Source: Fulvimarina sp. | GTDB lineage: Bacteria; Pseudomonadota; Alphaproteobacteria; Rhizobiales; Rhizobiaceae | Reading direction: 5' to 3' | DNA length: 64,000 bases | Assembly (NCBI GenBank): GCA_002700095.1 | Contig: PACL01000059.1 | Coordinates: 252,552-316,551 of the forward strand | Notes under the pieces: generated by a model | Told to the model about the DNA's origin: nothing | The model's database searches: none | Seen by the model: the letters and a program-made list of their open reading frames with translations, nothing else | Program-made: the position numbers and the translations under genes | Shown: positions 1 to 64,000 of the stretch, one piece after another | How the letters are laid out: the number at the start of each line of letters is the position of its first letter | Position numbering within the stretch: the stretch's first letter is position 1

Positions 1-12
1 TATGCCTTGCCG

Positions 13-972
13 TTATGGTTTTTTCCCACTTCGCAGGCCTGCGACGGAGGTCATCTCGCGCCGCAGCTCCTCGACGAAACGCTGCGCGAAACTCGACAGC
101 ACCGCTCCTGCCCGCGAGGCGACGAAGGTCTCGAAGCGGGTGTTCTCCTCGATCGGGACGACGGCGAGCCGGTCGCGCGGCAGGTCGGCGGCGGTGAAGA
201 CGTCGAGAACGGCGATGCCGAGCCCCTGGGCGACGAGAGCGGCGACGGTGCTGCCGAACCGTGCCTTGACGATGACGTCGTAGGGCAGCCCCTCACGCTC
301 GAAGATCTCCGCCATGATGCGGCCGTAGGGATCGGTCGGTTCGATGCCGATCAGCGGATGGGCGACGATCTCGCTCGCCCGCACGCTGCCCCGCCCCGCC
401 AGCTCATGGTCATTGGCCGTCACGCAGACGAGATGGCCGGCGGCCAGCGGTTCGAAGCGGATCGAGGGGTGGTCGAGCCGGTAGCTCATGGCGACGCATT
501 CGCCGCGCCCGATCAGGATGTAGTCGATCGCCTCCTCGATCTTCAGGATCTCGACGTTCATCCTGAGGTCGGCATAGCGTCGGCGCACCGCTGCAATGGC
601 CCGCGGCATCATCCCCTGCGCGATCGAGGGGACGGAGCCGATCCGCAGTTCCACCGTCTCGCCGCGTTCGAGCCGCCCGACGGCCTCCTGCAGATTGGCG
701 ACGCGCTGGTGGACTTCCTGGATCTGCGAGAAGATCGCCACGGCTTCGGGCGCCGGAACGTAGCGTCCGGCCTCCCGGTTGAACAGCCGGATGCCCAGCG
801 CGCCCTCGATGTGCTTCATCGCCCGGCTGATGCCCGGCTGGCTGACATTCAGGAGCCGCGCGGCGCCGGCGATCGAGCCGCTCACCATCACCGCCCGGAC
901 GATCTCAATCTGCTTCAGCGTCAGCATGCCTGCCGCGACCTCCTCCGCCGCCGCGGGCAAGGGTAGAACCAT
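13..972 (-). CDS. LysR family transcriptional regulator
   Basis: N-terminal HTH 'LKQIEIVRAVMVSGSIAGAARLLNVSQPGISRAMKHIEGALGIRLF' followed by a LysR substrate-binding-like domain; true start may be the internal M (MLTLKQIEIV). Confidence 0.9.
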   Translation of the reverse strand: MVLPLPAAAEEVAAGMLTLKQIEIVRAVMVSGSIAGAARLLNVSQPGISRAMKHIEGALGIRLFNREAGRYVPAPEAVAIFSQIQEVHQRVANLQEAVGRLERGETVELRIGSVPSIAQGMMPRAIAAVRRRYADLRMNVEILKIEEAIDYILIGRGECVAMSYRLDHPSIRFEPLAAGHLVCVTANDHELAGRGSVRASEIVAHPLIGIEPTDPYGRIMAEIFEREGLPYDVIVKARFGSTVAALVAQGLGIAVLDVFTAADLPRDRLAVVPIEENTRFETFVASRAGAVLSSFAQRFVEELRREMTSVAGLRSGKKP

Positions 973-1000
973 CCGGCGACCCGGTGCAATCGGCCCCGCT

Positions 1001-1873
1001 TCACGCCTTCCAGATGCCGCCGCTCCGGTCCGGATTGCGGGAAAAGCGCGTCTCGTGCTCGTAGAGGTCCGGCCGGTAGAGGCCGAAGATCCGCTCCACG
1101 GGCCGGCCGTCGCCGTCGAGGACGGTGCGCCGCACCGACAAGAGCGCCTCGCCGATCTCCACCTTCAGGTGCCGCGCGACGTCCGGGGCCGCGAGCATGG
1201 CGGTGACGATCTGGCGGGCGCTCGCGACCTTGCGGCCAGTCCGCTCGATGAGCTTCAGAAGCGGCTCGCGGCCGAGCTCCTCGGGCGTGAAGCTGCGGCC
1301 GATTTCCTCCGGCAGCCATGTCGTCAGATGACTGAACGGCACGCCGGACAGGCTGCGCACCCGCACCGCCCGCTGCATCGTGGTGCCCTCGGCAAGATCC
1401 ATTTCGGCGGCGACCGCCGGGGGGGCGGGGAGATAATCGACGTCGACCACCCGCACGTCGGTTCGCAGCCCGAGAGCCATGAGGTTTTCGAGGTTGCCGG
1501 AGAGGCTGGCGCCGATTGGGGAATCGCCGCGCTCGCGCACGAATGTGCCGCGGCCGCGCATGCGCTCGACAATGCCTTCCTGAGTGAGGCGGTCCATCGC
1601 CGTGCGGATGGTGATGCGCGAGACGCCGAACTCCTTTGCCAGCGCCACCTCGCCGGGCATCGGCGCCACCGAGCCGTGCCGCCCGTCGAGGATCTCCTGG
1701 CGCAGCACCAGATAGACCCGGTGATGCTTCGGCATCGCGGCCAGCTCCTCGCCGAGACGGCGCGCCGAAGGCATGTCCCGGCGTTCCGCCGGCTCCGCAT
1801 GTCCCGCGACGTCTCCCGCCTCCACCGTCTCGCCGCCTGCTGTCCGGTCCCCGCGCACCGCCCCCTCCGACAT
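1001..1873 (-). CDS. GntR family transcriptional regulator (HutC/UTRA type)
   Basis: wHTH 'PMPGEVALAKEFGVSRITIRTAMDRLTQEGIVERMRGRGTFV' plus UTRA-like C-terminus; start uncertain. Confidence 0.88.
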   Translation of the reverse strand: MSEGAVRGDRTAGGETVEAGDVAGHAEPAERRDMPSARRLGEELAAMPKHHRVYLVLRQEILDGRHGSVAPMPGEVALAKEFGVSRITIRTAMDRLTQEGIVERMRGRGTFVRERGDSPIGASLSGNLENLMALGLRTDVRVVDVDYLPAPPAVAAEMDLAEGTTMQRAVRVRSLSGVPFSHLTTWLPEEIGRSFTPEELGREPLLKLIERTGRKVASARQIVTAMLAAPDVARHLKVEIGEALLSVRRTVLDGDGRPVERIFGLYRPDLYEHETRFSRNPDRSGGIWKA

Positions 1874-2011
1874 GCCTGCCGCCCGCGCCGCGGGCTTCCG
1901 TTACAGAAGAGTGTAACCGGCTCCAGCGAGGTTGTACAGGAAATGTCCTATTGACATGACATTAGGCCTATGCTGCCTTTCAGGGGAGCTTGAGATCCGT
2001 GGGAGGACGAC

Positions 2012-3040
2012 ATGACATCATCATCGAAGCCGACGCGTCGCCGCGTCGTCGCGCAGCTTTCGGGCATCGCCGCCCTGGCGCTTCTGGGCGTTGGCGGCGC
2101 TTTTGCGGGGGCGACAGGCGCCTTGGCGGCGGACTGGCCGGACGGCCCGGTGACGATCGTCGTGCCCTTCGATGCCGGCGGCAGCGCCGACCGGATGGCG
2201 CGCACGCTGGCCGAACCGCTGGGCGAGAGGCTCGGCCAGCCGGTGGTGGTGGAGAACCGGCCGGGCGGGGCGGGTGGTCTCGGCGCCACCTATGTCGCCC
2301 GGCAGGAAGCCGACGGAAACACGCTGCTCCTGATGCAGGCGACGCCCTATCTCGCCAACGCGATCCTCGTCGGCGGCGCGCCGGTGTCCTGGGAGGACTT
2401 CGAGTTCCTCAATGCCCAGTGGAACGACTACGCCATCGTCGCGGTGAACGAGGCGAGCCCCTACCAGACCTTCGAGGATCTGGTCGCGGCGATGAAGGAG
2501 CCGGGCAAGGTCTCCTCTGGTATCATCTACGGCAATGGTGGCCACCTGCAGACGCTGATGATGATGGATGCGCTGAAGATCCCCCAGGAGAACGTGCGCT
2601 TCGTCACCTATAGTGGCGGTGCGCCGCTGCGCACCGCGCTCGCCGGAAACCAGGTCGACTTCGAGATTCTCGCGGCCGAGGGCGCACGGGGCATCTCCGA
2701 CAAGCTTCGGGTGCTCGCCGTCGTCAACGACGAACAGCCCGAGGGCACCGACGCGCCGCTGTTCAACACGGTGATGGGCAAGCTCGGTGCCGACAAGCAG
2801 CCGATCATCGGCGGCAACGTCACCGGCCTCCTGGTGCCGAGCGCCTTCGTCACCGACTACCCGGAGCGCTACGAAACCCTCGTCGCGGCCTATAAGGCCG
2901 TCGTCGAGAGCCCGGAATACAAGGACACTGCGAAGAAGGCTGGCCTCGGTGCCGACTGGGTCGGCCCGGAAAAGAGCCAGGCGATGGTCGACGACGCCTA
3001 TGAAGCGCTGTCGCGCTATTCGGACGTCGTGACGAAATGA
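2012..3040 (+). CDS. Tripartite tricarboxylate transporter substrate-binding protein (TctC/Bug family)
   Basis: Tat/Sec-like leader, 'WPDGPVTIVVPFDAGGSADRMARTLAEPLGERLGQPVVVENRPGGAGGLGATYVA' typical of TctC. Confidence 0.93.
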   Translation: MTSSSKPTRRRVVAQLSGIAALALLGVGGAFAGATGALAADWPDGPVTIVVPFDAGGSADRMARTLAEPLGERLGQPVVVENRPGGAGGLGATYVARQEADGNTLLLMQATPYLANAILVGGAPVSWEDFEFLNAQWNDYAIVAVNEASPYQTFEDLVAAMKEPGKVSSGIIYGNGGHLQTLMMMDALKIPQENVRFVTYSGGAPLRTALAGNQVDFEILAAEGARGISDKLRVLAVVNDEQPEGTDAPLFNTVMGKLGADKQPIIGGNVTGLLVPSAFVTDYPERYETLVAAYKAVVESPEYKDTAKKAGLGADWVGPEKSQAMVDDAYEALSRYSDVVTK

Positions 3041-3579
3041 GCGGGGGCGCTCGGGTCGGCGCGGCGGGCGAGGGGAAGTCGCCCGCCGCCGCCGCCACGA
3101 TGCCCGCCGGGCCGGAACCGGTCGCAACGGCGCCGGACGAGCCGAACCCTGTCGGCGCGGGGGCGCTGGTCTTCGCGATTGTCGCGGCGGCCGCCATGGC
3201 GGTCTATGCCACTGGCGTCGTGCAGTCCTCGCGCACCGTCGCGGACTACATCCTGATCCTCCCCGCCGCCGTCGTCGGCGCCGGCGCGATCCTCGTCTCG
3301 GTGCTGGGCGACGTCGTCCGGCGCGGCGTCAGCTTTGCTGGGCTGGCCGGCGCCGACCGGCAGCCCGTGCTGCTCCTCGTCCTCACCGGCGTCTATGCGG
3401 CCACAGTCCCATTCGTCGGCTTCGACGTCGGCACCGCGGCGTTCATCGCGCTCGCTCTCCTGATCCAGGGCGAGCGGCGGATCTGGCTGCTCGTCCTCGC
3501 CGCGCTGCTCGGCTCGGGGCTGACGGTCTACCTCTTCCACGACCTGTTGATGGTGCGCATGCCCGTCCTGTTCCTGTGA
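3037..3579 (+). CDS. Tripartite tricarboxylate transporter TctB-like small membrane subunit
   Basis: Four predicted TM segments, overlaps tctC stop, precedes tctA. Confidence 0.85.
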   Translation: MSGGARVGAAGEGKSPAAAATMPAGPEPVATAPDEPNPVGAGALVFAIVAAAAMAVYATGVVQSSRTVADYILILPAAVVGAGAILVSVLGDVVRRGVSFAGLAGADRQPVLLLVLTGVYAATVPFVGFDVGTAAFIALALLIQGERRIWLLVLAALLGSGLTVYLFHDLLMVRMPVLFL

Positions 3580-3608
3580 TGTCTTCTCTCCGGTAGGAAC
3601 CCCTTCGA

Positions 3609-5114
3609 ATGCTTGATCTTGCCGCCTTCGGCGGGGCCCTGCAGCTCCTCTCGAGCGATGCCATGGCCTGGCTGGTGGTCGTTCCCGGTCTCCTGATCGG
3701 CCTCGTCTTCGGGGCGATCCCGGGCCTGTCGATCTCGATCGCCATGGCGGTGTTCCTGCCCGCCACCCTCTACATGGATTTCCTGCCGGCGATCCTCTTC
3801 CTCTCGGCGATCTTCACCGGCGGAAGCTTCGGCGGCGCCGTCCCAGCGATTTTGATGAACATTCCCGGCACGTCGAGCGCCGTCGCCACCGCCTTCGACG
3901 GCTATCCGATGGCGCAGCAGGGCCGGCACGGCGAGGCGCTCGGCGTCGGCCTCGCCGCCTCGGTCATCGGCACCTTCTTCGGCTATCTCATGCTGCTCCT
4001 CGTCGTCGGGCCGGTGGCGGACTGGGTGCTGATGCTCGGCCCGACGGAGATGCTGGTCGTCGCCATCGGCGGACTGCTGCTGATCGCCGTCCTCAACGAT
4101 TCCAGCTTTTCGAAAGGGCTCGCCGCCGGCGCCATCGGCGTCCTCGTCTCGACCGTCGGCTATTCCGACACCGGGCTGATGCGCGGCACCTTCGGCTCGA
4201 TGTATCTCCTCGACGGTATCCCGGCGATCCCGGCGCTGATCGGCCTGTTCGCGGCGTCCGAACTGATGAACCTCGCCGGCCGCGACTACATCGTCGCCGA
4301 CAGCGCCAGCCGCCGCATCGCCCTCGCGCCGATCCTTTCGGGCCTGAAGCACGCGGTCGTGCGCTGGCCGGCGGTGCTGCGCGGCTCGGTCCTCGGAACG
4401 CTGATCGGCATCGTCCCCGGCGTCGGCGCGAGCGTCGCCAATCTCGTCTCCTACGCCTTCGCCAAGCGCCTCGCCGGGCCGCAGCAGCGCTTCGGCGAGG
4501 GCGAGGCCGACGGCGTCATTGCCTCGGAGGCCGCCAATTCCTCGTCCGAAGGCGGCGGCATGGTGACGCTGCTGGCCCTCGGCCTGCCGGGCGGCGCCGG
4601 CACCGCGATCATCCTCGGCGCCTTCGCCATGCACGACGTCACCGGCGGCCCGCGCTTCATCGCCGAGCAGACCGACATCGTCTATGCGATCATCCTCGGC
4701 AACATGGTGCAGGCGGCGCTGCTGCTCTTCATCGGCGTGGTCTTCGTCTTCTTCGCCGGCTTCATCGTGAAGGCGCCGATCCGCTATCTCATCCCCTTCG
4801 TCGTCGCCATCGCCATGATGGGCAGCTACGCCATCACCGGCTCGATCGTCGGTCCGCTGACGGTCGCGGGGGCAGGGGCGCTCGGCTGGCTGATGCGCCG
4901 CTACGGCTACCCGGTGACCGCGACCGTCGTCGGACTCCTGGTCGGGCCAATGGCCGAGGGCGAGCTGGTGCGCAGCTGGCAGATCAGCGGCGGCGACCCC
5001 AGCTTCGTCCTCGGGCGACCGATCACCCTCGTCCTGGTCGCCCTTCTCGCCGGGGCGATCATCGCCACCGCCGTCAGCCAGCGGCGGGCGAAGGCAAAGC
5101 TCAAGGAGGCCTGA
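3609..5114 (+). CDS. Tripartite tricarboxylate transporter TctA permease
   Basis: 501 aa; 'VVPGLLIGLVFGAIPGLSISIAMAVFLPATLYMDFLPAILFLSAIFTGGSFGGAVPAILMNIPGTSSAVATAFDGYPMAQQG' is TctA signature. Confidence 0.96.
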   Translation: MLDLAAFGGALQLLSSDAMAWLVVVPGLLIGLVFGAIPGLSISIAMAVFLPATLYMDFLPAILFLSAIFTGGSFGGAVPAILMNIPGTSSAVATAFDGYPMAQQGRHGEALGVGLAASVIGTFFGYLMLLLVVGPVADWVLMLGPTEMLVVAIGGLLLIAVLNDSSFSKGLAAGAIGVLVSTVGYSDTGLMRGTFGSMYLLDGIPAIPALIGLFAASELMNLAGRDYIVADSASRRIALAPILSGLKHAVVRWPAVLRGSVLGTLIGIVPGVGASVANLVSYAFAKRLAGPQQRFGEGEADGVIASEAANSSSEGGGMVTLLALGLPGGAGTAIILGAFAMHDVTGGPRFIAEQTDIVYAIILGNMVQAALLLFIGVVFVFFAGFIVKAPIRYLIPFVVAIAMMGSYAITGSIVGPLTVAGAGALGWLMRRYGYPVTATVVGLLVGPMAEGELVRSWQISGGDPSFVLGRPITLVLVALLAGAIIATAVSQRRAKAKLKEA

Positions 5115-5117
5115 CCG

Positions 5118-6548
5118 ATGGGCCGGACCATCATCGACAAGATCTGGGACATCCACGAGATCCTTCAGCGCGAGGGTCGCAGCCTGCTCTTCGTCGACCG
5201 CCATCTCCTGCACGAGGGCTCCCACCACGCCTTCGACAAGATCGGCACGGCCGGACGCGCCGTGCGCCATCCCGAGCTGACCTTCGGCGTCGCCGACCAC
5301 TACGCCCCGTCGAGCAAAAGCCGGGCCAACGCCGCCTCGGCGACGATGATCGAGCGCCTGTCGGCCAACACCGCCCGCCACGGCATCGACAGCTTCGGCC
5401 TCGGCGACGCGCGGCGCGGCATCGTCCACGTGGCGATGCCGGAGCAGGGGCTGACGCTGCCCGGCCTGATCATCGTCTGCGGCGACAGCCACACCGCCAC
5501 CCACGGCGCCTTCGGCGCCTTCGCCTTCGGCATCGGCGCCTCCGAGGTCGCCCATGTGCTGGCGACCCAGGCGCTGTGGCAGACGAAGCCGCCGCAGATG
5601 AAGATCACCGTCACCGGCAGCCTGCCCTTCGGCACTACGGCGAAGGATCTGGCCCTCCACATCATCGGGCAGATCGGCACCGGCGGGGCGACCGGCCACG
5701 CCGTCGAATATGCCGGCGATGCGATCGCGGCGCTGTCGATGGAAGGCCGCATGACGCTCTGCAACATGACCATCGAGATGGGTGCGCGGTCGGGCATCGT
5801 GCCGCCCGACGAAACGACTTTCGCCTGGCTGCAGCAGAGGCCGATGGCACCCGCGGGCGACGCCTTTGCGGCCGCCGTCGAAAGCTGGAAGGCGCTGGGC
5901 TCCGACGCGGATGCCGCCTATGCCCGCGAGGTCGTGATCGACGCCGGCGCGGTGGCGCCGATGGTCACCTGGGGCACCAGCCCCGAGCAGGTGGCGCCGG
6001 TGACCGGCAGCGTTCCAAGTGCCGAGGCGGGGGGCGATCCCGACACGCTGGACTATATGGGCCTCACCAGCGGCCAGCGGCTTCAGGACATCCGCATCGA
6101 TAGCGGCTTCATCGGCTCCTGCACCAACGGCCGCTATTCCGACCTCGTCGCCGCGGCGCGGGTTCTGGAGGGACGGCGGCTTGCCGTGCCGCTGCTGGTC
6201 TCGCCGGGCTCGATCGAGGTGGCGCGCCGCGCCGAGGAGGCCGGCATCGCCGACATCTTCCGGGCGGCCGGCGCCGAATGGGGGGAAAGCGGCTGCTCGC
6301 TCTGCGTCGGCATGAACGGCGACCGGGTCGAGCCGGGCGAGCGCTGCGCTTCGACCTCCAACCGCAACTTTCGCGGCCGCCAGGGGCCGGGCGCCCGGAC
6401 GCATCTGATGAGCCCGGCCATGGTCGCGGCGGCCGTCGTCGCAGGCCACATCACCGACGTGCGCGCGATGGACCTTGCAGACATTTTGGACGGCCCCGCG
6501 GCGTCGCCGGCACTGGCCGGTTCTGCCTCCGCGAGCGAGGGAGCCTGA
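5118..6548 (+). CDS. leuC: LeuC-like aconitase superfamily hydro-lyase, large subunit
   Basis: 'VCGDSHTATHGAFGAFAFGIGASEVAHVLATQ', Fe-S ligands 'IGSCTNGR' and 'GCSLCVGMN'. Confidence 0.9.
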   Translation: MGRTIIDKIWDIHEILQREGRSLLFVDRHLLHEGSHHAFDKIGTAGRAVRHPELTFGVADHYAPSSKSRANAASATMIERLSANTARHGIDSFGLGDARRGIVHVAMPEQGLTLPGLIIVCGDSHTATHGAFGAFAFGIGASEVAHVLATQALWQTKPPQMKITVTGSLPFGTTAKDLALHIIGQIGTGGATGHAVEYAGDAIAALSMEGRMTLCNMTIEMGARSGIVPPDETTFAWLQQRPMAPAGDAFAAAVESWKALGSDADAAYAREVVIDAGAVAPMVTWGTSPEQVAPVTGSVPSAEAGGDPDTLDYMGLTSGQRLQDIRIDSGFIGSCTNGRYSDLVAAARVLEGRRLAVPLLVSPGSIEVARRAEEAGIADIFRAAGAEWGESGCSLCVGMNGDRVEPGERCASTSNRNFRGRQGPGARTHLMSPAMVAAAVVAGHITDVRAMDLADILDGPAASPALAGSASASEGA

Positions 6549-6552
6549 GCCG

Positions 6553-7191
6553 ATGCAGCCTTTCACCACCGTCAGCGGAGCCGGCGTCGTCCTTGCCCGC
6601 GACAACATCGATACCGACCAGCTCATCCCCGCCCGCTTCATGAAGCGCACCCGCTCGGAAGGCTATGGCGACCAGCTGCTCCACGATCTGAGGTTTCGCG
6701 AGGATGGCGCGCCGGTTCCTGATTTTCCGCTGAACCGCATGGCGGAGCGGCCCGTCCTGATGGTTGCGGGAGAGAACTTCGGCTGCGGCTCCTCCCGCGA
6801 GGCGGCGGTCTACGCCCTCGTCGACCACGGCATCCGCGTCGTCGTCGCGGGAAGCTTCGCCGACATCTTCCGCGGCAACGCCGCCAAGAACGGCCTCCTG
6901 ACCATCGCGTTCGGCGAGCGGGAGCGGCAGAGGCTGGCGGCCTTCATCGGCGGAGGGGGCGAGCCGGCGAGGCGCCTCACCGTCGATCTCGAGGCGCAGG
7001 ACATCCGTGCGGACGGCCTCGAGGCGATCGGCTTCGACGTCGATCCGGGCGTCAAGCGACGGCTGCTGCTCGGCCTCGACGAGTTGTCGGAGACGCTGGA
7101 GGACGAGCTGCAGATCGTGGATTTCGAGGCACGGTATTTGGCGGGCGCGCCGTGGGTGGTGCCGAATGCCGGGTCGGCGAAAGCGGGGTGA
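6553..7191 (+). CDS. leuD: LeuD-like aconitase superfamily hydro-lyase, small subunit
   Basis: 'LARDNIDTDQLIPARFMKRTRSEGYGDQLLHDLRF' and 'ENFGCGSSREAAVYALVDHGIRVVVAGSFADIFRGNAAKNGLL'; start at ATG 6553 (MQPFTT). Confidence 0.9.
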   Translation: MQPFTTVSGAGVVLARDNIDTDQLIPARFMKRTRSEGYGDQLLHDLRFREDGAPVPDFPLNRMAERPVLMVAGENFGCGSSREAAVYALVDHGIRVVVAGSFADIFRGNAAKNGLLTIAFGERERQRLAAFIGGGGEPARRLTVDLEAQDIRADGLEAIGFDVDPGVKRRLLLGLDELSETLEDELQIVDFEARYLAGAPWVVPNAGSAKAG

Positions 7192-7272
7192 ATGGCGGCT
7201 GGGCTCCCGACCGGCCATTCGTGCCGTGAAGCCGATTTCGGACTTCCGGATGATCTGCATGGCCGGGGCATA

Positions 7273-7299
7273 CTGGACAAACTGGACAAACTGGACAAG
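7273..7299. repeat. Three tandem 9-bp units CTGGACAAA/CTGGACAAA/CTGGACAAG upstream of the TA operon
   Basis: Direct reading: tactggacaaactggacaaactggacaagta. Confidence 0.85.
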
Positions 7300-7350
7300 T
7301 ACATCCTTTGCAGCTAGATGGGAGACACAACGACGAGGCAGCATGATCCC

Positions 7351-8070
7351 ATGACGATCCGCCGCGCTCCGACATCCCCGCGCCAAGGCGACAGCACGGC
7401 CACGCGTGTCGCCGCGAAGGTGATCGATGCACTGCGAGACGATCATGCCTTAGCCTCGACCCCCATGGCGTTTCCCGCCGAAGTCGTTGGAGAAGTGGCT
7501 GCTGCCATCGCCGATCTTCCGCCGGAAACCTGGCGGGTACTCGGCTCCCGCCGTGCCGACCTCAGCCGGGAAATCCGTCAATTGATGGAAAGGGTCGGCC
7601 TGGAAAAGAGCGCCCTCATCGCGCTCGACATTCCCGCGATTGCCGAGGCGTCGCAGGGCGAAGGCCTCGGGCCGCTCGTCAGCGTCGAAGAGGGCAGGCG
7701 TGCCCTCGACGACCTTGCCGTGCCCCGCCGGCTCGAGGACTGGGCCGGTCCCGTCGCCGGGGCAAGCGAACTCGCCCGCGATTTCGGCATTGCCCGTTCG
7801 ACCCTTCATCGATGGCAGCAGGCAGGCGAGGTCGTCGCACTGCTCAAGGGAACCAGAAAGCACGTCTTTCCGATCGCCCAGTTCATCGACGGGCGGCCTG
7901 TCGGCGGGATCGGCGACGTCACTCGGCTGGCCGGCAACCATCGCGCAGCCTGGATCTGGCTCAGCCGGCCCAATCCCGTTCTGGGGGGACGAAAGCCGGT
8001 CGAACTTCTGATCGAGGATCGGCGGAGCGAGGTTCTGGACGCCGCAGAGGCTGCCTTCTCCCTGCAATGA
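7351..8070 (+). CDS. Antitoxin, Xre/MbcA/ParS-like (DUF2384-type C-terminus)
   Basis: HTH-like 'ASELARDFGIARSTLHRWQQAGEV' and C-terminal 'AWIWLSRPNPVLGGRKPVELLIEDRRSEVLDAAEAAF'; coupled by ATGA overlap to the RES ORF. Confidence 0.78.
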   Translation: MTIRRAPTSPRQGDSTATRVAAKVIDALRDDHALASTPMAFPAEVVGEVAAAIADLPPETWRVLGSRRADLSREIRQLMERVGLEKSALIALDIPAIAEASQGEGLGPLVSVEEGRRALDDLAVPRRLEDWAGPVAGASELARDFGIARSTLHRWQQAGEVVALLKGTRKHVFPIAQFIDGRPVGGIGDVTRLAGNHRAAWIWLSRPNPVLGGRKPVELLIEDRRSEVLDAAEAAFSLQ

Positions 8071-8654
8071 CCCTCGACGGCGCGCTTCTCCAAAGGTTCG
8101 CCGTTCGCCTCCACGTCGAAAGCTATGTGAGGATCGTGCCGCGCCGCCACGCGGCAACTCCGCTCGGCATGGGATTGGGCAAGAGCCGGTTTTCCAGCCC
8201 GAAAAACCGGTTCAGACTTCTCTATCTGGCGCAGGATCCGACGACTGCCGTGGCCGAGACGATCGTTCGCGACCGCTTCGAGGGAGCCTCCGAGCGCCTG
8301 CTGCTCGCAGAGGAATTCGACATCTACGCGATCGTTCGCATCCGGAACCCTGTCCCACTCTTCCTTCTCGATCTGCGCCATGAGGGAGCAAGTCTTCTCG
8401 GCGTGTCGACCGATGCCGTGCGGGCGAAGGCACAGGCGGCGGGGCGAAGGCTCAGCCAGGAAATCTATGATCGCACCGCTTTCGACGGCATCGTCTACAT
8501 GTCGCGCATCACCAATCGGCCATGCGTCGCCGTTTATGACCGTGCGGTCGACGGCCGCCTGGAGGCCGGGGCACCAGCCGTCGATCTCCCACGCCTTGCG
8601 AGCCTGCCGACAATCGTGAAGGCTCTCCATCTGACCGTCGTCAGGACGCCCTGA
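8067..8654 (+). CDS. RES domain toxin
   Basis: 'PKNRFRLLYLAQDPTTAVAETIVRD...FDGIVYMSRITNRPCVAVYDRAVD' matches RES pattern (R, E, S); ATGA overlap with antitoxin. Confidence 0.85.
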   Translation: MTLDGALLQRFAVRLHVESYVRIVPRRHAATPLGMGLGKSRFSSPKNRFRLLYLAQDPTTAVAETIVRDRFEGASERLLLAEEFDIYAIVRIRNPVPLFLLDLRHEGASLLGVSTDAVRAKAQAAGRRLSQEIYDRTAFDGIVYMSRITNRPCVAVYDRAVDGRLEAGAPAVDLPRLASLPTIVKALHLTVVRTP

Positions 8655-8720
8655 CAGAGCCCTGTTCGTCGCCGGTCGAAGCAAGGGATCACCGGCTTCG
8701 ACCCATCCCCGCAGAGGGTC

Positions 8721-9868
8721 TCACCCCGCGAACCGCGCGCTCGCGATCCCGTGTTCCGGATCATGTGCCGGAGCGGCCTTGTCGGTGGCAAGCGTGCTGC
8801 GGGAGAAGACGATCGGCGTCCTCAGGCCCGGCACGCCCTCGGCCTCGATCCTGAGGCCGCGCGCGGCGATCTGGGGTTCGGCGAGGGCTTCCGACACGGT
8901 GTTGATCGGCCCGCCGGGAACGCCCGCCGTCTCCAGCGCGGCGATGATCTCCGCACGGCTCTGCCGGGCGATCGCCGGGGCGAGGAGGGCGGTCAGCCGC
9001 TCGCGGTTTTCCACCCGGGCGGGGTTGGTGGCGAAGGCCGGGTCGCCGGCGAGGCCGCCGAGATCGAGCGCCTTGCAGAGATTGGCGAACTGCCGGTCGT
9101 TGCCGCAGGCGACGATGACGTGGCCGTCGCTCGCCGCAAACACCTGATAGGGCACGATGTTGGGATGGGCGTTGCCCATGCGGCGGGGCGACCTGCCGGA
9201 GACCAGCGCATTCATCGCCTGATTGGCGAGCGCGGCGACGCCGCAGTCGAGGAGAGCAAGATCGACATGCTGGCCGAGGCCGGAGCGCTGCCGCTCGATG
9301 ATCGCCGCCTGGATGGCGATGGTGCCGTAGAGCCCCGTGAGGATGTCGATCCAGGCGACGCCGATCTTCTGGGGTTCGCCGTCGGGATCGCCGGTCAGGT
9401 CCATGATCCCGCACATGCCCTGGATCAGGAAATCGTAGCCCGGGCGGGACGCTTCCGGGCCGGTCTGGCCGAAGCCGGTGATCGAAGCGTAGACGAGGCG
9501 GGGATTGCGGGCGGCAAGGCTGTCATAATCGAGGCCGAAGCGCTTCAGGCCGCCGACCTTGAAGTTCTCGACCAGAATGTCGGCGTCGTCGATGAGACGC
9601 TTCAGCGCTTCCAGCTGCGCTTCGTCCTTGAAGTCGCAGGCAAAGCTGGTCTTGCCGCGGTTGGCCGCGTGGAAGTAGGCGGCCGTCGGTCGCTCCTCGC
9701 CCTCACGCTGGATGAAGGGCGGGCCCCATGTGCGGGTGTCGTCGCCTTCCGGCGCCTCGACCTTGATGACTTCGGCGCCGAGATCGGCCAGCGTCTGGCC
9801 GATCCAGGGACCGGCCAGGATGCGGGCGAGCTCGACGACCTTGAGGCCCTTGAGCGGCGCGTCGGCCA

Positions 9869-9869
<1 letters not shown>
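8721..9869 (-). CDS. CaiB/BaiF family CoA-transferase
   Basis: 'LKGLKVVELARILAGPWIGQTLADLGAEVIKVEAPEGDDTRTWGPPF'. Confidence 0.95.
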
Positions 9870-11077
<1,208 letters not shown>

Positions 11078-11223
11078 GCATCTTCTCCCGAATATCTGTT
11101 TCTGGGGTTGGTGATAACACCGGCAGGGGAGGGGGTTCAAACGAATAGGACTTGCCATGTCATGAGCTTTGGTCATGAAGTTGGCGTTCCTGCTCTTCCG
11201 CCTGCGAACTGTCCGAAGGTCCC

Positions 11224-12129
11224 ATGCGCCGCTCCTACACCCCCACCATCGGCGAGCTCGAAGCCTTCCGGGCGCTGGCGCAATCGGGCTCGGCCACCCG
11301 CGCGGCGCAGACCCTCGGCCTCACCCAGAGCGCCGTCAGCCGGTCGCTGCAGAGCCTGGAGGAGCGGCTCGGCGTCCGGCTGTTCCACCGGGTGCGCCAG
11401 CGGCTGATCCTGTCGGATGCCGGGCGCGCCTTCCTGCGCGATGCCGAGCGCATCCTGTCGGACATCGACGGTGCCGTCCTGACGGTCATGTCCTTTGGTG
11501 GCCGGGAACAGCTCCTGCGCCTCGTCGCCCTGCCGACCTTCGCCAGCGCCTGGCTGATCCCGCGTCTCGGGCGCTTTGCCGCGGTCGCGCCGGAGATCAC
11601 CATCGACGTCACCTCGGCGCTGGGGCCGGTGGATTTCTCCCGCGACCCGGCGGACGCGGCGATCCAGCGCCTCGAACTGCGCGCGCGCGGCGCCGAGGCG
11701 ATCGCGCTGCTCGACGAGACGCTGATCGTCGTCGCCAGCCCTGAGATCACCGGACGGTCCGGCGAACTCTCCGACGCCGACCTTGCCAGGCTGCCGCTGC
11801 TGCAGCAGGCGACACGGCCGGATCTCTGGCTCCGCTGGTTCCAGGAGGCGGCGATGGAGGCGGTGGACATCCTTCGGGGGCCGCGCTTCGAGCATTTCGG
11901 CATGGTGCTCGCGGCGGCCCGCGCCGCGCTCGGCGCCGCCCTCGTGCCGGCCATGCTGGTCGAGGAGGATCTGGCCTCCGGACGGCTGCTGCGGGCGTCT
12001 TCCCGAAGCCTCGACGGCGGCTCGCCCTATGGGCTGATCTTCCCGCCGCAACAGGCGGACAATCCGGCCTTCGTGGTCTTCCGAGACTGGCTGGTCGAGG
12101 AGGCCCGGGGATCGCCAGACCGGGCCTGA
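11224..12129 (+). CDS. LysR family transcriptional regulator (GcvA-like)
   Basis: '[49 protein letters not shown]'. Confidence 0.93.
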
Positions 12130-12135
12130 CCCGGC

Positions 12136-13545
12136 TCAGGCGCCGGCGAGCCGCCTGCCGGCTGCCTCGCCGGCGATCCGGCCGAGGGTGACGGCGGTGA
12201 GGAGGCCGTTGCCGGAGAGATAGCCGGAAGCCTGCGATCCCGAAACGCCGCAGGCCGCGCCGCCGGCGGCGTAGAGATTGGCGAAGGCCGTTCCGTCCTG
12301 CCGCATCACCCGCGCTTCGCCATCGACCACGAGCCCGCCTTGCGTGTGGAACAGCGCCCCGGTGACCCGCACCGCCTTCAGGGGCGCCTGCAGCCGCGGC
12401 GCGTCGGCAAGGTTGCGGCCGAACGGATCCTCGCCGCCCGTCGCCTTGGCCTCCTCGAAGGCCTCCAGCGTCGTGGTGAGGGTCGCGGCGGGAAGCTTCA
12501 GCTTCTCGGCCAGCTCGCCGGTGGTCCAGGCCGAGACCACGCCATTCACCGCCTCCAGATTGCGAAAATCCTCGAACTGTCGGCAGATGCCGGCGATGCG
12601 TTCGTCGAAGATGGTGAAGGCGATGCCGTCCGGCTGCTTCAGCACCTCGGCCGCCTGTTCCGAATAGCCGCGGGATTCGTCGCTGAAGCGTCTGCCCTCG
12701 AGATTGACCTGGCAGCCGCCCTCGGTGATCGTCGCCCAGGTGAGGAGGATGCCGGCGGGATGGGCGACGGAGCCGTGGCCCTGGTGGCCAGAGAGGTGGG
12801 AGAGCTTCGCCCCCAGCGCCTCGCCCCACAGGACGGCCTCGCCCTGGTTGCCCTCATGGCCGAAATAGAGCGCGTCGGAAAGTTGCGGGATGTGTTCGGC
12901 GACGAGGTCCCGGTTGCCGCCATAGCCATTGCAGGCAAGGATCAGTGACGCTGCGCCGAGCCTCTCGCGGCCGCCGTCGGGGCGGGTGAAGGAGAGCCCG
13001 GTGACGCGGGCGTCGGCGCCGACGAAAAGCGTGTCGACGGCGCTGTCGCAGAGGATGTCGCAACCGGCGTCCTCCACCGCCTGGCGCAGGCGGTCGACCA
13101 GCTCCTGGCCGGACCGGCTGGGCAGGCCGTGCATCCGCCTGCGGGAATGGCCGGGATAGGAGAAGTCGGTGACGACGGAGAACGGCATCGCGAAGCGCTC
13201 GGCCAGCCATTCCACCGCCGGGCCGCTCGCCGCCGCGACGCGCTGCGCGAGGGCGGCCTCGGGCTCGTCATGCGCCTTCGTCATGATGTCGGCGGCAAAC
13301 AGCTCCGGCGTATCCTCGATGCCGGCGTCCTGCTGGAACCTGGTGCCGGCGGCCGGCACAAGCCCCGCCGACAGCGCCGTCGAGCCGGAGGGCGTCGCGT
13401 CGCGCTCGAGGATCAGCACCTCGCCGACGCCGGCCTCCCTTGCGGCGAGGGCGGCGGTCAGCCCCGCCGCGCCGGCCCCGACGATGACGAGCGGAACCTG
13501 CGTCTCGAACTCGGAAGGCTCCGCCCGCTCGATCCTTGCCATCAT
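12136..13545 (-). CDS. FAD-dependent oxidoreductase (fumarate reductase flavoprotein-like)
   Basis: 'QVPLVIVGAGAAGLTAALAAREAGVGEVLILERD' and 'GLVVDGEARVMRQDGTAFANLYAAGGAACGVSGSQASGYLSGNGLLTAVTLGRIAG'; start taken as MMARIERAE. Confidence 0.9.
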   Translation of the reverse strand: MMARIERAEPSEFETQVPLVIVGAGAAGLTAALAAREAGVGEVLILERDATPSGSTALSAGLVPAAGTRFQQDAGIEDTPELFAADIMTKAHDEPEAALAQRVAAASGPAVEWLAERFAMPFSVVTDFSYPGHSRRRMHGLPSRSGQELVDRLRQAVEDAGCDILCDSAVDTLFVGADARVTGLSFTRPDGGRERLGAASLILACNGYGGNRDLVAEHIPQLSDALYFGHEGNQGEAVLWGEALGAKLSHLSGHQGHGSVAHPAGILLTWATITEGGCQVNLEGRRFSDESRGYSEQAAEVLKQPDGIAFTIFDERIAGICRQFEDFRNLEAVNGVVSAWTTGELAEKLKLPAATLTTTLEAFEEAKATGGEDPFGRNLADAPRLQAPLKAVRVTGALFHTQGGLVVDGEARVMRQDGTAFANLYAAGGAACGVSGSQASGYLSGNGLLTAVTLGRIAGEAAGRRLAGA

Positions 13546-13779
13546 CCGTCCCCTTCCGGTGGTTGCGTCCCCATGGCGCCGCCATGTCTCGCGATCATGA
13601 CTAACCTGTCCGATGAAAAAGACAAGATTGGTCTGAGGCCTCGAATGACGCCGCCCATGAATGCTGGCTTTTTCGGCATTTCGCCCGCCATGCTGGCCAA
13701 GTTCTGCGCAGCGATGAATCGGTTGACAGGACAGAATCTGTCTGCCTGAATAGACAGCATCAGTCGGACCAAGGATCGC

Positions 13780-14649
13780 ATGGCCATCAGATCCCAGCCC
13801 ATCGTCGCGGAACCGCGCAAGGCGCTTCGGGTGTATCTGCACCTGAAGGACCGGATCCTGTCCGGAGCGCTGGCGCCGGCCCAGCGCATGGCGAGCGAGC
13901 CGGATCTGGCGACCGAGCATGGGGTATCCCGCGTCACCATCCGCGGCGCCCTGGAGCGGCTCGCCGAGGATGGTCTCGTCGAGCGGCGGCCGGGCTCCGG
14001 CACCTATGTCCGCGCCACCCAGCGCCCGCATGCGATCGTCGCCGACTTTTCCAACGTCTTCACCCATCTTGTGGAAATGGGCCGGCGCACCGACGTCCGG
14101 CTGCTCTCCTTCGGCTATGCCTTGCCGACGCCGGCTGTTGCCGAGGGGCTGGGGCTGGATGCCGGCGAGGAGGTGCAGCGCTCGGTTCGCGTGCGCATCG
14201 CCGACGGCACGCCGTTTTCCTACCTCGTCACCCATGTCCCGAAGCGGATCGGCATCTCCTATTCGGAAGCCGACTTGCGTTCGACGCCGCTGCTGGAGCT
14301 TCTGGAGCGCTCTGGCGCAAAGGTAGCGAGCGCTCGCCAGAGCGTCGGCGCCACCCAGGCCGGCCCCGAGATCGCCGAGGCGCTTTGCGTCGAGACCGGC
14401 GCGGCGCTGCTGTCGATCACCCGCATCGTCCAGGACGAGGCGGGCGAGGGCGTCGAATATCTCTACGGCCTCTACCGCCCGGATCTCTACGAACTCCAGC
14501 TCGATCTGGAGCGCACAAGGCGGGGCAGCGCCATGCGTTGGACCGCCAAATCCCCCTCCGCCGGCGAACGACCGGCGGTCGCCGCGCGGCCGGCGCCCCG
14601 TCCCACAGGCAAGAAGCTCTCGACCGGCAAAAGGAAGACGACGCGATGA
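13780..14649 (+). CDS. GntR family transcriptional regulator (UTRA type)
   Basis: 'MASEPDLATEHGVSRVTIRGALERLAEDGLVERRPGSGTYV'; divergent from the flavoprotein gene. Confidence 0.92.
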   Translation: MAIRSQPIVAEPRKALRVYLHLKDRILSGALAPAQRMASEPDLATEHGVSRVTIRGALERLAEDGLVERRPGSGTYVRATQRPHAIVADFSNVFTHLVEMGRRTDVRLLSFGYALPTPAVAEGLGLDAGEEVQRSVRVRIADGTPFSYLVTHVPKRIGISYSEADLRSTPLLELLERSGAKVASARQSVGATQAGPEIAEALCVETGAALLSITRIVQDEAGEGVEYLYGLYRPDLYELQLDLERTRRGSAMRWTAKSPSAGERPAVAARPAPRPTGKKLSTGKRKTTR

Positions 14650-15869
14650 CGAAACTGCATGACCAGATCAGCCGCCGCACCGTCCTCGGCGGTGGCGCGG
14701 CCCTCGCCGCCACCCTGGCGATGCCAGGTGTCCTGCGGGCCCAGGAGCCGAAGAGCGTCAAGATCGGCATCCTGCAGCCGGTGACCGGCAATCTCGCCCA
14801 GGATGGCGAACTCGGCCGCACCGGCGCCGAATATGCCATCAAGGCGGTGAACGATGCCGGCGGCATCCCGTCGCTCGGCGGCGCGACGCTCGAAATGGTG
14901 TTCGGCGACGCCCGCTCGACGCCCGAGGGCGGCACCGCCGAGGTCGAGCGGATGCAGTCCGAGGGCGTTGCCGGCATCGTCGGCGGCTTCGCCAGCCCGA
15001 TCTGCCTCGCCTCGAGCCAGGCCGCGGCGCGCTACGACCTGCCCTACGTCGTCGACGTCGGCGTCTCGGACAAGATCGTCCAGCGGGACCTTTCGAACAC
15101 CTTCCGCTTCGGCCCCGGCTTCGGCACCTGCTCGAAGACCGCCATCGAGAATCTGGTGAAGCTCAACGAGGCTGCCGGCAAGCCGGCCAGAACCGTCGTG
15201 CTCGTCCACGAGGACGGGCTGTTCGGCTCGGGCCTTGCCAAGCTGATGGCGACGGAGCTGCCGAAATACGGCTTCGAGATCTTCGAGACCATCGCCCATC
15301 CGACGCCGGCCCGCGACATGTCGAACGTCGCCCTGCGCATCCGCTCGCTGAAGCCGGACCTGATCATCCCCTCGTCCTACTATGGCGAGACGGTGCTCCT
15401 GATGCGCACGCTCTACCAGCAGCGGGTGCGGCCGATGGGCTATTATTCGGTGCTCAACGGCGCCGCCTCCAACATGCGCTTCGTCAAGGAATTCCCCGAG
15501 ATCGCCAATCTCGACATGGACTGCAACCACTGGCACGACCCCCGCAAGGAAGAAGCGATCCAGCTGAAGAAGGCCGTCGAGGACGCCGGCGGGCTGTGGG
15601 CCTACAACATCCCACTCAACTATTCCTGCGTGAAGCTACTCGCCGACGCCATCGACCGGGCAGGCTCCGTCGAGCCCAAGGCGATCAACGAGGCGCTGGC
15701 CGCCTCCACCTTCGAGGGTCACGTCATGCCCTATGGACCGACGAAGTTCGACAAGGGCCAGAACACCGGCGCCGCCCCGGTCTCGCTGCAGGTGCAGGAC
15801 GAGACGATCAAGGTGATCTACCCGGAAGAGTTCGCCGACGCCAAGCCGGTGTTTCCGATCAGCGGGTGA
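14646..15869 (+). CDS. Branched-chain amino-acid type ABC transporter substrate-binding protein
   Basis: Tat-like 'SRRTVLGGGAALAATLAMPG', 'VKIGILQPVTGNLAQDGELGRTGAEYAIKAVNDAGGI'. Confidence 0.93.
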   Translation: MTKLHDQISRRTVLGGGAALAATLAMPGVLRAQEPKSVKIGILQPVTGNLAQDGELGRTGAEYAIKAVNDAGGIPSLGGATLEMVFGDARSTPEGGTAEVERMQSEGVAGIVGGFASPICLASSQAAARYDLPYVVDVGVSDKIVQRDLSNTFRFGPGFGTCSKTAIENLVKLNEAAGKPARTVVLVHEDGLFGSGLAKLMATELPKYGFEIFETIAHPTPARDMSNVALRIRSLKPDLIIPSSYYGETVLLMRTLYQQRVRPMGYYSVLNGAASNMRFVKEFPEIANLDMDCNHWHDPRKEEAIQLKKAVEDAGGLWAYNIPLNYSCVKLLADAIDRAGSVEPKAINEALAASTFEGHVMPYGPTKFDKGQNTGAAPVSLQVQDETIKVIYPEEFADAKPVFPISG

Positions 15870-16010
15870 GGGGCGGGCGCCTCGCTTGAAGGCCTTGTCT
15901 CGAAGGCGCAGCATAGCTGTAGCCCCTCATCCTGAGGCGTGAGCGAAGCGAGCCTCGAAGGGCGAGGGGCGCTAGGCATCGACGTCGGCCGCAAGGCAGC
16001 GCGAACTGGA

Positions 16011-16045
16011 GCACCCCCATCTGTCCGGCAGGACAGAGGGGGGGT
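16011..16045. repeat. Strong GC hairpin / intergenic inverted repeat (gcacccccatctgtcc-ggca-ggacagagggggggtgc)
   Basis: Near-perfect inverted repeat read directly; lies between the SBP and permease genes. Confidence 0.75.
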
Positions 16046-16159
16046 GCCTGGCGCCACCATCGACCAAGGCATTGCCGCTCCGCCGCCAGACGATCGATCG
16101 ACCCGCCTCTATCGCGGTCAATGCAAAAGCCCACAGGCCAAACCAGAAAAAACCCATCG

Positions 16160-17032
16160 ATGTACTCACCCGACATCATCATCGAGGCGCTGCTCAACGG
16201 GCTTCTGACCGGGGCGATCTATGCGCTCGTCGCCCTCGGGCTGACGCTCGTCTACGGCGTCCTCCACATCATCAACTTCGCCCACGGAGCGCTGCTCGCG
16301 GCGGCGATGTTCGCCGTCCTATTGATCAACCAGCTCTTCGGCGTCGACCCCTATGTCCAGATCCCGTTCCTCACGGTGATCTTCTTCGCGGTCGGCTACG
16401 GGCTGCAGCGGCTGATCATCGGGCCGGCGAGCCACGGCCGCGACGAGAACATCCTGCTCGTCACCCTCGGCCTGTCGATCGTCATCGAGAACCTGCTCCT
16501 CGCCGGCTTCGGCTCCGACACCCGCTCGCTGAACACCGACTACTCCTTCAACGTCTACGAGGTCGGGCCCTATCTCCTCAGCCAGGTGCGGGTCTTCGGC
16601 GCCGCCGGCGCGCTGGTGACGGCGGCGCTGCTCTGGCTGTTCCTGTCGCGCTCGGACACCGGCAAGGCGATCCGCGCCGTCGCCAGGGAGAAGATCGGCG
16701 CCAGCCTGCAGGGCATCGACGTCGCCCATGTCTACGCCGTCACCTTCGGCCTCGGCTGCGCCTGCCTCGCCGTTGCCGCCTGCCTCCTGCTGCCGACCTT
16801 CTACGTCAATCCGAAGATCGGCAGCGCCTTCGTCCTCGTCGCCTTCACCATTGTCGTCCTCGGCGGCATGGGTTCGATCGTCGGCGCCATGCTCGGCGGG
16901 CTGATCATCGGCGTTGTCGAGAGCATGAGCGGCCTCTTCCTCGGCGAAAGCCTCGGCCAGATCGGTATCTTCGTGATCTTCATCCTGACGCTGCTGTTGC
17001 GGCCGACCGGCCTGTTCGGAGCCAAGGCATGA
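16160..17032 (+). CDS. livH: Branched-chain amino-acid ABC transporter permease (LivH-like)
   Basis: 'LLNGLLTGAIYALVALGLTLVYGVLHIINFAHGALLAAAMF'. Confidence 0.93.
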   Translation: MYSPDIIIEALLNGLLTGAIYALVALGLTLVYGVLHIINFAHGALLAAAMFAVLLINQLFGVDPYVQIPFLTVIFFAVGYGLQRLIIGPASHGRDENILLVTLGLSIVIENLLLAGFGSDTRSLNTDYSFNVYEVGPYLLSQVRVFGAAGALVTAALLWLFLSRSDTGKAIRAVAREKIGASLQGIDVAHVYAVTFGLGCACLAVAACLLLPTFYVNPKIGSAFVLVAFTIVVLGGMGSIVGAMLGGLIIGVVESMSGLFLGESLGQIGIFVIFILTLLLRPTGLFGAKA

Positions 17033-18018
17033 GTGCGCTGCGCCCTTATCTTCCTGTGATCGGCCTCGGCGTGCTGCTCGCCCTCGCGCCGCTCTTCGTC
17101 ACCTCCAACGTCGCCCTGAACTTCCTGGTCTTCACCCTGATCATCGCGCTGGCGGCGCAGGGCTGGAACCTCCTCGGCGGCTTCGGCGGGCAATTCTCCT
17201 TCGGCCACGCAGCCTTCTTCGGAGTCGGCGCCTATGTCTCGGCGATCTGGCAGATGAGCCTCGGCCTCGACGCCTGGACGGGCTTTGTTGCAGGCACCCT
17301 GGCTGGCGCCGTCACCGGCCTCACCATCGGCTTCCTCGCCTTCCGGGCGGGGCTGCGCGGCTCCTATTTCGCCCTCGTGACCCTCGCCTTCGCTGAGGTG
17401 TTCCGGGTTCTTTCCAACTCTTCCGAGGCGACCGGCGGGGCGGCCGGCCTGCTGCTGCCACTCCGGATCGGCGCGCAGAACCTGCAATTTGCCGACCGCT
17501 CGACCTTCCTCGCCTTCGTCGTCGCACTGACGATCCTCGTCCTTCTCCTCGTCCAGTGGATCCGCGGCTCGCGCTTCGGCGCCCAGCTGGTCGCGCTGCG
17601 CGAGAACGAGGAAGCGGCGCGGGCGCTGGGCGTCGACGTCTTCGCGGTCAAGCTGAAGGCCATCGGCCTTTCGGGCGCCATCACCGCGGCGGCGGGCGTC
17701 CTCTATCTGCAATATTTCCTGTTCATCGATTCCAACATCGTCTTCGGCACCTGGATCTCCGTCGAGGTCCTGCTCGCAGCGATCGTCGGCGGCCTCGGCA
17801 CGGTGCTCGGGCCGGTCGTCGGCGCGCTGGCGCTGCATGGCCTCGGCGAACTGGTGAAGCACCTCGCCGGCGACCTGCCGGGCATCGACCTTGCGGTCTA
17901 CGGCGCCGTGCTCGTCGTCGCCGTCGCCTTCCTGCCGGGCGGCCTCGTCGGCCTTTTCAGGCGAAAGCCGGCACCCCGGCAGGTGCGCAAGACGGCTCCC
18001 GAGGGAGGACGCGTCTGA
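17029..18018 (+). CDS. livM: Branched-chain amino-acid ABC transporter permease (LivM-like)
   Basis: 'WNLLGGFGGQFSFGHAAFFGVGAYVSAIW'; ATGA overlap with livH. Confidence 0.93.
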   Translation: MSALRPYLPVIGLGVLLALAPLFVTSNVALNFLVFTLIIALAAQGWNLLGGFGGQFSFGHAAFFGVGAYVSAIWQMSLGLDAWTGFVAGTLAGAVTGLTIGFLAFRAGLRGSYFALVTLAFAEVFRVLSNSSEATGGAAGLLLPLRIGAQNLQFADRSTFLAFVVALTILVLLLVQWIRGSRFGAQLVALRENEEAARALGVDVFAVKLKAIGLSGAITAAAGVLYLQYFLFIDSNIVFGTWISVEVLLAAIVGGLGTVLGPVVGALALHGLGELVKHLAGDLPGIDLAVYGAVLVVAVAFLPGGLVGLFRRKPAPRQVRKTAPEGGRV

Positions 18019-18833
18019 TGTCCACCACCCAGATGTCGCCGGCAACCGGGACGCTGCCCCCCGATGAGATGCTGCCCCCCGCTGAGATATTGAAAGTCGA
18101 GAATGTCACCATGCGCTTCGGCGGGCTCACCGCCGTCAACGACGCCTCGCTGACCGTCAAGAAAGGCTCGATCACCGGCCTGATCGGTCCGAACGGCGCC
18201 GGCAAGACGACGCTGTTCTCCATCGCCTCGGGCTTTCTGGCGCCGACCCGCGGCCGCATCGCCTTCGAGGGCGGCGACATCACCGGCGTCGCACCCCACA
18301 GGCTGGCCGAGCGCGGCCTCGGCCGCACCTTCCAGATCGTCAAGCCCTTCGCCGGGCTGTCGGTGCTGGAGAACATCGTCGTCGGCGCATTCCTGCGCCA
18401 TCCGCGCCGAGCCGATGCCGAGGCGGTGGCGGCCCGCGTCGCGGCACGGGTCGGCCTCGGCGACAGGCTGGACGATCCGGCCGCCAGCCTCACCGTTTCC
18501 GGCCGCAAGCGCCTCGAGGTCGCCAAGGCGCTGGCGACCGGGCCGAAGCTGCTCCTCCTCGACGAGGTTCTCGCCGGCCTCAACCCGTCGGAGGTCCGCG
18601 ACATCATCCCCGTCATCCGCGAGCTGCGCGATACGGGCATAACCATCCTGATGATCGAGCACGTCATGCAGGCCGTTGTCAGCCTCTGCGACGAGGTCTT
18701 CGTCCTCGCGCAAGGGGCGATCATCGCCGGCGGCACGCCGCAACAGGTGGTGTCCGATCCGAAGGTCATCGAGGCCTATCTCGGCAAGGGCGCGGCGGCG
18801 CGCCTCAATCGCGGGGAGACGGCCGATGCTTGA
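18018..18833 (+). CDS. livG: ABC transporter ATP-binding protein (LivG-like)
   Basis: Walker A 'GPNGAGKTTLFSIASGF', 'LLLLDEVLAGLNPSE'. Confidence 0.95.
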   Translation: MSTTQMSPATGTLPPDEMLPPAEILKVENVTMRFGGLTAVNDASLTVKKGSITGLIGPNGAGKTTLFSIASGFLAPTRGRIAFEGGDITGVAPHRLAERGLGRTFQIVKPFAGLSVLENIVVGAFLRHPRRADAEAVAARVAARVGLGDRLDDPAASLTVSGRKRLEVAKALATGPKLLLLDEVLAGLNPSEVRDIIPVIRELRDTGITILMIEHVMQAVVSLCDEVFVLAQGAIIAGGTPQQVVSDPKVIEAYLGKGAAARLNRGETADA

Positions 18834-19527
18834 AGTCGAGGGACTGAAGGCCGGCTACGGCAGCGTCGAGATCCTGCGCGGCATCGATCTCAGCGTGAAG
18901 GAAGGTGAGATCATCGCCGTCCTCGGCTCCAACGGCGTCGGCAAGACGACGCTGAACATGGTCCTTTCGGGCCTTTTGAAGGCGAAGGGCGGCGACATCC
19001 GCTTCGAGGGGCGCTCGCTGAAGACCTGCTCGCCCGGCCAGATCGTTGCCTCGGGACTGATCCAGGTGCCCGAGGGCCGGCGCATCTTCCCCAACATGGG
19101 CGTGCGCGAAAATCTCGAGCTCGGCAGCTACGGCCGGGCAAGGCAGAACCGCGCGCAAAATCTCGACAAGGTGTTCGAGACATTCCCGCGGCTGAAGGAG
19201 CGGATCGGCCAGTTCGCCGGCACCCTGTCCGGCGGCGAGCAGCAGATGCTCGCCATCGGCCGCGGCCTGATGGCCGAGCCGAAGCTCTTGATCCTCGACG
19301 AGCCCTCGCTCGGCCTGTCGCCGCTTCTCGTCGAGGAGATGTTCGGCCTGATCAAGCGCCTGAATGGCGAGGGCCTGACGATCATGCTGGTCGAGCAGAA
19401 TGTCGTCCAGTCGCTGGAGCTGGCGACGCGGGCTTATGTCATCGAGAACGGCGCCGTCGCGATTTCGGGCAAGGCCGCCAATGTCGCCGCCGATCCGGAA
19501 TTGCGCCGAACCTATCTCGGCCTTTGA
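18826..19527 (+). CDS. livF: ABC transporter ATP-binding protein (LivF-like)
   Basis: Walker A 'GSNGVGKTTLNMV', 'LSGGEQQMLAIGRGLMAEPKLLILDEPSLGLSP'. Confidence 0.95.
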   Translation: MLEVEGLKAGYGSVEILRGIDLSVKEGEIIAVLGSNGVGKTTLNMVLSGLLKAKGGDIRFEGRSLKTCSPGQIVASGLIQVPEGRRIFPNMGVRENLELGSYGRARQNRAQNLDKVFETFPRLKERIGQFAGTLSGGEQQMLAIGRGLMAEPKLLILDEPSLGLSPLLVEEMFGLIKRLNGEGLTIMLVEQNVVQSLELATRAYVIENGAVAISGKAANVAADPELRRTYLGL

Positions 19528-19573
19528 TGCGCGCGGCTCAGCGCCGCCACCAAGACATACGAGGAAACGCACC

Positions 19574-20449
19574 ATGTCTCTCAAAGCGAGACTGTCCCGG
19601 GACGGCGTCGTCGTCGCGCCCGGCATCTACGATCCGCTGACCGCGCTGATTGCGACTGAGGCCGGCTTCGAGGCGATGTATCTGTCGGGTGCCGCCGTCG
19701 CCTATACCCGGCTTGGCCGATCCGACATCGGCCTGTCGACCATGACCGAGATGGTCGAGACGATCCATCTGGTGCGCGACCGCGTCGACACGCCGATGAT
19801 CGTCGATGCCGACAACGGTCATGGCAACGCCCTCAACGTCCAGCGCACCGTGCGCATGTATGAGCGGGCCGGCGCCAACGCCCTGCAGCTGGAAGACCAG
19901 AGCCTGCCCAAGCGCTGCGGCCACCTGTCGGGCAAGAAGCTCGTCACATCCGGCGACATGGTCGGCAAGATCAAGGCGGCCGTCGATGCCCGCGCGAGCG
20001 ATGAAACGCTGATCATTGCCCGCACCGACGCCATCGCCGTCGAAGGCTTCGATGCCGCCGTCGAACGGGCCGAGCGTTACGCCGAGGCCGGTGCCGACAT
20101 TCTCTTCGTCGAGGCGCCGCGCAGCGAGGACGAGCTGTCGCAGGTGACGGCCCGCTTTGCCGCCCGCCTGCCGCTTCTCGCCAACATGGTCGAGGGCGGC
20201 GCGACACCGATGAAGAATGCCGACGATCTCGGCGCACTCGGCTTCAAGATCGTGATCTTTCCCGGCGGGATCGTGCGCGCCGTCGCCAGGGCCGCCGGCG
20301 ACTACTACCGCTCGCTCCACGAGCACCGCAGCAACACACCCTTCAAGGACCGCATGTTCAACTTCGACGAGCTGAACGACGTCATCGGCACGCCCGAGCT
20401 TCTGGCGCTCGGCACCCGCTATGAGGATCCGGACGGAGCCGCCGAATGA
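19574..20449 (+). CDS. Isocitrate lyase/PEP mutase superfamily protein
   Basis: 'APGIYDPLTALIATEAGFEAMYLSGAAVAYTRLGRSDIGL', 'IVDADNGHGNALNVQRTVRMYERAGANALQLEDQSLPKRCGHLSGKKLV'. Confidence 0.93.
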   Translation: MSLKARLSRDGVVVAPGIYDPLTALIATEAGFEAMYLSGAAVAYTRLGRSDIGLSTMTEMVETIHLVRDRVDTPMIVDADNGHGNALNVQRTVRMYERAGANALQLEDQSLPKRCGHLSGKKLVTSGDMVGKIKAAVDARASDETLIIARTDAIAVEGFDAAVERAERYAEAGADILFVEAPRSEDELSQVTARFAARLPLLANMVEGGATPMKNADDLGALGFKIVIFPGGIVRAVARAAGDYYRSLHEHRSNTPFKDRMFNFDELNDVIGTPELLALGTRYEDPDGAAE

Positions 20450-22182
20450 CCACGACCATCGATCCCGTCACCCTCGCCGTCCTCAAGGGCCGGCTGGAGC
20501 AGATCGCCGACGAGATGGACGCGACCCTCTGCCGCTCGGCCTTCAACCCGATCATTGCCGAGGCCAAGGATGCCTGCCACGGCCTTTACCATGCAACCAC
20601 CGGCGCGACCCTCGTTCAGGGCACCAGCGGCCTGCCGATCTTCGTCGGCGCCATGAGCTTTGCCGTCCAGGCGGTGATCGAAAAGGTGAACCGCGAGGGC
20701 GGCCTGCAAGCCGGCGATACCTTCATCTTCAACGACCCCTATTCCGGCGGCACCCATCTCAATGATTTCCGGCTGGTGCGCCCAGTCTTCCGCAACGGCG
20801 AACTCTTCGCCTGGCTCGCCTCGGTCGGCCACTGGCTTGACATCGGCGGCAATGTCGCCGGCGGCTATAACCCCAAGGCGACCGAGAGCTTCCAGGAAGG
20901 CATGCGCGTGCCGCCGGTGCGTCTGATGACGGCGGGCGTCCTGAACCAGGACATCGTCGACATCCTCAACGCCAATTCGCGGGTGCCGGATTCCAACTGG
21001 GGCGATCTCAACGGCCAGCTGAACGCCCTCGACCTCGGCGACCGGCGCTTTGCGGCGCTGCTCGACCAGTATGGCGAAACGGTCGTCGCTGCCGCCCTCG
21101 ACGCCTTCTCCGACCGGGCCGAAGCCCTGATGCGCGCGGCGATCGCCTCGCTGCCGGATGGCAGCTACTCCTTCGAGGACGTCCTCGACAATGACGGCAT
21201 CGTCGACGAGATGCTCACCGTCGCCCTCGACGTGACCATTGCGGGCGAAGAGATGACGCTGGACTTCTCGCGGTCCTCGCCGCCGGTGAAGGGCCCGATC
21301 AATATCTCCTACGCGACCTCCGTCGCGGCCTGCTACGTCGCCCTGAAGCACATCTTCACCGATGTGCCGGCCAATGCCGGCTGCCTCAGGCCGATCAAGT
21401 TCGTCATTCCCGACACCACGCTTCTGGCCGCAAAAGCGCCGAAGCCCATGGCCGGCTATACCGAGACCATCCTGCGGTTGATCGGCGTCATGCTGGGCGC
21501 TTTGGCAAAGGCCGACCCGGAGCGCGCGACAGCGGCGCCATTCGGCACGATCAACGCCCTGTCGATCGCCGGCAACCGCGCGGATGCCAGCCGCTTCGTG
21601 ATGTTCTCCTTCTTCGGCGGCGGCCTCGGTGGCAATCCCGAGAGCGACGGCCTGAACCACGCCAACAACCCGATCTCCACGGCGACGATCCCGCCGCTGG
21701 AAATCATGGAAGCCGCCTATCCCGTGATGTTCACGCAATGGGCGCTGAGGCCTGATTCCGCAGGGGCTGGGACACATCGCGGCGGCGTCGGCGCGGTCTA
21801 CGAGATCGAGATGCTGACCGACAGCGATGTCGCGCTGCTCGGCGAGCGCGGCAAGCGCGCGCCCTTTGGGGTCGCGGGCGGCATGGAAGCCGCGCTCAAC
21901 CAGTTCTCCTGGCAGGAGGGCGAGGAGACCTGCTCGCCGCCGATGGTCTCCAAAGTCACCGACGTGAAGGTGACGACAGGCAAGCGCCTGCGCCTCGAAA
22001 CCCCCGGTGGCGGGGGCTGGCGCGATCCGAAGCAGCGCCCGGCCGACCTCGTCTCCCGCGACGTGCGCCTCGGCTATGTCAGCCGCGAGGCGGCCCGCCG
22101 CGATTACGGCGTCGCCCTCACCGATGATCTCGGCGTGGACGAAGCCGCGACCACCAATCTCAGAAACGGAGCCACGGCATGA
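20446..22182 (+). CDS. hyuB: Hydantoinase B/oxoprolinase family protein
   Basis: 'DPVTLAVLKGRLEQIADEMDATLCRSAFNPIIAEAKDACHGLY', 'NDPYSGGTHLNDFRLVRPVF'; C-terminal 'RLETPGGGGWRDP'. Confidence 0.94.
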   Translation: MTTTIDPVTLAVLKGRLEQIADEMDATLCRSAFNPIIAEAKDACHGLYHATTGATLVQGTSGLPIFVGAMSFAVQAVIEKVNREGGLQAGDTFIFNDPYSGGTHLNDFRLVRPVFRNGELFAWLASVGHWLDIGGNVAGGYNPKATESFQEGMRVPPVRLMTAGVLNQDIVDILNANSRVPDSNWGDLNGQLNALDLGDRRFAALLDQYGETVVAAALDAFSDRAEALMRAAIASLPDGSYSFEDVLDNDGIVDEMLTVALDVTIAGEEMTLDFSRSSPPVKGPINISYATSVAACYVALKHIFTDVPANAGCLRPIKFVIPDTTLLAAKAPKPMAGYTETILRLIGVMLGALAKADPERATAAPFGTINALSIAGNRADASRFVMFSFFGGGLGGNPESDGLNHANNPISTATIPPLEIMEAAYPVMFTQWALRPDSAGAGTHRGGVGAVYEIEMLTDSDVALLGERGKRAPFGVAGGMEAALNQFSWQEGEETCSPPMVSKVTDVKVTTGKRLRLETPGGGGWRDPKQRPADLVSRDVRLGYVSREAARRDYGVALTDDLGVDEAATTNLRNGATA

Positions 22183-24260
22183 GCGCCCTCGGCACAAAAG
22201 CCCGCGGAACGACAGCGCTCGGCCGGATCGTCGGCGTCGATGTCGGCGGCACCTTCACCGATCTCTTCTACTATGACGAAGCGGCTGGCGCCTTCCGCAC
22301 GGCTAAGGTCTCGTCCAATCGAGGCGACGAGGCCGTCGGCTTCATCGAAGGCCTGAAGACCTTCGGCGCGCTCGCCGATCTTTCCTCGGTCGTCCACGGC
22401 ACCACCGTCGGCACCAATGCGCTACTCGAGCGCAAGGGCGCCAAGGTCGGGCTGATCACCACCGCCGGCTTCCGCGACGTCCTCGAAATGCGCCGGCGCG
22501 ACCGTCGCAACACCTGGGGCCTGTGGGGCGATTTCGTCCCTGTCGTCGATCGTGACTTCCGGCTGGAAGTCGGCGAGCGGGTGCTCGCTGACGGCACGGT
22601 CCGCGCCGAAGTCGATCCCGCCGAAGTGGAGGAGGTCGCCAGGGCGCTGCTCGCCAAGGGTGCGGAAGCCCTCGCCATCGTCTTCGTCAACGCCTATGCC
22701 AACCCGGCCAACGAGCTCGCCGCGCTGGAAGCGGCCAAGGCGGTCTGGCCGAACGACAACGTGACGGCCTCCAGCCAGATCCTGCCCGAGATCCGCGAGT
22801 TCGAGCGCACCTCCACGACGGTGCTCAACGCCTATCTCCAGCCGGTCGTCGGCGGCTATCTCGGCAAGCTCGACGCGGCGCTGAAGGCCGACGGCTTTTC
22901 CGGCAAGTTCCACATCGTCCAGTCGAATGGCGGCGTGATGTCGACCGAAACGGCCCGGCGGCTTCCAGTGCGCACCGCGCTCTCCGGCCCGGCGGCCGGC
23001 GTCATCGCGGCGGCGGCAATTTCGGAGGCTGCGGGCTTCCCGAATGTCATCACCGGCGATCTTGGCGGCACCTCCTTCGACGTGTCGCTGGTGGCGGACG
23101 GCAAGACCGCGCTTGCCGCCCAGACCACCATCGATTTCGGCCTCGTGATCCGCACCCCGATGATCGAGATCTCGACCATCGGCGCCGGCGGCGGCTCGAT
23201 CGCCCATGTGGATGCCGGCGGCATGCTGCAGGTCGGCCCGGAAAGCGCCGGCTCGCGGCCGGGCCCGGTCTGCTATGGCGGCGGCAACGACCGTCCGACG
23301 CTGACCGACGCCAATGTCGTTCTCGGCCGGATCAATGCGGCCAGGCCCATCGGCGGCAAGGGCAACCGCCTCGACGTCGAGGCCGCCAAGGCCGCCATCG
23401 CCCGCCACGTCGCCGAGCCGCTCGGTCTCGGGGTGATGGAAGCGGCGGAGGCGATCGTGCGCATCGCCGACGGCAAGATGGCCGGCGCGATCCGCCTCGT
23501 CTCCATCGAGCGCGGTCACGACCCGGCCAATTTCGCCGCCGTGCCCTTCGGCGGCGGCGGGGCGCTGCATGCCGGCGCGCTGATCAAGGATGTCGGGTTG
23601 AAGGCGGCGCTCGTCCCGCGCTTTCCCGGAGTGACCTCGGCGCTCGGCTGCGTCATCGCCGATGTGCGCCACGATCAGGTGCAGACGGTCAATCTGACGC
23701 TCTCGACCCTCAACGCCGATGCCCTCGGCGCCCGCATGATGGCCGAGGCCGCCGAGGCGCGGGCGGTGGTCGACGCCGCCGGGCTTTCGACTGAAAGCGT
23801 CGATGTCCAGTTCGAACTCGACATGCACTATCTCGGCCAGACCCACACCATCGCCGTGCCGCTGCCCGGCGATGCCGCCGAGGGACTAACGCAGGCCGAC
23901 GTGAAACAGGCCTTCGAAGCGGCCTATCAGAAGACCTTCAGCCGGCTTCTCGGCAACATCGATGCCCGCATCGTCAATCTGCGAACTGCCGCCATCGGCC
24001 GCCGTCCGCGCTTCGATCTCGCGACCCTGGCGCCCGAAGAGGGAGCCACCGTCGAGGCCGCAAGTCGCGACAGCCGTCCCGTCTGGTTCGACGGCGGCTG
24101 GCACGACACGGCCGTCTATGATCGCCTGGCGCTTCCCGTCGCCGCGGTGATCTGCGGCCCGGCGATCCTCGAACAGCCCGATGCCACCACCGTCGTCGAT
24201 CCCGACCTCGACGCTCGTGTCGACAGTTTCGGCAACCTCATCCTGGAGCGCAGACCATGA
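22179..24260 (+). CDS. hyuA: Hydantoinase A/oxoprolinase family protein
   Basis: 'IVGVDVGGTFTDLFYYDEAAGAFRTAKVSS', 'VHGTTVGTNALLERKGAKVGLITTAGFRDVLEMRRRDR'. Confidence 0.95.
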   Translation: MSALGTKARGTTALGRIVGVDVGGTFTDLFYYDEAAGAFRTAKVSSNRGDEAVGFIEGLKTFGALADLSSVVHGTTVGTNALLERKGAKVGLITTAGFRDVLEMRRRDRRNTWGLWGDFVPVVDRDFRLEVGERVLADGTVRAEVDPAEVEEVARALLAKGAEALAIVFVNAYANPANELAALEAAKAVWPNDNVTASSQILPEIREFERTSTTVLNAYLQPVVGGYLGKLDAALKADGFSGKFHIVQSNGGVMSTETARRLPVRTALSGPAAGVIAAAAISEAAGFPNVITGDLGGTSFDVSLVADGKTALAAQTTIDFGLVIRTPMIEISTIGAGGGSIAHVDAGGMLQVGPESAGSRPGPVCYGGGNDRPTLTDANVVLGRINAARPIGGKGNRLDVEAAKAAIARHVAEPLGLGVMEAAEAIVRIADGKMAGAIRLVSIERGHDPANFAAVPFGGGGALHAGALIKDVGLKAALVPRFPGVTSALGCVIADVRHDQVQTVNLTLSTLNADALGARMMAEAAEARAVVDAAGLSTESVDVQFELDMHYLGQTHTIAVPLPGDAAEGLTQADVKQAFEAAYQKTFSRLLGNIDARIVNLRTAAIGRRPRFDLATLAPEEGATVEAASRDSRPVWFDGGWHDTAVYDRLALPVAAVICGPAILEQPDATTVVDPDLDARVDSFGNLILERRP

Positions 24261-24859
24261 GCGCGATCCCCTCGATCGACAAACGCGCGCTGCTGCTGGT
24301 CGATCTCCAGAACGACTTCATCCATCCAGAAGGCGCCTATGCGCGGGGCGGGGCCAAGAGCGCCGACATCGCCGCACTGCCCGCCCGGCTGAAGCCGCTC
24401 GCCGACGCCTTTCGCGCCAAGGGCGGCCTCGTCGTCGCGACGCTCTTCACCCTTTCGCCCGGCCGCGGCGGCGAGCCGATCGTCTCGCCCCACTTAAAGA
24501 AACTGCGCCCCTTCATCGCCAAGGGCGATTTCCTGCCCGGCGGCTGGGGCCAGCAGCTGGTGGACGACCTCGCCCACGCCGACATCGCAGTGGAGAAAGT
24601 GGCCTTCTCCGCCTTCTACATGTCGCGTCTCGAATGGGTGCTGAGGAAATCCGGCATCGAGCATCTGACCGTCGGCGGCATCGTCACCAATGGCGGCGTC
24701 GCCTCGACCGTGCGCGAAGCCCATGTCCGCGACCTCGGTGTGACGGTGCTGGAGGACGGCTGCGCGGCCTTTTCGGAGAAGACCCATGACGAGGCGATCG
24801 CCGGGCTGCGATCGGTGGCGGAGATTTCGACGATCGAAAAGGTGATGGCCGGGCTTTGA
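24257..24859 (+). CDS. Isochorismatase-fold hydrolase-like protein (cysteine hydrolase family)
   Basis: 'RALLLVDLQNDFIHPEGAYARGGA', 'LTVGGIVTNGGVASTVREAHVRDLGVTVLEDGCAAF'. Confidence 0.87.
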   Translation: MSAIPSIDKRALLLVDLQNDFIHPEGAYARGGAKSADIAALPARLKPLADAFRAKGGLVVATLFTLSPGRGGEPIVSPHLKKLRPFIAKGDFLPGGWGQQLVDDLAHADIAVEKVAFSAFYMSRLEWVLRKSGIEHLTVGGIVTNGGVASTVREAHVRDLGVTVLEDGCAAFSEKTHDEAIAGLRSVAEISTIEKVMAGL

Positions 24860-24880
24860 ACGATCGAGCAGCGCGGCGCT

Positions 24881-25122
24881 CCTCTCTCCCCTTGAGGGAG
24901 AGAAAGTCATTCCAAGGAATTGGGCCGAGCGAAGCGAGGTCCAAACCTTGAGAATGACAAGAGAGGGGGATCCACCGCGTCACCCGCCGCTACCGGTGCC
25001 AAGAGTCGCGGCGTCTGCTGCATTCGCTTGTCCGGACAAGGTGCCACCCCTCTCTGGCGCTTTCTATCACTTGGCTGCGCCGAGCCGATGAAATCGCTTT
25101 CTCTCCCTCAAGGGGAGAGAGG
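24881..25122. repeat. 242-bp intergenic element bounded by perfect 26-bp terminal inverted repeats (MITE-like or Rhizobiales intergenic mosaic)
   Basis: cctctctccccttgagggagagaaag at 24881-24906; exact reverse complement ctttctctccctcaaggggagagagg at 25097-25122. Confidence 0.8.
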
Positions 25123-25167
25123 GCGCCCGTTCGTCCAGCGCCGAATCCAGACACTTGAGGAGATTCT

Positions 25168-25932
25168 ATGCCCACTCCGAAACGCGTTCTCGTCCTCGTG
25201 CCGTTTCCGATGGATGCCGACAATCTGGCCAAGCGCCGGGCGCAGATGTCGGCGGTGAAGCTCGGGCCGGACATCGCCTTCGACTTCCGCCCCGTCGCCA
25301 TCGCTCCGGTCAACTATGTCAGCCAGCAGGACATGCTCCTCGCCGACATCGGCATGGTGGAGGCCGGGCACCAGGCGGAAGCGGAGGGATACGATGCCGT
25401 GTGCATCGATACCGTCTCGGACAGCGGCATGACGGCGCTGCGGTCTGTTCTGTCCATCCCGGTCATCGGCGCGGGGCGCCATGCGATCCTGATGGCGCTG
25501 ACGCTCGGCGAGCGGTTCTCCTTCGTCTCCATGTGGGACCGCTGGCGGCCGCTCTACGAGAAGACGCTGGCCGAGCTGGGCCTCCAGGCGAAATGCGCCT
25601 CGATGCGCTCGGCCGATCTCGAGCCGAACAACCAGTCGCTGCTGTCGGGCCGCGAGGAGGAGGTGTTCCCGGTGCTGCTGGAGACCGCGAAGCGCTGCGT
25701 CGAGGAGGACCGCGCCGACGTCATCATCCTCGGCTCGACGACGATGCACGAGGCCCATGCCCATCTCGCCGCGAACCTTTCCGTGCCGGTGATCAATCCG
25801 GGGCCGCTGACCTACCGCCTCGCCGATGCGGCGATCCGCCTGAAGCTCAGCCATTCCAAGACCACCTATCCGACGCCGCTCACGCCGCGCCTCGAGCTCT
25901 TCGAGGCGATGGGCGCGGCGGTGCGGAACTGA
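25168..25932 (+). CDS. Aspartate/glutamate (hydantoin) racemase family protein
   Basis: 'GYDAVCIDTVSDSGMTALRSVLSIPVIGAG', 'VIILGSTTMHEAHAHLAANLSVPVINPGPLTYRLAD'. Confidence 0.85.
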   Translation: MPTPKRVLVLVPFPMDADNLAKRRAQMSAVKLGPDIAFDFRPVAIAPVNYVSQQDMLLADIGMVEAGHQAEAEGYDAVCIDTVSDSGMTALRSVLSIPVIGAGRHAILMALTLGERFSFVSMWDRWRPLYEKTLAELGLQAKCASMRSADLEPNNQSLLSGREEEVFPVLLETAKRCVEEDRADVIILGSTTMHEAHAHLAANLSVPVINPGPLTYRLADAAIRLKLSHSKTTYPTPLTPRLELFEAMGAAVRN

Positions 25933-25946
25933 GGGGAGAACGATCC

Positions 25947-26708
25947 ATGCCGAAGATCCTCGTCATCAATCCCTTTCCCCTCGACGAAGAGGGCGTGAAG
26001 CGCCGCGCCGCCCAGACCGGCCATGTCGAACTCGATCCTGACACCGAGCTCGTCTTCCGGCCGGTGAAGATCGGCCCGACCTCCTTCATGAGCCCGCATG
26101 ACTGGCTGATCATGGATCTCGGCATCTACGAGGCCGGCCTCACTGCCGAGGAGGAGGGCTTCGACGCCGTCGTCATCGACACCATGTCGGATTCGGGCAT
26201 GGCGGCGCTGCGATCGGTGCTGTCGATTCCCGTCGTCGGGCCGGGCAAGGCCTCGATGCTCTATGCGCTGACCCTCGGCGCGAAATTCTCCGTCCTTGCC
26301 CAGTGGAAACCGGCCTTGCCGCGCTATCGCAAAGTGATCCGCGACTACGGCTTCGAGCGGCAATGCGCCTCGGTGCGCTCCTTCGACGTCGAGCCGGACT
26401 TCATCAATCTGACCGAGGGCAAGGAGGACAAGACCTTTCCGATCATGCTCGACGTCGCCATGAAGTGTGTCGAGGAGGACGGGGCGGACGTGATCTGCCT
26501 GGGGTCGACCACCATGCATCAGGCCGCGGCCTATCTCGCCGAGCGTCTGCCGGTGCCGCTGATCAATCCCGGCCCGTTCAGCTACAAGCTCGCCGAAACG
26601 CTGATCGGTCTCGGCCTGACGCATTCCCGCCGGGCCTATCCTGTGCCAACCGAGCGCAAAGATGAACTGGTCCACGCGATCGTCGCGTCGGCGGCCAGGG
26701 CCGGCTGA
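25947..26708 (+). CDS. Aspartate/glutamate (hydantoin) racemase family protein, tandem paralogue of the preceding gene
   Basis: 'GFDAVVIDTMSDSGMAALRSVLSIPVVGPGKASMLYALTLG', 'VICLGSTTMHQAAAYLAERLPVPLINPGPFSYKLAE'; start MPKILVINPFP. Confidence 0.85.
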   Translation: MPKILVINPFPLDEEGVKRRAAQTGHVELDPDTELVFRPVKIGPTSFMSPHDWLIMDLGIYEAGLTAEEEGFDAVVIDTMSDSGMAALRSVLSIPVVGPGKASMLYALTLGAKFSVLAQWKPALPRYRKVIRDYGFERQCASVRSFDVEPDFINLTEGKEDKTFPIMLDVAMKCVEEDGADVICLGSTTMHQAAAYLAERLPVPLINPGPFSYKLAETLIGLGLTHSRRAYPVPTERKDELVHAIVASAARAG

Positions 26709-26800
26709 TACAAGCGGACCGGGAGTTTGACACCCGGGCGGCCGGTATCTGGCCCGCGGCGCTCTCGCTGCAGTCTTTTGGCGGCGGCCATCCCCGGACG

Positions 26801-26832
26801 AAAAAAAGGGCGGCACCGCCAGCGGTCCGCCC
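26801..26832 (-). terminator. Rho-independent terminator for the minus-strand repeat-protein gene
   Basis: Minus strand: GGGCGGACCGC-TGGC-GGTGCCGCCC followed by TTTTTTT. Confidence 0.75.
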
Positions 26833-26863
26833 TTGTTCTTGCCGCACGGCTTGTGAGCGTTGG

Positions 26864-28864
26864 TCAGCAGCCGGTGGCCGAGAGCATCGCCTTGCTGCCG
26901 TCGGTGCCGTCGACCGTGACCGAGCAGCCATCGCCGAGATCGAGCGACTGGCCGCTCGCCACTTCCTTGCGGCCGGCGCCGACGACATAGAGCGTCGCAC
27001 CCCGGTCGGAGACGGCGGAGAGAAAGACCTTATGATCGCCGAAGGTCTTGGTCTGGCCGGTGCTGATGCCCTCGTCGGAAGCGGCAGCCGCGGCTCCACC
27101 GTCCGCTGCGCCAGGCGTCTGCGCCGCCGCCTGATCGCCCGTCGCCGCCTGGTCATTGGCCGGAGCGGCCGCCTGTGCTGCGGGAGCTTCACCAGCTGCG
27201 GGGGCCGGCTCTTGCGCCGCTGCCGCCGGCTGCGCATCGCTGCCAGCCGCCGCCTGATCCTGCGGCTGCGCGTTCTCGGCGCCCTCGGTGGCCGCGGCAT
27301 CGTTGCCGCCCTCGCAGCCCTCGGCCGAAAGCCGGGCGCTGCCGTTCTCGACGCCGTCCAGCGTCACGCTGCAGCCATTGCCGACGTCGACGCTCTGGCC
27401 GACCTCGACCCGCTGGCGACCGGCACCGCCGACGGCAAAGAGGGTGGCACCGTTCTCCTCGACGCCCGAGACGAAGATGCGGTTCTCGCCGAACACCGCC
27501 GTCTGGCCGGCCGAGAACGCGTCGCCGGAAGTGGACTGGTCCGCCGGGGCGGCCGCCTGCTGGCTGTCGTCAGAAGCCTGCTCGCCGGTCGAACCGGCAG
27601 ATGGCGCAGCGGCCGCCTGCTCGGCCCCGCCGGCCGCCTGCTCGCCGTTCTGCTGGCTTGCAGGGCTCGAAGGCTGGGCCTGTTCGGCTGGCGCTGCTGC
27701 GCCGGACTGCTGGGCCTCGCCCGAACCGCCGCCTTCGCAGCCGCTTGCCGACATCGTGGCGGCGTTGTCCGCGACGCTGTCGAGGGTGATGCTGCAACCG
27801 TTGCCGGCGTCGAGGCTCGAACCGGTCGCCACCTGCTGGCGCTTGCCGCCAACCACCATCAGCATCGCGCCATTCTCGTTGACGCCCGAAACGAAGACCC
27901 TGGTCTCGCCGAAGGTCGCGACGCCGCCGACCGGGGTCGAAGTGCCGCCGCCGGTGTTGCCGGAAGCCGCCGCCTGCTGCGAGCCCTCATCCTGCTGGGC
28001 CGCCTGACCCTCATTGGAGGCCTGGCCGGCAGCCTCGCCGGTGGCTGCCGCCGCCGCCGCGCCCTGGCCGGCGTTCTGTCCTGTGGCGGGGGCCTGCTGG
28101 CCGCCCTGGCTCTGGCTGTCCTGCTGCTGGCCGCCCGCGGTGGCAGCAGCCTGCTGGCCGGCCTCCGGGCTGCCCGAAGCGGCCGCCTGGCCGGAGCCGC
28201 CTTCGCAGCCCTCCGAGGTGAGGAACGCCGCGCCGGAGGCAACGCCGGACAGTGTCACGGAGCAGCCGTCGCCGACGTCGAGCGAGGCGCCCGACTGGAC
28301 TTCCTGGGCCTCGCCGTCGCCGGCAGCGATCATGGCGGAGCCGTCCGACACTTCGGAAACCGCGACCCGGCCTGAGCCGAAGATCGCCGACTGGCCGCCG
28401 ACGAGGATGGCGCCCGTCGGGCCGACCGATTGAACGAGCGAGGCCATGTCGCCGCCCGAGGATCCGCTCTGGCCGCCGGCGGACAGCCCGGAGACGCTCT
28501 CCTGGAGCTTGGTGATCTCGGCCTTGAGGTCCGCGATGCCCTGGCTGGTCGCGTCGGCGTTCTGGTCGGGCTGAGGCGCGACGGCCTCGGCGATCTGGCT
28601 CGTCCGGGTCTCGACGGTCTGGCCGAGCTGATCCAGCTGCGTCTTCATCTCGGCGAGGGCGCCGGAGACGGTCTGGTTGGTCTCGTCGACCTTGGTCGAA
28701 ACGGCCTGGACGTCCGTCTGCGTCGCTTCGATCGGGGCCCGCAACGAGGCGATGTCTTTGTTGACGTTCTCGCTGACGTCGTCGACGTCGGGCCCGAGCA
28801 GCCAGCCGATGAACAGGCCGACCACCAGAGCCACGACGATCGGAATGAATTTCGAGCCGCCCAT
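26864..28864 (-). CDS. Membrane-anchored four-repeat protein with Gln/Ala/Gly-rich linkers; unknown function
   Basis: Start taken as [37 protein letters not shown] (single TM), coiled-coil-like stalk, then four copies of an about 65-aa unit with '[46 protein letters not shown]'. Confidence 0.85.
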
Positions 28865-29160
28865 GCAATCTTCCTCCCGGGGAATTTCGTGCAGGTGCTG
28901 AGAGGAAGGGGGGCGGCGGAGGAAGTCAACCGCGCGAGGCGTCAAAGCAAGTTTTTTTGCGAGCACCCTTGCCGTTCGGCGGGCGGGCAAGATCTCTGTG
29001 CGATCGGGCCTGCGACAGGGCGCAAAGGCCATCGCTCGACGCGCCGCTCGGCCGACACCCGCCGCCGTCCGAAACGCCCGTGCCCTTGCGCCGCCCGGGC
29101 AAAGGCGGGATGAAGCCGGGCTGTCGATTGCCGCCGCACGGTGGGAGAGGAAACGATAAG

Positions 29161-29907
29161 ATGTCGGTCGAACTGTCGGTCAATCTGAATGCCGTCGCGA
29201 TGCTGCGCAATCGCCGCGATCTGCCGTGGCCATCGGTCACCGGCCTTGGCCGCATTGCCCTTCAGGCCGGCGCCCACGGGCTGACGGTGCATCCGCGGCC
29301 GGACGAGCGGCACATCCGCTTTTCCGACCTGCCGGCGATCCGCGCCCTCATCGACGAGGAATTTCCCGAGGCCGAGTTCAATATGGAGGGGTATCCCTCC
29401 CTCGACTTCCTCGCCCTCGTTTCGGCGGCGAGGCCGGAACAGGTGACGCTGGTGCCGGACGATCCCTCGCAGCCGACCTCCGACCACGGCTGGGACTTCG
29501 AGCGCCAGGGCGGCTTCCTGCGGCCGATCGTCGAGCGGCTGCGGGGCGAGGGCGCCCGGGTCTCGCTGTTCGCCGACCCCGATGCGGCCCAGATGCAGGC
29601 GGCCTCGGCCACCGGCTGCGACCGGGTCGAGTTCTACACCGGCCCCTATGGCGCCACCCATTCCGACCCCGAGGCGGCGAAGGCCGAGATCGACAGGCTC
29701 GGGGCGGCGGCCGACGCCGCGCTAGACCTCGGGCTCGGCATCAATGCCGGCCACGACCTCACCGTCGCCAACCTGCCGGCGCTGGTCGCCCGCATCCCGG
29801 CCCTGGCCGAGGTGTCGATCGGCCACGGCCTGACGGCGGATGCGCTGGAATACGGCATGGCGGAGACCGTGCGTCGCTTCTGCCGGGCCTGCGGCCAGCT
29901 GGTGTGA
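29161..29907 (+). CDS. pdxJ: Pyridoxine 5'-phosphate synthase
   Basis: '[60 protein letters not shown]', 'NMEGYPS', '[18 protein letters not shown]'. Confidence 0.97.
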
Positions 29908-29952
29908 GCCGGGGCGGGCGGAGGCCGCGTCAGCCTCCGCCACGGTTTCCGG

Positions 29953-30984
29953 TCATGCCTTATCGGCGATCCTCACCACCAGCTTGCCGAAGTTCTTGCC
30001 CTCCAGAAGTCCGATGAAGGCCTCGGGCGCATTCTCCAGCCCGTCCACCATGTCTTCCTTGACGGTCGCCTTGCCGTCCCGGATCCAGCCCGTCATGTCG
30101 CGCTGGAAGTCGGCGAACTCGTCGCCATAGTGATCCATGATGATGAAGCCCTGCATGCGGATGCGCTGGCGCAGCAGCGTGCCGGCGAGAAGCGGCAGCC
30201 GGTCCGGCCCGTCCGGCAGCGAGGTGGCATTGTAGCTGGCGATCAGGCCGCAGACGGGCACCCGGGCATGGACGTTGAGGAACGGCAGGACCGCGTCGAA
30301 CACGGCGCCGCCGACATTCTCGAAATAGACGTCGATGCCGTCCGGAACGGCGTTCTTGAGCTTGTCGGCGAAGTCCGGATCCTTGCGGTCGAGACAGGCG
30401 TCGAAGCCGAAGTCCTCGACCACCGCGCGGCATTTCTCCTCGCCGCCGGCGATGCCGACGACCCGCGCGCCCTTCAGCTTCGCGATCTGACCGACGATCG
30501 AGCCGACGGGGCCGCTCGCGGCCGCGACGACGACCGTCTCGCCCGCCTTCGGCTCGCCGATCTTCAGGAGCCCGTGCCAGGCGGTGAAGCCCGGCATGCC
30601 GAGAATGGAGAGGGCGTAGGAGGGCCGGTCGAGATCGTCCGGCAGCCTGGCGAGATCCGAGCCGTCGGACAGGGCGTAGTCCTGCCAGCCGCCCTGCGCC
30701 AGAACGCGGTCGCCCTCCTTGAAGTCAGGATGGTTCGACGCCTCGATCCGCCCGACGGTTCCGGCCCCCATCACGGCGTCGATCTCGACCGGCTGGGCGT
30801 AGGATTTCGCGTCGCTCATCCGGCCCCGCATGTAAGGGTCGAGCGACAGGAACTCGTTGCGGATCAGGACCTGACCCTTTCCGGGCACGGGCTTGTCGAC
30901 TTCTTCGAGGCGAAAGTTCTCCGGCGTCGGCGCCCCCTTCGGGCGCGAGGCGAGGACGAAGCGGCGATTGGTGCTGGATGACAT
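29953..30984 (-). CDS. NADP-dependent medium-chain oxidoreductase (CurA / leukotriene B4 dehydrogenase-like)
   Basis: 'GMPGFTAWHGLLKIGEPKAGETVVVAAASGPVGSIVGQIAKLKGARVVGIAGGEEKCR'. Confidence 0.94.
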   Translation of the reverse strand: MSSSTNRRFVLASRPKGAPTPENFRLEEVDKPVPGKGQVLIRNEFLSLDPYMRGRMSDAKSYAQPVEIDAVMGAGTVGRIEASNHPDFKEGDRVLAQGGWQDYALSDGSDLARLPDDLDRPSYALSILGMPGFTAWHGLLKIGEPKAGETVVVAAASGPVGSIVGQIAKLKGARVVGIAGGEEKCRAVVEDFGFDACLDRKDPDFADKLKNAVPDGIDVYFENVGGAVFDAVLPFLNVHARVPVCGLIASYNATSLPDGPDRLPLLAGTLLRQRIRMQGFIIMDHYGDEFADFQRDMTGWIRDGKATVKEDMVDGLENAPEAFIGLLEGKNFGKLVVRIADKA

Positions 30985-31142
30985 GGGAGCCCCTCATGGT
31001 TGGCATTTCCGGTCGCGGCCGGATCGTCCCGCACAAGTAAGCGCGAGGAGGAGGCATGGGAATGCCACCTCCGGATTGTAGCGCCGCGATTTCGATGTTG
31101 CCGGGTCAGGCAATAGCAGCGCCGCCGCCTGACCCAAATGGC

Positions 31143-31349
31143 TCATTGCGCCGGCTGGGCGGGCGCTGTTTCCGGCACCGGAGCCTCCTCGGGAGCCGTG
31201 GCGCCTTGCGGCGCAGGCGACTCGCTCGGCGCCGGAACGCCCGAAGAGGGTGCCGCCTCGCGCTCGTAGGAGATCCGGTACATCCGCCCGGCCGCAGGAA
31301 AGAGCGCAGTACCGGTGAGGAGGAGGGCGAGGCAGGGAGCGCGAAGCAA
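31143..31349 (-). CDS. Small exported hypothetical protein, Pro/Ala-rich
   Basis: 68 aa with signal-peptide-like N-terminus 'MLRAPCLALLLTGTALFPAAG' and PAPSE/APQGA-rich tail. Confidence 0.4.
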   Translation of the reverse strand: MLRAPCLALLLTGTALFPAAGRMYRISYEREAAPSSGVPAPSESPAPQGATAPEEAPVPETAPAQPAQ

Positions 31350-31685
31350 GAAGCATCTCCTTGAGGATGGGGTCTCGCCGTAGCTTCCCCTGAAGGGAGG
31401 AGTTGCTTCGCATCGCGCGTGAACGTCGACAGCATTGTTGGCCGTGCATCGAGGCTGGAGAGGTTGGAAGGCTGAGAGACCGGCAAGGCGCCCATTGGCG
31501 GGGCCGGGCTGCTTGTCGCGAATCGACCGGCTTGGTAGCCTGCGGTCACAAGGGCCTCACCCGGGCCTCCCCCCTCCGATCGGGAAAGCATGCGTCATGC
31601 GGGGCTGGATCCGATTGTCGGACCGTCTGTCGTTCGAGCGCGCATGAGGAGGGATTGCGGAACCGGCTCGACCGAGGAGGTTTCG

Positions 31686-32411
31686 ATGCAACTGTCCGTC
31701 CCGATCTTTCGTCTGAAACGCCAGGCGCGGCTCCTGTCCCGCGAGGCGAGGATCCCGCTGGCCGAGGCCCTCGACCGCATGGCGCGGCGCGAAGGCTTTC
31801 GCAGCTGGAGCCTGCTCGCGAAGGAGGCGTCCCGCCGCCGACCGGCCGACCGGCTGCTGGCGGAGTTCGCGCCGGGCGAACTCGTGCTCCTCGCGGCGCG
31901 GCCGGGCCACGGCAAGACGCTCCTCGGCCTCGAACTCGCCAGCACTGCCGCCCGCCTCGGACGGGAGGCCTTCTTCTTCACCCTCGAAGAAACTGAAACC
32001 GGCATCCGGCAGCGCCTGCGCGATCTGGGTCTTGGGGATGACGGCGGCCGCCTCACGATCGATCCGTCGGACGCGATCTCGGCCGACCACGTCGTTTCCC
32101 GCCTCAGGGGAACGCCGGCCGGCGGCTTTGCGGTGATCGATTATCTGCAGCTTCTCGACCGCCGGCGCAGCGAGCCTGAGCTGGCGATCCAGCTGCGGGT
32201 GTTGCGCGACTTCGCAAAGGCGCGGGACGTGACGTTCGTGGCGCTGTCACAGGTCGACCGGTCGTTCGACGGGCTGGGCCGCCCGATGCCGGGGCCGTCC
32301 GACATCCGCCTGCCCAATCCGGTCGACCTCGGGCTGTTCTCGCAAGCCTGCTTCCTCCATGACGGCAGGCTGCATCTGCAGGCGCTCGGTGCCGCACAGC
32401 CACCCTCCTGA
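31686..32411 (+). CDS. DnaB/RecA-like ATPase (helicase C-terminal domain-like), stand-alone
   Basis: Walker A 'LVLLAARPGHGKTLLGLELA', 'GFAVIDYLQLLDRRRSEPELAIQLRVLRDFAKARDVTFVALSQVDRS' as in DnaB C-domain. Confidence 0.82.
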   Translation: MQLSVPIFRLKRQARLLSREARIPLAEALDRMARREGFRSWSLLAKEASRRRPADRLLAEFAPGELVLLAARPGHGKTLLGLELASTAARLGREAFFFTLEETETGIRQRLRDLGLGDDGGRLTIDPSDAISADHVVSRLRGTPAGGFAVIDYLQLLDRRRSEPELAIQLRVLRDFAKARDVTFVALSQVDRSFDGLGRPMPGPSDIRLPNPVDLGLFSQACFLHDGRLHLQALGAAQPPS

Positions 32412-32445
32412 TCTGCCAGGCGGGGCCTTGCAATCGCATCGGTGA

Positions 32446-34209
<1,764 letters not shown>

Positions 34210-34447
34210 TCGCGGCAGCGCGACGTCCATCGATCCACGGCCTCTTTCCTCTGCCCGTCCTCGCGGCTTCGCCGCTGCGGGCGGGCGGGGACAGGGCACT
34301 GAGACGCTTCGACGTCGCCGGGCGAAGGTCCGGCGCCGCTTTTCGTCGTGCTCGCGAAGATGCGTCGAATTTCCTCCTGCGGCTTCACCGTCTGGAAACC
34401 CTGACTGTGCGACAAGGGGACGCGCATGAGGGGCCTGGAGGCACGAA

Positions 34448-34882
34448 ATGACTGCGACAGTACCGGAGTCCGGTGAGGCCGAACGCCGCAGCGCCCCGCG
34501 CATGCGCGTCCTCAAGCGCGCGAAGATCGTCTTCAACAACGGCTTCTCGACCTTCGACTGCATCGTGCGCAACATCTCGGCGACCGGCGCGCTGCTGACC
34601 ATCGACGATAGCGTCCATCTGCCGAAGGAATTCCGCATCCGCATCGGCGAGGAGCAGGCGGTCCGGCCGGCCGAGCTGATCTATCGCCGCTCGATGTTCG
34701 CGGGCATCCGCTTCCTCGACGTCGAGCTGCGCGAGCCGGCCGCTGCCGGAAACGCACCAGCCGACGCGGCGGCAGCCGCGGACGGAGCCGACCCGGCCCA
34801 GCACGGCGGCATCCGCCGGATCATCCCTGAAATCCTCCCTGAGGCCGTGACCACGCGATTCTCCTGGCGCCGGCGCAGCTGA
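34448..34882 (+). CDS. PilZ domain protein
   Basis: 'ERRSAPRMRVLKRAKIVFNNGFSTFDCIVRNISATGALLTIDDSVHLPKEFRI' is PilZ-like. Confidence 0.85.
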   Translation: MTATVPESGEAERRSAPRMRVLKRAKIVFNNGFSTFDCIVRNISATGALLTIDDSVHLPKEFRIRIGEEQAVRPAELIYRRSMFAGIRFLDVELREPAAAGNAPADAAAAADGADPAQHGGIRRIIPEILPEAVTTRFSWRRRS

Positions 34883-35174
34883 AGACCGCGCCCTTGCGGT
34901 CCGGCTGCAAATCCCCGGATCCCCAGACGCCGACGCAGAGGCGGCACCGACCCGCCGCCCACCCATCGCGCCGACCGACGCCGGCGCTTGGCGCCCGCCC
35001 CCGCGCGGCCTTTCGCCGTTGCAGGACCCCGCCGGCCACTCCAAACGCCGTCTCGCCAGCCGCCCGACGACGTCTTCGGCAGGCTCCCTGAAGGTTTTTC
35101 CACAAAGCTCAATTCGAGGGTGGACAGCCGCGGAATCGCTCTTTATACACCCGCCATCCGCCAAGGCGGCCGGC

Positions 35175-35250
<76 letters not shown>

Positions 35251-36215
35251 AATTTTCTTGATATAGCAGGCACTTGGGGGCCGCAGGTGTGACCTTGCGG
35301 TCAGCGCGATGGCTTCTCAGGTCACGTACAGGTCACAGCCAAAATAGTTTACGAGCCCCCGCTGGGCCTGATTCCAAGTTGCGGGGCCTGCTGCCGCTTC
35401 GGGTTCACTGCCACGATCTTCAAGCGGACCACGGACAGTCGTCCAATGCCCAGCGCCCTCGCGAAGGTCTTGTTCATCTGCTTCCCCTTTTGTGGGTCGA
35501 GGCGCGTGACCGGTCAGGTCACGCCTGTTGCGATCAGGCACCCCGCGCGTCGCGGTGCCCGCCGTGATTTCGCTCCGCCGAAGTGTCGCCACCCGGGGAG
35601 TGAAGGCCTACGGGTTAGCGCCCCTGCCGGTCGGCGCCCGGTGGGGTGGGGCCCACGATTCCCCTCGCAGAGGGGGCCGAACTGGTAGACCTCGGCGGCC
35701 GCGTTCACCGTGACGGCCCATCCCGCAAGATTCGAGGTCGCCATCCCGCCCTCCGCCGGCGGTTTCGCGCCCGCGCCTCGGCGCCCCGTGCTGGTCCACC
35801 AACACCAGGAGGACACCATCGACGACCCCAACTCCGACCACCTCTACGCCCTGCTTGAGATCGGCTTTGGCCCGATCCACGAATGGCCGCGACCGGACGA
35901 CGGCCCGGCGGCGGAGGCCGCCATCAACCGTGCTCTCGACGTCGCCTTTCGGCCGCCCATCGACGCCGCTTCCGGGAGGAACTCCGCTTCGGCCAGCACG
36001 GCGAGGACGCAGGGGGCTTCCTGTGGCGTTGCTGGTGCCGCGCGATGCAGCAGCCGAACGTCTTCCTCGATCGCTATGGCCGTGGGTACGCGTCGCCGGG
36101 AGAGGCAGCCTGATCTCTGCCGCCGATCCCCCTCGAATCTGACGCCATCCCGCCGGCGCCCAACGCTTCTCTTGGGGCACGCGGGGGACCGGGTCCGCAA
36201 CGAGGGAGAGAGACA

Positions 36216-36380
36216 ATGACCGACCATACGCATGACATCGCCGTCCGAAGGGCAAACGGCCTCGGCTGCACCCCGGCCGTCGCCGCATACATGCTCGCAT
36301 TGGAGGCGCACCTCGAGACGCTCGAGGAGAAAGTGGGCGAGCTCCGCTACGACGTCCGCAGAATCCGGCGCGCAGCTTGA
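36216..36380 (+). CDS. Small hypothetical protein (54 aa)
   Basis: MTDHTHDIAVRRANGLGCTPAVAAYMLALEAHLETLEEKVGELRYDVRRIRRAA; preceded by gagggagaga RBS-like sequence. Confidence 0.5.
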   Translation: MTDHTHDIAVRRANGLGCTPAVAAYMLALEAHLETLEEKVGELRYDVRRIRRAA

Positions 36381-36586
36381 GAAGCGAGGGAGAGACCATG
36401 ACGTACCGTTCCGCCGCCGAAACCATCGCCGCGCTCGACTTCGAAGACAGGAAGTCCTTCCAGTCGGTCATCTACAGGATCCGGCTTGCCGAGCGTGGCG
36501 CGGCTGCCGCCATGGCGTACCTCGACACCGAGGTCGCGGCGGGCGACCGGGCCGAGGTCCTGCGGCTGTCGGCGCAGGCCGCCTGA
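36377..36586 (+). CDS. Small hypothetical protein
   Basis: ORF 'MTYRSAAETIAALDFEDRKSFQSVIYRIRLAERGAAAAMAYLDTEVAAGDRAEVLRLSAQAA'; probable start at internal ATG after GAGGGAGAG. Confidence 0.5.
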   Translation: MRSEGETMTYRSAAETIAALDFEDRKSFQSVIYRIRLAERGAAAAMAYLDTEVAAGDRAEVLRLSAQAA

Positions 36587-36782
36587 TCCACCCCACCCCG
36601 TCGACGACACCAGCCCCGGCCACCGCGCCGGTTTGTTTGCCCGCCGGCCGGCTTGACGCCAACCCTCCCGACGCCGCACAAGGCTCTCATGATCTCTCGC
36701 TCGCAGCTCATACGTCGCCGTACTGCCTGACGGTCCCTTCCGGGCCGCGCCGACGCACGCCCCGACAGATAGAGCGACCGCC

Positions 36783-37163
36783 ATGACGAGAGACATCCCG
36801 CCCAACCCGTTCAAGACGCAATTGCGGTCCGCCGCCCGACACCTCTCGATGGCGCTGCGGCTGCTCGACCGGGAGAGCCGGGCGATGGTCGACCTCGCCC
36901 GCGACAGTTATGAGGGCTACCGGGCGCGACATGCTCTAGCGAGCGCTCTAGTCTGCGCCAGCCAAGCGCTCATCACCCCGTATTGGCCCAGGGCGTTTGC
37001 CGACGCGGAGGCGTTCAAGGTTGCATTCCGAGACCTGAACCTTTTGCGAGTCCGGGCTCGCGACGCGGAGGTCACCTCCTCGGTGATCGGCGACGCAACT
37101 CCGCATCTGCGAATGCTCCTCGAAGCGACCCATCAAGCGATGGAGGATGCGAGCCATGGCTGA
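36783..37163 (+). CDS. Hypothetical protein
   Basis: 126-aa ORF with balanced composition, overlaps the start of the phosphoesterase gene. Confidence 0.5.
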   Translation: MTRDIPPNPFKTQLRSAARHLSMALRLLDRESRAMVDLARDSYEGYRARHALASALVCASQALITPYWPRAFADAEAFKVAFRDLNLLRVRARDAEVTSSVIGDATPHLRMLLEATHQAMEDASHG

Positions 37164-37761
37164 GATCTTCTTCACCGCCGACACCCACTTCGGCCATCGC
37201 GGCATCATCGCGATGTGCGATCGCCCGTTCTACGATGTCGAGGACATGGACGAGGGTCTCATCCGCCGCTGGAATGACCGCGTGCGGAAATCCGACATCG
37301 TCTACCACCTCGGTGACTTCACCATGGGCGCAACGGCGGGACGCGGCCGCGAGATCTTCGACCGTCTGAACGGCCGCAAGCACCTCATCATCGGCAACCA
37401 TGACCGGGAGAAGGTGCGCACGCTCCCTTGGGCGTCTCCGCCGCGTGACCGCCTGATGCTCCGGCACCCGGAGGAGAAGATGCCCGTGGTGCTCGACCAC
37501 TACGCCCTTCGCACCTGGCCCAGCCTCCATCACGGTGCCATTCATCTCTACGGACATTCGCACGGCAGCCTGCCGGGCATCGGGCGTTCGGTCGACGTCG
37601 GCGTCGATGTTTGGAATTACACGCCAGTGACGCTCAACGAGATCCGCCCGACGCTGGAGCGGCAGCAGGCGGTGCTCGACGACGCGAGGGCGGCGCGGGC
37701 AGTCAGCGAAATGGACGACGAGGCTCGCGGCGATGCGCATACGAGTGAACTGCCACTATAG
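37156..37761 (+). CDS. Calcineurin-like metallophosphoesterase (phage/plasmid type)
   Basis: 'IFFTADTHFGHRGIIAMCDRPF', 'HLGDFTMG', 'IIGNHDREK', 'HLYGHSHGSLP'; start at MAEIFFTAD. Confidence 0.87.
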   Translation: MAEIFFTADTHFGHRGIIAMCDRPFYDVEDMDEGLIRRWNDRVRKSDIVYHLGDFTMGATAGRGREIFDRLNGRKHLIIGNHDREKVRTLPWASPPRDRLMLRHPEEKMPVVLDHYALRTWPSLHHGAIHLYGHSHGSLPGIGRSVDVGVDVWNYTPVTLNEIRPTLERQQAVLDDARAARAVSEMDDEARGDAHTSELPL

Positions 37762-37913
37762 CAAATGTCCGACCGGTTCCTTTCGGCAGCTAATTCCCGT
37801 TGTCTCGACTTATTCGAATCCGGTGAGCCCTTCGCCGGTCATGCCGGAATGCAGTCGTTGACGTCGATTCCCGAGCCCTCCAAGTTGCCGTTCTCAAACC
37901 GGAGGCGATCCCC

Positions 37914-38240
37914 ATGGCATTCACGAATCCTCACGCAGTCCAGGGCGGCGCTCTCGCCACCGGAGCCATCGCTGCAGTCGTAATGCATCAGACAATCTTC
38001 GGCTTGATCGACGCGATCCGCGCCGGCCGCATCGCCCGTGAAGAAGAGGCTGCCCATGGCGCGTGGGACCACGCCCTGTCGTCGGCGCGCCATGATGCCG
38101 GTCAGATGTCCACGCTCGCCAAGGCTGCGGTCACGATGGCCCTCGACGCGCAAGACGAAGCCGCCGAACTCCGCGCCGAGATCGCCCGCCTCCGCCGCGC
38201 CGTCGACCAGCGCGACGCCGTCATCCGGTCGCTCGGCTGA
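37914..38240 (+). CDS. Hypothetical protein with C-terminal coiled coil
   Basis: 108-aa ORF; 'DEAAELRAEIARLRRAVDQRDAVIRSLG'. Confidence 0.45.
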   Translation: MAFTNPHAVQGGALATGAIAAVVMHQTIFGLIDAIRAGRIAREEEAAHGAWDHALSSARHDAGQMSTLAKAAVTMALDAQDEAAELRAEIARLRRAVDQRDAVIRSLG

Positions 38241-38418
38241 TGCCGTATCTCCCATGGCTCCACCAGACTCTGGTTGACCTCGTAGAGTGGCCGGAGGCCC
38301 AAGAAGTGGCCATCGCTCTCCATACGAGCCACGTAAAGGCCACTGAGAACGACGTTGACGGGTCGGGCGGGGTAAACCCTACCTCGCGAAAAGACGTCGC
38401 TCTTAGGAAGTGCTCCTC

Positions 38419-38646
38419 CTAGGCGAACGCGAACGGCGAGGGTGCCGGCTGGTTTTCGACGCTGTGGATTGGTCGCGGGGCAGGGGCCTCGAACAAACGC
38501 TCTCATTGTTTGCGGCTTTTGCCGATGGCTCCTGACCGCTGTATTCGAGGCTTCTCCACGGCGGATCAGGCATGGGGCCACGATCTGCCGGGTGAAACTC
38601 GCTCGTCCTGGAGCGGAGTTTACGATCGCATTTGATCTGACCGGGG
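38419..38646. repeat. Left half of 310-bp repeat copy A (split by IS21); other half at 41259-41340
   Basis: Near-identical to 51579-51889 (copy B). Confidence 0.85.
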
Positions 38647-38772
38647 TGTCAACGTCGGAGCAAAACCAGGCCAGCGGGACGGAGTAAAAGCAGGCCACCT
38701 GGCCGACAGGGGCGCGACATAGGAAAGGGCCCGATCGGGCCTTTTCCTATGTCGCGCGGTCTATCCTAAGGA

Positions 38773-39645
38773 TCAGGGGTCAGTGATCTCGCCGGTATCG
38801 GGATCCACGGTCTCGGCGGTGGCCTGGTTTTGCTCCGCCCTTGCCGCGGCAGCCCGTCGTTGCCCGGCGGACTGCTTGAGGCGGTAGCTGTCGCCATTCA
38901 TCGTCAGGATATGGACATGGTGCGTCAGGCGATCGAGCAACGCGCCGGTGAGCCGCTCCGACCCCAGGACGCTCGTCCAGTCCTCGAACGGCAGGTTCGA
39001 GGTGACGATGGTGGAGCCGCGCTCGTAGCGCTGCGAGAACACCTCGAACAGAAGCTCGGCGCCCGTCGGTGAGAGCGGCACGTAGCCAAGCTCGTCGACG
39101 ATGAGGAGTTGCACCGCCTGAAGATCGCGTTGCTGCTTCAGAAGACGGCGCTCGTCGCGGGCTTCCATGAGCTGGTGAACGAGGGCCGCCGCGGTGGTGA
39201 ACGTGACGGTGAGCCCCTTCTGGCAGGCGGCCAGTCCAAGAGCCAGGGCCACATGGCTCTTGCCGGTGCCGGAGTTGCCGAGGGCGATGACGTTCTCCCG
39301 GCGCAGGATGAACTCGCACCGCGCCAGCTCGAGCACCAGCATCTTGTTGAGGCTCGCAATCGCGGTGAAGTCGAACGTGTCGAGGCTTTTGACCGCCGGG
39401 AACCGGGCCGCCTTGATCCGTCGCTCGATCGTGCGGCGCTCCCGATCGATCAGCTCCAATTCGATCAGGCGAAGCAGGTAGCGGGGATGGTCGACACCCT
39501 CGCGGGCGCATTCGCGGGCGACCTTGTCATACTCCCGCAGAACCGTCGGCAGCTTCAACTGCTTGAGATGGTGCGCGAGCAGGACCTGCGGCGTGCCGCT
39601 CGTGGTTCCCGTCGGCATCGTATCGGTCCCTGACTTGCCGCTCAT
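38773..39645 (-). CDS. istB: IS21-family helper ATPase IstB
   Basis: 'VIALGNSGTGKSHVALALGLAACQKGLTVTFTTAAALVHQLMEARDERRLLKQQRDL'. Confidence 0.96.
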   Translation of the reverse strand: MSGKSGTDTMPTGTTSGTPQVLLAHHLKQLKLPTVLREYDKVARECAREGVDHPRYLLRLIELELIDRERRTIERRIKAARFPAVKSLDTFDFTAIASLNKMLVLELARCEFILRRENVIALGNSGTGKSHVALALGLAACQKGLTVTFTTAAALVHQLMEARDERRLLKQQRDLQAVQLLIVDELGYVPLSPTGAELLFEVFSQRYERGSTIVTSNLPFEDWTSVLGSERLTGALLDRLTHHVHILTMNGDSYRLKQSAGQRRAAAARAEQNQATAETVDPDTGEITDP

Positions 39646-41141
39646 GCTGCCTTCCCGGGGACCAGAACGGCATAGTCAGCCGCCGCCGTTGTCCTCACAT
39701 CCATCTTCGGCAGATGCGGATATCGAGAGAGGTCAAGCCGCAGGGGCCGTCGTTCGATCCGCGACAGAGCGATCAGCTTGACCGCGTCGAACCCGATCGC
39801 GCCGAGCCGGATCGCCTCGGTGACCGCGGCCGCCACGATCCCCATCGGCATCGCCTCCATCAGCCGCAGCACCTGGATGAACTCCCGCTTGCCGCGATTG
39901 CCCATACGGGCCTCCAGAAGATGGCGCAGATGCTGGAACGTCTCGGGCAGATCCCAGCCCTGCAACGGCGCCGCCTGGTCGAGGGCGTTCGGCTTCATCT
40001 CGAGCAGCATCAGATAATGCAGCGGGTCGAAGACAAAGGTGCCGGTGGCATAGGAGCGGCGGTGTCGGGCGATCTCTTCGCCGGCACACAGGATCACCAC
40101 CTCGTCGACAAAGCCCTTCACCAGAACATCCCGGAAGCCGAACGATGTCGGCACCGAGTAGTCGTTGCAGCGGTAGCGGACCAGGGCGGTGGACGAGACC
40201 CGGGCCGCTCGCTTCTCGCACGGCTCGAGCGGTGTCGCCGGCAAGTCCTTGAAGGCCTCCAGATCGGCGACGAGCCGCTCGCCGATCGTCTCGCTATGGC
40301 GTCCGGCGACTTCGCCCTGCCGCTGCCGGCAGCGCTCCGCCAGCATGGCGTTGAGATCGTCGAAGCTCGCCGCCTGCGGGATCGGCGTCATGAAGTTCGA
40401 CCGGGCATACTTCACCAGCCCCTCGACTTTCCCTTTGTCATTCACCTTTCCAGGGCGGCCGAAACGATCGGCAAAAAGGTAGTGGCTCTGGAGTTCCGTG
40501 AAGGCCCGGGTGCGCTCACGGCGGCCGTCGCCGCAGATCCTGGCCACCGCGATCGTGGTGTTGTCGTACAAGATCGACAGCGGCACCTTGCCGAAGAAGT
40601 CGAACGCCGACACGTGACCGTCCAGGAAGGCTTCCGTCGTCTCCCGCGGATAGGCCTTCACGAACGGCGCGTCCGACTGCGGCACGTCCATGCAGAAGAA
40701 GTGGATCTTCTGCCGGACCCCGCCGATCACGCCGATCGCCTCGCCGAAGTCCACCTGGGCATGACCTGGTGAATGCGCCAGCGGAACGAAGGTCTCGCGC
40801 AGGCGCCCCCGGGCAATCCGGACATAGTCCTTCACCACCGTCAGGCCGCCGCCATAGCCGTGTTCGTCGCGCAGACGCTCGAAAATCCGCTTGGCCGTGT
40901 GCTGCTGCTTGACCGGCGCCGTGCCGTCCGCTTCCAGGATCCAATCGATCACCGGCAGCAACGCTCCCAGCTTCGGCCTGGCAACCGGCTTCACCCGCGT
41001 GTAGCCCGGCGGTAACGAGAACCGGCACATCTTCGAGACCGTCTCGCGGCTCAGCCCAAACACCCGGGCCGCTTCTCGCTGGCTGTTGCGCTCGATAAGC
41101 ACGAAATGCCGAACGGCGGCGTAAACTTCCACAGCGAACAT
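39642..41141 (-). CDS. istA: IS21-family transposase IstA
   Basis: 'LIERNSQREAARVFGLSRETVSKMCRFSLPPGYTR', 'GHAQVDFGEAIGVIGGVRQKIHFFCMDVPQSDA'. Confidence 0.96.
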   Translation of the reverse strand: MFAVEVYAAVRHFVLIERNSQREAARVFGLSRETVSKMCRFSLPPGYTRVKPVARPKLGALLPVIDWILEADGTAPVKQQHTAKRIFERLRDEHGYGGGLTVVKDYVRIARGRLRETFVPLAHSPGHAQVDFGEAIGVIGGVRQKIHFFCMDVPQSDAPFVKAYPRETTEAFLDGHVSAFDFFGKVPLSILYDNTTIAVARICGDGRRERTRAFTELQSHYLFADRFGRPGKVNDKGKVEGLVKYARSNFMTPIPQAASFDDLNAMLAERCRQRQGEVAGRHSETIGERLVADLEAFKDLPATPLEPCEKRAARVSSTALVRYRCNDYSVPTSFGFRDVLVKGFVDEVVILCAGEEIARHRRSYATGTFVFDPLHYLMLLEMKPNALDQAAPLQGWDLPETFQHLRHLLEARMGNRGKREFIQVLRLMEAMPMGIVAAAVTEAIRLGAIGFDAVKLIALSRIERRPLRLDLSRYPHLPKMDVRTTAAADYAVLVPGKAA

Positions 41142-41258
41142 TCCCGGCCGTTCCCCAAAAGGAAATCAGCCTAACCACTGGCCGGATTTTACTCCGGCCG
41201 CCGCAGCATCAGCGCCGCCGCTCCGTGGCCTACTTTCTCACCGCCCTACACACCGGGG

Positions 41259-41340
41259 CTTCGTTCAAATCGAATATAGTGAATAGATTATATAAAAATC
41301 GCTTCGAAATGCGATGTCGATTTTGGCTGTAGAGTAAAAT
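41259..41340. repeat. Right half of 310-bp repeat copy A
   Basis: cttcgttcaaatcgaatatagtgaatagattatataaaaatcgcttcgaaatgcgatgtcgattttggctgtagagtaaaat matches 51808-51889. Confidence 0.85.
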
Positions 41341-41360
41341 GTCATTCGGCGTGCAATTTT

Positions 41361-43000
41361 GGGTCTGACGCACTTTCGATGACGATCAGGCGGCGCCGAG
41401 CAAGCGGGCCTCGAGAAGATCAAGCTTGGCGCGCCCGTACATTTGCCGCTTCACGAGCTTGAGCTTGTTCACCTGGCCTTCCGTCTGGCCGTTCGACCAC
41501 GGTTCGGTAATCGCACCCTGCACTGCGGATGCATCCTTACTGATGCCGCGAGCGAAGGACGCCAACAAACTTCCCTCGGCATCGTGAATCCAGGACGAAA
41601 GATCCCCGACTTCTCGACTGCGGATCATGGCATGAAACCGGTCGATCAACTCTCTCGCCTTGGCCAGGTTGGGCACTCCGGCTTCGATCGCGGCGACCGT
41701 GACCGTCTCGGTCTTCGTCAAATGATCTCGCTTCAGCGTCATCAGACGGGCAATGGCTCTCGCGGACGGGGTCCTTCGAAGCTCAGATCCTGAGATTTGC
41801 TCTGATCGTCTGCGTCGCGTGGCCCACTCACCAACAACCCGCAGCGAACCCCTGAACCCTTGGCTGCGAAGACGACGCCAGAGTTCGGCGCCGTTCCGGC
41901 AGCCTGCTTCCCACTGGGCGTCGAGATAAGGAAGGTGCGGGTCGAGCGATCCCTGTCGCGTGCGGAATAGATCGGTGCGCTCGCCGCGGACAATCTGGCG
42001 AACCAGTTTCCGGCTCCGACCTGTTTGCCGAACGATCTCCTTGATCGTGATGCCGCTCGCCGCGAGGCTTGCGACCACCCCGTTCATCTCCTCGCGCCGC
42101 AGATAGCCTTCGTACTGGATCCGCTCCGCCGAAGTCAGGAGCTTCGGGTCGATCGTCGTCGCTCCGAGAGCGGCCCGGATTGGCTTCATCGAGTTCCTCA
42201 CCGTGGCGAGGAAGGCCGCGCTGGCATTCTCCATCAAGCGCCACCGGTCCGCGACCTGCACCACTTCTGGCAATGCGAGCGCCGCTGCCTCACCATAGCC
42301 GCCACCACGGTCGCGTGAGACAATGCGGATCTCTGGATGATCGGCCAGCCATGCCGCGACCGTGGCGATCTCCCGGTCCGGCAGAATCTTGACGATCTGT
42401 CGCCGCTCGAGGTCACAGATAATCGAGCCATAACAGTGGTTCCGGCGGAACGCGAAGTCGTCGATGCCAACGGCCCTCAGGGGATCGTCTCGCTGTTGCG
42501 CCCGGCGCCGGACAACACGGAGCAGCGTGTCATTGCTGACTGGCATCATTAAACGCTCGGCGAAGCTGGCTGCCGGACGACCGCCGAGCGCAAGACCGAG
42601 ATAGTGGACTATGCACTCCATCCGGCCCGTGCGGCGCGCTCGTTCGGGGACCGTGTCACCGAAGCGTTCGGCAAAGATCTTGCGCCGGCAGGTGCCAACG
42701 TCGCACCGGAAACGGCGGGTGACCAGACGCAGCCGAACCACTCGCCCCGCTGCCGGCAAGTCCGTCACGCCTCGAATGTATCGGCTATGCACGCGGCTTG
42801 CGCGCGATGAGCAAGAGGGGCACACCGCCTGCCTGTTCCGGGCGGATGCGGTTACGATGAGGGCCCCTTCACAGGCTTCAAACTGCTCGACCGAGAGCCC
42901 GGCCGGAATGAGCGATGACAGCGAAATAGCGTTCGACATGGCGATCTCCTTCATGAATCGCCAGTCCGCTCCTCAACTGCATCAGATATGAGTCAGACCC
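41361..43000 (-). mobile_element. ISL3-family element, ends GGGTCTGAC..., AATTTT direct repeats at 41355-41360 and 43001-43006
   Basis: TIR gggtctgacgca / gggtctgactca; transposase inside. Confidence 0.82.
41386..42954 (-). CDS. ISL3-family transposase
   Basis: 'AVCPSCSSRASRVHSRYIRGVTDLPAAGRVVRLRLVTRRFRCDVGTCRRKIFAERF', 'VGIDDFAFRRNHCYGSIICDLERRQIVKILPDREIATVAAWLADHPEIRIVSRDRGGGYGEAAALALP'. Confidence 0.95.
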   Translation of the reverse strand: MKEIAMSNAISLSSLIPAGLSVEQFEACEGALIVTASARNRQAVCPSCSSRASRVHSRYIRGVTDLPAAGRVVRLRLVTRRFRCDVGTCRRKIFAERFGDTVPERARRTGRMECIVHYLGLALGGRPAASFAERLMMPVSNDTLLRVVRRRAQQRDDPLRAVGIDDFAFRRNHCYGSIICDLERRQIVKILPDREIATVAAWLADHPEIRIVSRDRGGGYGEAAALALPEVVQVADRWRLMENASAAFLATVRNSMKPIRAALGATTIDPKLLTSAERIQYEGYLRREEMNGVVASLAASGITIKEIVRQTGRSRKLVRQIVRGERTDLFRTRQGSLDPHLPYLDAQWEAGCRNGAELWRRLRSQGFRGSLRVVGEWATRRRRSEQISGSELRRTPSARAIARLMTLKRDHLTKTETVTVAAIEAGVPNLAKARELIDRFHAMIRSREVGDLSSWIHDAEGSLLASFARGISKDASAVQGAITEPWSNGQTEGQVNKLKLVKRQMYGRAKLDLLEARLLGAA

Positions 43001-43039
43001 AATTTTGGACGCCGATCGGGGGTCAATTTTGAAGGCCGT

Positions 43040-43369
43040 TTGACAGGTGATCTGCCTCGTCACCCCAGCCAGCTTTATGAAGCATTCCTGGAAGGACTAG
43101 TGCTGTTCGCAATCCTGGCCGTGCTCGCGCACAGACCGTCGCTTCGCAGGCGGCCCGGAATAATCACGGGTGTCTTCCTGCTCGGGTACGGGCTGAGCCG
43201 GATCACCGTGGAGCTGTTCCGCATGCCCGATCCTCAGCTCGGATTTCTCTATGGTGGGCTAACAATGGGTCAGATCCTGTCGTTGCCGATGGTGCTTCTC
43301 GGAATACTCCTTGTCCTGTGGGGCCAGTACCGATCATCCCGTGAGCCGCGAACGAACGCAGTGGGGTAA
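43040..43369 (+). pseudogene. lgt: 3' fragment of prolipoprotein diacylglyceryl transferase (Lgt)
   Basis: '[94 protein letters not shown]'; N-terminal half missing next to IS sequence. Confidence 0.88.
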
Positions 43370-43376
43370 CGGGCGA

Positions 43377-44081
43377 ATGAGACCACATCGGTATCAAACC
43401 GTGCGCGCTGATGCCGGCCATCCGATCATCCTAGCCTCCGGGCCGGGACTCCGCCGAGTTGAGGAGACGCTGCAGATGAGCTTCTATCGTGAAAGCGTAT
43501 GCCCGTGCCTAACCCATCTAGCGATGAGAGCTGGCAGCCTGAGACCCTACCGCGAGGCTGTAACCCGCCAGGCGAGCGGGCGCGTTCTGGAGATCGGAGT
43601 CGGCTCAGGAGCAAATCTCGGTTTCTACAGAAACTCGCTGGAATGCGTCATAGGTATCGACCCAAGCGCAGGTATGCTTCGGCGGGCAGCGGCCATGGAC
43701 ACGCACATTCCCGTGATGCTGCTGCAATCGGCGGGAGAGGCTCTACCCTTAGAATCGGGCAGCTTTGATTGCGTCGTCTCGACCTGGACGTTGTGTTCAG
43801 TATCGGATCCCCGCCTTGTCTTGAAGGAGATTAGCCGTGTTCTGAAACCCGGCGGCCACTTCCTCTATGTCGAGCATGGCCGTTCGCCCGACGATAATGT
43901 TTCGCGGTGGCAGGACCGACTTAATCCCGCGTGGAATCGCTTCGCTGGCGGATGCCACATCAACCGCCCCATTTCGAAGATAGTCGCCGCAAGCAATCTC
44001 CGCAGAATATCCGACAGTAACGCTTACGCTTCGGGGCCGCGCCTGTTCGCGTACTTTTACCAAGGAGACGTTGTTCGCTGA
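43377..44081 (+). CDS. Class I SAM-dependent methyltransferase
   Basis: 'GRVLEIGVGSGANLGFYRNSLECVIGIDPSAGML', 'FDCVVSTWTLCSVSDPRLVLKEISRVLKPGGHFLYVEHGRS'; start uncertain. Confidence 0.9.
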   Translation: MRPHRYQTVRADAGHPIILASGPGLRRVEETLQMSFYRESVCPCLTHLAMRAGSLRPYREAVTRQASGRVLEIGVGSGANLGFYRNSLECVIGIDPSAGMLRRAAAMDTHIPVMLLQSAGEALPLESGSFDCVVSTWTLCSVSDPRLVLKEISRVLKPGGHFLYVEHGRSPDDNVSRWQDRLNPAWNRFAGGCHINRPISKIVAASNLRRISDSNAYASGPRLFAYFYQGDVVR

Positions 44082-44138
44082 GGCGCGTTCGCATCCAAGC
44101 ACGGACCCCATGTAACACGGCTTGTTAGGTGGCGGTCT

Positions 44139-44862
44139 ATGACCGACTATCTGCACGTTTTTGCTCTCCCTCGGATGCCCGCATTCGGCAACTTCACTGG
44201 TGGCGTGGTGGCCGAGCTGTTCCCGAGGTCCCGCGAGGATGCTGAACCACGCGCTCCATGCTGCCGCCGGGATCGTGATGTGCGTGGTCGCCGTCGAGCT
44301 GCAGGAGGCGCTCGGCGGTTCGCCGCCTCCCTGGGCCATCATCGTCGGCCTATGACTCGGCGGGTCCTTCTACGTCGTCCTGGGATGGATTGTCGATCGG
44401 TTCCAAGGCGGCGGCGAGGAAGTTGCGGGAGCCTGAATGATCTATGTCGCCGACGCGATTGACCTGTTCAGCGATGGCTCGATGATCGGTGTCGGCTCCG
44501 TCGTTTCACTCGGTCTGACGTGCATCCTCGCGCTCGGCCAGATCATGGCTGATGTGCCCGAAGACTTTGTCACCATCGCCAATCTCAAAGAAAAGGCGCG
44601 TCCCGCTGCCGCCGCATCCTCCTGTCCGCCTCCTACGTCATTCCCTGCCTCCTGGGCGCCAGCATCGACTACTGGCTGCTGCGGGCAGGCGAAACGTTGA
44701 AGCTTGCCGCCCTCGCCTTCAGCGCGGGTATCCTTCTCCTGGCCGCCGTCGAGGAGATGTTGGAGGAGGCGCAGGAGGCGTCCGAGGACACGCGCTATTC
44801 GGCCGCTTTCTCATCGACGGCTGTGCCCTGTTCACGCTGATCGCGTCGTATTTTGAAGGCTA
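44139..44862 (+). pseudogene. Frameshifted ZIP-family metal transporter remnant
   Basis: Pieces in different frames: 'MLNHALHAAAGIVMCVVAVELQEALGGSPPPWAIIVGL', 'IDLFSDGSMIGVGSVVSLGLTCILALGQIMADVPEDFVTIANLKEK', 'ILLSASYVIPCLLGASIDYWLLRAGETLKLAALAFSAGILLLAAVEEMLEEA'. Confidence 0.75.
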
Positions 44863-44979
44863 GCCCAACGAGAGCGCCTCGCTGGTCTGGCATTCGGCAG
44901 TCATACCACAGCCGCCCTGACTGATCGCCGCGCCCGCAAAATACGTCACTAACGCCGCCGACCACTCTAAGGCGCGGCA

Positions 44980-45333
44980 TCACCGGGCGCCGTAGTTCCC
45001 GCAAGCGTCGACGCCGCAGGCCGTCTCGCCTAGCAACTCATCGGCGAGGACCAGCAGCTCGTTGAGACGCGGATCGCTTAGGCGGTAATGAACGAAGCGC
45101 CCGCGCTGCTCGCCGGCGACGAGACCGCATTCACTGAGGCACCGCAGATGGTTGGACGCGTTCGATTGCGACAGGCCGGTGATCGCGACGATCTCGCCCA
45201 CGGACAAGGACCCCGCGCGCAAGGCGTCCAGGATCGACAGGCGCGAGGCGTCTGCCAACCCCCGGAACAATTTCGTCCGTAGGGCAACGGTCGGAAGATC
45301 GACCCGCTCGATCAGTTCGGCATCGCTCGACAT
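44980..45333 (-). CDS. ArsR/SmtB family metalloregulator
   Basis: 'KLFRGLADASRLSILDALRAGSLSVGEIVAITGLSQSNASNHLRCLSECGLVAGEQRGRFVHYRLSDPRLNELL', C-terminal 'CGVDACG'. Confidence 0.92.
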   Translation of the reverse strand: MSSDAELIERVDLPTVALRTKLFRGLADASRLSILDALRAGSLSVGEIVAITGLSQSNASNHLRCLSECGLVAGEQRGRFVHYRLSDPRLNELLVLADELLGETACGVDACGNYGAR

Positions 45334-45374
45334 ATCAGTCACGAATGATATATAGCCATTTTCGATCAGGGAAG

Positions 45375-46271
45375 ATGGCCGTGAGCGTAGCAGCTTCAAC
45401 GAATGATGCCGAGACGGCGCGTTACCGCGTCACCGGCATGGATTGCCCCACCTGCGCGGCGAAGATCGAGAAGGCGGTGCGTTCGGTCGGGGTCGAGGAT
45501 GTGAAGGTCTCGACGGCCACGCAGATCATGACGCTGCACGTGAATGATCCCAATGCCCGTCTTCCGGAGGTTGAGCGCGCCGTGACAGGAATCGGCTATA
45601 GGCTCGATCGCCTGGACGCGCCGAGTCTCCACGCCGAAGGCGACATTGACGACCTACCGAAGGACCTTTCCCACATCACGCCGGCCTACAAGCGGGCGCT
45701 CTGGATCGTCGTGGTGCTCAATGTCGGCTACGGCGTCATTGAGATGTTCGGCGGCTTCCTATCAGGATCGCAGGCGCTCAAGGCCGATGCGCTCGACTTC
45801 CTGGGCGATGGCCTGATCACCTTCCTCGGCATCCTCGCTATCGGGTGGAGCCTTGTTTGGCGCGCCCGGTCGGCCCTGATACAGGGGCTGTTTCTTGGCG
45901 CGCTTGGTCTCGGGGTTCTCGCCAATACCGCCTATCGCGTGCTGGTGCAGCAACAGCCCGAAGCCGAGCTGATGGGTCTGTTCGCGGTGATTGCGCTCGT
46001 CGTCAATGTGGTCGCGGTACTTCCGCTGCTGCCTCACCGGACCGGCGACGCCAATGTCCGCGCGGTTTGGCTGTTCTCGCGTAACGATGCGATTGGCAAC
46101 GCCGCCGTCGTCGTTGCGGCGGGGCTGGTGGCCTGGACCGCCTCTCCCTGGCCTGACCTTGTTGTCGCCGTCGTGATCGCCGGGCTGTTCCTGCAATCCT
46201 CCTGGTCGATCATCCGGGATGCACGCGCGGACCTGCGGGAAGCCGCCGCGGCCAGCGGCGCCAAAGCCTGA
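45375..46271 (+). CDS. HMA-domain/CDF-like cation transporter fusion
   Basis: N-terminal 'RYRVTGMDCPTCAAKIEKAVRSVGVEDVKVSTATQIMTLHV' (HMA CxxC) fused to CDF-like TM domain 'LNVGYGVIEMFGGFLSGSQALKADALDFLGDGLITFLGI'. Confidence 0.88.
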   Translation: MAVSVAASTNDAETARYRVTGMDCPTCAAKIEKAVRSVGVEDVKVSTATQIMTLHVNDPNARLPEVERAVTGIGYRLDRLDAPSLHAEGDIDDLPKDLSHITPAYKRALWIVVVLNVGYGVIEMFGGFLSGSQALKADALDFLGDGLITFLGILAIGWSLVWRARSALIQGLFLGALGLGVLANTAYRVLVQQQPEAELMGLFAVIALVVNVVAVLPLLPHRTGDANVRAVWLFSRNDAIGNAAVVVAAGLVAWTASPWPDLVVAVVIAGLFLQSSWSIIRDARADLREAAAASGAKA

Positions 46272-46287
46272 CGGAGGTGCTGCTGTA

Positions 46288-47034
46288 GTGGACTTCTCCG
46301 GCATCGGCATAGCCACGGCCTTTGCCGCGGGCGTCGTTTCCTTTCTATCGCCTTGCGTGCTGCCGCTCGTGCCGGGCTACGTCTCCTATGTCGCCGGGCG
46401 CACGATTAGCCCGGATGGGCTTGCAAGCAGTGGGGGAAGTCTCAAGGAGACAGGTCGTACACTTGGCCTGAGCCTTTGTTTCGTGCTCGGCTTCACCACC
46501 GTCTTCGTCCTGCTCGGAGCCAGCGCGACGGCCCTGAGCGGGCTTTTGCGCACGCACCTCTATGAAGCCAACCTGATCGGTGGCGTGATCGTCATCGTCT
46601 TCGGCCTGTTCACGACCGGCCTAGTGCCCATGCCCTGGCTCGAGCGCGATGTGAGATTTCATTCAGGCCCACATCACGGCGGCCCTTGGGCGAGCTATCT
46701 CCTCGGTTTGGCCTTCGCTTTCGGCTGGACACCCTGCATCGGGCCGGTCCTCGGCGCCATCCTGGGACTTTCGGCCGTAAACGCCACCGCCGGAAGTGGA
46801 ACAGCGCTCCTGGCCGTCTATTCGCTCGGTCTCGGCCTTCCCTTCATCCTCGCCGCCCTGTTCATGCGCGGCTTCATGGCGCGGATGACGGCCATGCGCA
46901 GAACAGGCCGGGTTCTGAAGATCGTCGCTGGCGGGATCATGGTGGTCATGGGCATCGCGATGATCACTGGCCATCTCACAAACTTTGCGATCTGGCTCCT
47001 CCAGACGTTTCCGGCGCTTGGACGTATCGGATGA
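46288..47034 (+). CDS. ccdA: CcdA/DsbD-type cytochrome c biogenesis membrane protein
   Basis: 'AAGVVSFLSPCVLPLVPGYVSYVAG', 'LLGLAFAFGWTPCIGPVLGAILGL'; GTG start. Confidence 0.93.
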   Translation: MDFSGIGIATAFAAGVVSFLSPCVLPLVPGYVSYVAGRTISPDGLASSGGSLKETGRTLGLSLCFVLGFTTVFVLLGASATALSGLLRTHLYEANLIGGVIVIVFGLFTTGLVPMPWLERDVRFHSGPHHGGPWASYLLGLAFAFGWTPCIGPVLGAILGLSAVNATAGSGTALLAVYSLGLGLPFILAALFMRGFMARMTAMRRTGRVLKIVAGGIMVVMGIAMITGHLTNFAIWLLQTFPALGRIG

Positions 47035-47086
47035 GCGCAATCGCGATGTTACCGAGCGCGCAAGGCGGCCTGGAAGTGGAGGCGAA

Positions 47087-48088
47087 ATGAGCGTTTGGAT
47101 CTGGGTAGTGGTTCTGCTTGTAGCCGTCTATGCCGCGCATTGGGGGTCGGAGCACCTCGCCGACCCCTTCAAGAAGGTGCGCCGGCAATGGGGTATCTCG
47201 GCCGCAGCAGGTGGCTCGCTGATCGGCATCGCGACCGCCAGCCCGGAGGTCGGAATCAACATTACGAGCGCGGTCCGGGACGCATCCGGCATCGGTCTCG
47301 GCGCTGTCCTCGGATCGACCGTGATCGGCATTCCGACCCTCGTCACGATCGGCTATCTGGCGACCCGCAAGCGCGATCTCCCCAATGATCCCGGTCACGA
47401 CCGGCACCTGCAAGAGCACCTTCTGCGGGTCGATCCGGCTGCTGTGGGCGTGCAGGCGCTGCCTTACCTCGGAATCCTCGTCCTGCTCGCCGTGCTGACT
47501 TTGCCCGCGGCCTGGCGCGGCCTTCAGCCGATCGACGGTTGGCTGCTGTTCGCCGCCTATATCGCTTACCTCGCCCAAGCGTTCCTGCGCGGACGCGGAG
47601 AAGGTGAGCAGGTCGACTGGTCAAAGCGCGAGATCTGGCTCGCCGTTGCCGGCGTGTTGGTGCTCGCGCTGGGCGCCTATTTTACCGTCATCGCCACCCA
47701 GAACATCGTCAAGGCGCTCGGCATCTCGGCGATCGTTGGCGGTCTTTTCATCACTGCACCTGTGGCGGCCCTGCCAGAAGCCTTTGCGGCCTGGACCGTC
47801 GCCCGGTCCGGCCAGATCACGCCGGCGCTCACCAACATCATTGGCGACCACGCCATGGCCGTGACCGTGGGGTTCCTGCCTCTGGCGCTGGTCGGGACCT
47901 CCATCGAGAACTTTCATCTGTTTTGGGTCAGCTTCGTCTTCGTCGCGCTTATGCCTGTGCTCTATGCCGCCTTCATCCGCTGGGGCGGCTCCGAGCCCGG
48001 ATTCCGGCGCTGGCAGGTCTTCGCTCTGGTCGGCACCTATGTGGTTTACGTGCTGATCGTCCTCTTCTGGGTTCTCAAGGTCTTCTGA
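47087..48088 (+). CDS. Sodium/calcium exchanger family membrane protein (CaCA)
   Basis: 'GISAAAGGSLIGIATASPEVGINITSAVRDASGIGLGAVLGSTVIGIPTLV' and second repeat 'ISAIVGGLFITAPVAALPEAFAAWTVARSGQITPALTNIIGDHAMAV'. Confidence 0.85.
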   Translation: MSVWIWVVVLLVAVYAAHWGSEHLADPFKKVRRQWGISAAAGGSLIGIATASPEVGINITSAVRDASGIGLGAVLGSTVIGIPTLVTIGYLATRKRDLPNDPGHDRHLQEHLLRVDPAAVGVQALPYLGILVLLAVLTLPAAWRGLQPIDGWLLFAAYIAYLAQAFLRGRGEGEQVDWSKREIWLAVAGVLVLALGAYFTVIATQNIVKALGISAIVGGLFITAPVAALPEAFAAWTVARSGQITPALTNIIGDHAMAVTVGFLPLALVGTSIENFHLFWVSFVFVALMPVLYAAFIRWGGSEPGFRRWQVFALVGTYVVYVLIVLFWVLKVF

Positions 48089-48615
48089 TGGTGCAGACGC
48101 AAACAGCCCCGCATACGTCCGCCTCCATGCTGCGGCTGGGGTTGCCCATTGCCGCCGCCTGGTTCCTGATCGATCAGGTCAGCAAATGGTGGATCATCAA
48201 TAGCGTGATGCAGCCGCCTCGGGTGATCCCGGTGACCGAGTTCTTCAACCTGGTCCTCTGGCACAATACCGGCGTGAGCTTCGGGCTTTTCGGCGACACA
48301 TCACCTTGGATGCTGATGACTTTCACGCTGGCGATGGTCATCGGTCTCATCATTTGGCTGATGCGCGCCGCAAACCGCCTGACCGCCATTGCGCTGGGGC
48401 TCATCATCGGCGGCGCTCTCGCCAACATCCTTGATCGCCTGCGGCATGGCGCAGTCACCGACTTTCTGGATTTTTACGTCGCTGCCTATCACTGGCCGGC
48501 TTTCAACCTCGCCGATGTGGGGATCGTGAGCGGCGTCAGCCTTCTGCTGCTCGAAAGTGTATGGCCGAGGGGCGAGGGGAGGGTGCGCAAGGCTGACCCG
48601 AACTCCATCCGATGA
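48088..48615 (+). CDS. lspA: Lipoprotein signal peptidase II
   Basis: 'FFNLVLWHNTGVSFGLFGD', 'IIGGALANILDRLRHGAVTDFLDFYVAAYHWPAFNLADVGI'. Confidence 0.96.
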   Translation: MVQTQTAPHTSASMLRLGLPIAAAWFLIDQVSKWWIINSVMQPPRVIPVTEFFNLVLWHNTGVSFGLFGDTSPWMLMTFTLAMVIGLIIWLMRAANRLTAIALGLIIGGALANILDRLRHGAVTDFLDFYVAAYHWPAFNLADVGIVSGVSLLLLESVWPRGEGRVRKADPNSIR

Positions 48616-48625
48616 AGGCGCTCTG

Positions 48626-49891
48626 ATGCCGCAACTTCCCCGTGATACCCGACCAGACGCAACGCTCTCGCTTCTCGCTGACCCCTACAGGTTCATCTCG
48701 AAGCAGTGTCGGGCGTATGGATCGGACCTGTTCGAGACCCGGCTTATGCTGCAGAAGGCGACCTGCATGACAGGGCCGGAGGCAGCCAGGCTCTTCTACG
48801 ACCAAAGTCGATTCATGCGACATGGCGCCATGATCGGGCGCATCCAGAAGACGCTGCTCGGAAAGCACGGCGTGCAGGGGCTGGACGACGAGGCCCACCG
48901 ACTGCGCAAGCAGATGTTCATGTCGCTGATGACGCCCGAGCGTATCGAAGTGCTGATGGCGATCACTGCGGAGGAGTGGCAGGCACGCGCTCGCCTATGG
49001 GCGCTGAGAAACGAGATTGTCCTTTACGACGAGCTTCACGAACTCCTGACAAGAGCGGCCTGCGCCTGGGCCGGGGTGCCGCTCCCCGAGTCTCAGGTTC
49101 GACAGCGAACACACGAGATCACGGCGCTGTTCGACGCCGCAGGATCAGTCGGCCCCGCGCACTGGCGGGCGCGGGGGGCGCGCAAGCGGGCCGATCGCTG
49201 GATCGAGAATATCGTCGGGCGGATCCGTTCCGGGCAAATCCGCCCGCCGGAAGGATCGGCTGCTTCGATCATTGCGGAGCATCGGGGCTCGAACGGCGAA
49301 CTGCTGAGCCCGCACGTTGCCGCTGTGGAACTCCTTAACGTGATCAGGCCGATCGTCGCCGTTGGCGTCTACATCACCTTCGTCGCCCATGCCCTCCACC
49401 AGTTTCCTGAATGCCGGCGCAAGCTCGAAGCTGGCGACGACACGAGCTTTACGGAAATGTTCGTCCAGGAGGTTCGGCGCTTCTACCCCTTCTTCCCCGC
49501 TGTCGCTGCGCTGGTGCGCCGCGATTTCGAGTGGGGGGGATACCGTTTCCCCCGTGGACGACGCGTAATCCTGGATCTTTACGGAACGAACCGCGACGCC
49601 AGGACGTGGGACGAGCCTGAGGCGTTTCAACCAGAGCGATTTCGCAAATGGGACGGAAACCCCTTCAACTTTATTCCCCAAGGCGGCGGGGATCACGATT
49701 TGGATCACCGCTGCCCAGGCGAGTGGATCACGATAGGGCTCATGAGTCAGGCGACGAAGGTTCTGTCTAGGCACATCGAATACGACGTGCCGGAGCAGGA
49801 TCTTCGGATCGACTATTCCAGGCTGCCGGCCCTGCCCCGAAGCCGGTTCATCATCTGCCGAGTAAAGGAGAATGCGAACGATCCTATCTAG
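48626..49891 (+). CDS. Cytochrome P450, CYP152-like fatty acid peroxygenase
   Basis: Heme loop 'FNFIPQGGGDHDLDHRCPGEWITIGLM' and I-helix Arg-Pro 'LLNVIRPIVAVGVYITFVAHAL', both CYP152 hallmarks. Confidence 0.9.
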   Translation: MPQLPRDTRPDATLSLLADPYRFISKQCRAYGSDLFETRLMLQKATCMTGPEAARLFYDQSRFMRHGAMIGRIQKTLLGKHGVQGLDDEAHRLRKQMFMSLMTPERIEVLMAITAEEWQARARLWALRNEIVLYDELHELLTRAACAWAGVPLPESQVRQRTHEITALFDAAGSVGPAHWRARGARKRADRWIENIVGRIRSGQIRPPEGSAASIIAEHRGSNGELLSPHVAAVELLNVIRPIVAVGVYITFVAHALHQFPECRRKLEAGDDTSFTEMFVQEVRRFYPFFPAVAALVRRDFEWGGYRFPRGRRVILDLYGTNRDARTWDEPEAFQPERFRKWDGNPFNFIPQGGGDHDLDHRCPGEWITIGLMSQATKVLSRHIEYDVPEQDLRIDYSRLPALPRSRFIICRVKENANDPI

Positions 49892-50780
49892 CGCCGAGCT
49901 GGACACCCGCAAGAATCTGGCCTGGGAGCAGCGGTCGTTTTTCGGGCTCTCGGAGCATCTGGAACGCCTGAGCAAGAACGGCGATCCGCTTGAGACGCTC
50001 GAGACGACCGTGGATTTCGAGCATCTCCGCGGCTGGTTGGTCGAGGGGCTAGGCTACGGCGATGGCTCCAAAGGCGGGCGGCCGCCGTTCGACCCCGTAG
50101 CGATGTTCAAGGCGTTGATCCTGCAGGCGCAACACAACCTCTCCGACGCGCGCATGGAATTCATGATCCGTGACCGGCTTTCCTGGATGCGATTCCTTGG
50201 GTTCGACCTGGGCGCTCCGACACCGGACGAGAACACCATCCGGCACTTTCGCAACAGGCTGACCGAGACGGGAACTTTGAAGCGGCTGATGAAGGCCTTC
50301 GACTGGCAACTGCAGAAGAAGGGCTACGTCCCGATGGCTGGCCAGGTCGTCGACGCCTCGCTGGTTCCGGCGCCGAAGCAACGCAACACCGAGGGCGAGA
50401 AGGCGGCGATCAAGGCCGGAGAGTCCGCCGGCGAAATCTGGACCAACGAGCCGGCCAAGGCGGCTCAGAAGGATGTCGACGCCCGCTGGACGCTGAAGAT
50501 CGGCGGCAAGGTTCGCTATCGCCCGGACGGTACGCCGCTGCCGATGATCGCGACGCCGGTCTTTGGCTACAAGTCCCACATCAGCATCGACCAGCGCTTC
50601 GGCTTCATCCGCGAGAGCGCGGTTACCTCTGCGGCGGCCCCGGACGGACGGCAACTTCGGCATCTCGTGAGCCGACAGAACACCGGTTCGCAAGTCTGGG
50701 CCGACAGCGCCTATCGTTCGGGGGAGAACGAGAAGTGGCTAGAGAGCGTCCGCATAAACGGGTTCAGCGAGGTGGCGTAA
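49872..50780 (+). pseudogene. Truncated IS5-family transposase
   Basis: 'GSKGGRPPFDPVAMFKALILQAQHNLSDARMEFMIRDRLSWMRFLGFDLGAPTPDENTIRHFRNRL'; homologous to 54631-55710 but stops after 'RSGENEKWLES'. Confidence 0.88.
49901..50741 (+). mobile_element. IS5-family element copy 1, right part removed/interrupted by the IS427-type element
   Basis: Left end ggacacccgcaagaatctggcc resembles TIR of the 54558-55853 IS (ggacacctcgaagaactggc); transposase truncated. Confidence 0.78.
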
Positions 50781-51578
50781 TCTGATTCAATCTCCTGGAA
50801 GGGAGATTGCCATGCGTTGCCATGAACTGTCGGATCAGGAATGGGCTGTCATCGAGCCGCTGCTGCCGCAAAACAGCCGCGGCGTCGCCCGGGTCGACGA
50901 CCGGCGGGTGATCAACGGCATCCTCTGGCGGTTCCGCACCGGCTCATCCTGGCGCGACGTCCCGGAGCGTTACGGTCCTCGGACCACGCTCTACAACCGC
51001 TTCACGCGCTGGCGGACCGCCGGTGTGTGGGATCGCCTCCTGGCAGCGGTATTGAAGGCTTATGACGGCGACATCCTCATGATCGACAGCTCCTGCGTTC
51101 GCGTCCACCAGCATGGTGCCGGCGCGAAAAAGGGGGATCTGCCGATCCTTGCATGGGACATTCCCGTGGCGGCCTGACCACCAAGATCCATGCTCTCGTC
51201 GACGCCGAAGGGCGCCCTGTGCGCCTCGAGCTGACGGCCGGACAGGCCGGCGACGCGCCGATGGCGACCAAGCTGCTCGACGCCGTCGCGCCCGGAGCGA
51301 CCGTCATCGCCGACAAAGCTTATGACGCGGACGGCATCCGCTCCTTCGTCGCCAGCCGCAATGCCTGAGCGAACATCCCGCCGCGCTCTATCCGCAAGGG
51401 CACCTTCGCCTTCAGTCGATGGGTCTACCGCCAGCGCAACCTCGTCGAGCGCTTCTTCAATCGCATCAAGCAGATGCGGGGCCTTGCCACGCGCTACGAC
51501 CGGCGCGCCGACAACTTCGCCGCCGCTCTCAAGCTGGCTGCCGTCCGCATCTGGATCAATGCCCAATGAGTCCGCTCC
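50742..51578 (+). mobile_element. IS5-superfamily IS427-type element with CTA direct repeat (50739-50741 / 51579-51581)
   Basis: Ends gagagcgtccgca / ggagcggactca (inverted), transposase fragments inside. Confidence 0.75.
50812..51567 (+). pseudogene. IS427-type transposase, frameshifted and with internal TGA
   Basis: 'HELSDQEWAVIEPLLPQNSRGVARVDDRRVINGILWRFRTGSSWRDVPERYGPRTTLYNRFTRW' / 'MGHSRGGLTTKIHALVDAEGRPVRLELTAGQAGDAPMATKLL' / 'GTFAFSRWVYRQRNLVERFFNRIKQMRGLATRYDRRADNFAAALKLAAVRIWINAQ'. Confidence 0.88.
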
Positions 51579-51889
51579 CTAGGCGAACGCGAACGGCGAG
51601 GGTGCCGGCTGGCTTTCGACGCTGAGGATTGGTCGCGCGGCAGGGGCCTCGGACAAACGCTCTCACTGTTTGCGGCTTTTGCCGATGGTTCCTGACCGCT
51701 GTATTCGAGGCTTCTCCACGGCGGATCAGGCATGGGTGCCGCGATCTGCCAGGTGAAACTCGCTCGTCCTGGAGCGGAGTTTACGATCGCATTTGATCTG
51801 ACCGGGGTTTCGTTCAAATCGAATGTAGTGAATAGATTATATAAAAATCGCTTCGAAATGCGGTGTCGATTTTGGCTGTAGAGTAAAAT
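51579..51889. repeat. 310-bp repeat, copy B (uninterrupted)
   Basis: Near-identical to 38419-38646 + 41259-41340. Confidence 0.88.
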
Positions 51890-51928
51890 CGGTATGCCAC
51901 TCTTCTCATCATCAGGGAGGAGGCGGGA

Positions 51929-52534
51929 ATGTTAAAAAAATACAAACTAGTTATTAAAACAATACTTGCAATACTGGTTGCTGCTATCTTCGTGAACACC
52001 GCGTTGGCACAGCCATCGCAAATGCCGATGCTGGAGCGCACATCGCAGCCCGTCGGCCACTACGAATTCTGCCAACGATATCAAAGCGAGTGCCAGCCGA
52101 ATCTGCCGGCTGTCGTTCCGACCCTGACCGAGGATCTCTGGTCGCAGTTGATCGAGGTGAACGGCTCCGTTAACACGGTCATCATCCCGCGAACCGACGA
52201 AGAGATTTTCGGTGTAGCCGAGCGCTGGGCCTACCCCACTAAGCAAGGTGATTGCGAAGACTTCGCGCTTCTGAAGCAGTATATGCTCCAGCGTGCAGGT
52301 GTTCCTCGTTCAGCCCTCCTTATCACCGTTCTTCGTCAGCGCAACGGTGCCGGCCATGCGGTACTGACAGTGCGAACCAGCGAAGGCGACTTCGTGCTCG
52401 ACAACCTGGACGAGCGGATCCTTCCTTGGAACGAGACGGATTACCTTTATCTAAAGCGGCAGTCGGAGCTGGACTCCGGAAAATGGATCGGCATAGCGGA
52501 CGACCGCGACATCCTCGTCGGTAGTGTGCGGTGA
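51929..52534 (+). CDS. Bacterial transglutaminase-like cysteine peptidase (BTLCP)
   Basis: Signal peptide, 'ERWAYPTKQGDCEDFALLKQYMLQRAGVPRSALLITVLRQRNGAGHAVLTVRTSEGDFVLDNL' (Cys-His-Asp). Confidence 0.92.
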   Translation: MLKKYKLVIKTILAILVAAIFVNTALAQPSQMPMLERTSQPVGHYEFCQRYQSECQPNLPAVVPTLTEDLWSQLIEVNGSVNTVIIPRTDEEIFGVAERWAYPTKQGDCEDFALLKQYMLQRAGVPRSALLITVLRQRNGAGHAVLTVRTSEGDFVLDNLDERILPWNETDYLYLKRQSELDSGKWIGIADDRDILVGSVR

Positions 52535-52663
52535 TCAGCTACTGGATAGGATGACTATCGAGACGGGTTTTCGCGGGGTTTCTGGCGATATCGTTGCAGG
52601 CATCACCGATGAATCTTGAAGTGGACTCCGTTTCGCATTTCGCCGGACAGGCGGCGGTTGGGT

Positions 52664-53442
52664 TTAGGCACTGAGCGAGATGAACTCTCGCGGCGATCGG
52701 AACTTCTATTCTGAGTGCGCGTGGACCTCGCAAGAATCCTCGACCCAGTCGGGGAGCAAGGCGAGAATAGTGGCGGCGTCGGACAGAACGGTGATGCTGG
52801 CATAGTCGCGCTTCACCGTCTTAACGAAGGCCTCCGACATGCCGTTCGACTCCGGGCTGCGGACGGGCGTGAAGAGCAGAGTCAGGCCGACAGCTCGGGC
52901 GGTGTCGGCGGTGTCGTTGGCAAGGTAGGCGCTGCAGTAGTTGTCCGGCAGCCATCCGGCCTGCGCCACGGCGGACCATGCAATGACCTCGCGGTCGCAG
53001 ACATCCAGGACGAAGAAGATGCGCACGACCTCGCGGTTCCTGGCATGGATCTCCAGATGGTCTGAGCAGTGAGTCAGCGGGGCCACCGGTTCGAGCCCGC
53101 TGGTGAACGCACGTTCGAGCGCAGCGCAATGACGACGCAGTCATACGTTCGACCAGGCCGCCGGGCGGTATGGCGCTCCAGCGTCAGGCCATGATGCTGC
53201 ATGATCCTCAGCACCCGCTTTGCATTGACCGCCGGGCGGCATTCCGCCCGCAGGCGACGGTTCAACAGCGCCGTCACACGCCGGTAGCCATAGGTCGGCC
53301 GGGCGTCGACGATGGCCCGGATGGGCGCCAGGAACTCGGCATCCTCGGCCTTGCGATACGGGCCCCGCGGCTTCACGGTCCTACCGCGTCGCTCGTTGAT
53401 CTGGGAACGAGCGACGTCAAGCGTCCGCGCCACGACGCTCAC
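52664..53442 (-). pseudogene. IS3-family transposase OrfB, frameshifted
   Basis: 'ARPTYGYRRVTALLNRRLRAECRPAVNAKRVLRIMQHHGLTLERH' then, in another frame, 'SDHLEIHARNREVVRIFFVLDVCDREVIAWSAVAQAG...SPESNGMSEAFVKTVKRDY' and finally 'RSPREFISLSA*'. Confidence 0.85.
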
Positions 53443-53858
53443 CGTGAACCGCCCACGGGATCGCTCCAGGACAGCAAGGACGATGTCCGTTTTTTTGGGC
53501 GAGCGACGTCGAGCGCCTCTTTGAGGATCTCGTTCTCCATCGTCTTGCGGCCGAGCAGCCGCTCAAGGTCGCGGACCCGCTTTTCCAGATCGCGGACCCT
53601 CGACGTGCCGACGACGTCTTCGTCGGCCTGGACGGCCGCATGTCCGCCCTCCAGCATCCGACGCTTCCAAGCAAAGAGCTGCGACGGCGAGACGCCTGCC
53701 TGCCGCGCTACGAAGGACACGCTCATCCCAGGCTGCATCGCCTCCTCGACGAGGCGGACCTTCTCGGCCGTCAACCATCGACGCCGGCGCTGCACAGAAG
53801 TGATCACTTCAACCCGAGAATACGGGCCATCAGGAGCTTTCGACATAGTCGTACTCAT
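53439..53858 (-). CDS. IS3-family transposase OrfA
   Basis: 'RRRWLTAEKVRLVEEAMQPGMSVSFVARQAGVSPSQLFAWKRRMLEGG...RVRDLERLLGRKTMENEILKEAL'. Confidence 0.9.
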   Translation of the reverse strand: MSTTMSKAPDGPYSRVEVITSVQRRRRWLTAEKVRLVEEAMQPGMSVSFVARQAGVSPSQLFAWKRRMLEGGHAAVQADEDVVGTSRVRDLEKRVRDLERLLGRKTMENEILKEALDVARPKKRTSSLLSWSDPVGGSR

Positions 53859-54119
53859 AGGCGGATGCCTATGCCTTATCGGCTATACTACCTGGCTGGT
53901 CAAAAACGGGGTGCGCTCCAGCCCCATTCTTTTTCAGCCATTTATCCCTTGCGCCTCCAGTGGGTAGAGGAGCTAGGGGGTGGCCGAATGCCGAACAAGG
54001 AGTCCATCGATGACGTCCATCCTCCCGAAACAGTTGGCCAGTGACAAATCCGGCTGTCTCTCCGAAAACCCGGCAGGCGCGATAGCTGGAATTTCAGCCG
54101 CCGCTGGCCAAAGCCTCTG

Positions 54120-54557
54120 ATGTCAGCGACAGTAAAGATGGCAGGTTCTGCCGTGCCTGAGGTTCCGAGCAGCTCTTGCAGTCCTACGCGCTACGTATTT
54201 GTCGATGTGTGGCGCGGATTGGCGATCATCGGTGTCGTAATCTATCACTTTGGCTGGGACCTGAGCTTTTTCGGGTATGTTTCGCCCTCACTGATGTTCA
54301 GTATTCCGGTCACTATATTTGCTCGCAGCCTCGCCGGCTCGTTCATGTTTCTCGTTGGGGTCGGGCTCGTGCTGGCCCATTTCCGCTATACCCACTGGCA
54401 AAAATTCCTCACGCGCCTTGCCAAGATTGTCGTGGCGGCTGCCGCGATATCAGTGGTCACGTATGGTGCTTTTCCTACCAGTTTCATTTACTTCGGAATT
54501 TTGCACTCCATCGCGTTGGGATCTCTCCTGGGACTCCTCTTTTTGAGGTTTCCAATT
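54120..54557 (+). pseudogene. DUF1624-type (heparan-alpha-glucosaminide N-acetyltransferase-like) membrane protein, 5' part, interrupted by IS5
   Basis: 'RYVFVDVWRGLAIIGVVIYHFGWDLSFFGY', continues in frame at 55858 when the IS is removed. Confidence 0.88.
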
Positions 54558-55853
54558 GGACGCCTCGAAAAACCTCCCCTTTCGGCTCGTTTCATGATTC
54601 CATCCTTATAAGCGAGAGCAGGAGGTTGGCATGCGGGGACAGCCGGGGTTCTGGGACGTCGACGAGCGGTATGTTCGTCTGAGCGAGGCCGGCGATCCGC
54701 TGGAGAAGCTGAACGCGATCGTGCCCTGGGAGATCTTCGGCAAGCCGCTGTCGAAGGCGCTGAAGCGGTCGGATGGGGCCAAGGGCGGCAGACCGCCCTA
54801 TGACGCGGTGCTGATGTTCAAGATCCTGGTCCTGCAAGCGCTCTACAACCTCTCCGACGACCAGGCCGAGTTCCAGATTCAGGACCGGCTTTCTTTCATG
54901 CGCTTTCTCGGTCTCGCGATCGCCGAGAAGGTGCCGGACGCCAAGACGATCTGGCTGTTCCGCGAGCATCTGGCCGAGGCCGGCGCGATCGGGAACCTCT
55001 TCGCCCGTTTCGACAGGCATCTGAACAAGGCCGGTTACCTGGCCATGGGTGGGCAGATCGTGGATGCCACGATCGTCGCCGCGCCAAAGCAGCGCAACAC
55101 CGAAGAGGAGAAGGCCACCATCAAGGCCGGCGAGGTGCCCGAGGCCTGGAAGGACAAGCCGGCCAAGCTTCGCCAGAAGGATCGCGATGCCCGCTGGACG
55201 GTGAAGTTCTCCAAGGCCAAGCCGGCGGCCGAGGGAAAGCCGCAGCACATCGACATTGCCGTGCCAGCCTTCGGCTACAAGAACCATGCCGCGATCGACC
55301 GGCGTCATGGCTTCATCCGGGGATGGTCGGCGACGAGCGCGTCAGCCTATGACGGCGCGCAACTTTCCACCGTCGTCGACCGCTTGAATACCGGATCGAA
55401 GGTCTGGGCCGACACCGCTTACCGCTCGGCAAAGAACGAGGAGTGGCTGGAGAAGAACGGCTACGTCTCGGACATTCACCGCAAGAAGCCGAAGGGGCGG
55501 CCGATGAGCGAGCGGACATCTCGCGCCAATGGCCGTCGATCGGCAATCCGCTCGATGGTCGAGCACGTCTTCGCTCGCCAGAAGGGGCCGATGAGGCTGT
55601 TCATCCGTACCATCGGCATCGTGCGCGCCGAGGCGAAGATCGGGATGGCGAATCTTGCCTACAACCTCCCGCGCTTCGTCTGGCACGAAGGGAGAGGTGT
55701 GCCCGCATGACGGCGAAAGCACTATCTGGCCGGCGCACCGGCGTTCGGTAGAAGCCCAGACGCACAGACTTCCTCGCGTCAGTGCCGTTTGGGCCGCGGC
55801 ACATGACCAAAGCCAATCTCACGCGCCTGTGGAGCCAGTTCTTCGAGGTGTCC
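54558..55853 (+). mobile_element. IS5-family element copy 2, 1296 bp, with AATT direct repeats (54554-54557 / 55854-55857)
   Basis: TIR ggacgcctcgaaaaac / ggacacctcgaagaac; intact transposase ORF. Confidence 0.9.
54631..55710 (+). CDS. IS5-family transposase
   Basis: 'GGRPPYDAVLMFKILVLQALYNLSDDQAEFQIQDRLSFMRFLGL', 'VEHVFARQKGPMRLFIRTIGIVRAEAKIGMANLAYNLPRFVW'. Confidence 0.95.
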   Translation: MRGQPGFWDVDERYVRLSEAGDPLEKLNAIVPWEIFGKPLSKALKRSDGAKGGRPPYDAVLMFKILVLQALYNLSDDQAEFQIQDRLSFMRFLGLAIAEKVPDAKTIWLFREHLAEAGAIGNLFARFDRHLNKAGYLAMGGQIVDATIVAAPKQRNTEEEKATIKAGEVPEAWKDKPAKLRQKDRDARWTVKFSKAKPAAEGKPQHIDIAVPAFGYKNHAAIDRRHGFIRGWSATSASAYDGAQLSTVVDRLNTGSKVWADTAYRSAKNEEWLEKNGYVSDIHRKKPKGRPMSERTSRANGRRSAIRSMVEHVFARQKGPMRLFIRTIGIVRAEAKIGMANLAYNLPRFVWHEGRGVPA

Positions 55854-55857
55854 AATT

Positions 55858-56205
55858 GGCTTGGTCTTCTTCGCCTCATTCGCAACGCTGGCGGCGCCGC
55901 TCTTTCTCGAAACCCCGACCTTCAACACACGGTTCCTGGCCTGGATCGGATTTGCTGCTGCGCCACCATTTTCGAATGATTTTGTGCCTGTGTTCCCGTG
56001 GTTTGGGGTGACACTTGCGGGCATAGGCTGCACCCGGCTCCTTGTGGCCAGGCCATCAAAGCGGGACCGGAAGCCCCATAGCCCCAGGGCACATCTTGGC
56101 GGGGTACTGACGTGGGTGGGGCAACGAACGCTGCCCATCTACCTGTTCCATCAGCCACTGCTTTTCGCCGGATTTGTTGTCCTCACCCGCCTCTTAGCGG
56201 AGTAG
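55858..56205 (+). pseudogene. DUF1624-type membrane protein, 3' part
   Basis: 'FLAWIGFAAAPPFSNDFVPVFPWFGVTLAGIGCTRLL...HLGGVLTWVGQRTLPIYLFHQPLLFAGFVVLTRLL'. Confidence 0.88.
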
Positions 56206-56359
56206 CCGAATCGCCCCCCCCCATAGACCCGGTTATCGAACCAGGAAGATCGGCAATTGATCTAGCTTATCCGCCAAACCGACCGAGCCGTGCTATCTTT
56301 GTAGTCTTCTCGAAAAGCCGCCAAGCTGAGCAGGGGCCTTTTGTCCTCGTCCTCGTCGG

Positions 56360-57024
56360 ATGCTCCGCGATTGCGAGTACAATGGCAGCATCCCAGCCGA
56401 CGAACGAAGCCGTCAATGCCCAGACTTTCGTGCCTTCCGCAGGGCCACCCGGCCGCACCGAAGTCCCGGAGCCGATGGGATCGTTGGACATCGACAAACT
56501 GATGGCCGAAGGCCACTGCCGGACATCGTGATCGATGATCCGAATGCGCCGGTAACGATTGTCGAATACGCCTCGATGAAGTGCGGCCACTGCGCAAACT
56601 TCCACGAGAACAGCTATCCGGCCATCAAGGCCGACTACATAGTCACCGGCAAGGTCAAGCTGATCATTCGCGGGTTCCCTTCGACCCGCGCGCGCTCGCG
56701 GCAGTAATGCCGGCGCTCTGCACGCAAAGTAATTCCCAGCGCACCGCATGATCGATGTCCTCTTCTAGCAGCAGACCAACGGGAAAGAGTGGAAAACTTT
56801 TCGGCGGCTTTTCTCAACATTATCAAGCTGGCCGGTTTCACTCAGGAAACGTTCTCCGCCTGCCTAAACGACAAGGAATTGCAGCAGAAGATCGTCGCCG
56901 CGTAGAGGCGCGGACAAAAGATGGTTTGCGTGGACGCGACGCCAACGTTCTTCGTGAACGGCGACAAATACGCTGGCTCGCTGCCGGCTAATCAGATGTC
57001 GGCGATGATTGAATCCATGTTGTA
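56360..57024 (+). pseudogene. Degraded DsbA-family thiol oxidoreductase
   Basis: Frames pieced together: 'DIVIDDPNAPVTIVEYASMKCGHCANFHENSYPAIKADYIVTGKVKLIIRGFP', 'FSAAFLNIIKLAGFTQETFSACLNDKELQQKIVAA', 'VDATPTFFVNGDKYAGSLPANQMSAMIESML'. Confidence 0.85.
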
Positions 57025-57080
57025 GGATCTATCATCGGAAGGAGCTTTTTCGACACGCGCCGAAAACCCGGCGCTGGCGA

Positions 57081-57632
57081 TCACCGCACTACCACCTCGG
57101 CTCCTACGCTCACGCGATCATACAGGTCGATTACATGCTCGTTGAGCATCCGAATGCAGCCGTTTGATACAGCCTTACCGATCGAAGATGGCTCAGTCGT
57201 CCCGTGGATACGGTAGAGAGTATCTTGGCCGTTTCGATGAAGGTAAAGCGCCCGGGCACCCAAAGGGTTGCCGGGGCCGCCCTTTAGCCCTCCCGCGTAT
57301 TTTGCATATTTCCCTGGTTCGCGCTTGATCATGTTTGGTGTCGGCGTCCAACGGGGCCATTCAGCCTTCCGGCCAACTACTGCCTGGCCGGAAAAGCTCA
57401 GTCCAGCTCGGCCTACGCCGATGCCGTAGCGCCGCGCGAAACCGTCTTCTTCCACCAGGTAAAGGAACCTCGCCTTCGGATCGACGACAATGGTTCCGGG
57501 TGTGAAACCAGAGAAGGCGACACGCTGCGGCAGAAACTTCGTATCAAGCTCGAACGCTTGATGCGCGGCCGTTGGACCGGACAGGGCAGAGAATAGCAGG
57601 ACACCAATCATGAACTGACGTCGGTTGGTCAT
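57081..57632 (-). CDS. L,D-transpeptidase (YkuD domain)
   Basis: 'LYRIHGTTEPSSIGKAVSNGCIRMLNEHVIDLYDRVSVGAEVVV'. Confidence 0.94.
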   Translation of the reverse strand: MTNRRQFMIGVLLFSALSGPTAAHQAFELDTKFLPQRVAFSGFTPGTIVVDPKARFLYLVEEDGFARRYGIGVGRAGLSFSGQAVVGRKAEWPRWTPTPNMIKREPGKYAKYAGGLKGGPGNPLGARALYLHRNGQDTLYRIHGTTEPSSIGKAVSNGCIRMLNEHVIDLYDRVSVGAEVVVR

Positions 57633-57673
57633 CTCTTATCTCCGAAGTCTGACGCTGAAGGAGATGGTCGCAC

Positions 57674-57961
57674 ATGGCCATTGATATTTGGTTGCTCGAG
57701 CGGGTTAGAGCATCGCTGCCGGATCGGGATTTGCCAAATACCAAAGAGCGCAGGTCAGAATTCATGCGCCGACTCCCGCAGTTCGATGAGGACGATTTTC
57801 AAGGGCTGATCGACAAACTTGCCGCGGCAGAGGTCGACGATACCGTCGGCGGCGGCGGCGGCGGCGGCAATGCGGTTGGAGGGCCAAGTGTCCCAACGAA
57901 CTGCCAAACATTCTCGATCGGTTCAGCTCGGGCGATCCGGACATCAGGAATTGGCGGGTGA
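57674..57961 (+). CDS. Hypothetical protein with poly-Gly tract
   Basis: 95-aa ORF; DDTVGGGGGGGNAV; composition plausible but weak support. Confidence 0.35.
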   Translation: MAIDIWLLERVRASLPDRDLPNTKERRSEFMRRLPQFDEDDFQGLIDKLAAAEVDDTVGGGGGGGNAVGGPSVPTNCQTFSIGSARAIRTSGIGG

Positions 57962-57967
57962 TCGGAC

Positions 57968-59092
57968 CTATTGGCCCGCCTGGTAGGGATCAACGAGAGC
58001 TGCATCGGGTCGACTGATCTGGACGGCGGTACTCGATGTTTCCCTGGCGAGCTCCTCCGCGCCGAGACGTGCCAGCAAGCTGCGGAATTTGGGGTGCATC
58101 CCGCCATCGACATAAGCCATCGCCATCTCGGCGCGGCCTTCTACAAGAAGCTTCTGCACAACCCGCTCGTCGTCGTGTCGCTTTGCCGACACTCGGGGAT
58201 CGACCCTGGTATTCATGGCAGGACAGGCAGCGGTCGGTTCGAGTGCCGCAGCGCCGTCAACGCGGCGGGCATCAAACACGTAGCGCCCTCCGCAGGCCGC
58301 GACCGTCGGCTCCCTGCGGGTGACTTCGAAGACGTCGTATCCGAGCTTAAGGTTGCGCCAGAACTCGATGTTCGGGTCGCCCTGATGCTTCGCCATCTGC
58401 TCAGCCGTCATACGGAATGGGAAAGACTGGACCTGAAAATCGCTTTGTCCGATCCGGAAGGCACTTTGCGCCTCGGCGTACACCTCGGCCACGCCATTGT
58501 CTGTCATGGCAAAGCAACCCGCGGAGGAACAGGCGCCGTGGACCATGAGGGAGTCTCCGGTGTAACCGAGCGCTCGTTCCAGTTGGTTCGGATAGCCGAG
58601 ATTAAAGGAGCGGTGATATTTCGAGTTCGGGTTCATCAGGCTTGCCGTAACCTGATAAAACCCCTCGGGCGCCTGCCTGTCGCCGTCAGCCGTCTTCGGC
58701 CCTAGCCGCCCTGACCAGCGGCACATTGGATGGGTCTTGTGAAGCGCGTAGCGGCCGTCTGCCCCCTGCCTCCAAACCTCCAGCTCGCTTTCCTCCTTGA
58801 ATATGCGCATGAGAATCGAACCTTCCGGGCGGGTTCTCTCGGCCACTGCGAGAGTCGCCGGCGCCAGGTCCGTGTAGGCATCCTCCGTGATCGAGACACA
58901 CCCGCCGATGGACAACAGGGTGATCGCGGTAAACATTGCCCGCGCCACATACGGCAGGGAAGGCATTAGATCGTAGGAGTTCAGGGTCGCGCCTCTCTCA
59001 ACGGCTGGATTTGGAACCACGCGTCGGCGGCCGGGATCGTGCACCAGTTTCCGCATCTCAGGAGGCATCTTCGCAGTCAGGCGCCGACGCAA
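57968..59092 (-). CDS. YafK-like L,D-transpeptidase lipoprotein
   Basis: 'LLSIGGCVS' lipobox, 'APEGFYQVTASLMNPNSKYHRSFNLGYPNQLERALGYTGDSLMVHGACSSAGCFAMTD'; start is probably internal. Confidence 0.88.
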   Translation of the reverse strand: MRRRLTAKMPPEMRKLVHDPGRRRVVPNPAVERGATLNSYDLMPSLPYVARAMFTAITLLSIGGCVSITEDAYTDLAPATLAVAERTRPEGSILMRIFKEESELEVWRQGADGRYALHKTHPMCRWSGRLGPKTADGDRQAPEGFYQVTASLMNPNSKYHRSFNLGYPNQLERALGYTGDSLMVHGACSSAGCFAMTDNGVAEVYAEAQSAFRIGQSDFQVQSFPFRMTAEQMAKHQGDPNIEFWRNLKLGYDVFEVTRREPTVAACGGRYVFDARRVDGAAALEPTAACPAMNTRVDPRVSAKRHDDERVVQKLLVEGRAEMAMAYVDGGMHPKFRSLLARLGAEELARETSSTAVQISRPDAALVDPYQAGQ

Positions 59093-59897
59093 GCTCGAGC
59101 TTGGATAGTGAGCCCGAGAACGCGTAGTCGCCGTTGTCGATTATGATGTCGTCCGAGATGCCGTTCTCGTACAGGGTGTAGCTTGTCTGGAACAGTGGCA
59201 GGCCGTCCAGCTTGCTGTCACTATTGTAATAGGACTCCGCCACCCGCCATCTGCGCAGATCGAGCATCGCAGCGACAGGCGAGGAGGCAGCCTCAGGATT
59301 CGCCGGTCCGGGCGGCGTTGCCTCCGCTTCGACGGGGGTGATGATCGCCGTCGTCGTCAGGAGTTTCCCTGCCTCGTTGTCGCCGTCATAGAGACGGGCC
59401 TCGACGAGGCTTTCCCCAGCAATCGCCATGTCGATGAGATCCATCGTGTGCGCTGTGGGAAAGACCGACAATGGCAGGTCGAACGTTTCGGCACTTGGCT
59501 CGGCAATTTCAACACGCGTACGAGTATCCGTATTTGTCGCGCTGCCGCGGATGACCCATCCCTCGACGTTGTCGACGAAGGTCCGCGTGGTGAAGTGGTA
59601 GGCCCTTGCGGCGAAATTCTCGACCGAAACCGTCTGCTGGTCGGTGACGACGGTGGCATCCTCGCGCTCAAAGCGGGCGACGAAGCGGTAGTCCAGCTCG
59701 ATCTGCTCACAGGCTTCGCGCTCGAGTTTAAGGGCGATGCGTCCGCTGCCACCGACGAGATCGGAGGACTTGCGGAGCATAGACATATCGTAGACAGCCA
59801 GATGGGGCACAATGTCTGCTGCCTTGGCAGGGAACGCAAACAAGCTGGTCGCGATCATCGTCAAGATCAGGGCCGAACGAGATCGATCACGAGCCAT
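59058..59897 (-). CDS. EipB/DUF1849-like periplasmic protein
   Basis: Signal peptide, 'VPHLAVYDMSMLRKSSDLVGGSGRIALKLEREACEQIELDYRFVARFE...SYTLYENGISDDIIIDNGDYAFSGSLSKLE'. Confidence 0.83.
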   Translation of the reverse strand: MARDRSRSALILTMIATSLFAFPAKAADIVPHLAVYDMSMLRKSSDLVGGSGRIALKLEREACEQIELDYRFVARFEREDATVVTDQQTVSVENFAARAYHFTTRTFVDNVEGWVIRGSATNTDTRTRVEIAEPSAETFDLPLSVFPTAHTMDLIDMAIAGESLVEARLYDGDNEAGKLLTTTAIITPVEAEATPPGPANPEAASSPVAAMLDLRRWRVAESYYNSDSKLDGLPLFQTSYTLYENGISDDIIIDNGDYAFSGSLSKLELASAPDCEDAS

Positions 59898-60393
59898 GAT
59901 GATGGTCCTCCGGGGGTGATCCCGCGGCAAGCACATTCGCCACAATGGTCCGTTCGCTGCCGTCGAAGAAGGAAACTGTAACGGGCACCATTGCGCCAGG
60001 CGACAAGGCCGGCTCCTGCGGGGCAGCCAGGAGATGCAGGCCTGTCTCCTTCATGAGAAGTTCGGAGCGTGCGGGAACGGCAAGACCACCGGACAGGCCC
60101 GCTCGTGGCTTGTCCTCTGAATGCGGACCGCGGGAGACGGCGATGCGGGCAACGGCCGGGCTTGTCACCCCGCTGATCGTCACGCTGCTACCGGTGCCGT
60201 TCCAGACGACCAGATAGAGGTCGATCGGCTCGGCAGGATCGGGAGACAGGACGAACTCGGCGTGCTCAACCGTCAAGAGTTCGCCTGGTCTGGAAGGGTG
60301 CACCGTCCTGGCAGACGCCGATCCGGGTACGAACGTCAGGATTAGCGCAAGGGTACTGACCGCCACGAAGCGTCGATCCATTTGGGCATTCAT
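59887..60393 (-). CDS. Copper chaperone PCu(A)C-like protein
   Basis: Exported; 'YLVVWNGTGSSVTISGVTSPAVARIAVSRGP...MKETGLHLLAAPQEPALSPGAMVPVTVSFFDGSERTIVANV'. Confidence 0.72.
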   Translation of the reverse strand: MNAQMDRRFVAVSTLALILTFVPGSASARTVHPSRPGELLTVEHAEFVLSPDPAEPIDLYLVVWNGTGSSVTISGVTSPAVARIAVSRGPHSEDKPRAGLSGGLAVPARSELLMKETGLHLLAAPQEPALSPGAMVPVTVSFFDGSERTIVANVLAAGSPPEDHHHGS

Positions 60394-60698
60394 CCTTGAC
60401 TAGGTTCGCGACTGATTTCAGCGACAGTTCCGGCGGATTTGAGGCGATCGCCTCGCCGACGACGGCGGTGGGTGTTTGGCGGACCACCGATATTCGATGA
60501 TCACGACAGCCGTGGCTCAGCGACCGCGATGCTCGTCCGCTTACGCAATTGTATGGCAGGACTTATCGGCACATCGTTTGGATGGCCGGACCGTCCGAAG
60601 ATCGGAGATCGGGTCCAAACTCCGGCCCGGTCCTAAACGGCGAACGCTCGAACTTGTGAGGGAGTCCGCCAGACTCGATGGCGCTCGGTCACCCGCTG

Positions 60699-61463
60699 TT
60701 AGGCAGACATAGCGGTCGCTGGATCCGGAATTACTCGGATAGGGGTTCCGTCCGGGACCCGTCCGTACAGGTCGATGACATCCTGATTCAGGAGGCGAAT
60801 GCAACCAGAGGAAACCGCTTTTCCGATCGACCAAGCCTGATTTGTACCATGCAAGCGGTAGAGCGTATCGCGCCCATCCTGAAAGATGTAGAGCGCCCTG
60901 GCCCCGAGTGGGTTGTCGAGGGACGGTGGCATTCCACCGTTCGCCGCACTGTATGGCGCGAGTTCGGGTTCACGCTTGATCATCTCGGCCGGAGGCGTCC
61001 ATGTCGGCCATTTGCGCTTATAGGCGATCGTCGCCCGCCCTGACCAGGAGAAGCCGCCGCGACCGACGCCGATCCCGTAGCGCATCGCCGTTCCTTCTTC
61101 CATCACGAGGTAGAGGTACTTGGCGGGCGTATCGACAACGAGCGTTCCGACCCGCTCGGTGGTGGGGTAGTCGACGACTTGCCGCCAGAGCCGTCGATCG
61201 AGATTGCTAACGTCGACCGCCGGGATCGGAAAGCGCTCATTGGGCATCGCCCGGTACATCGCGGGGAGTACGGGCTTGGGCTCTGGAGGCTTGATCGGAA
61301 CGACACGTGTCGGCTCCTGCGTGGAGACGCAGCCCGTGAGCGCAACGCTCGCCATTACCGCAATGAATGCGCGACGGTCCATGCCGGTCGCTCCATCCCG
61401 GCTTGCCGAATCGCACGATGGATGGGTGATTGCCGGGGGGCGGCGCGTCTTGGCGTCGATCAT
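60699..61463 (-). CDS. L,D-transpeptidase (YkuD domain), lipoprotein-like
   Basis: 'MASVALTGCVS' lipobox; 'LYRLHGTNQAWSIGKAVSSGCIRLLNQDVIDLYGRV'; alternative start at 61382. Confidence 0.94.
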   Translation of the reverse strand: MIDAKTRRPPAITHPSCDSASRDGATGMDRRAFIAVMASVALTGCVSTQEPTRVVPIKPPEPKPVLPAMYRAMPNERFPIPAVDVSNLDRRLWRQVVDYPTTERVGTLVVDTPAKYLYLVMEEGTAMRYGIGVGRGGFSWSGRATIAYKRKWPTWTPPAEMIKREPELAPYSAANGGMPPSLDNPLGARALYIFQDGRDTLYRLHGTNQAWSIGKAVSSGCIRLLNQDVIDLYGRVPDGTPIRVIPDPATAMSA

Positions 61464-61663
61464 GTCTTCTCCTTGAAATAGGCGTGGCCCGAGAGGCCGT
61501 CGAGTTCTCATCGGGTTCTTGGATCGGTTCGCTCATGCGCGCAAACGCGGTACGGCGAGCGCGTGAACCGGCCTTAAAAGCACGGATGCGAGAGCGGCGC
61601 GGGAGCGATGAATTCGAGCTGCCGCGCTACAAAAGCTTTCGGCTCAGTGCTGTTGTCTAGTAA

Positions 61664-61999
61664 CTACGAGATGGGTGGACGCTCGATCCGGCCGGGGGAG
61701 CCTCCGGAGCCCAACTCGATCGACCGCGGAAGGGGGAGCACGGCTCTGCGAGGGCTCTCCACAAACGGCCCCACGACCTGCATTGCAGGAAGTTTGCAGT
61801 GGAGGGCGTGGGCCGAACTCGCCTCCTGCGTCGTCGCTGGCGCCGGGCCGTCCATAGTGCCCGCTCCATAGAGCGGATCCAATGAAAGCCGCTCCGCCAT
61901 GTGGCAGGGACTTTCGACCGCCTCGACCACGGCCGCGGCGTGACTCATCGACCCAAGTAGCAGGGCGGCAAGCAGCGCGAGGCGGAGGAAAATTCCCAT
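61664..61999 (-). CDS. Small exported hypothetical protein with Cys/His/Met residues
   Basis: 'MGIFLRLALLAALLLGSMSHAAAVVEAVESPCHMAERLSL...HALHCKLPAMQ' signal peptide at ATG 61999. Confidence 0.55.
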   Translation of the reverse strand: MGIFLRLALLAALLLGSMSHAAAVVEAVESPCHMAERLSLDPLYGAGTMDGPAPATTQEASSAHALHCKLPAMQVVGPFVESPRRAVLPLPRSIELGSGGSPGRIERPPIS

Positions 62000-62158
62000 G
62001 GATGGGTCATAGCAGCGGCTTTGTTGCTCGCAACTTAAAGAGCGAGCAACTTTGTTTGATGTGACACGCATGGCGACATGGTGGTGGCTTCCGCATTGAC
62101 CAGCCCGCCCCCCTGGGGCGGGAAAGGGTACGAATGTTATGCTTTCAGGAGCTATGCC

Positions 62159-62413
62159 ATGAGGGAGTTCACGTTCTCCGACCTGAACCGCAGCTCGGGC
62201 GACATCCTCGACCGCGCGCTGAGCGAGCCGGTGGGCCTGAGGAAGCGCGGGAAGCGGAAGATCGTCATGGTCCCGTCGGAGGCCTGGGACAGACTCAGCC
62301 GGCTCGACGAGGGCCACCAGGCGCACTGGGTCGACCAAGCGCCGGAGGAGGACCTCGAGAACCTCATGGCTGGCTTCCAGGAACTCATCGACGCCGGGGA
62401 GCACGCCGAGTGA
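62159..62413 (+). CDS. Phd/YefM-like antitoxin
   Basis: 'MREFTFSDLNRSSGDILDRALSEPVGLRKRGKRKIVMVPSEAWDRLSRL'. Confidence 0.85.
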   Translation: MREFTFSDLNRSSGDILDRALSEPVGLRKRGKRKIVMVPSEAWDRLSRLDEGHQAHWVDQAPEEDLENLMAGFQELIDAGEHAE

Positions 62414-62514
62414 ACGTCGGCGGGGTCTACCGCTTCAACTACCTCTGGGACCATGAGGCGGAGCGCGGCGAGGAGAGCGGCCGCAAGATCCGCCGCATCG
62501 TCTTCATGATGTAG
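62410..62514 (+). pseudogene. Truncated PemK-like toxin remnant
   Basis: GTG-initiated 'VNVGGVYRFNYLWDHEAERGEESGRKIRRIVFMM*' stops soon after start; overlaps antitoxin stop. Confidence 0.65.
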
Positions 62515-62841
62515 ATCGGCGGGTGGCGGTACCTGTTCCCGATGTCCGGTGACCCGCCAGCGCCGCGCGAGAACGGCGTTGACGGGTGTTCGTGATCGTT
62601 CCCGATATGGAGCGCCGCCGGATTGGGCTCGGGCACGACACCGAGAAGCCAATCCAATGCGGAACGCTTTCATCCTCGGTGCGGCCTCTTTTCACCCCTG
62701 TGCCGCAATGAGCGCATTCGCGCGGGCTGGGGCATGTTTCGATTTCCAGATTTTTGCGAAAGGCCGGTTCGTTGGCTGCTTGTGGGTGGCGTCGGCAGCA
62801 GCTTTTTGCTCGAGTCAGCTTGAGCGCCGCTTCGGCATCTC

Positions 62842-63462
62842 TCAGCTAGCCAACAGGCGCTCAACTTTTTGCCGCTGGACCTCTGGCGACTCGTGGATGT
62901 CCAATGTGCCGTAAAAGCTTCCGTCGCGATCAAATAGGTAGACCCCGGCGGAATGATCGACCGTGTATTCGCCGTTCTCCAGCGGAACGAGTGCGCGGTA
63001 GGCCTTGAAAGCCGAGAATGCCTCGTCAACTTCTGCCTCTGTGCCGGTCAGACCAACAATCTGCGGATCAAACGACTTTAGGTATTCGTTGAGCCGCTCC
63101 GGCGTATCCCGCTCCGGATCGCCGCTGATCAAGAGTACCTGAAGATCGTCGCCTTGGGGACCAAGATCGTCCAGCAGCACCGAGAGTTCACCAAGGGTCG
63201 TCGGACAGATATCCGGACAATTCGTGAAGCCGAAGAACAGCGCTACCGGCTCACCCCGAAAGTCACGCCATTCACGGCGTCGCCCTTCGTGGTCGACAAG
63301 AGAAAACTCGCCGCCAATGTTGGCGATACCGGATGACGCTTCTCCGGGGAGGGGAGCCTGACCCGAAGCGCGCATGATGGTGACGCCAGCAGTCGCGCCC
63401 ACGAACAGGCACAGGACGACGACGGCGCCCCACAACGTTCTGCGAAGGGTTTTCGGGCTCAC
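62842..63462 (-). CDS. SCO1/SenC family protein
   Basis: 'FFGFTNCPDICPTTLGELSVLLDDLG', 'YTVDHSAGVYLFDRDGSF'. Confidence 0.96.
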   Translation of the reverse strand: MSPKTLRRTLWGAVVVLCLFVGATAGVTIMRASGQAPLPGEASSGIANIGGEFSLVDHEGRRREWRDFRGEPVALFFGFTNCPDICPTTLGELSVLLDDLGPQGDDLQVLLISGDPERDTPERLNEYLKSFDPQIVGLTGTEAEVDEAFSAFKAYRALVPLENGEYTVDHSAGVYLFDRDGSFYGTLDIHESPEVQRQKVERLLAS

Positions 63463-63944
63463 TGTCGTTTCTCCAGATGGCTATCTGACGCTTCCGCAGG
63501 GCGTCCGCCGAAGCCTTCGACTGTGAACTCGACCGGCACGGAACCCGCCTTCTCGAACACGAGAGTTCCTGCGAAGGGCTCGGCTTCCAGAATCGGCTTC
63601 TTCATGCCCGTCAACATCACGTGGGTGGCGCCTGGCTTTAGTGAGATGGTTTCGCCCGGAGCGATTGGGAGCCCACCCTCGAGCGGGCGCATCCGTGCGA
63701 CTCCGTCGACAATTTTGGAGGTGTGCAACCTGAATCCTGCCGAGACGTCCGCGGAACCGCCAATCAGCCGATCCGGCTCGCTGCCGTTGTTCGTGACTGT
63801 CAGATATCCCACGCCGGTCTTGGCTGTTGCAGGCGTTGCGCGCGACCAGGGATGACCGATGACCAGGTCCCCGGCCGTTACTTCGTGCGCGGCCGCAGCT
63901 CCGGTCAGGGTGAGGACGAGGACGATCGATGTCGGAAACCTCAT
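63459..63944 (-). CDS. Copper chaperone PCu(A)C
   Basis: 'VIGHPWSRATPATAKTGVGYLTVTNNGSEPDRLIGGSADVSAGFRLHTSKIVDGVARMRPLEGGLPIAPGETISLKPGATHVMLTGMKKPI'. Confidence 0.94.
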   Translation of the reverse strand: MRFPTSIVLVLTLTGAAAAHEVTAGDLVIGHPWSRATPATAKTGVGYLTVTNNGSEPDRLIGGSADVSAGFRLHTSKIVDGVARMRPLEGGLPIAPGETISLKPGATHVMLTGMKKPILEAEPFAGTLVFEKAGSVPVEFTVEGFGGRPAEASDSHLEKRQ

Positions 63945-64000
63945 TGTACTGGAACATCCTTGGACTGCGGGTAGGTGTCGTAGACGGTTGCAGATCCGTC
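63941..64000 (-). CDS. C-terminal end of a CDS running off the window, identity unknown
   Basis: Open minus-strand frame '...DGSATVYDTYPQSKDVPVQ*' with ATGA overlap to the PCu(A)C start. Confidence 0.5.
   Translation of the reverse strand, partial: DGSATVYDTYPQSKDVPVQ

Follow-up and report, generated by a model that had tools for sequence, protein, structure and literature searches.

The gene at positions 26864-28864 of the window, that is, of the whole 64,000-nucleotide stretch of Fulvimarina sp. DNA that was analysed, encodes a membrane-anchored protein carrying four small cysteine-paired domains, or beads. It belongs to a real, conserved and unnamed family that is vertically inherited and lineage-restricted, and whose domain is common to distant relatives. 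The coding sequence is a single open reading frame of 666 residues plus stop on the minus strand, with its ATG at 28864, as found from the frame and its translation. The coordinates and the outline of the protein in the preliminary description are correct, and the gene is present as a single copy in its own genome. That genome is Jiella-like, and the named relatives closest to it are Aurantimonas sp. 22II-16-19i and Jiella spp. A long antisense frame at 27032-28375 (+) overlaps it. This frame was treated as a by-product of the GC-rich coding sequence and not as a real gene because conservation follows the minus frame.

After a short N-terminus comes the single transmembrane segment that had been proposed for the protein. 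Residues 6-24 (28793-28849; this and all of the following features of the protein are on the minus strand) form the sole strong hydrophobic segment, with a Kyte-Doolittle value of 2.6 against a maximum of 1.2 elsewhere, and residues I7, P8, A12, V15, G16, G20, W21, G24 and the following P25 are invariant in the 19 proteins of the family that were compared. Residues 25-130 (28475-28792) are predicted to be a helical, coiled-coil-like stalk; a model of the N-terminal region shows the transmembrane helix followed by stalk helices 42-61, 66-94 and 103-129 at low confidence, and coiled-coil families match the region weakly. A conserved extension of unit 1, containing SVGPTGAIL, occupies residues 137-155 (28400-28456). 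It is modelled as a helix (137-147) and then a strand (152-155) preceding the unit, and its residues G148, G151, A152 and L154 are invariant in the 19 proteins. The four units follow at residues 157-220 (28205-28396, Cys201/Cys220), 313-376 (27737-27928, Cys357/Cys376), 453-517 (27314-27508, Cys498/Cys517) and 603-666 (26867-27058, Cys647/Cys666). The first is of a distinct, membrane-proximal subtype, the third is the one that was modelled and the fourth makes a Cys the C-terminal residue of the protein. Between them lie linker 1 (residues 221-312, 27929-28204), linker 2 (377-452, 27509-27736) and linker 3 (518-602, 27059-27313), all recognised by their composition, low hydrophobic content and low identity between orthologues.

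The units are 64-65 residues long, in agreement with the four repeats of about 65 residues noted at the outset, and cysteine occurs only inside them. Pairwise scores of unit against unit lie 19-32 SD above those of shuffled units; thus the repeat is not a product of chance. An alignment of all 72 units from the 19 proteins shows the full motif throughout, with one Gly and both Cys invariant, so that the two invariant cysteines first seen in this one protein are a disulfide-compatible pair in 72/72 units. Each of the 19 proteins has exactly two Cys per unit and none elsewhere (144 Cys, 72 units), although this count is partly by construction since the units were located from the Cys pairs. All but two of the proteins (17/19) terminate exactly on the Cys of the last unit.

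Conservation is distributed very unevenly along the chain. Identity to orthologues is 50-97% in the units and 60-97% in the first 40 residues, compared with 30-91% in the stalk and 21-75% in the linkers, and the VILMF content of the linkers is 1-5% against 23-25% for the units. Linkers that drift and are poor in VILMF, set between conserved units, indicate folded beads on flexible spacers. The position of the linkers is kept while their composition follows the lineage (Gly/Gln/Ser in Jiella, Ala/Pro in Aurantimonas and Antarcticirhabdus); the variable, Gln/Ala/Gly-rich linkers of the preliminary description are therefore true of this protein but not of other genera.

Orthologues are found in the Aurantimonadaceae, a marine family, in Jiella, Aurantimonas, Fulvimarina, Mangrovicella and Antarcticirhabdus. 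All 10 genomes of the genus have one, as do six others from the wider GTDB family; orthologues also occur in 18 named records of the Aurantimonadaceae, which are partly the same genomes as those of the genus and family sample. The 398 sampled genomes of the order gave own-genus matches and otherwise only weak ones, one of which (L052/L061) is real, and no further relatives were found in 385 genomes of the class. A marginal match in the wider GTDB family (L017) was inspected and is not a homologue. The weak matches from the class-wide search (L017, L050, L051, L053, L054, L100-L103 and L131), mostly unrelated genes or antisense frames, were rejected on inspection or judged to be due to chance. 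At all 18 of the named-genome loci the divergent neighbour is pdxJ, which marks the gene as an inherited core gene rather than cargo; a brief pattern check of 1.5-kb flanks saw no pdxJ-adjacent unit protein outside the Aurantimonadaceae.

The number of units is four in 10/10 genomes of the genus. Elsewhere it is two (G045 and L013), three (several Aurantimonas, Mangrovicella and Fulvimarina endophytica), again four, or five (Fulvimarina pelagi). In a tree of the 72 units the membrane-proximal ones, a subtype marked by a conserved extension at the N-terminus, fall into a single group with strong support (100/97), and many of the others cluster by position across species; recent duplications can also be seen, as in units 2 and 3 of L036 (support 99/97). 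Copy number thus changes between genera (2, 3, 4 or 5) and not between close strains, and the suggestion that it varies from strain to strain is not supported by a number fixed at four within the genus.

The unit is outside the named families, as had been supposed. Scans of Pfam and NCBIfam found nothing over the units, only coiled-coil noise at residues 24-130, and searches of PDB sequences with phmmer and with a profile gave no significant match to the unit. AlphaFold2 nevertheless folds unit 3, given the 72 aligned units, with a mean pLDDT of 94.6, as a seven-strand beta domain (strands at 5-9, 12-20, 23-28, 34-38, 42-46, 49-57 and 60-66 of the model); the unit is thus predicted to be folded, with conserved cysteines, and not disordered. 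Strands 49-57 and 60-66 make the last hairpin, and their register would place the two Cys, residues 49 and 68 of the model, opposite each other at its base. Foldseek against the PDB and viral models returned no match at E ≤ 0.001: the best PDB match has E 0.3 and one unnamed viral model E 0.0024. The weak resemblances are to small beta barrels, KOW/SH3-like, CsrA and the S-layer DUF1608 domain. As the PDB fold matches are all non-significant, no ligand class can be transferred to the unit.

Relatives of the unit do exist outside the family. The order-wide profile search matched a 1293-codon frame in L061 with nine Cys-paired units that also ends on a Cys. When compared by hhalign, the alignment of the window units (A3) scores 34.8 against A5, with a maximum of 16.7 in 100 column shuffles, and the two unit families, compared profile to profile, reach a probability of 91% and P of about 1e-6 (A3 against A8 also gives 91%). 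By these profiles the window unit is a homologue of a Cys-paired domain that occurs in other Hyphomicrobiales. A8 was also searched against 289 genomes of the class, a set without the genomes known to match, and gave nothing. Four remote relatives are known: two nine-unit proteins (L061:4812-8627 and L128:6676-10086), a fusion of one Cys-paired unit with a cytochrome c domain (L130:5234-6055, minus strand) and a coiled-coil protein that ends in a single unit (L129:2527-3330, minus strand). The two Cys are 18-19 residues apart in most of their units. L129 has the layout of the window protein, with a short transmembrane segment, coiled coil, Ala/Ser/Thr-rich linker and one C-terminal unit; its transmembrane segment is encoded in the adjacent frame, perhaps because of an assembly error, in a genome that is 84% complete. 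The relatives differ from the window protein in their gene neighbourhoods and low direct sequence identity, L061 and L128 further in that their nine units are packed without long linkers, and L130 in its fusion.

Genes associated with PQQ-alcohol dehydrogenase adjoin three of the four relatives. Those beside L130 are a PQQ-ADH ABC binding protein (TIGR03863) and a beta-propeller (TIGR03866), and those beside L129 are members of TIGR03864 and TIGR03861 (PQQ_ABC_ATP and PedC). L128 adjoins a cytochrome c', a YncE-like propeller, VWA and DUF58 genes, a PedC-type permease (TIGR03861) and PQQ_ABC_ATP (TIGR03864). L061 likewise adjoins cytochrome c', YncE-like propeller and VWA genes, its propeller scoring below the TIGR03866 cut-off. 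The window gene lies between a racemase/hydantoinase-type cluster and pdxJ, not among PQQ-ADH ABC, beta-propeller or cytochrome c genes, and a look at the PQQ_ABC_ATP loci in three genomes of the Aurantimonadaceae found none with a unit gene. The window family is thus a branch that has moved to another locus or has evolved separately. We tentatively propose, at somewhat less than even confidence, that the unit represents an undescribed superfamily of disulfide-stapled beta-domains of the alphaproteobacterial periplasm, used as a single C-terminal bead on a membrane-anchored coiled coil, fused to cytochrome c, or packed nine to a protein next to quinoprotein genes; in the Aurantimonadaceae it would form a string of 2-5 beads serving as an adjustable, multivalent inner-membrane tether.

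The most likely mechanism, to which we give about an even chance, is that of a periplasmic multivalent tether with structural disulfides. The protein would be bitopic in the inner membrane, N-in and C-out, its periplasmic part consisting of the helical stalk and then 2-5 beads, here four, that would be small beta-barrel or sandwich domains on disordered linkers. Each bead would hold one structural disulfide, joining the first residue of the penultimate strand to the residue just after the last strand. The stalk would keep the string of beads off the inner membrane, and the flexible linkers would allow the beads to stretch across the periplasmic space. Through many weak contacts the repeated beads could bind one ligand, for which the candidates are peptidoglycan, a polymer, or a protein of the outer membrane or periplasm. 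Anchor, folded units and linkers are borne out by hydropathy, model and composition, so that, strain-level copy variation apart, the cell-envelope beads-on-a-string protein of the preliminary description stands; from these features we infer the periplasmic location, the disulfides and the multivalency. Cysteines numbering twice the units, with none elsewhere in 19/19 proteins, fit disulfide formation in an oxidising compartment. Envelope tethers on linkers in general combine an anchor, a flexible spacer and repeated folded domains. By analogy, the window protein resembles them in its anchor, its Ala/Pro- or Gly/Gln-rich spacer and its repeated domains; the likeness is architectural, and the domain itself is not in Pfam.

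A known system to weigh against this mechanism is the secretin-binding beta-sandwich called the HR domain, which occurs in GspC, GspB and PilP (PMC3169554, PMC9239104). In GspC it has six strands in two three-stranded sheets (PMC3169554), and GspB/OutB, with one transmembrane segment and a periplasmic HR domain, scaffolds the secretin to the inner membrane and peptidoglycan (PMC9239104). The window unit is likewise a small all-beta domain, lying, as in GspC and GspB, behind a single transmembrane segment; its strands run in a similar succession, the seven of the model following an order compatible with that of GspC HR, with one extra strand at the N-terminus. Its profile scores 16.8 against a GspC HR profile built from six sequences, above all of 100 column shuffles (maximum 14.2), but with a probability of just 5-10%. 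Neither the window protein nor any of the 72 units matches Pfam T2SSC (PF11356) at E ≤ 1, no GspC or PilP entry is among the top 50 PDB fold matches, the genome has no T2SSC match and the conserved neighbour is pdxJ and not a secretion operon, with no secretion genes adjacent. The low probability and the lack of a Pfam T2SSC match, of a genomic T2SSC and of adjacent secretion genes are the reasons why we do not file the unit as an HR domain, a domain of type II secretion and type IV pili. The window protein also differs in its tandem copies on linkers and its invariant Cys pair. The unit may work in a similar way, but that it docks a secretin or other outer-membrane assembly to the inner membrane as these domains do seems unlikely. 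A redox role is in our view also improbable, whether through Cys pairs that alternate between dithiol and disulfide or through service to a periplasmic oxidation system, as may be the case for the remote relatives. The position of the relatives might point to such a role instead of a tether, given the cytochrome c fusion inside a PQQ-ADH-associated cluster, the cytochrome c' and propeller genes beside the nine-unit proteins (one of them also with PedC permease and PQQ_ABC_ATP) and the PQQ_ABC_ATP and PedC genes beside the coiled-coil relative. However, the Cys of the unit are 18-19 residues apart across a hairpin, a spacing typical of structural staples, and do not form a CxxC pair, and the Aurantimonadaceae gene adjoins pdxJ, with no unit gene found at the PQQ ABC loci in the three genomes mentioned above.

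Two further possibilities dispense with a periplasmic ligand or with the periplasm. Restriction to one family and fast-changing linkers would suit a lineage-specific structural spacer, its ligand-free units forming a stiff, protease-resistant rod, but the strong and position-specific conservation of the units (unit 1 as against the terminal type) suggests surfaces under selection and makes this quite unlikely. An adhesin or a repeat protein of a surface-exposed or S-layer-like kind, its beads outside the cell, would be in keeping with weak matches of three units to Pfam S_layer_N (best E 0.021) and with the best partial structural resemblance of the unit, which is to DUF1608 in an S-layer protein of Methanosarcina (TMq 0.67, E 1.3). 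These matches are all at chance level, and the N-terminal signal anchor, with no features of outer-membrane export, would keep the protein in the inner membrane, so that we regard a surface location as very improbable.

The domain merits a name, since it is missing from Pfam and NCBIfam, is marked by a clear sequence signature and is modelled with confidence, and the adjacency of its relatives to genes of PQQ-dependent alcohol oxidation is a first functional lead for it. Should the tether mechanism hold, the family would be a scaffold of the envelope that alters its reach and valency in evolution by gaining beads and changing its linkers, and natural 2-, 3-, 4- and 5-bead versions exist for comparison.

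Upstream of the gene, a block of ~37 bases (28925-28961, minus strand; gcAAAAAAACTTGCTTTGACGCc..GCGGTTGAC), 61-97 bases before the start codon, is nearly invariant in the 10 genus-level genomes within intergenic DNA that has otherwise diverged. Judged by this conservation it is probably a promoter or regulatory site; a sigma-70 consensus was not found in it. On the other flank of the gene, two large genes (20446-24260) resemble hydantoinase B and A, which are candidate identities, and are followed by an isochorismatase-family gene (24257-24859) and two tandem genes of the Asp/Glu/hydantoin racemase family (25168-25932 and 25941-26708, +). Together they look like a hydantoin- or oxoproline-type catabolic cluster, whose adjacency to the bead gene is not conserved in relatives. 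At 31590-32411 (+) the window also encodes a short DnaB_C-domain ATPase without the rest of the replicative helicase (NCBIfam PRK05973, over cut-off), which is found in the pdxJ-tetR neighbourhood of some relatives only.
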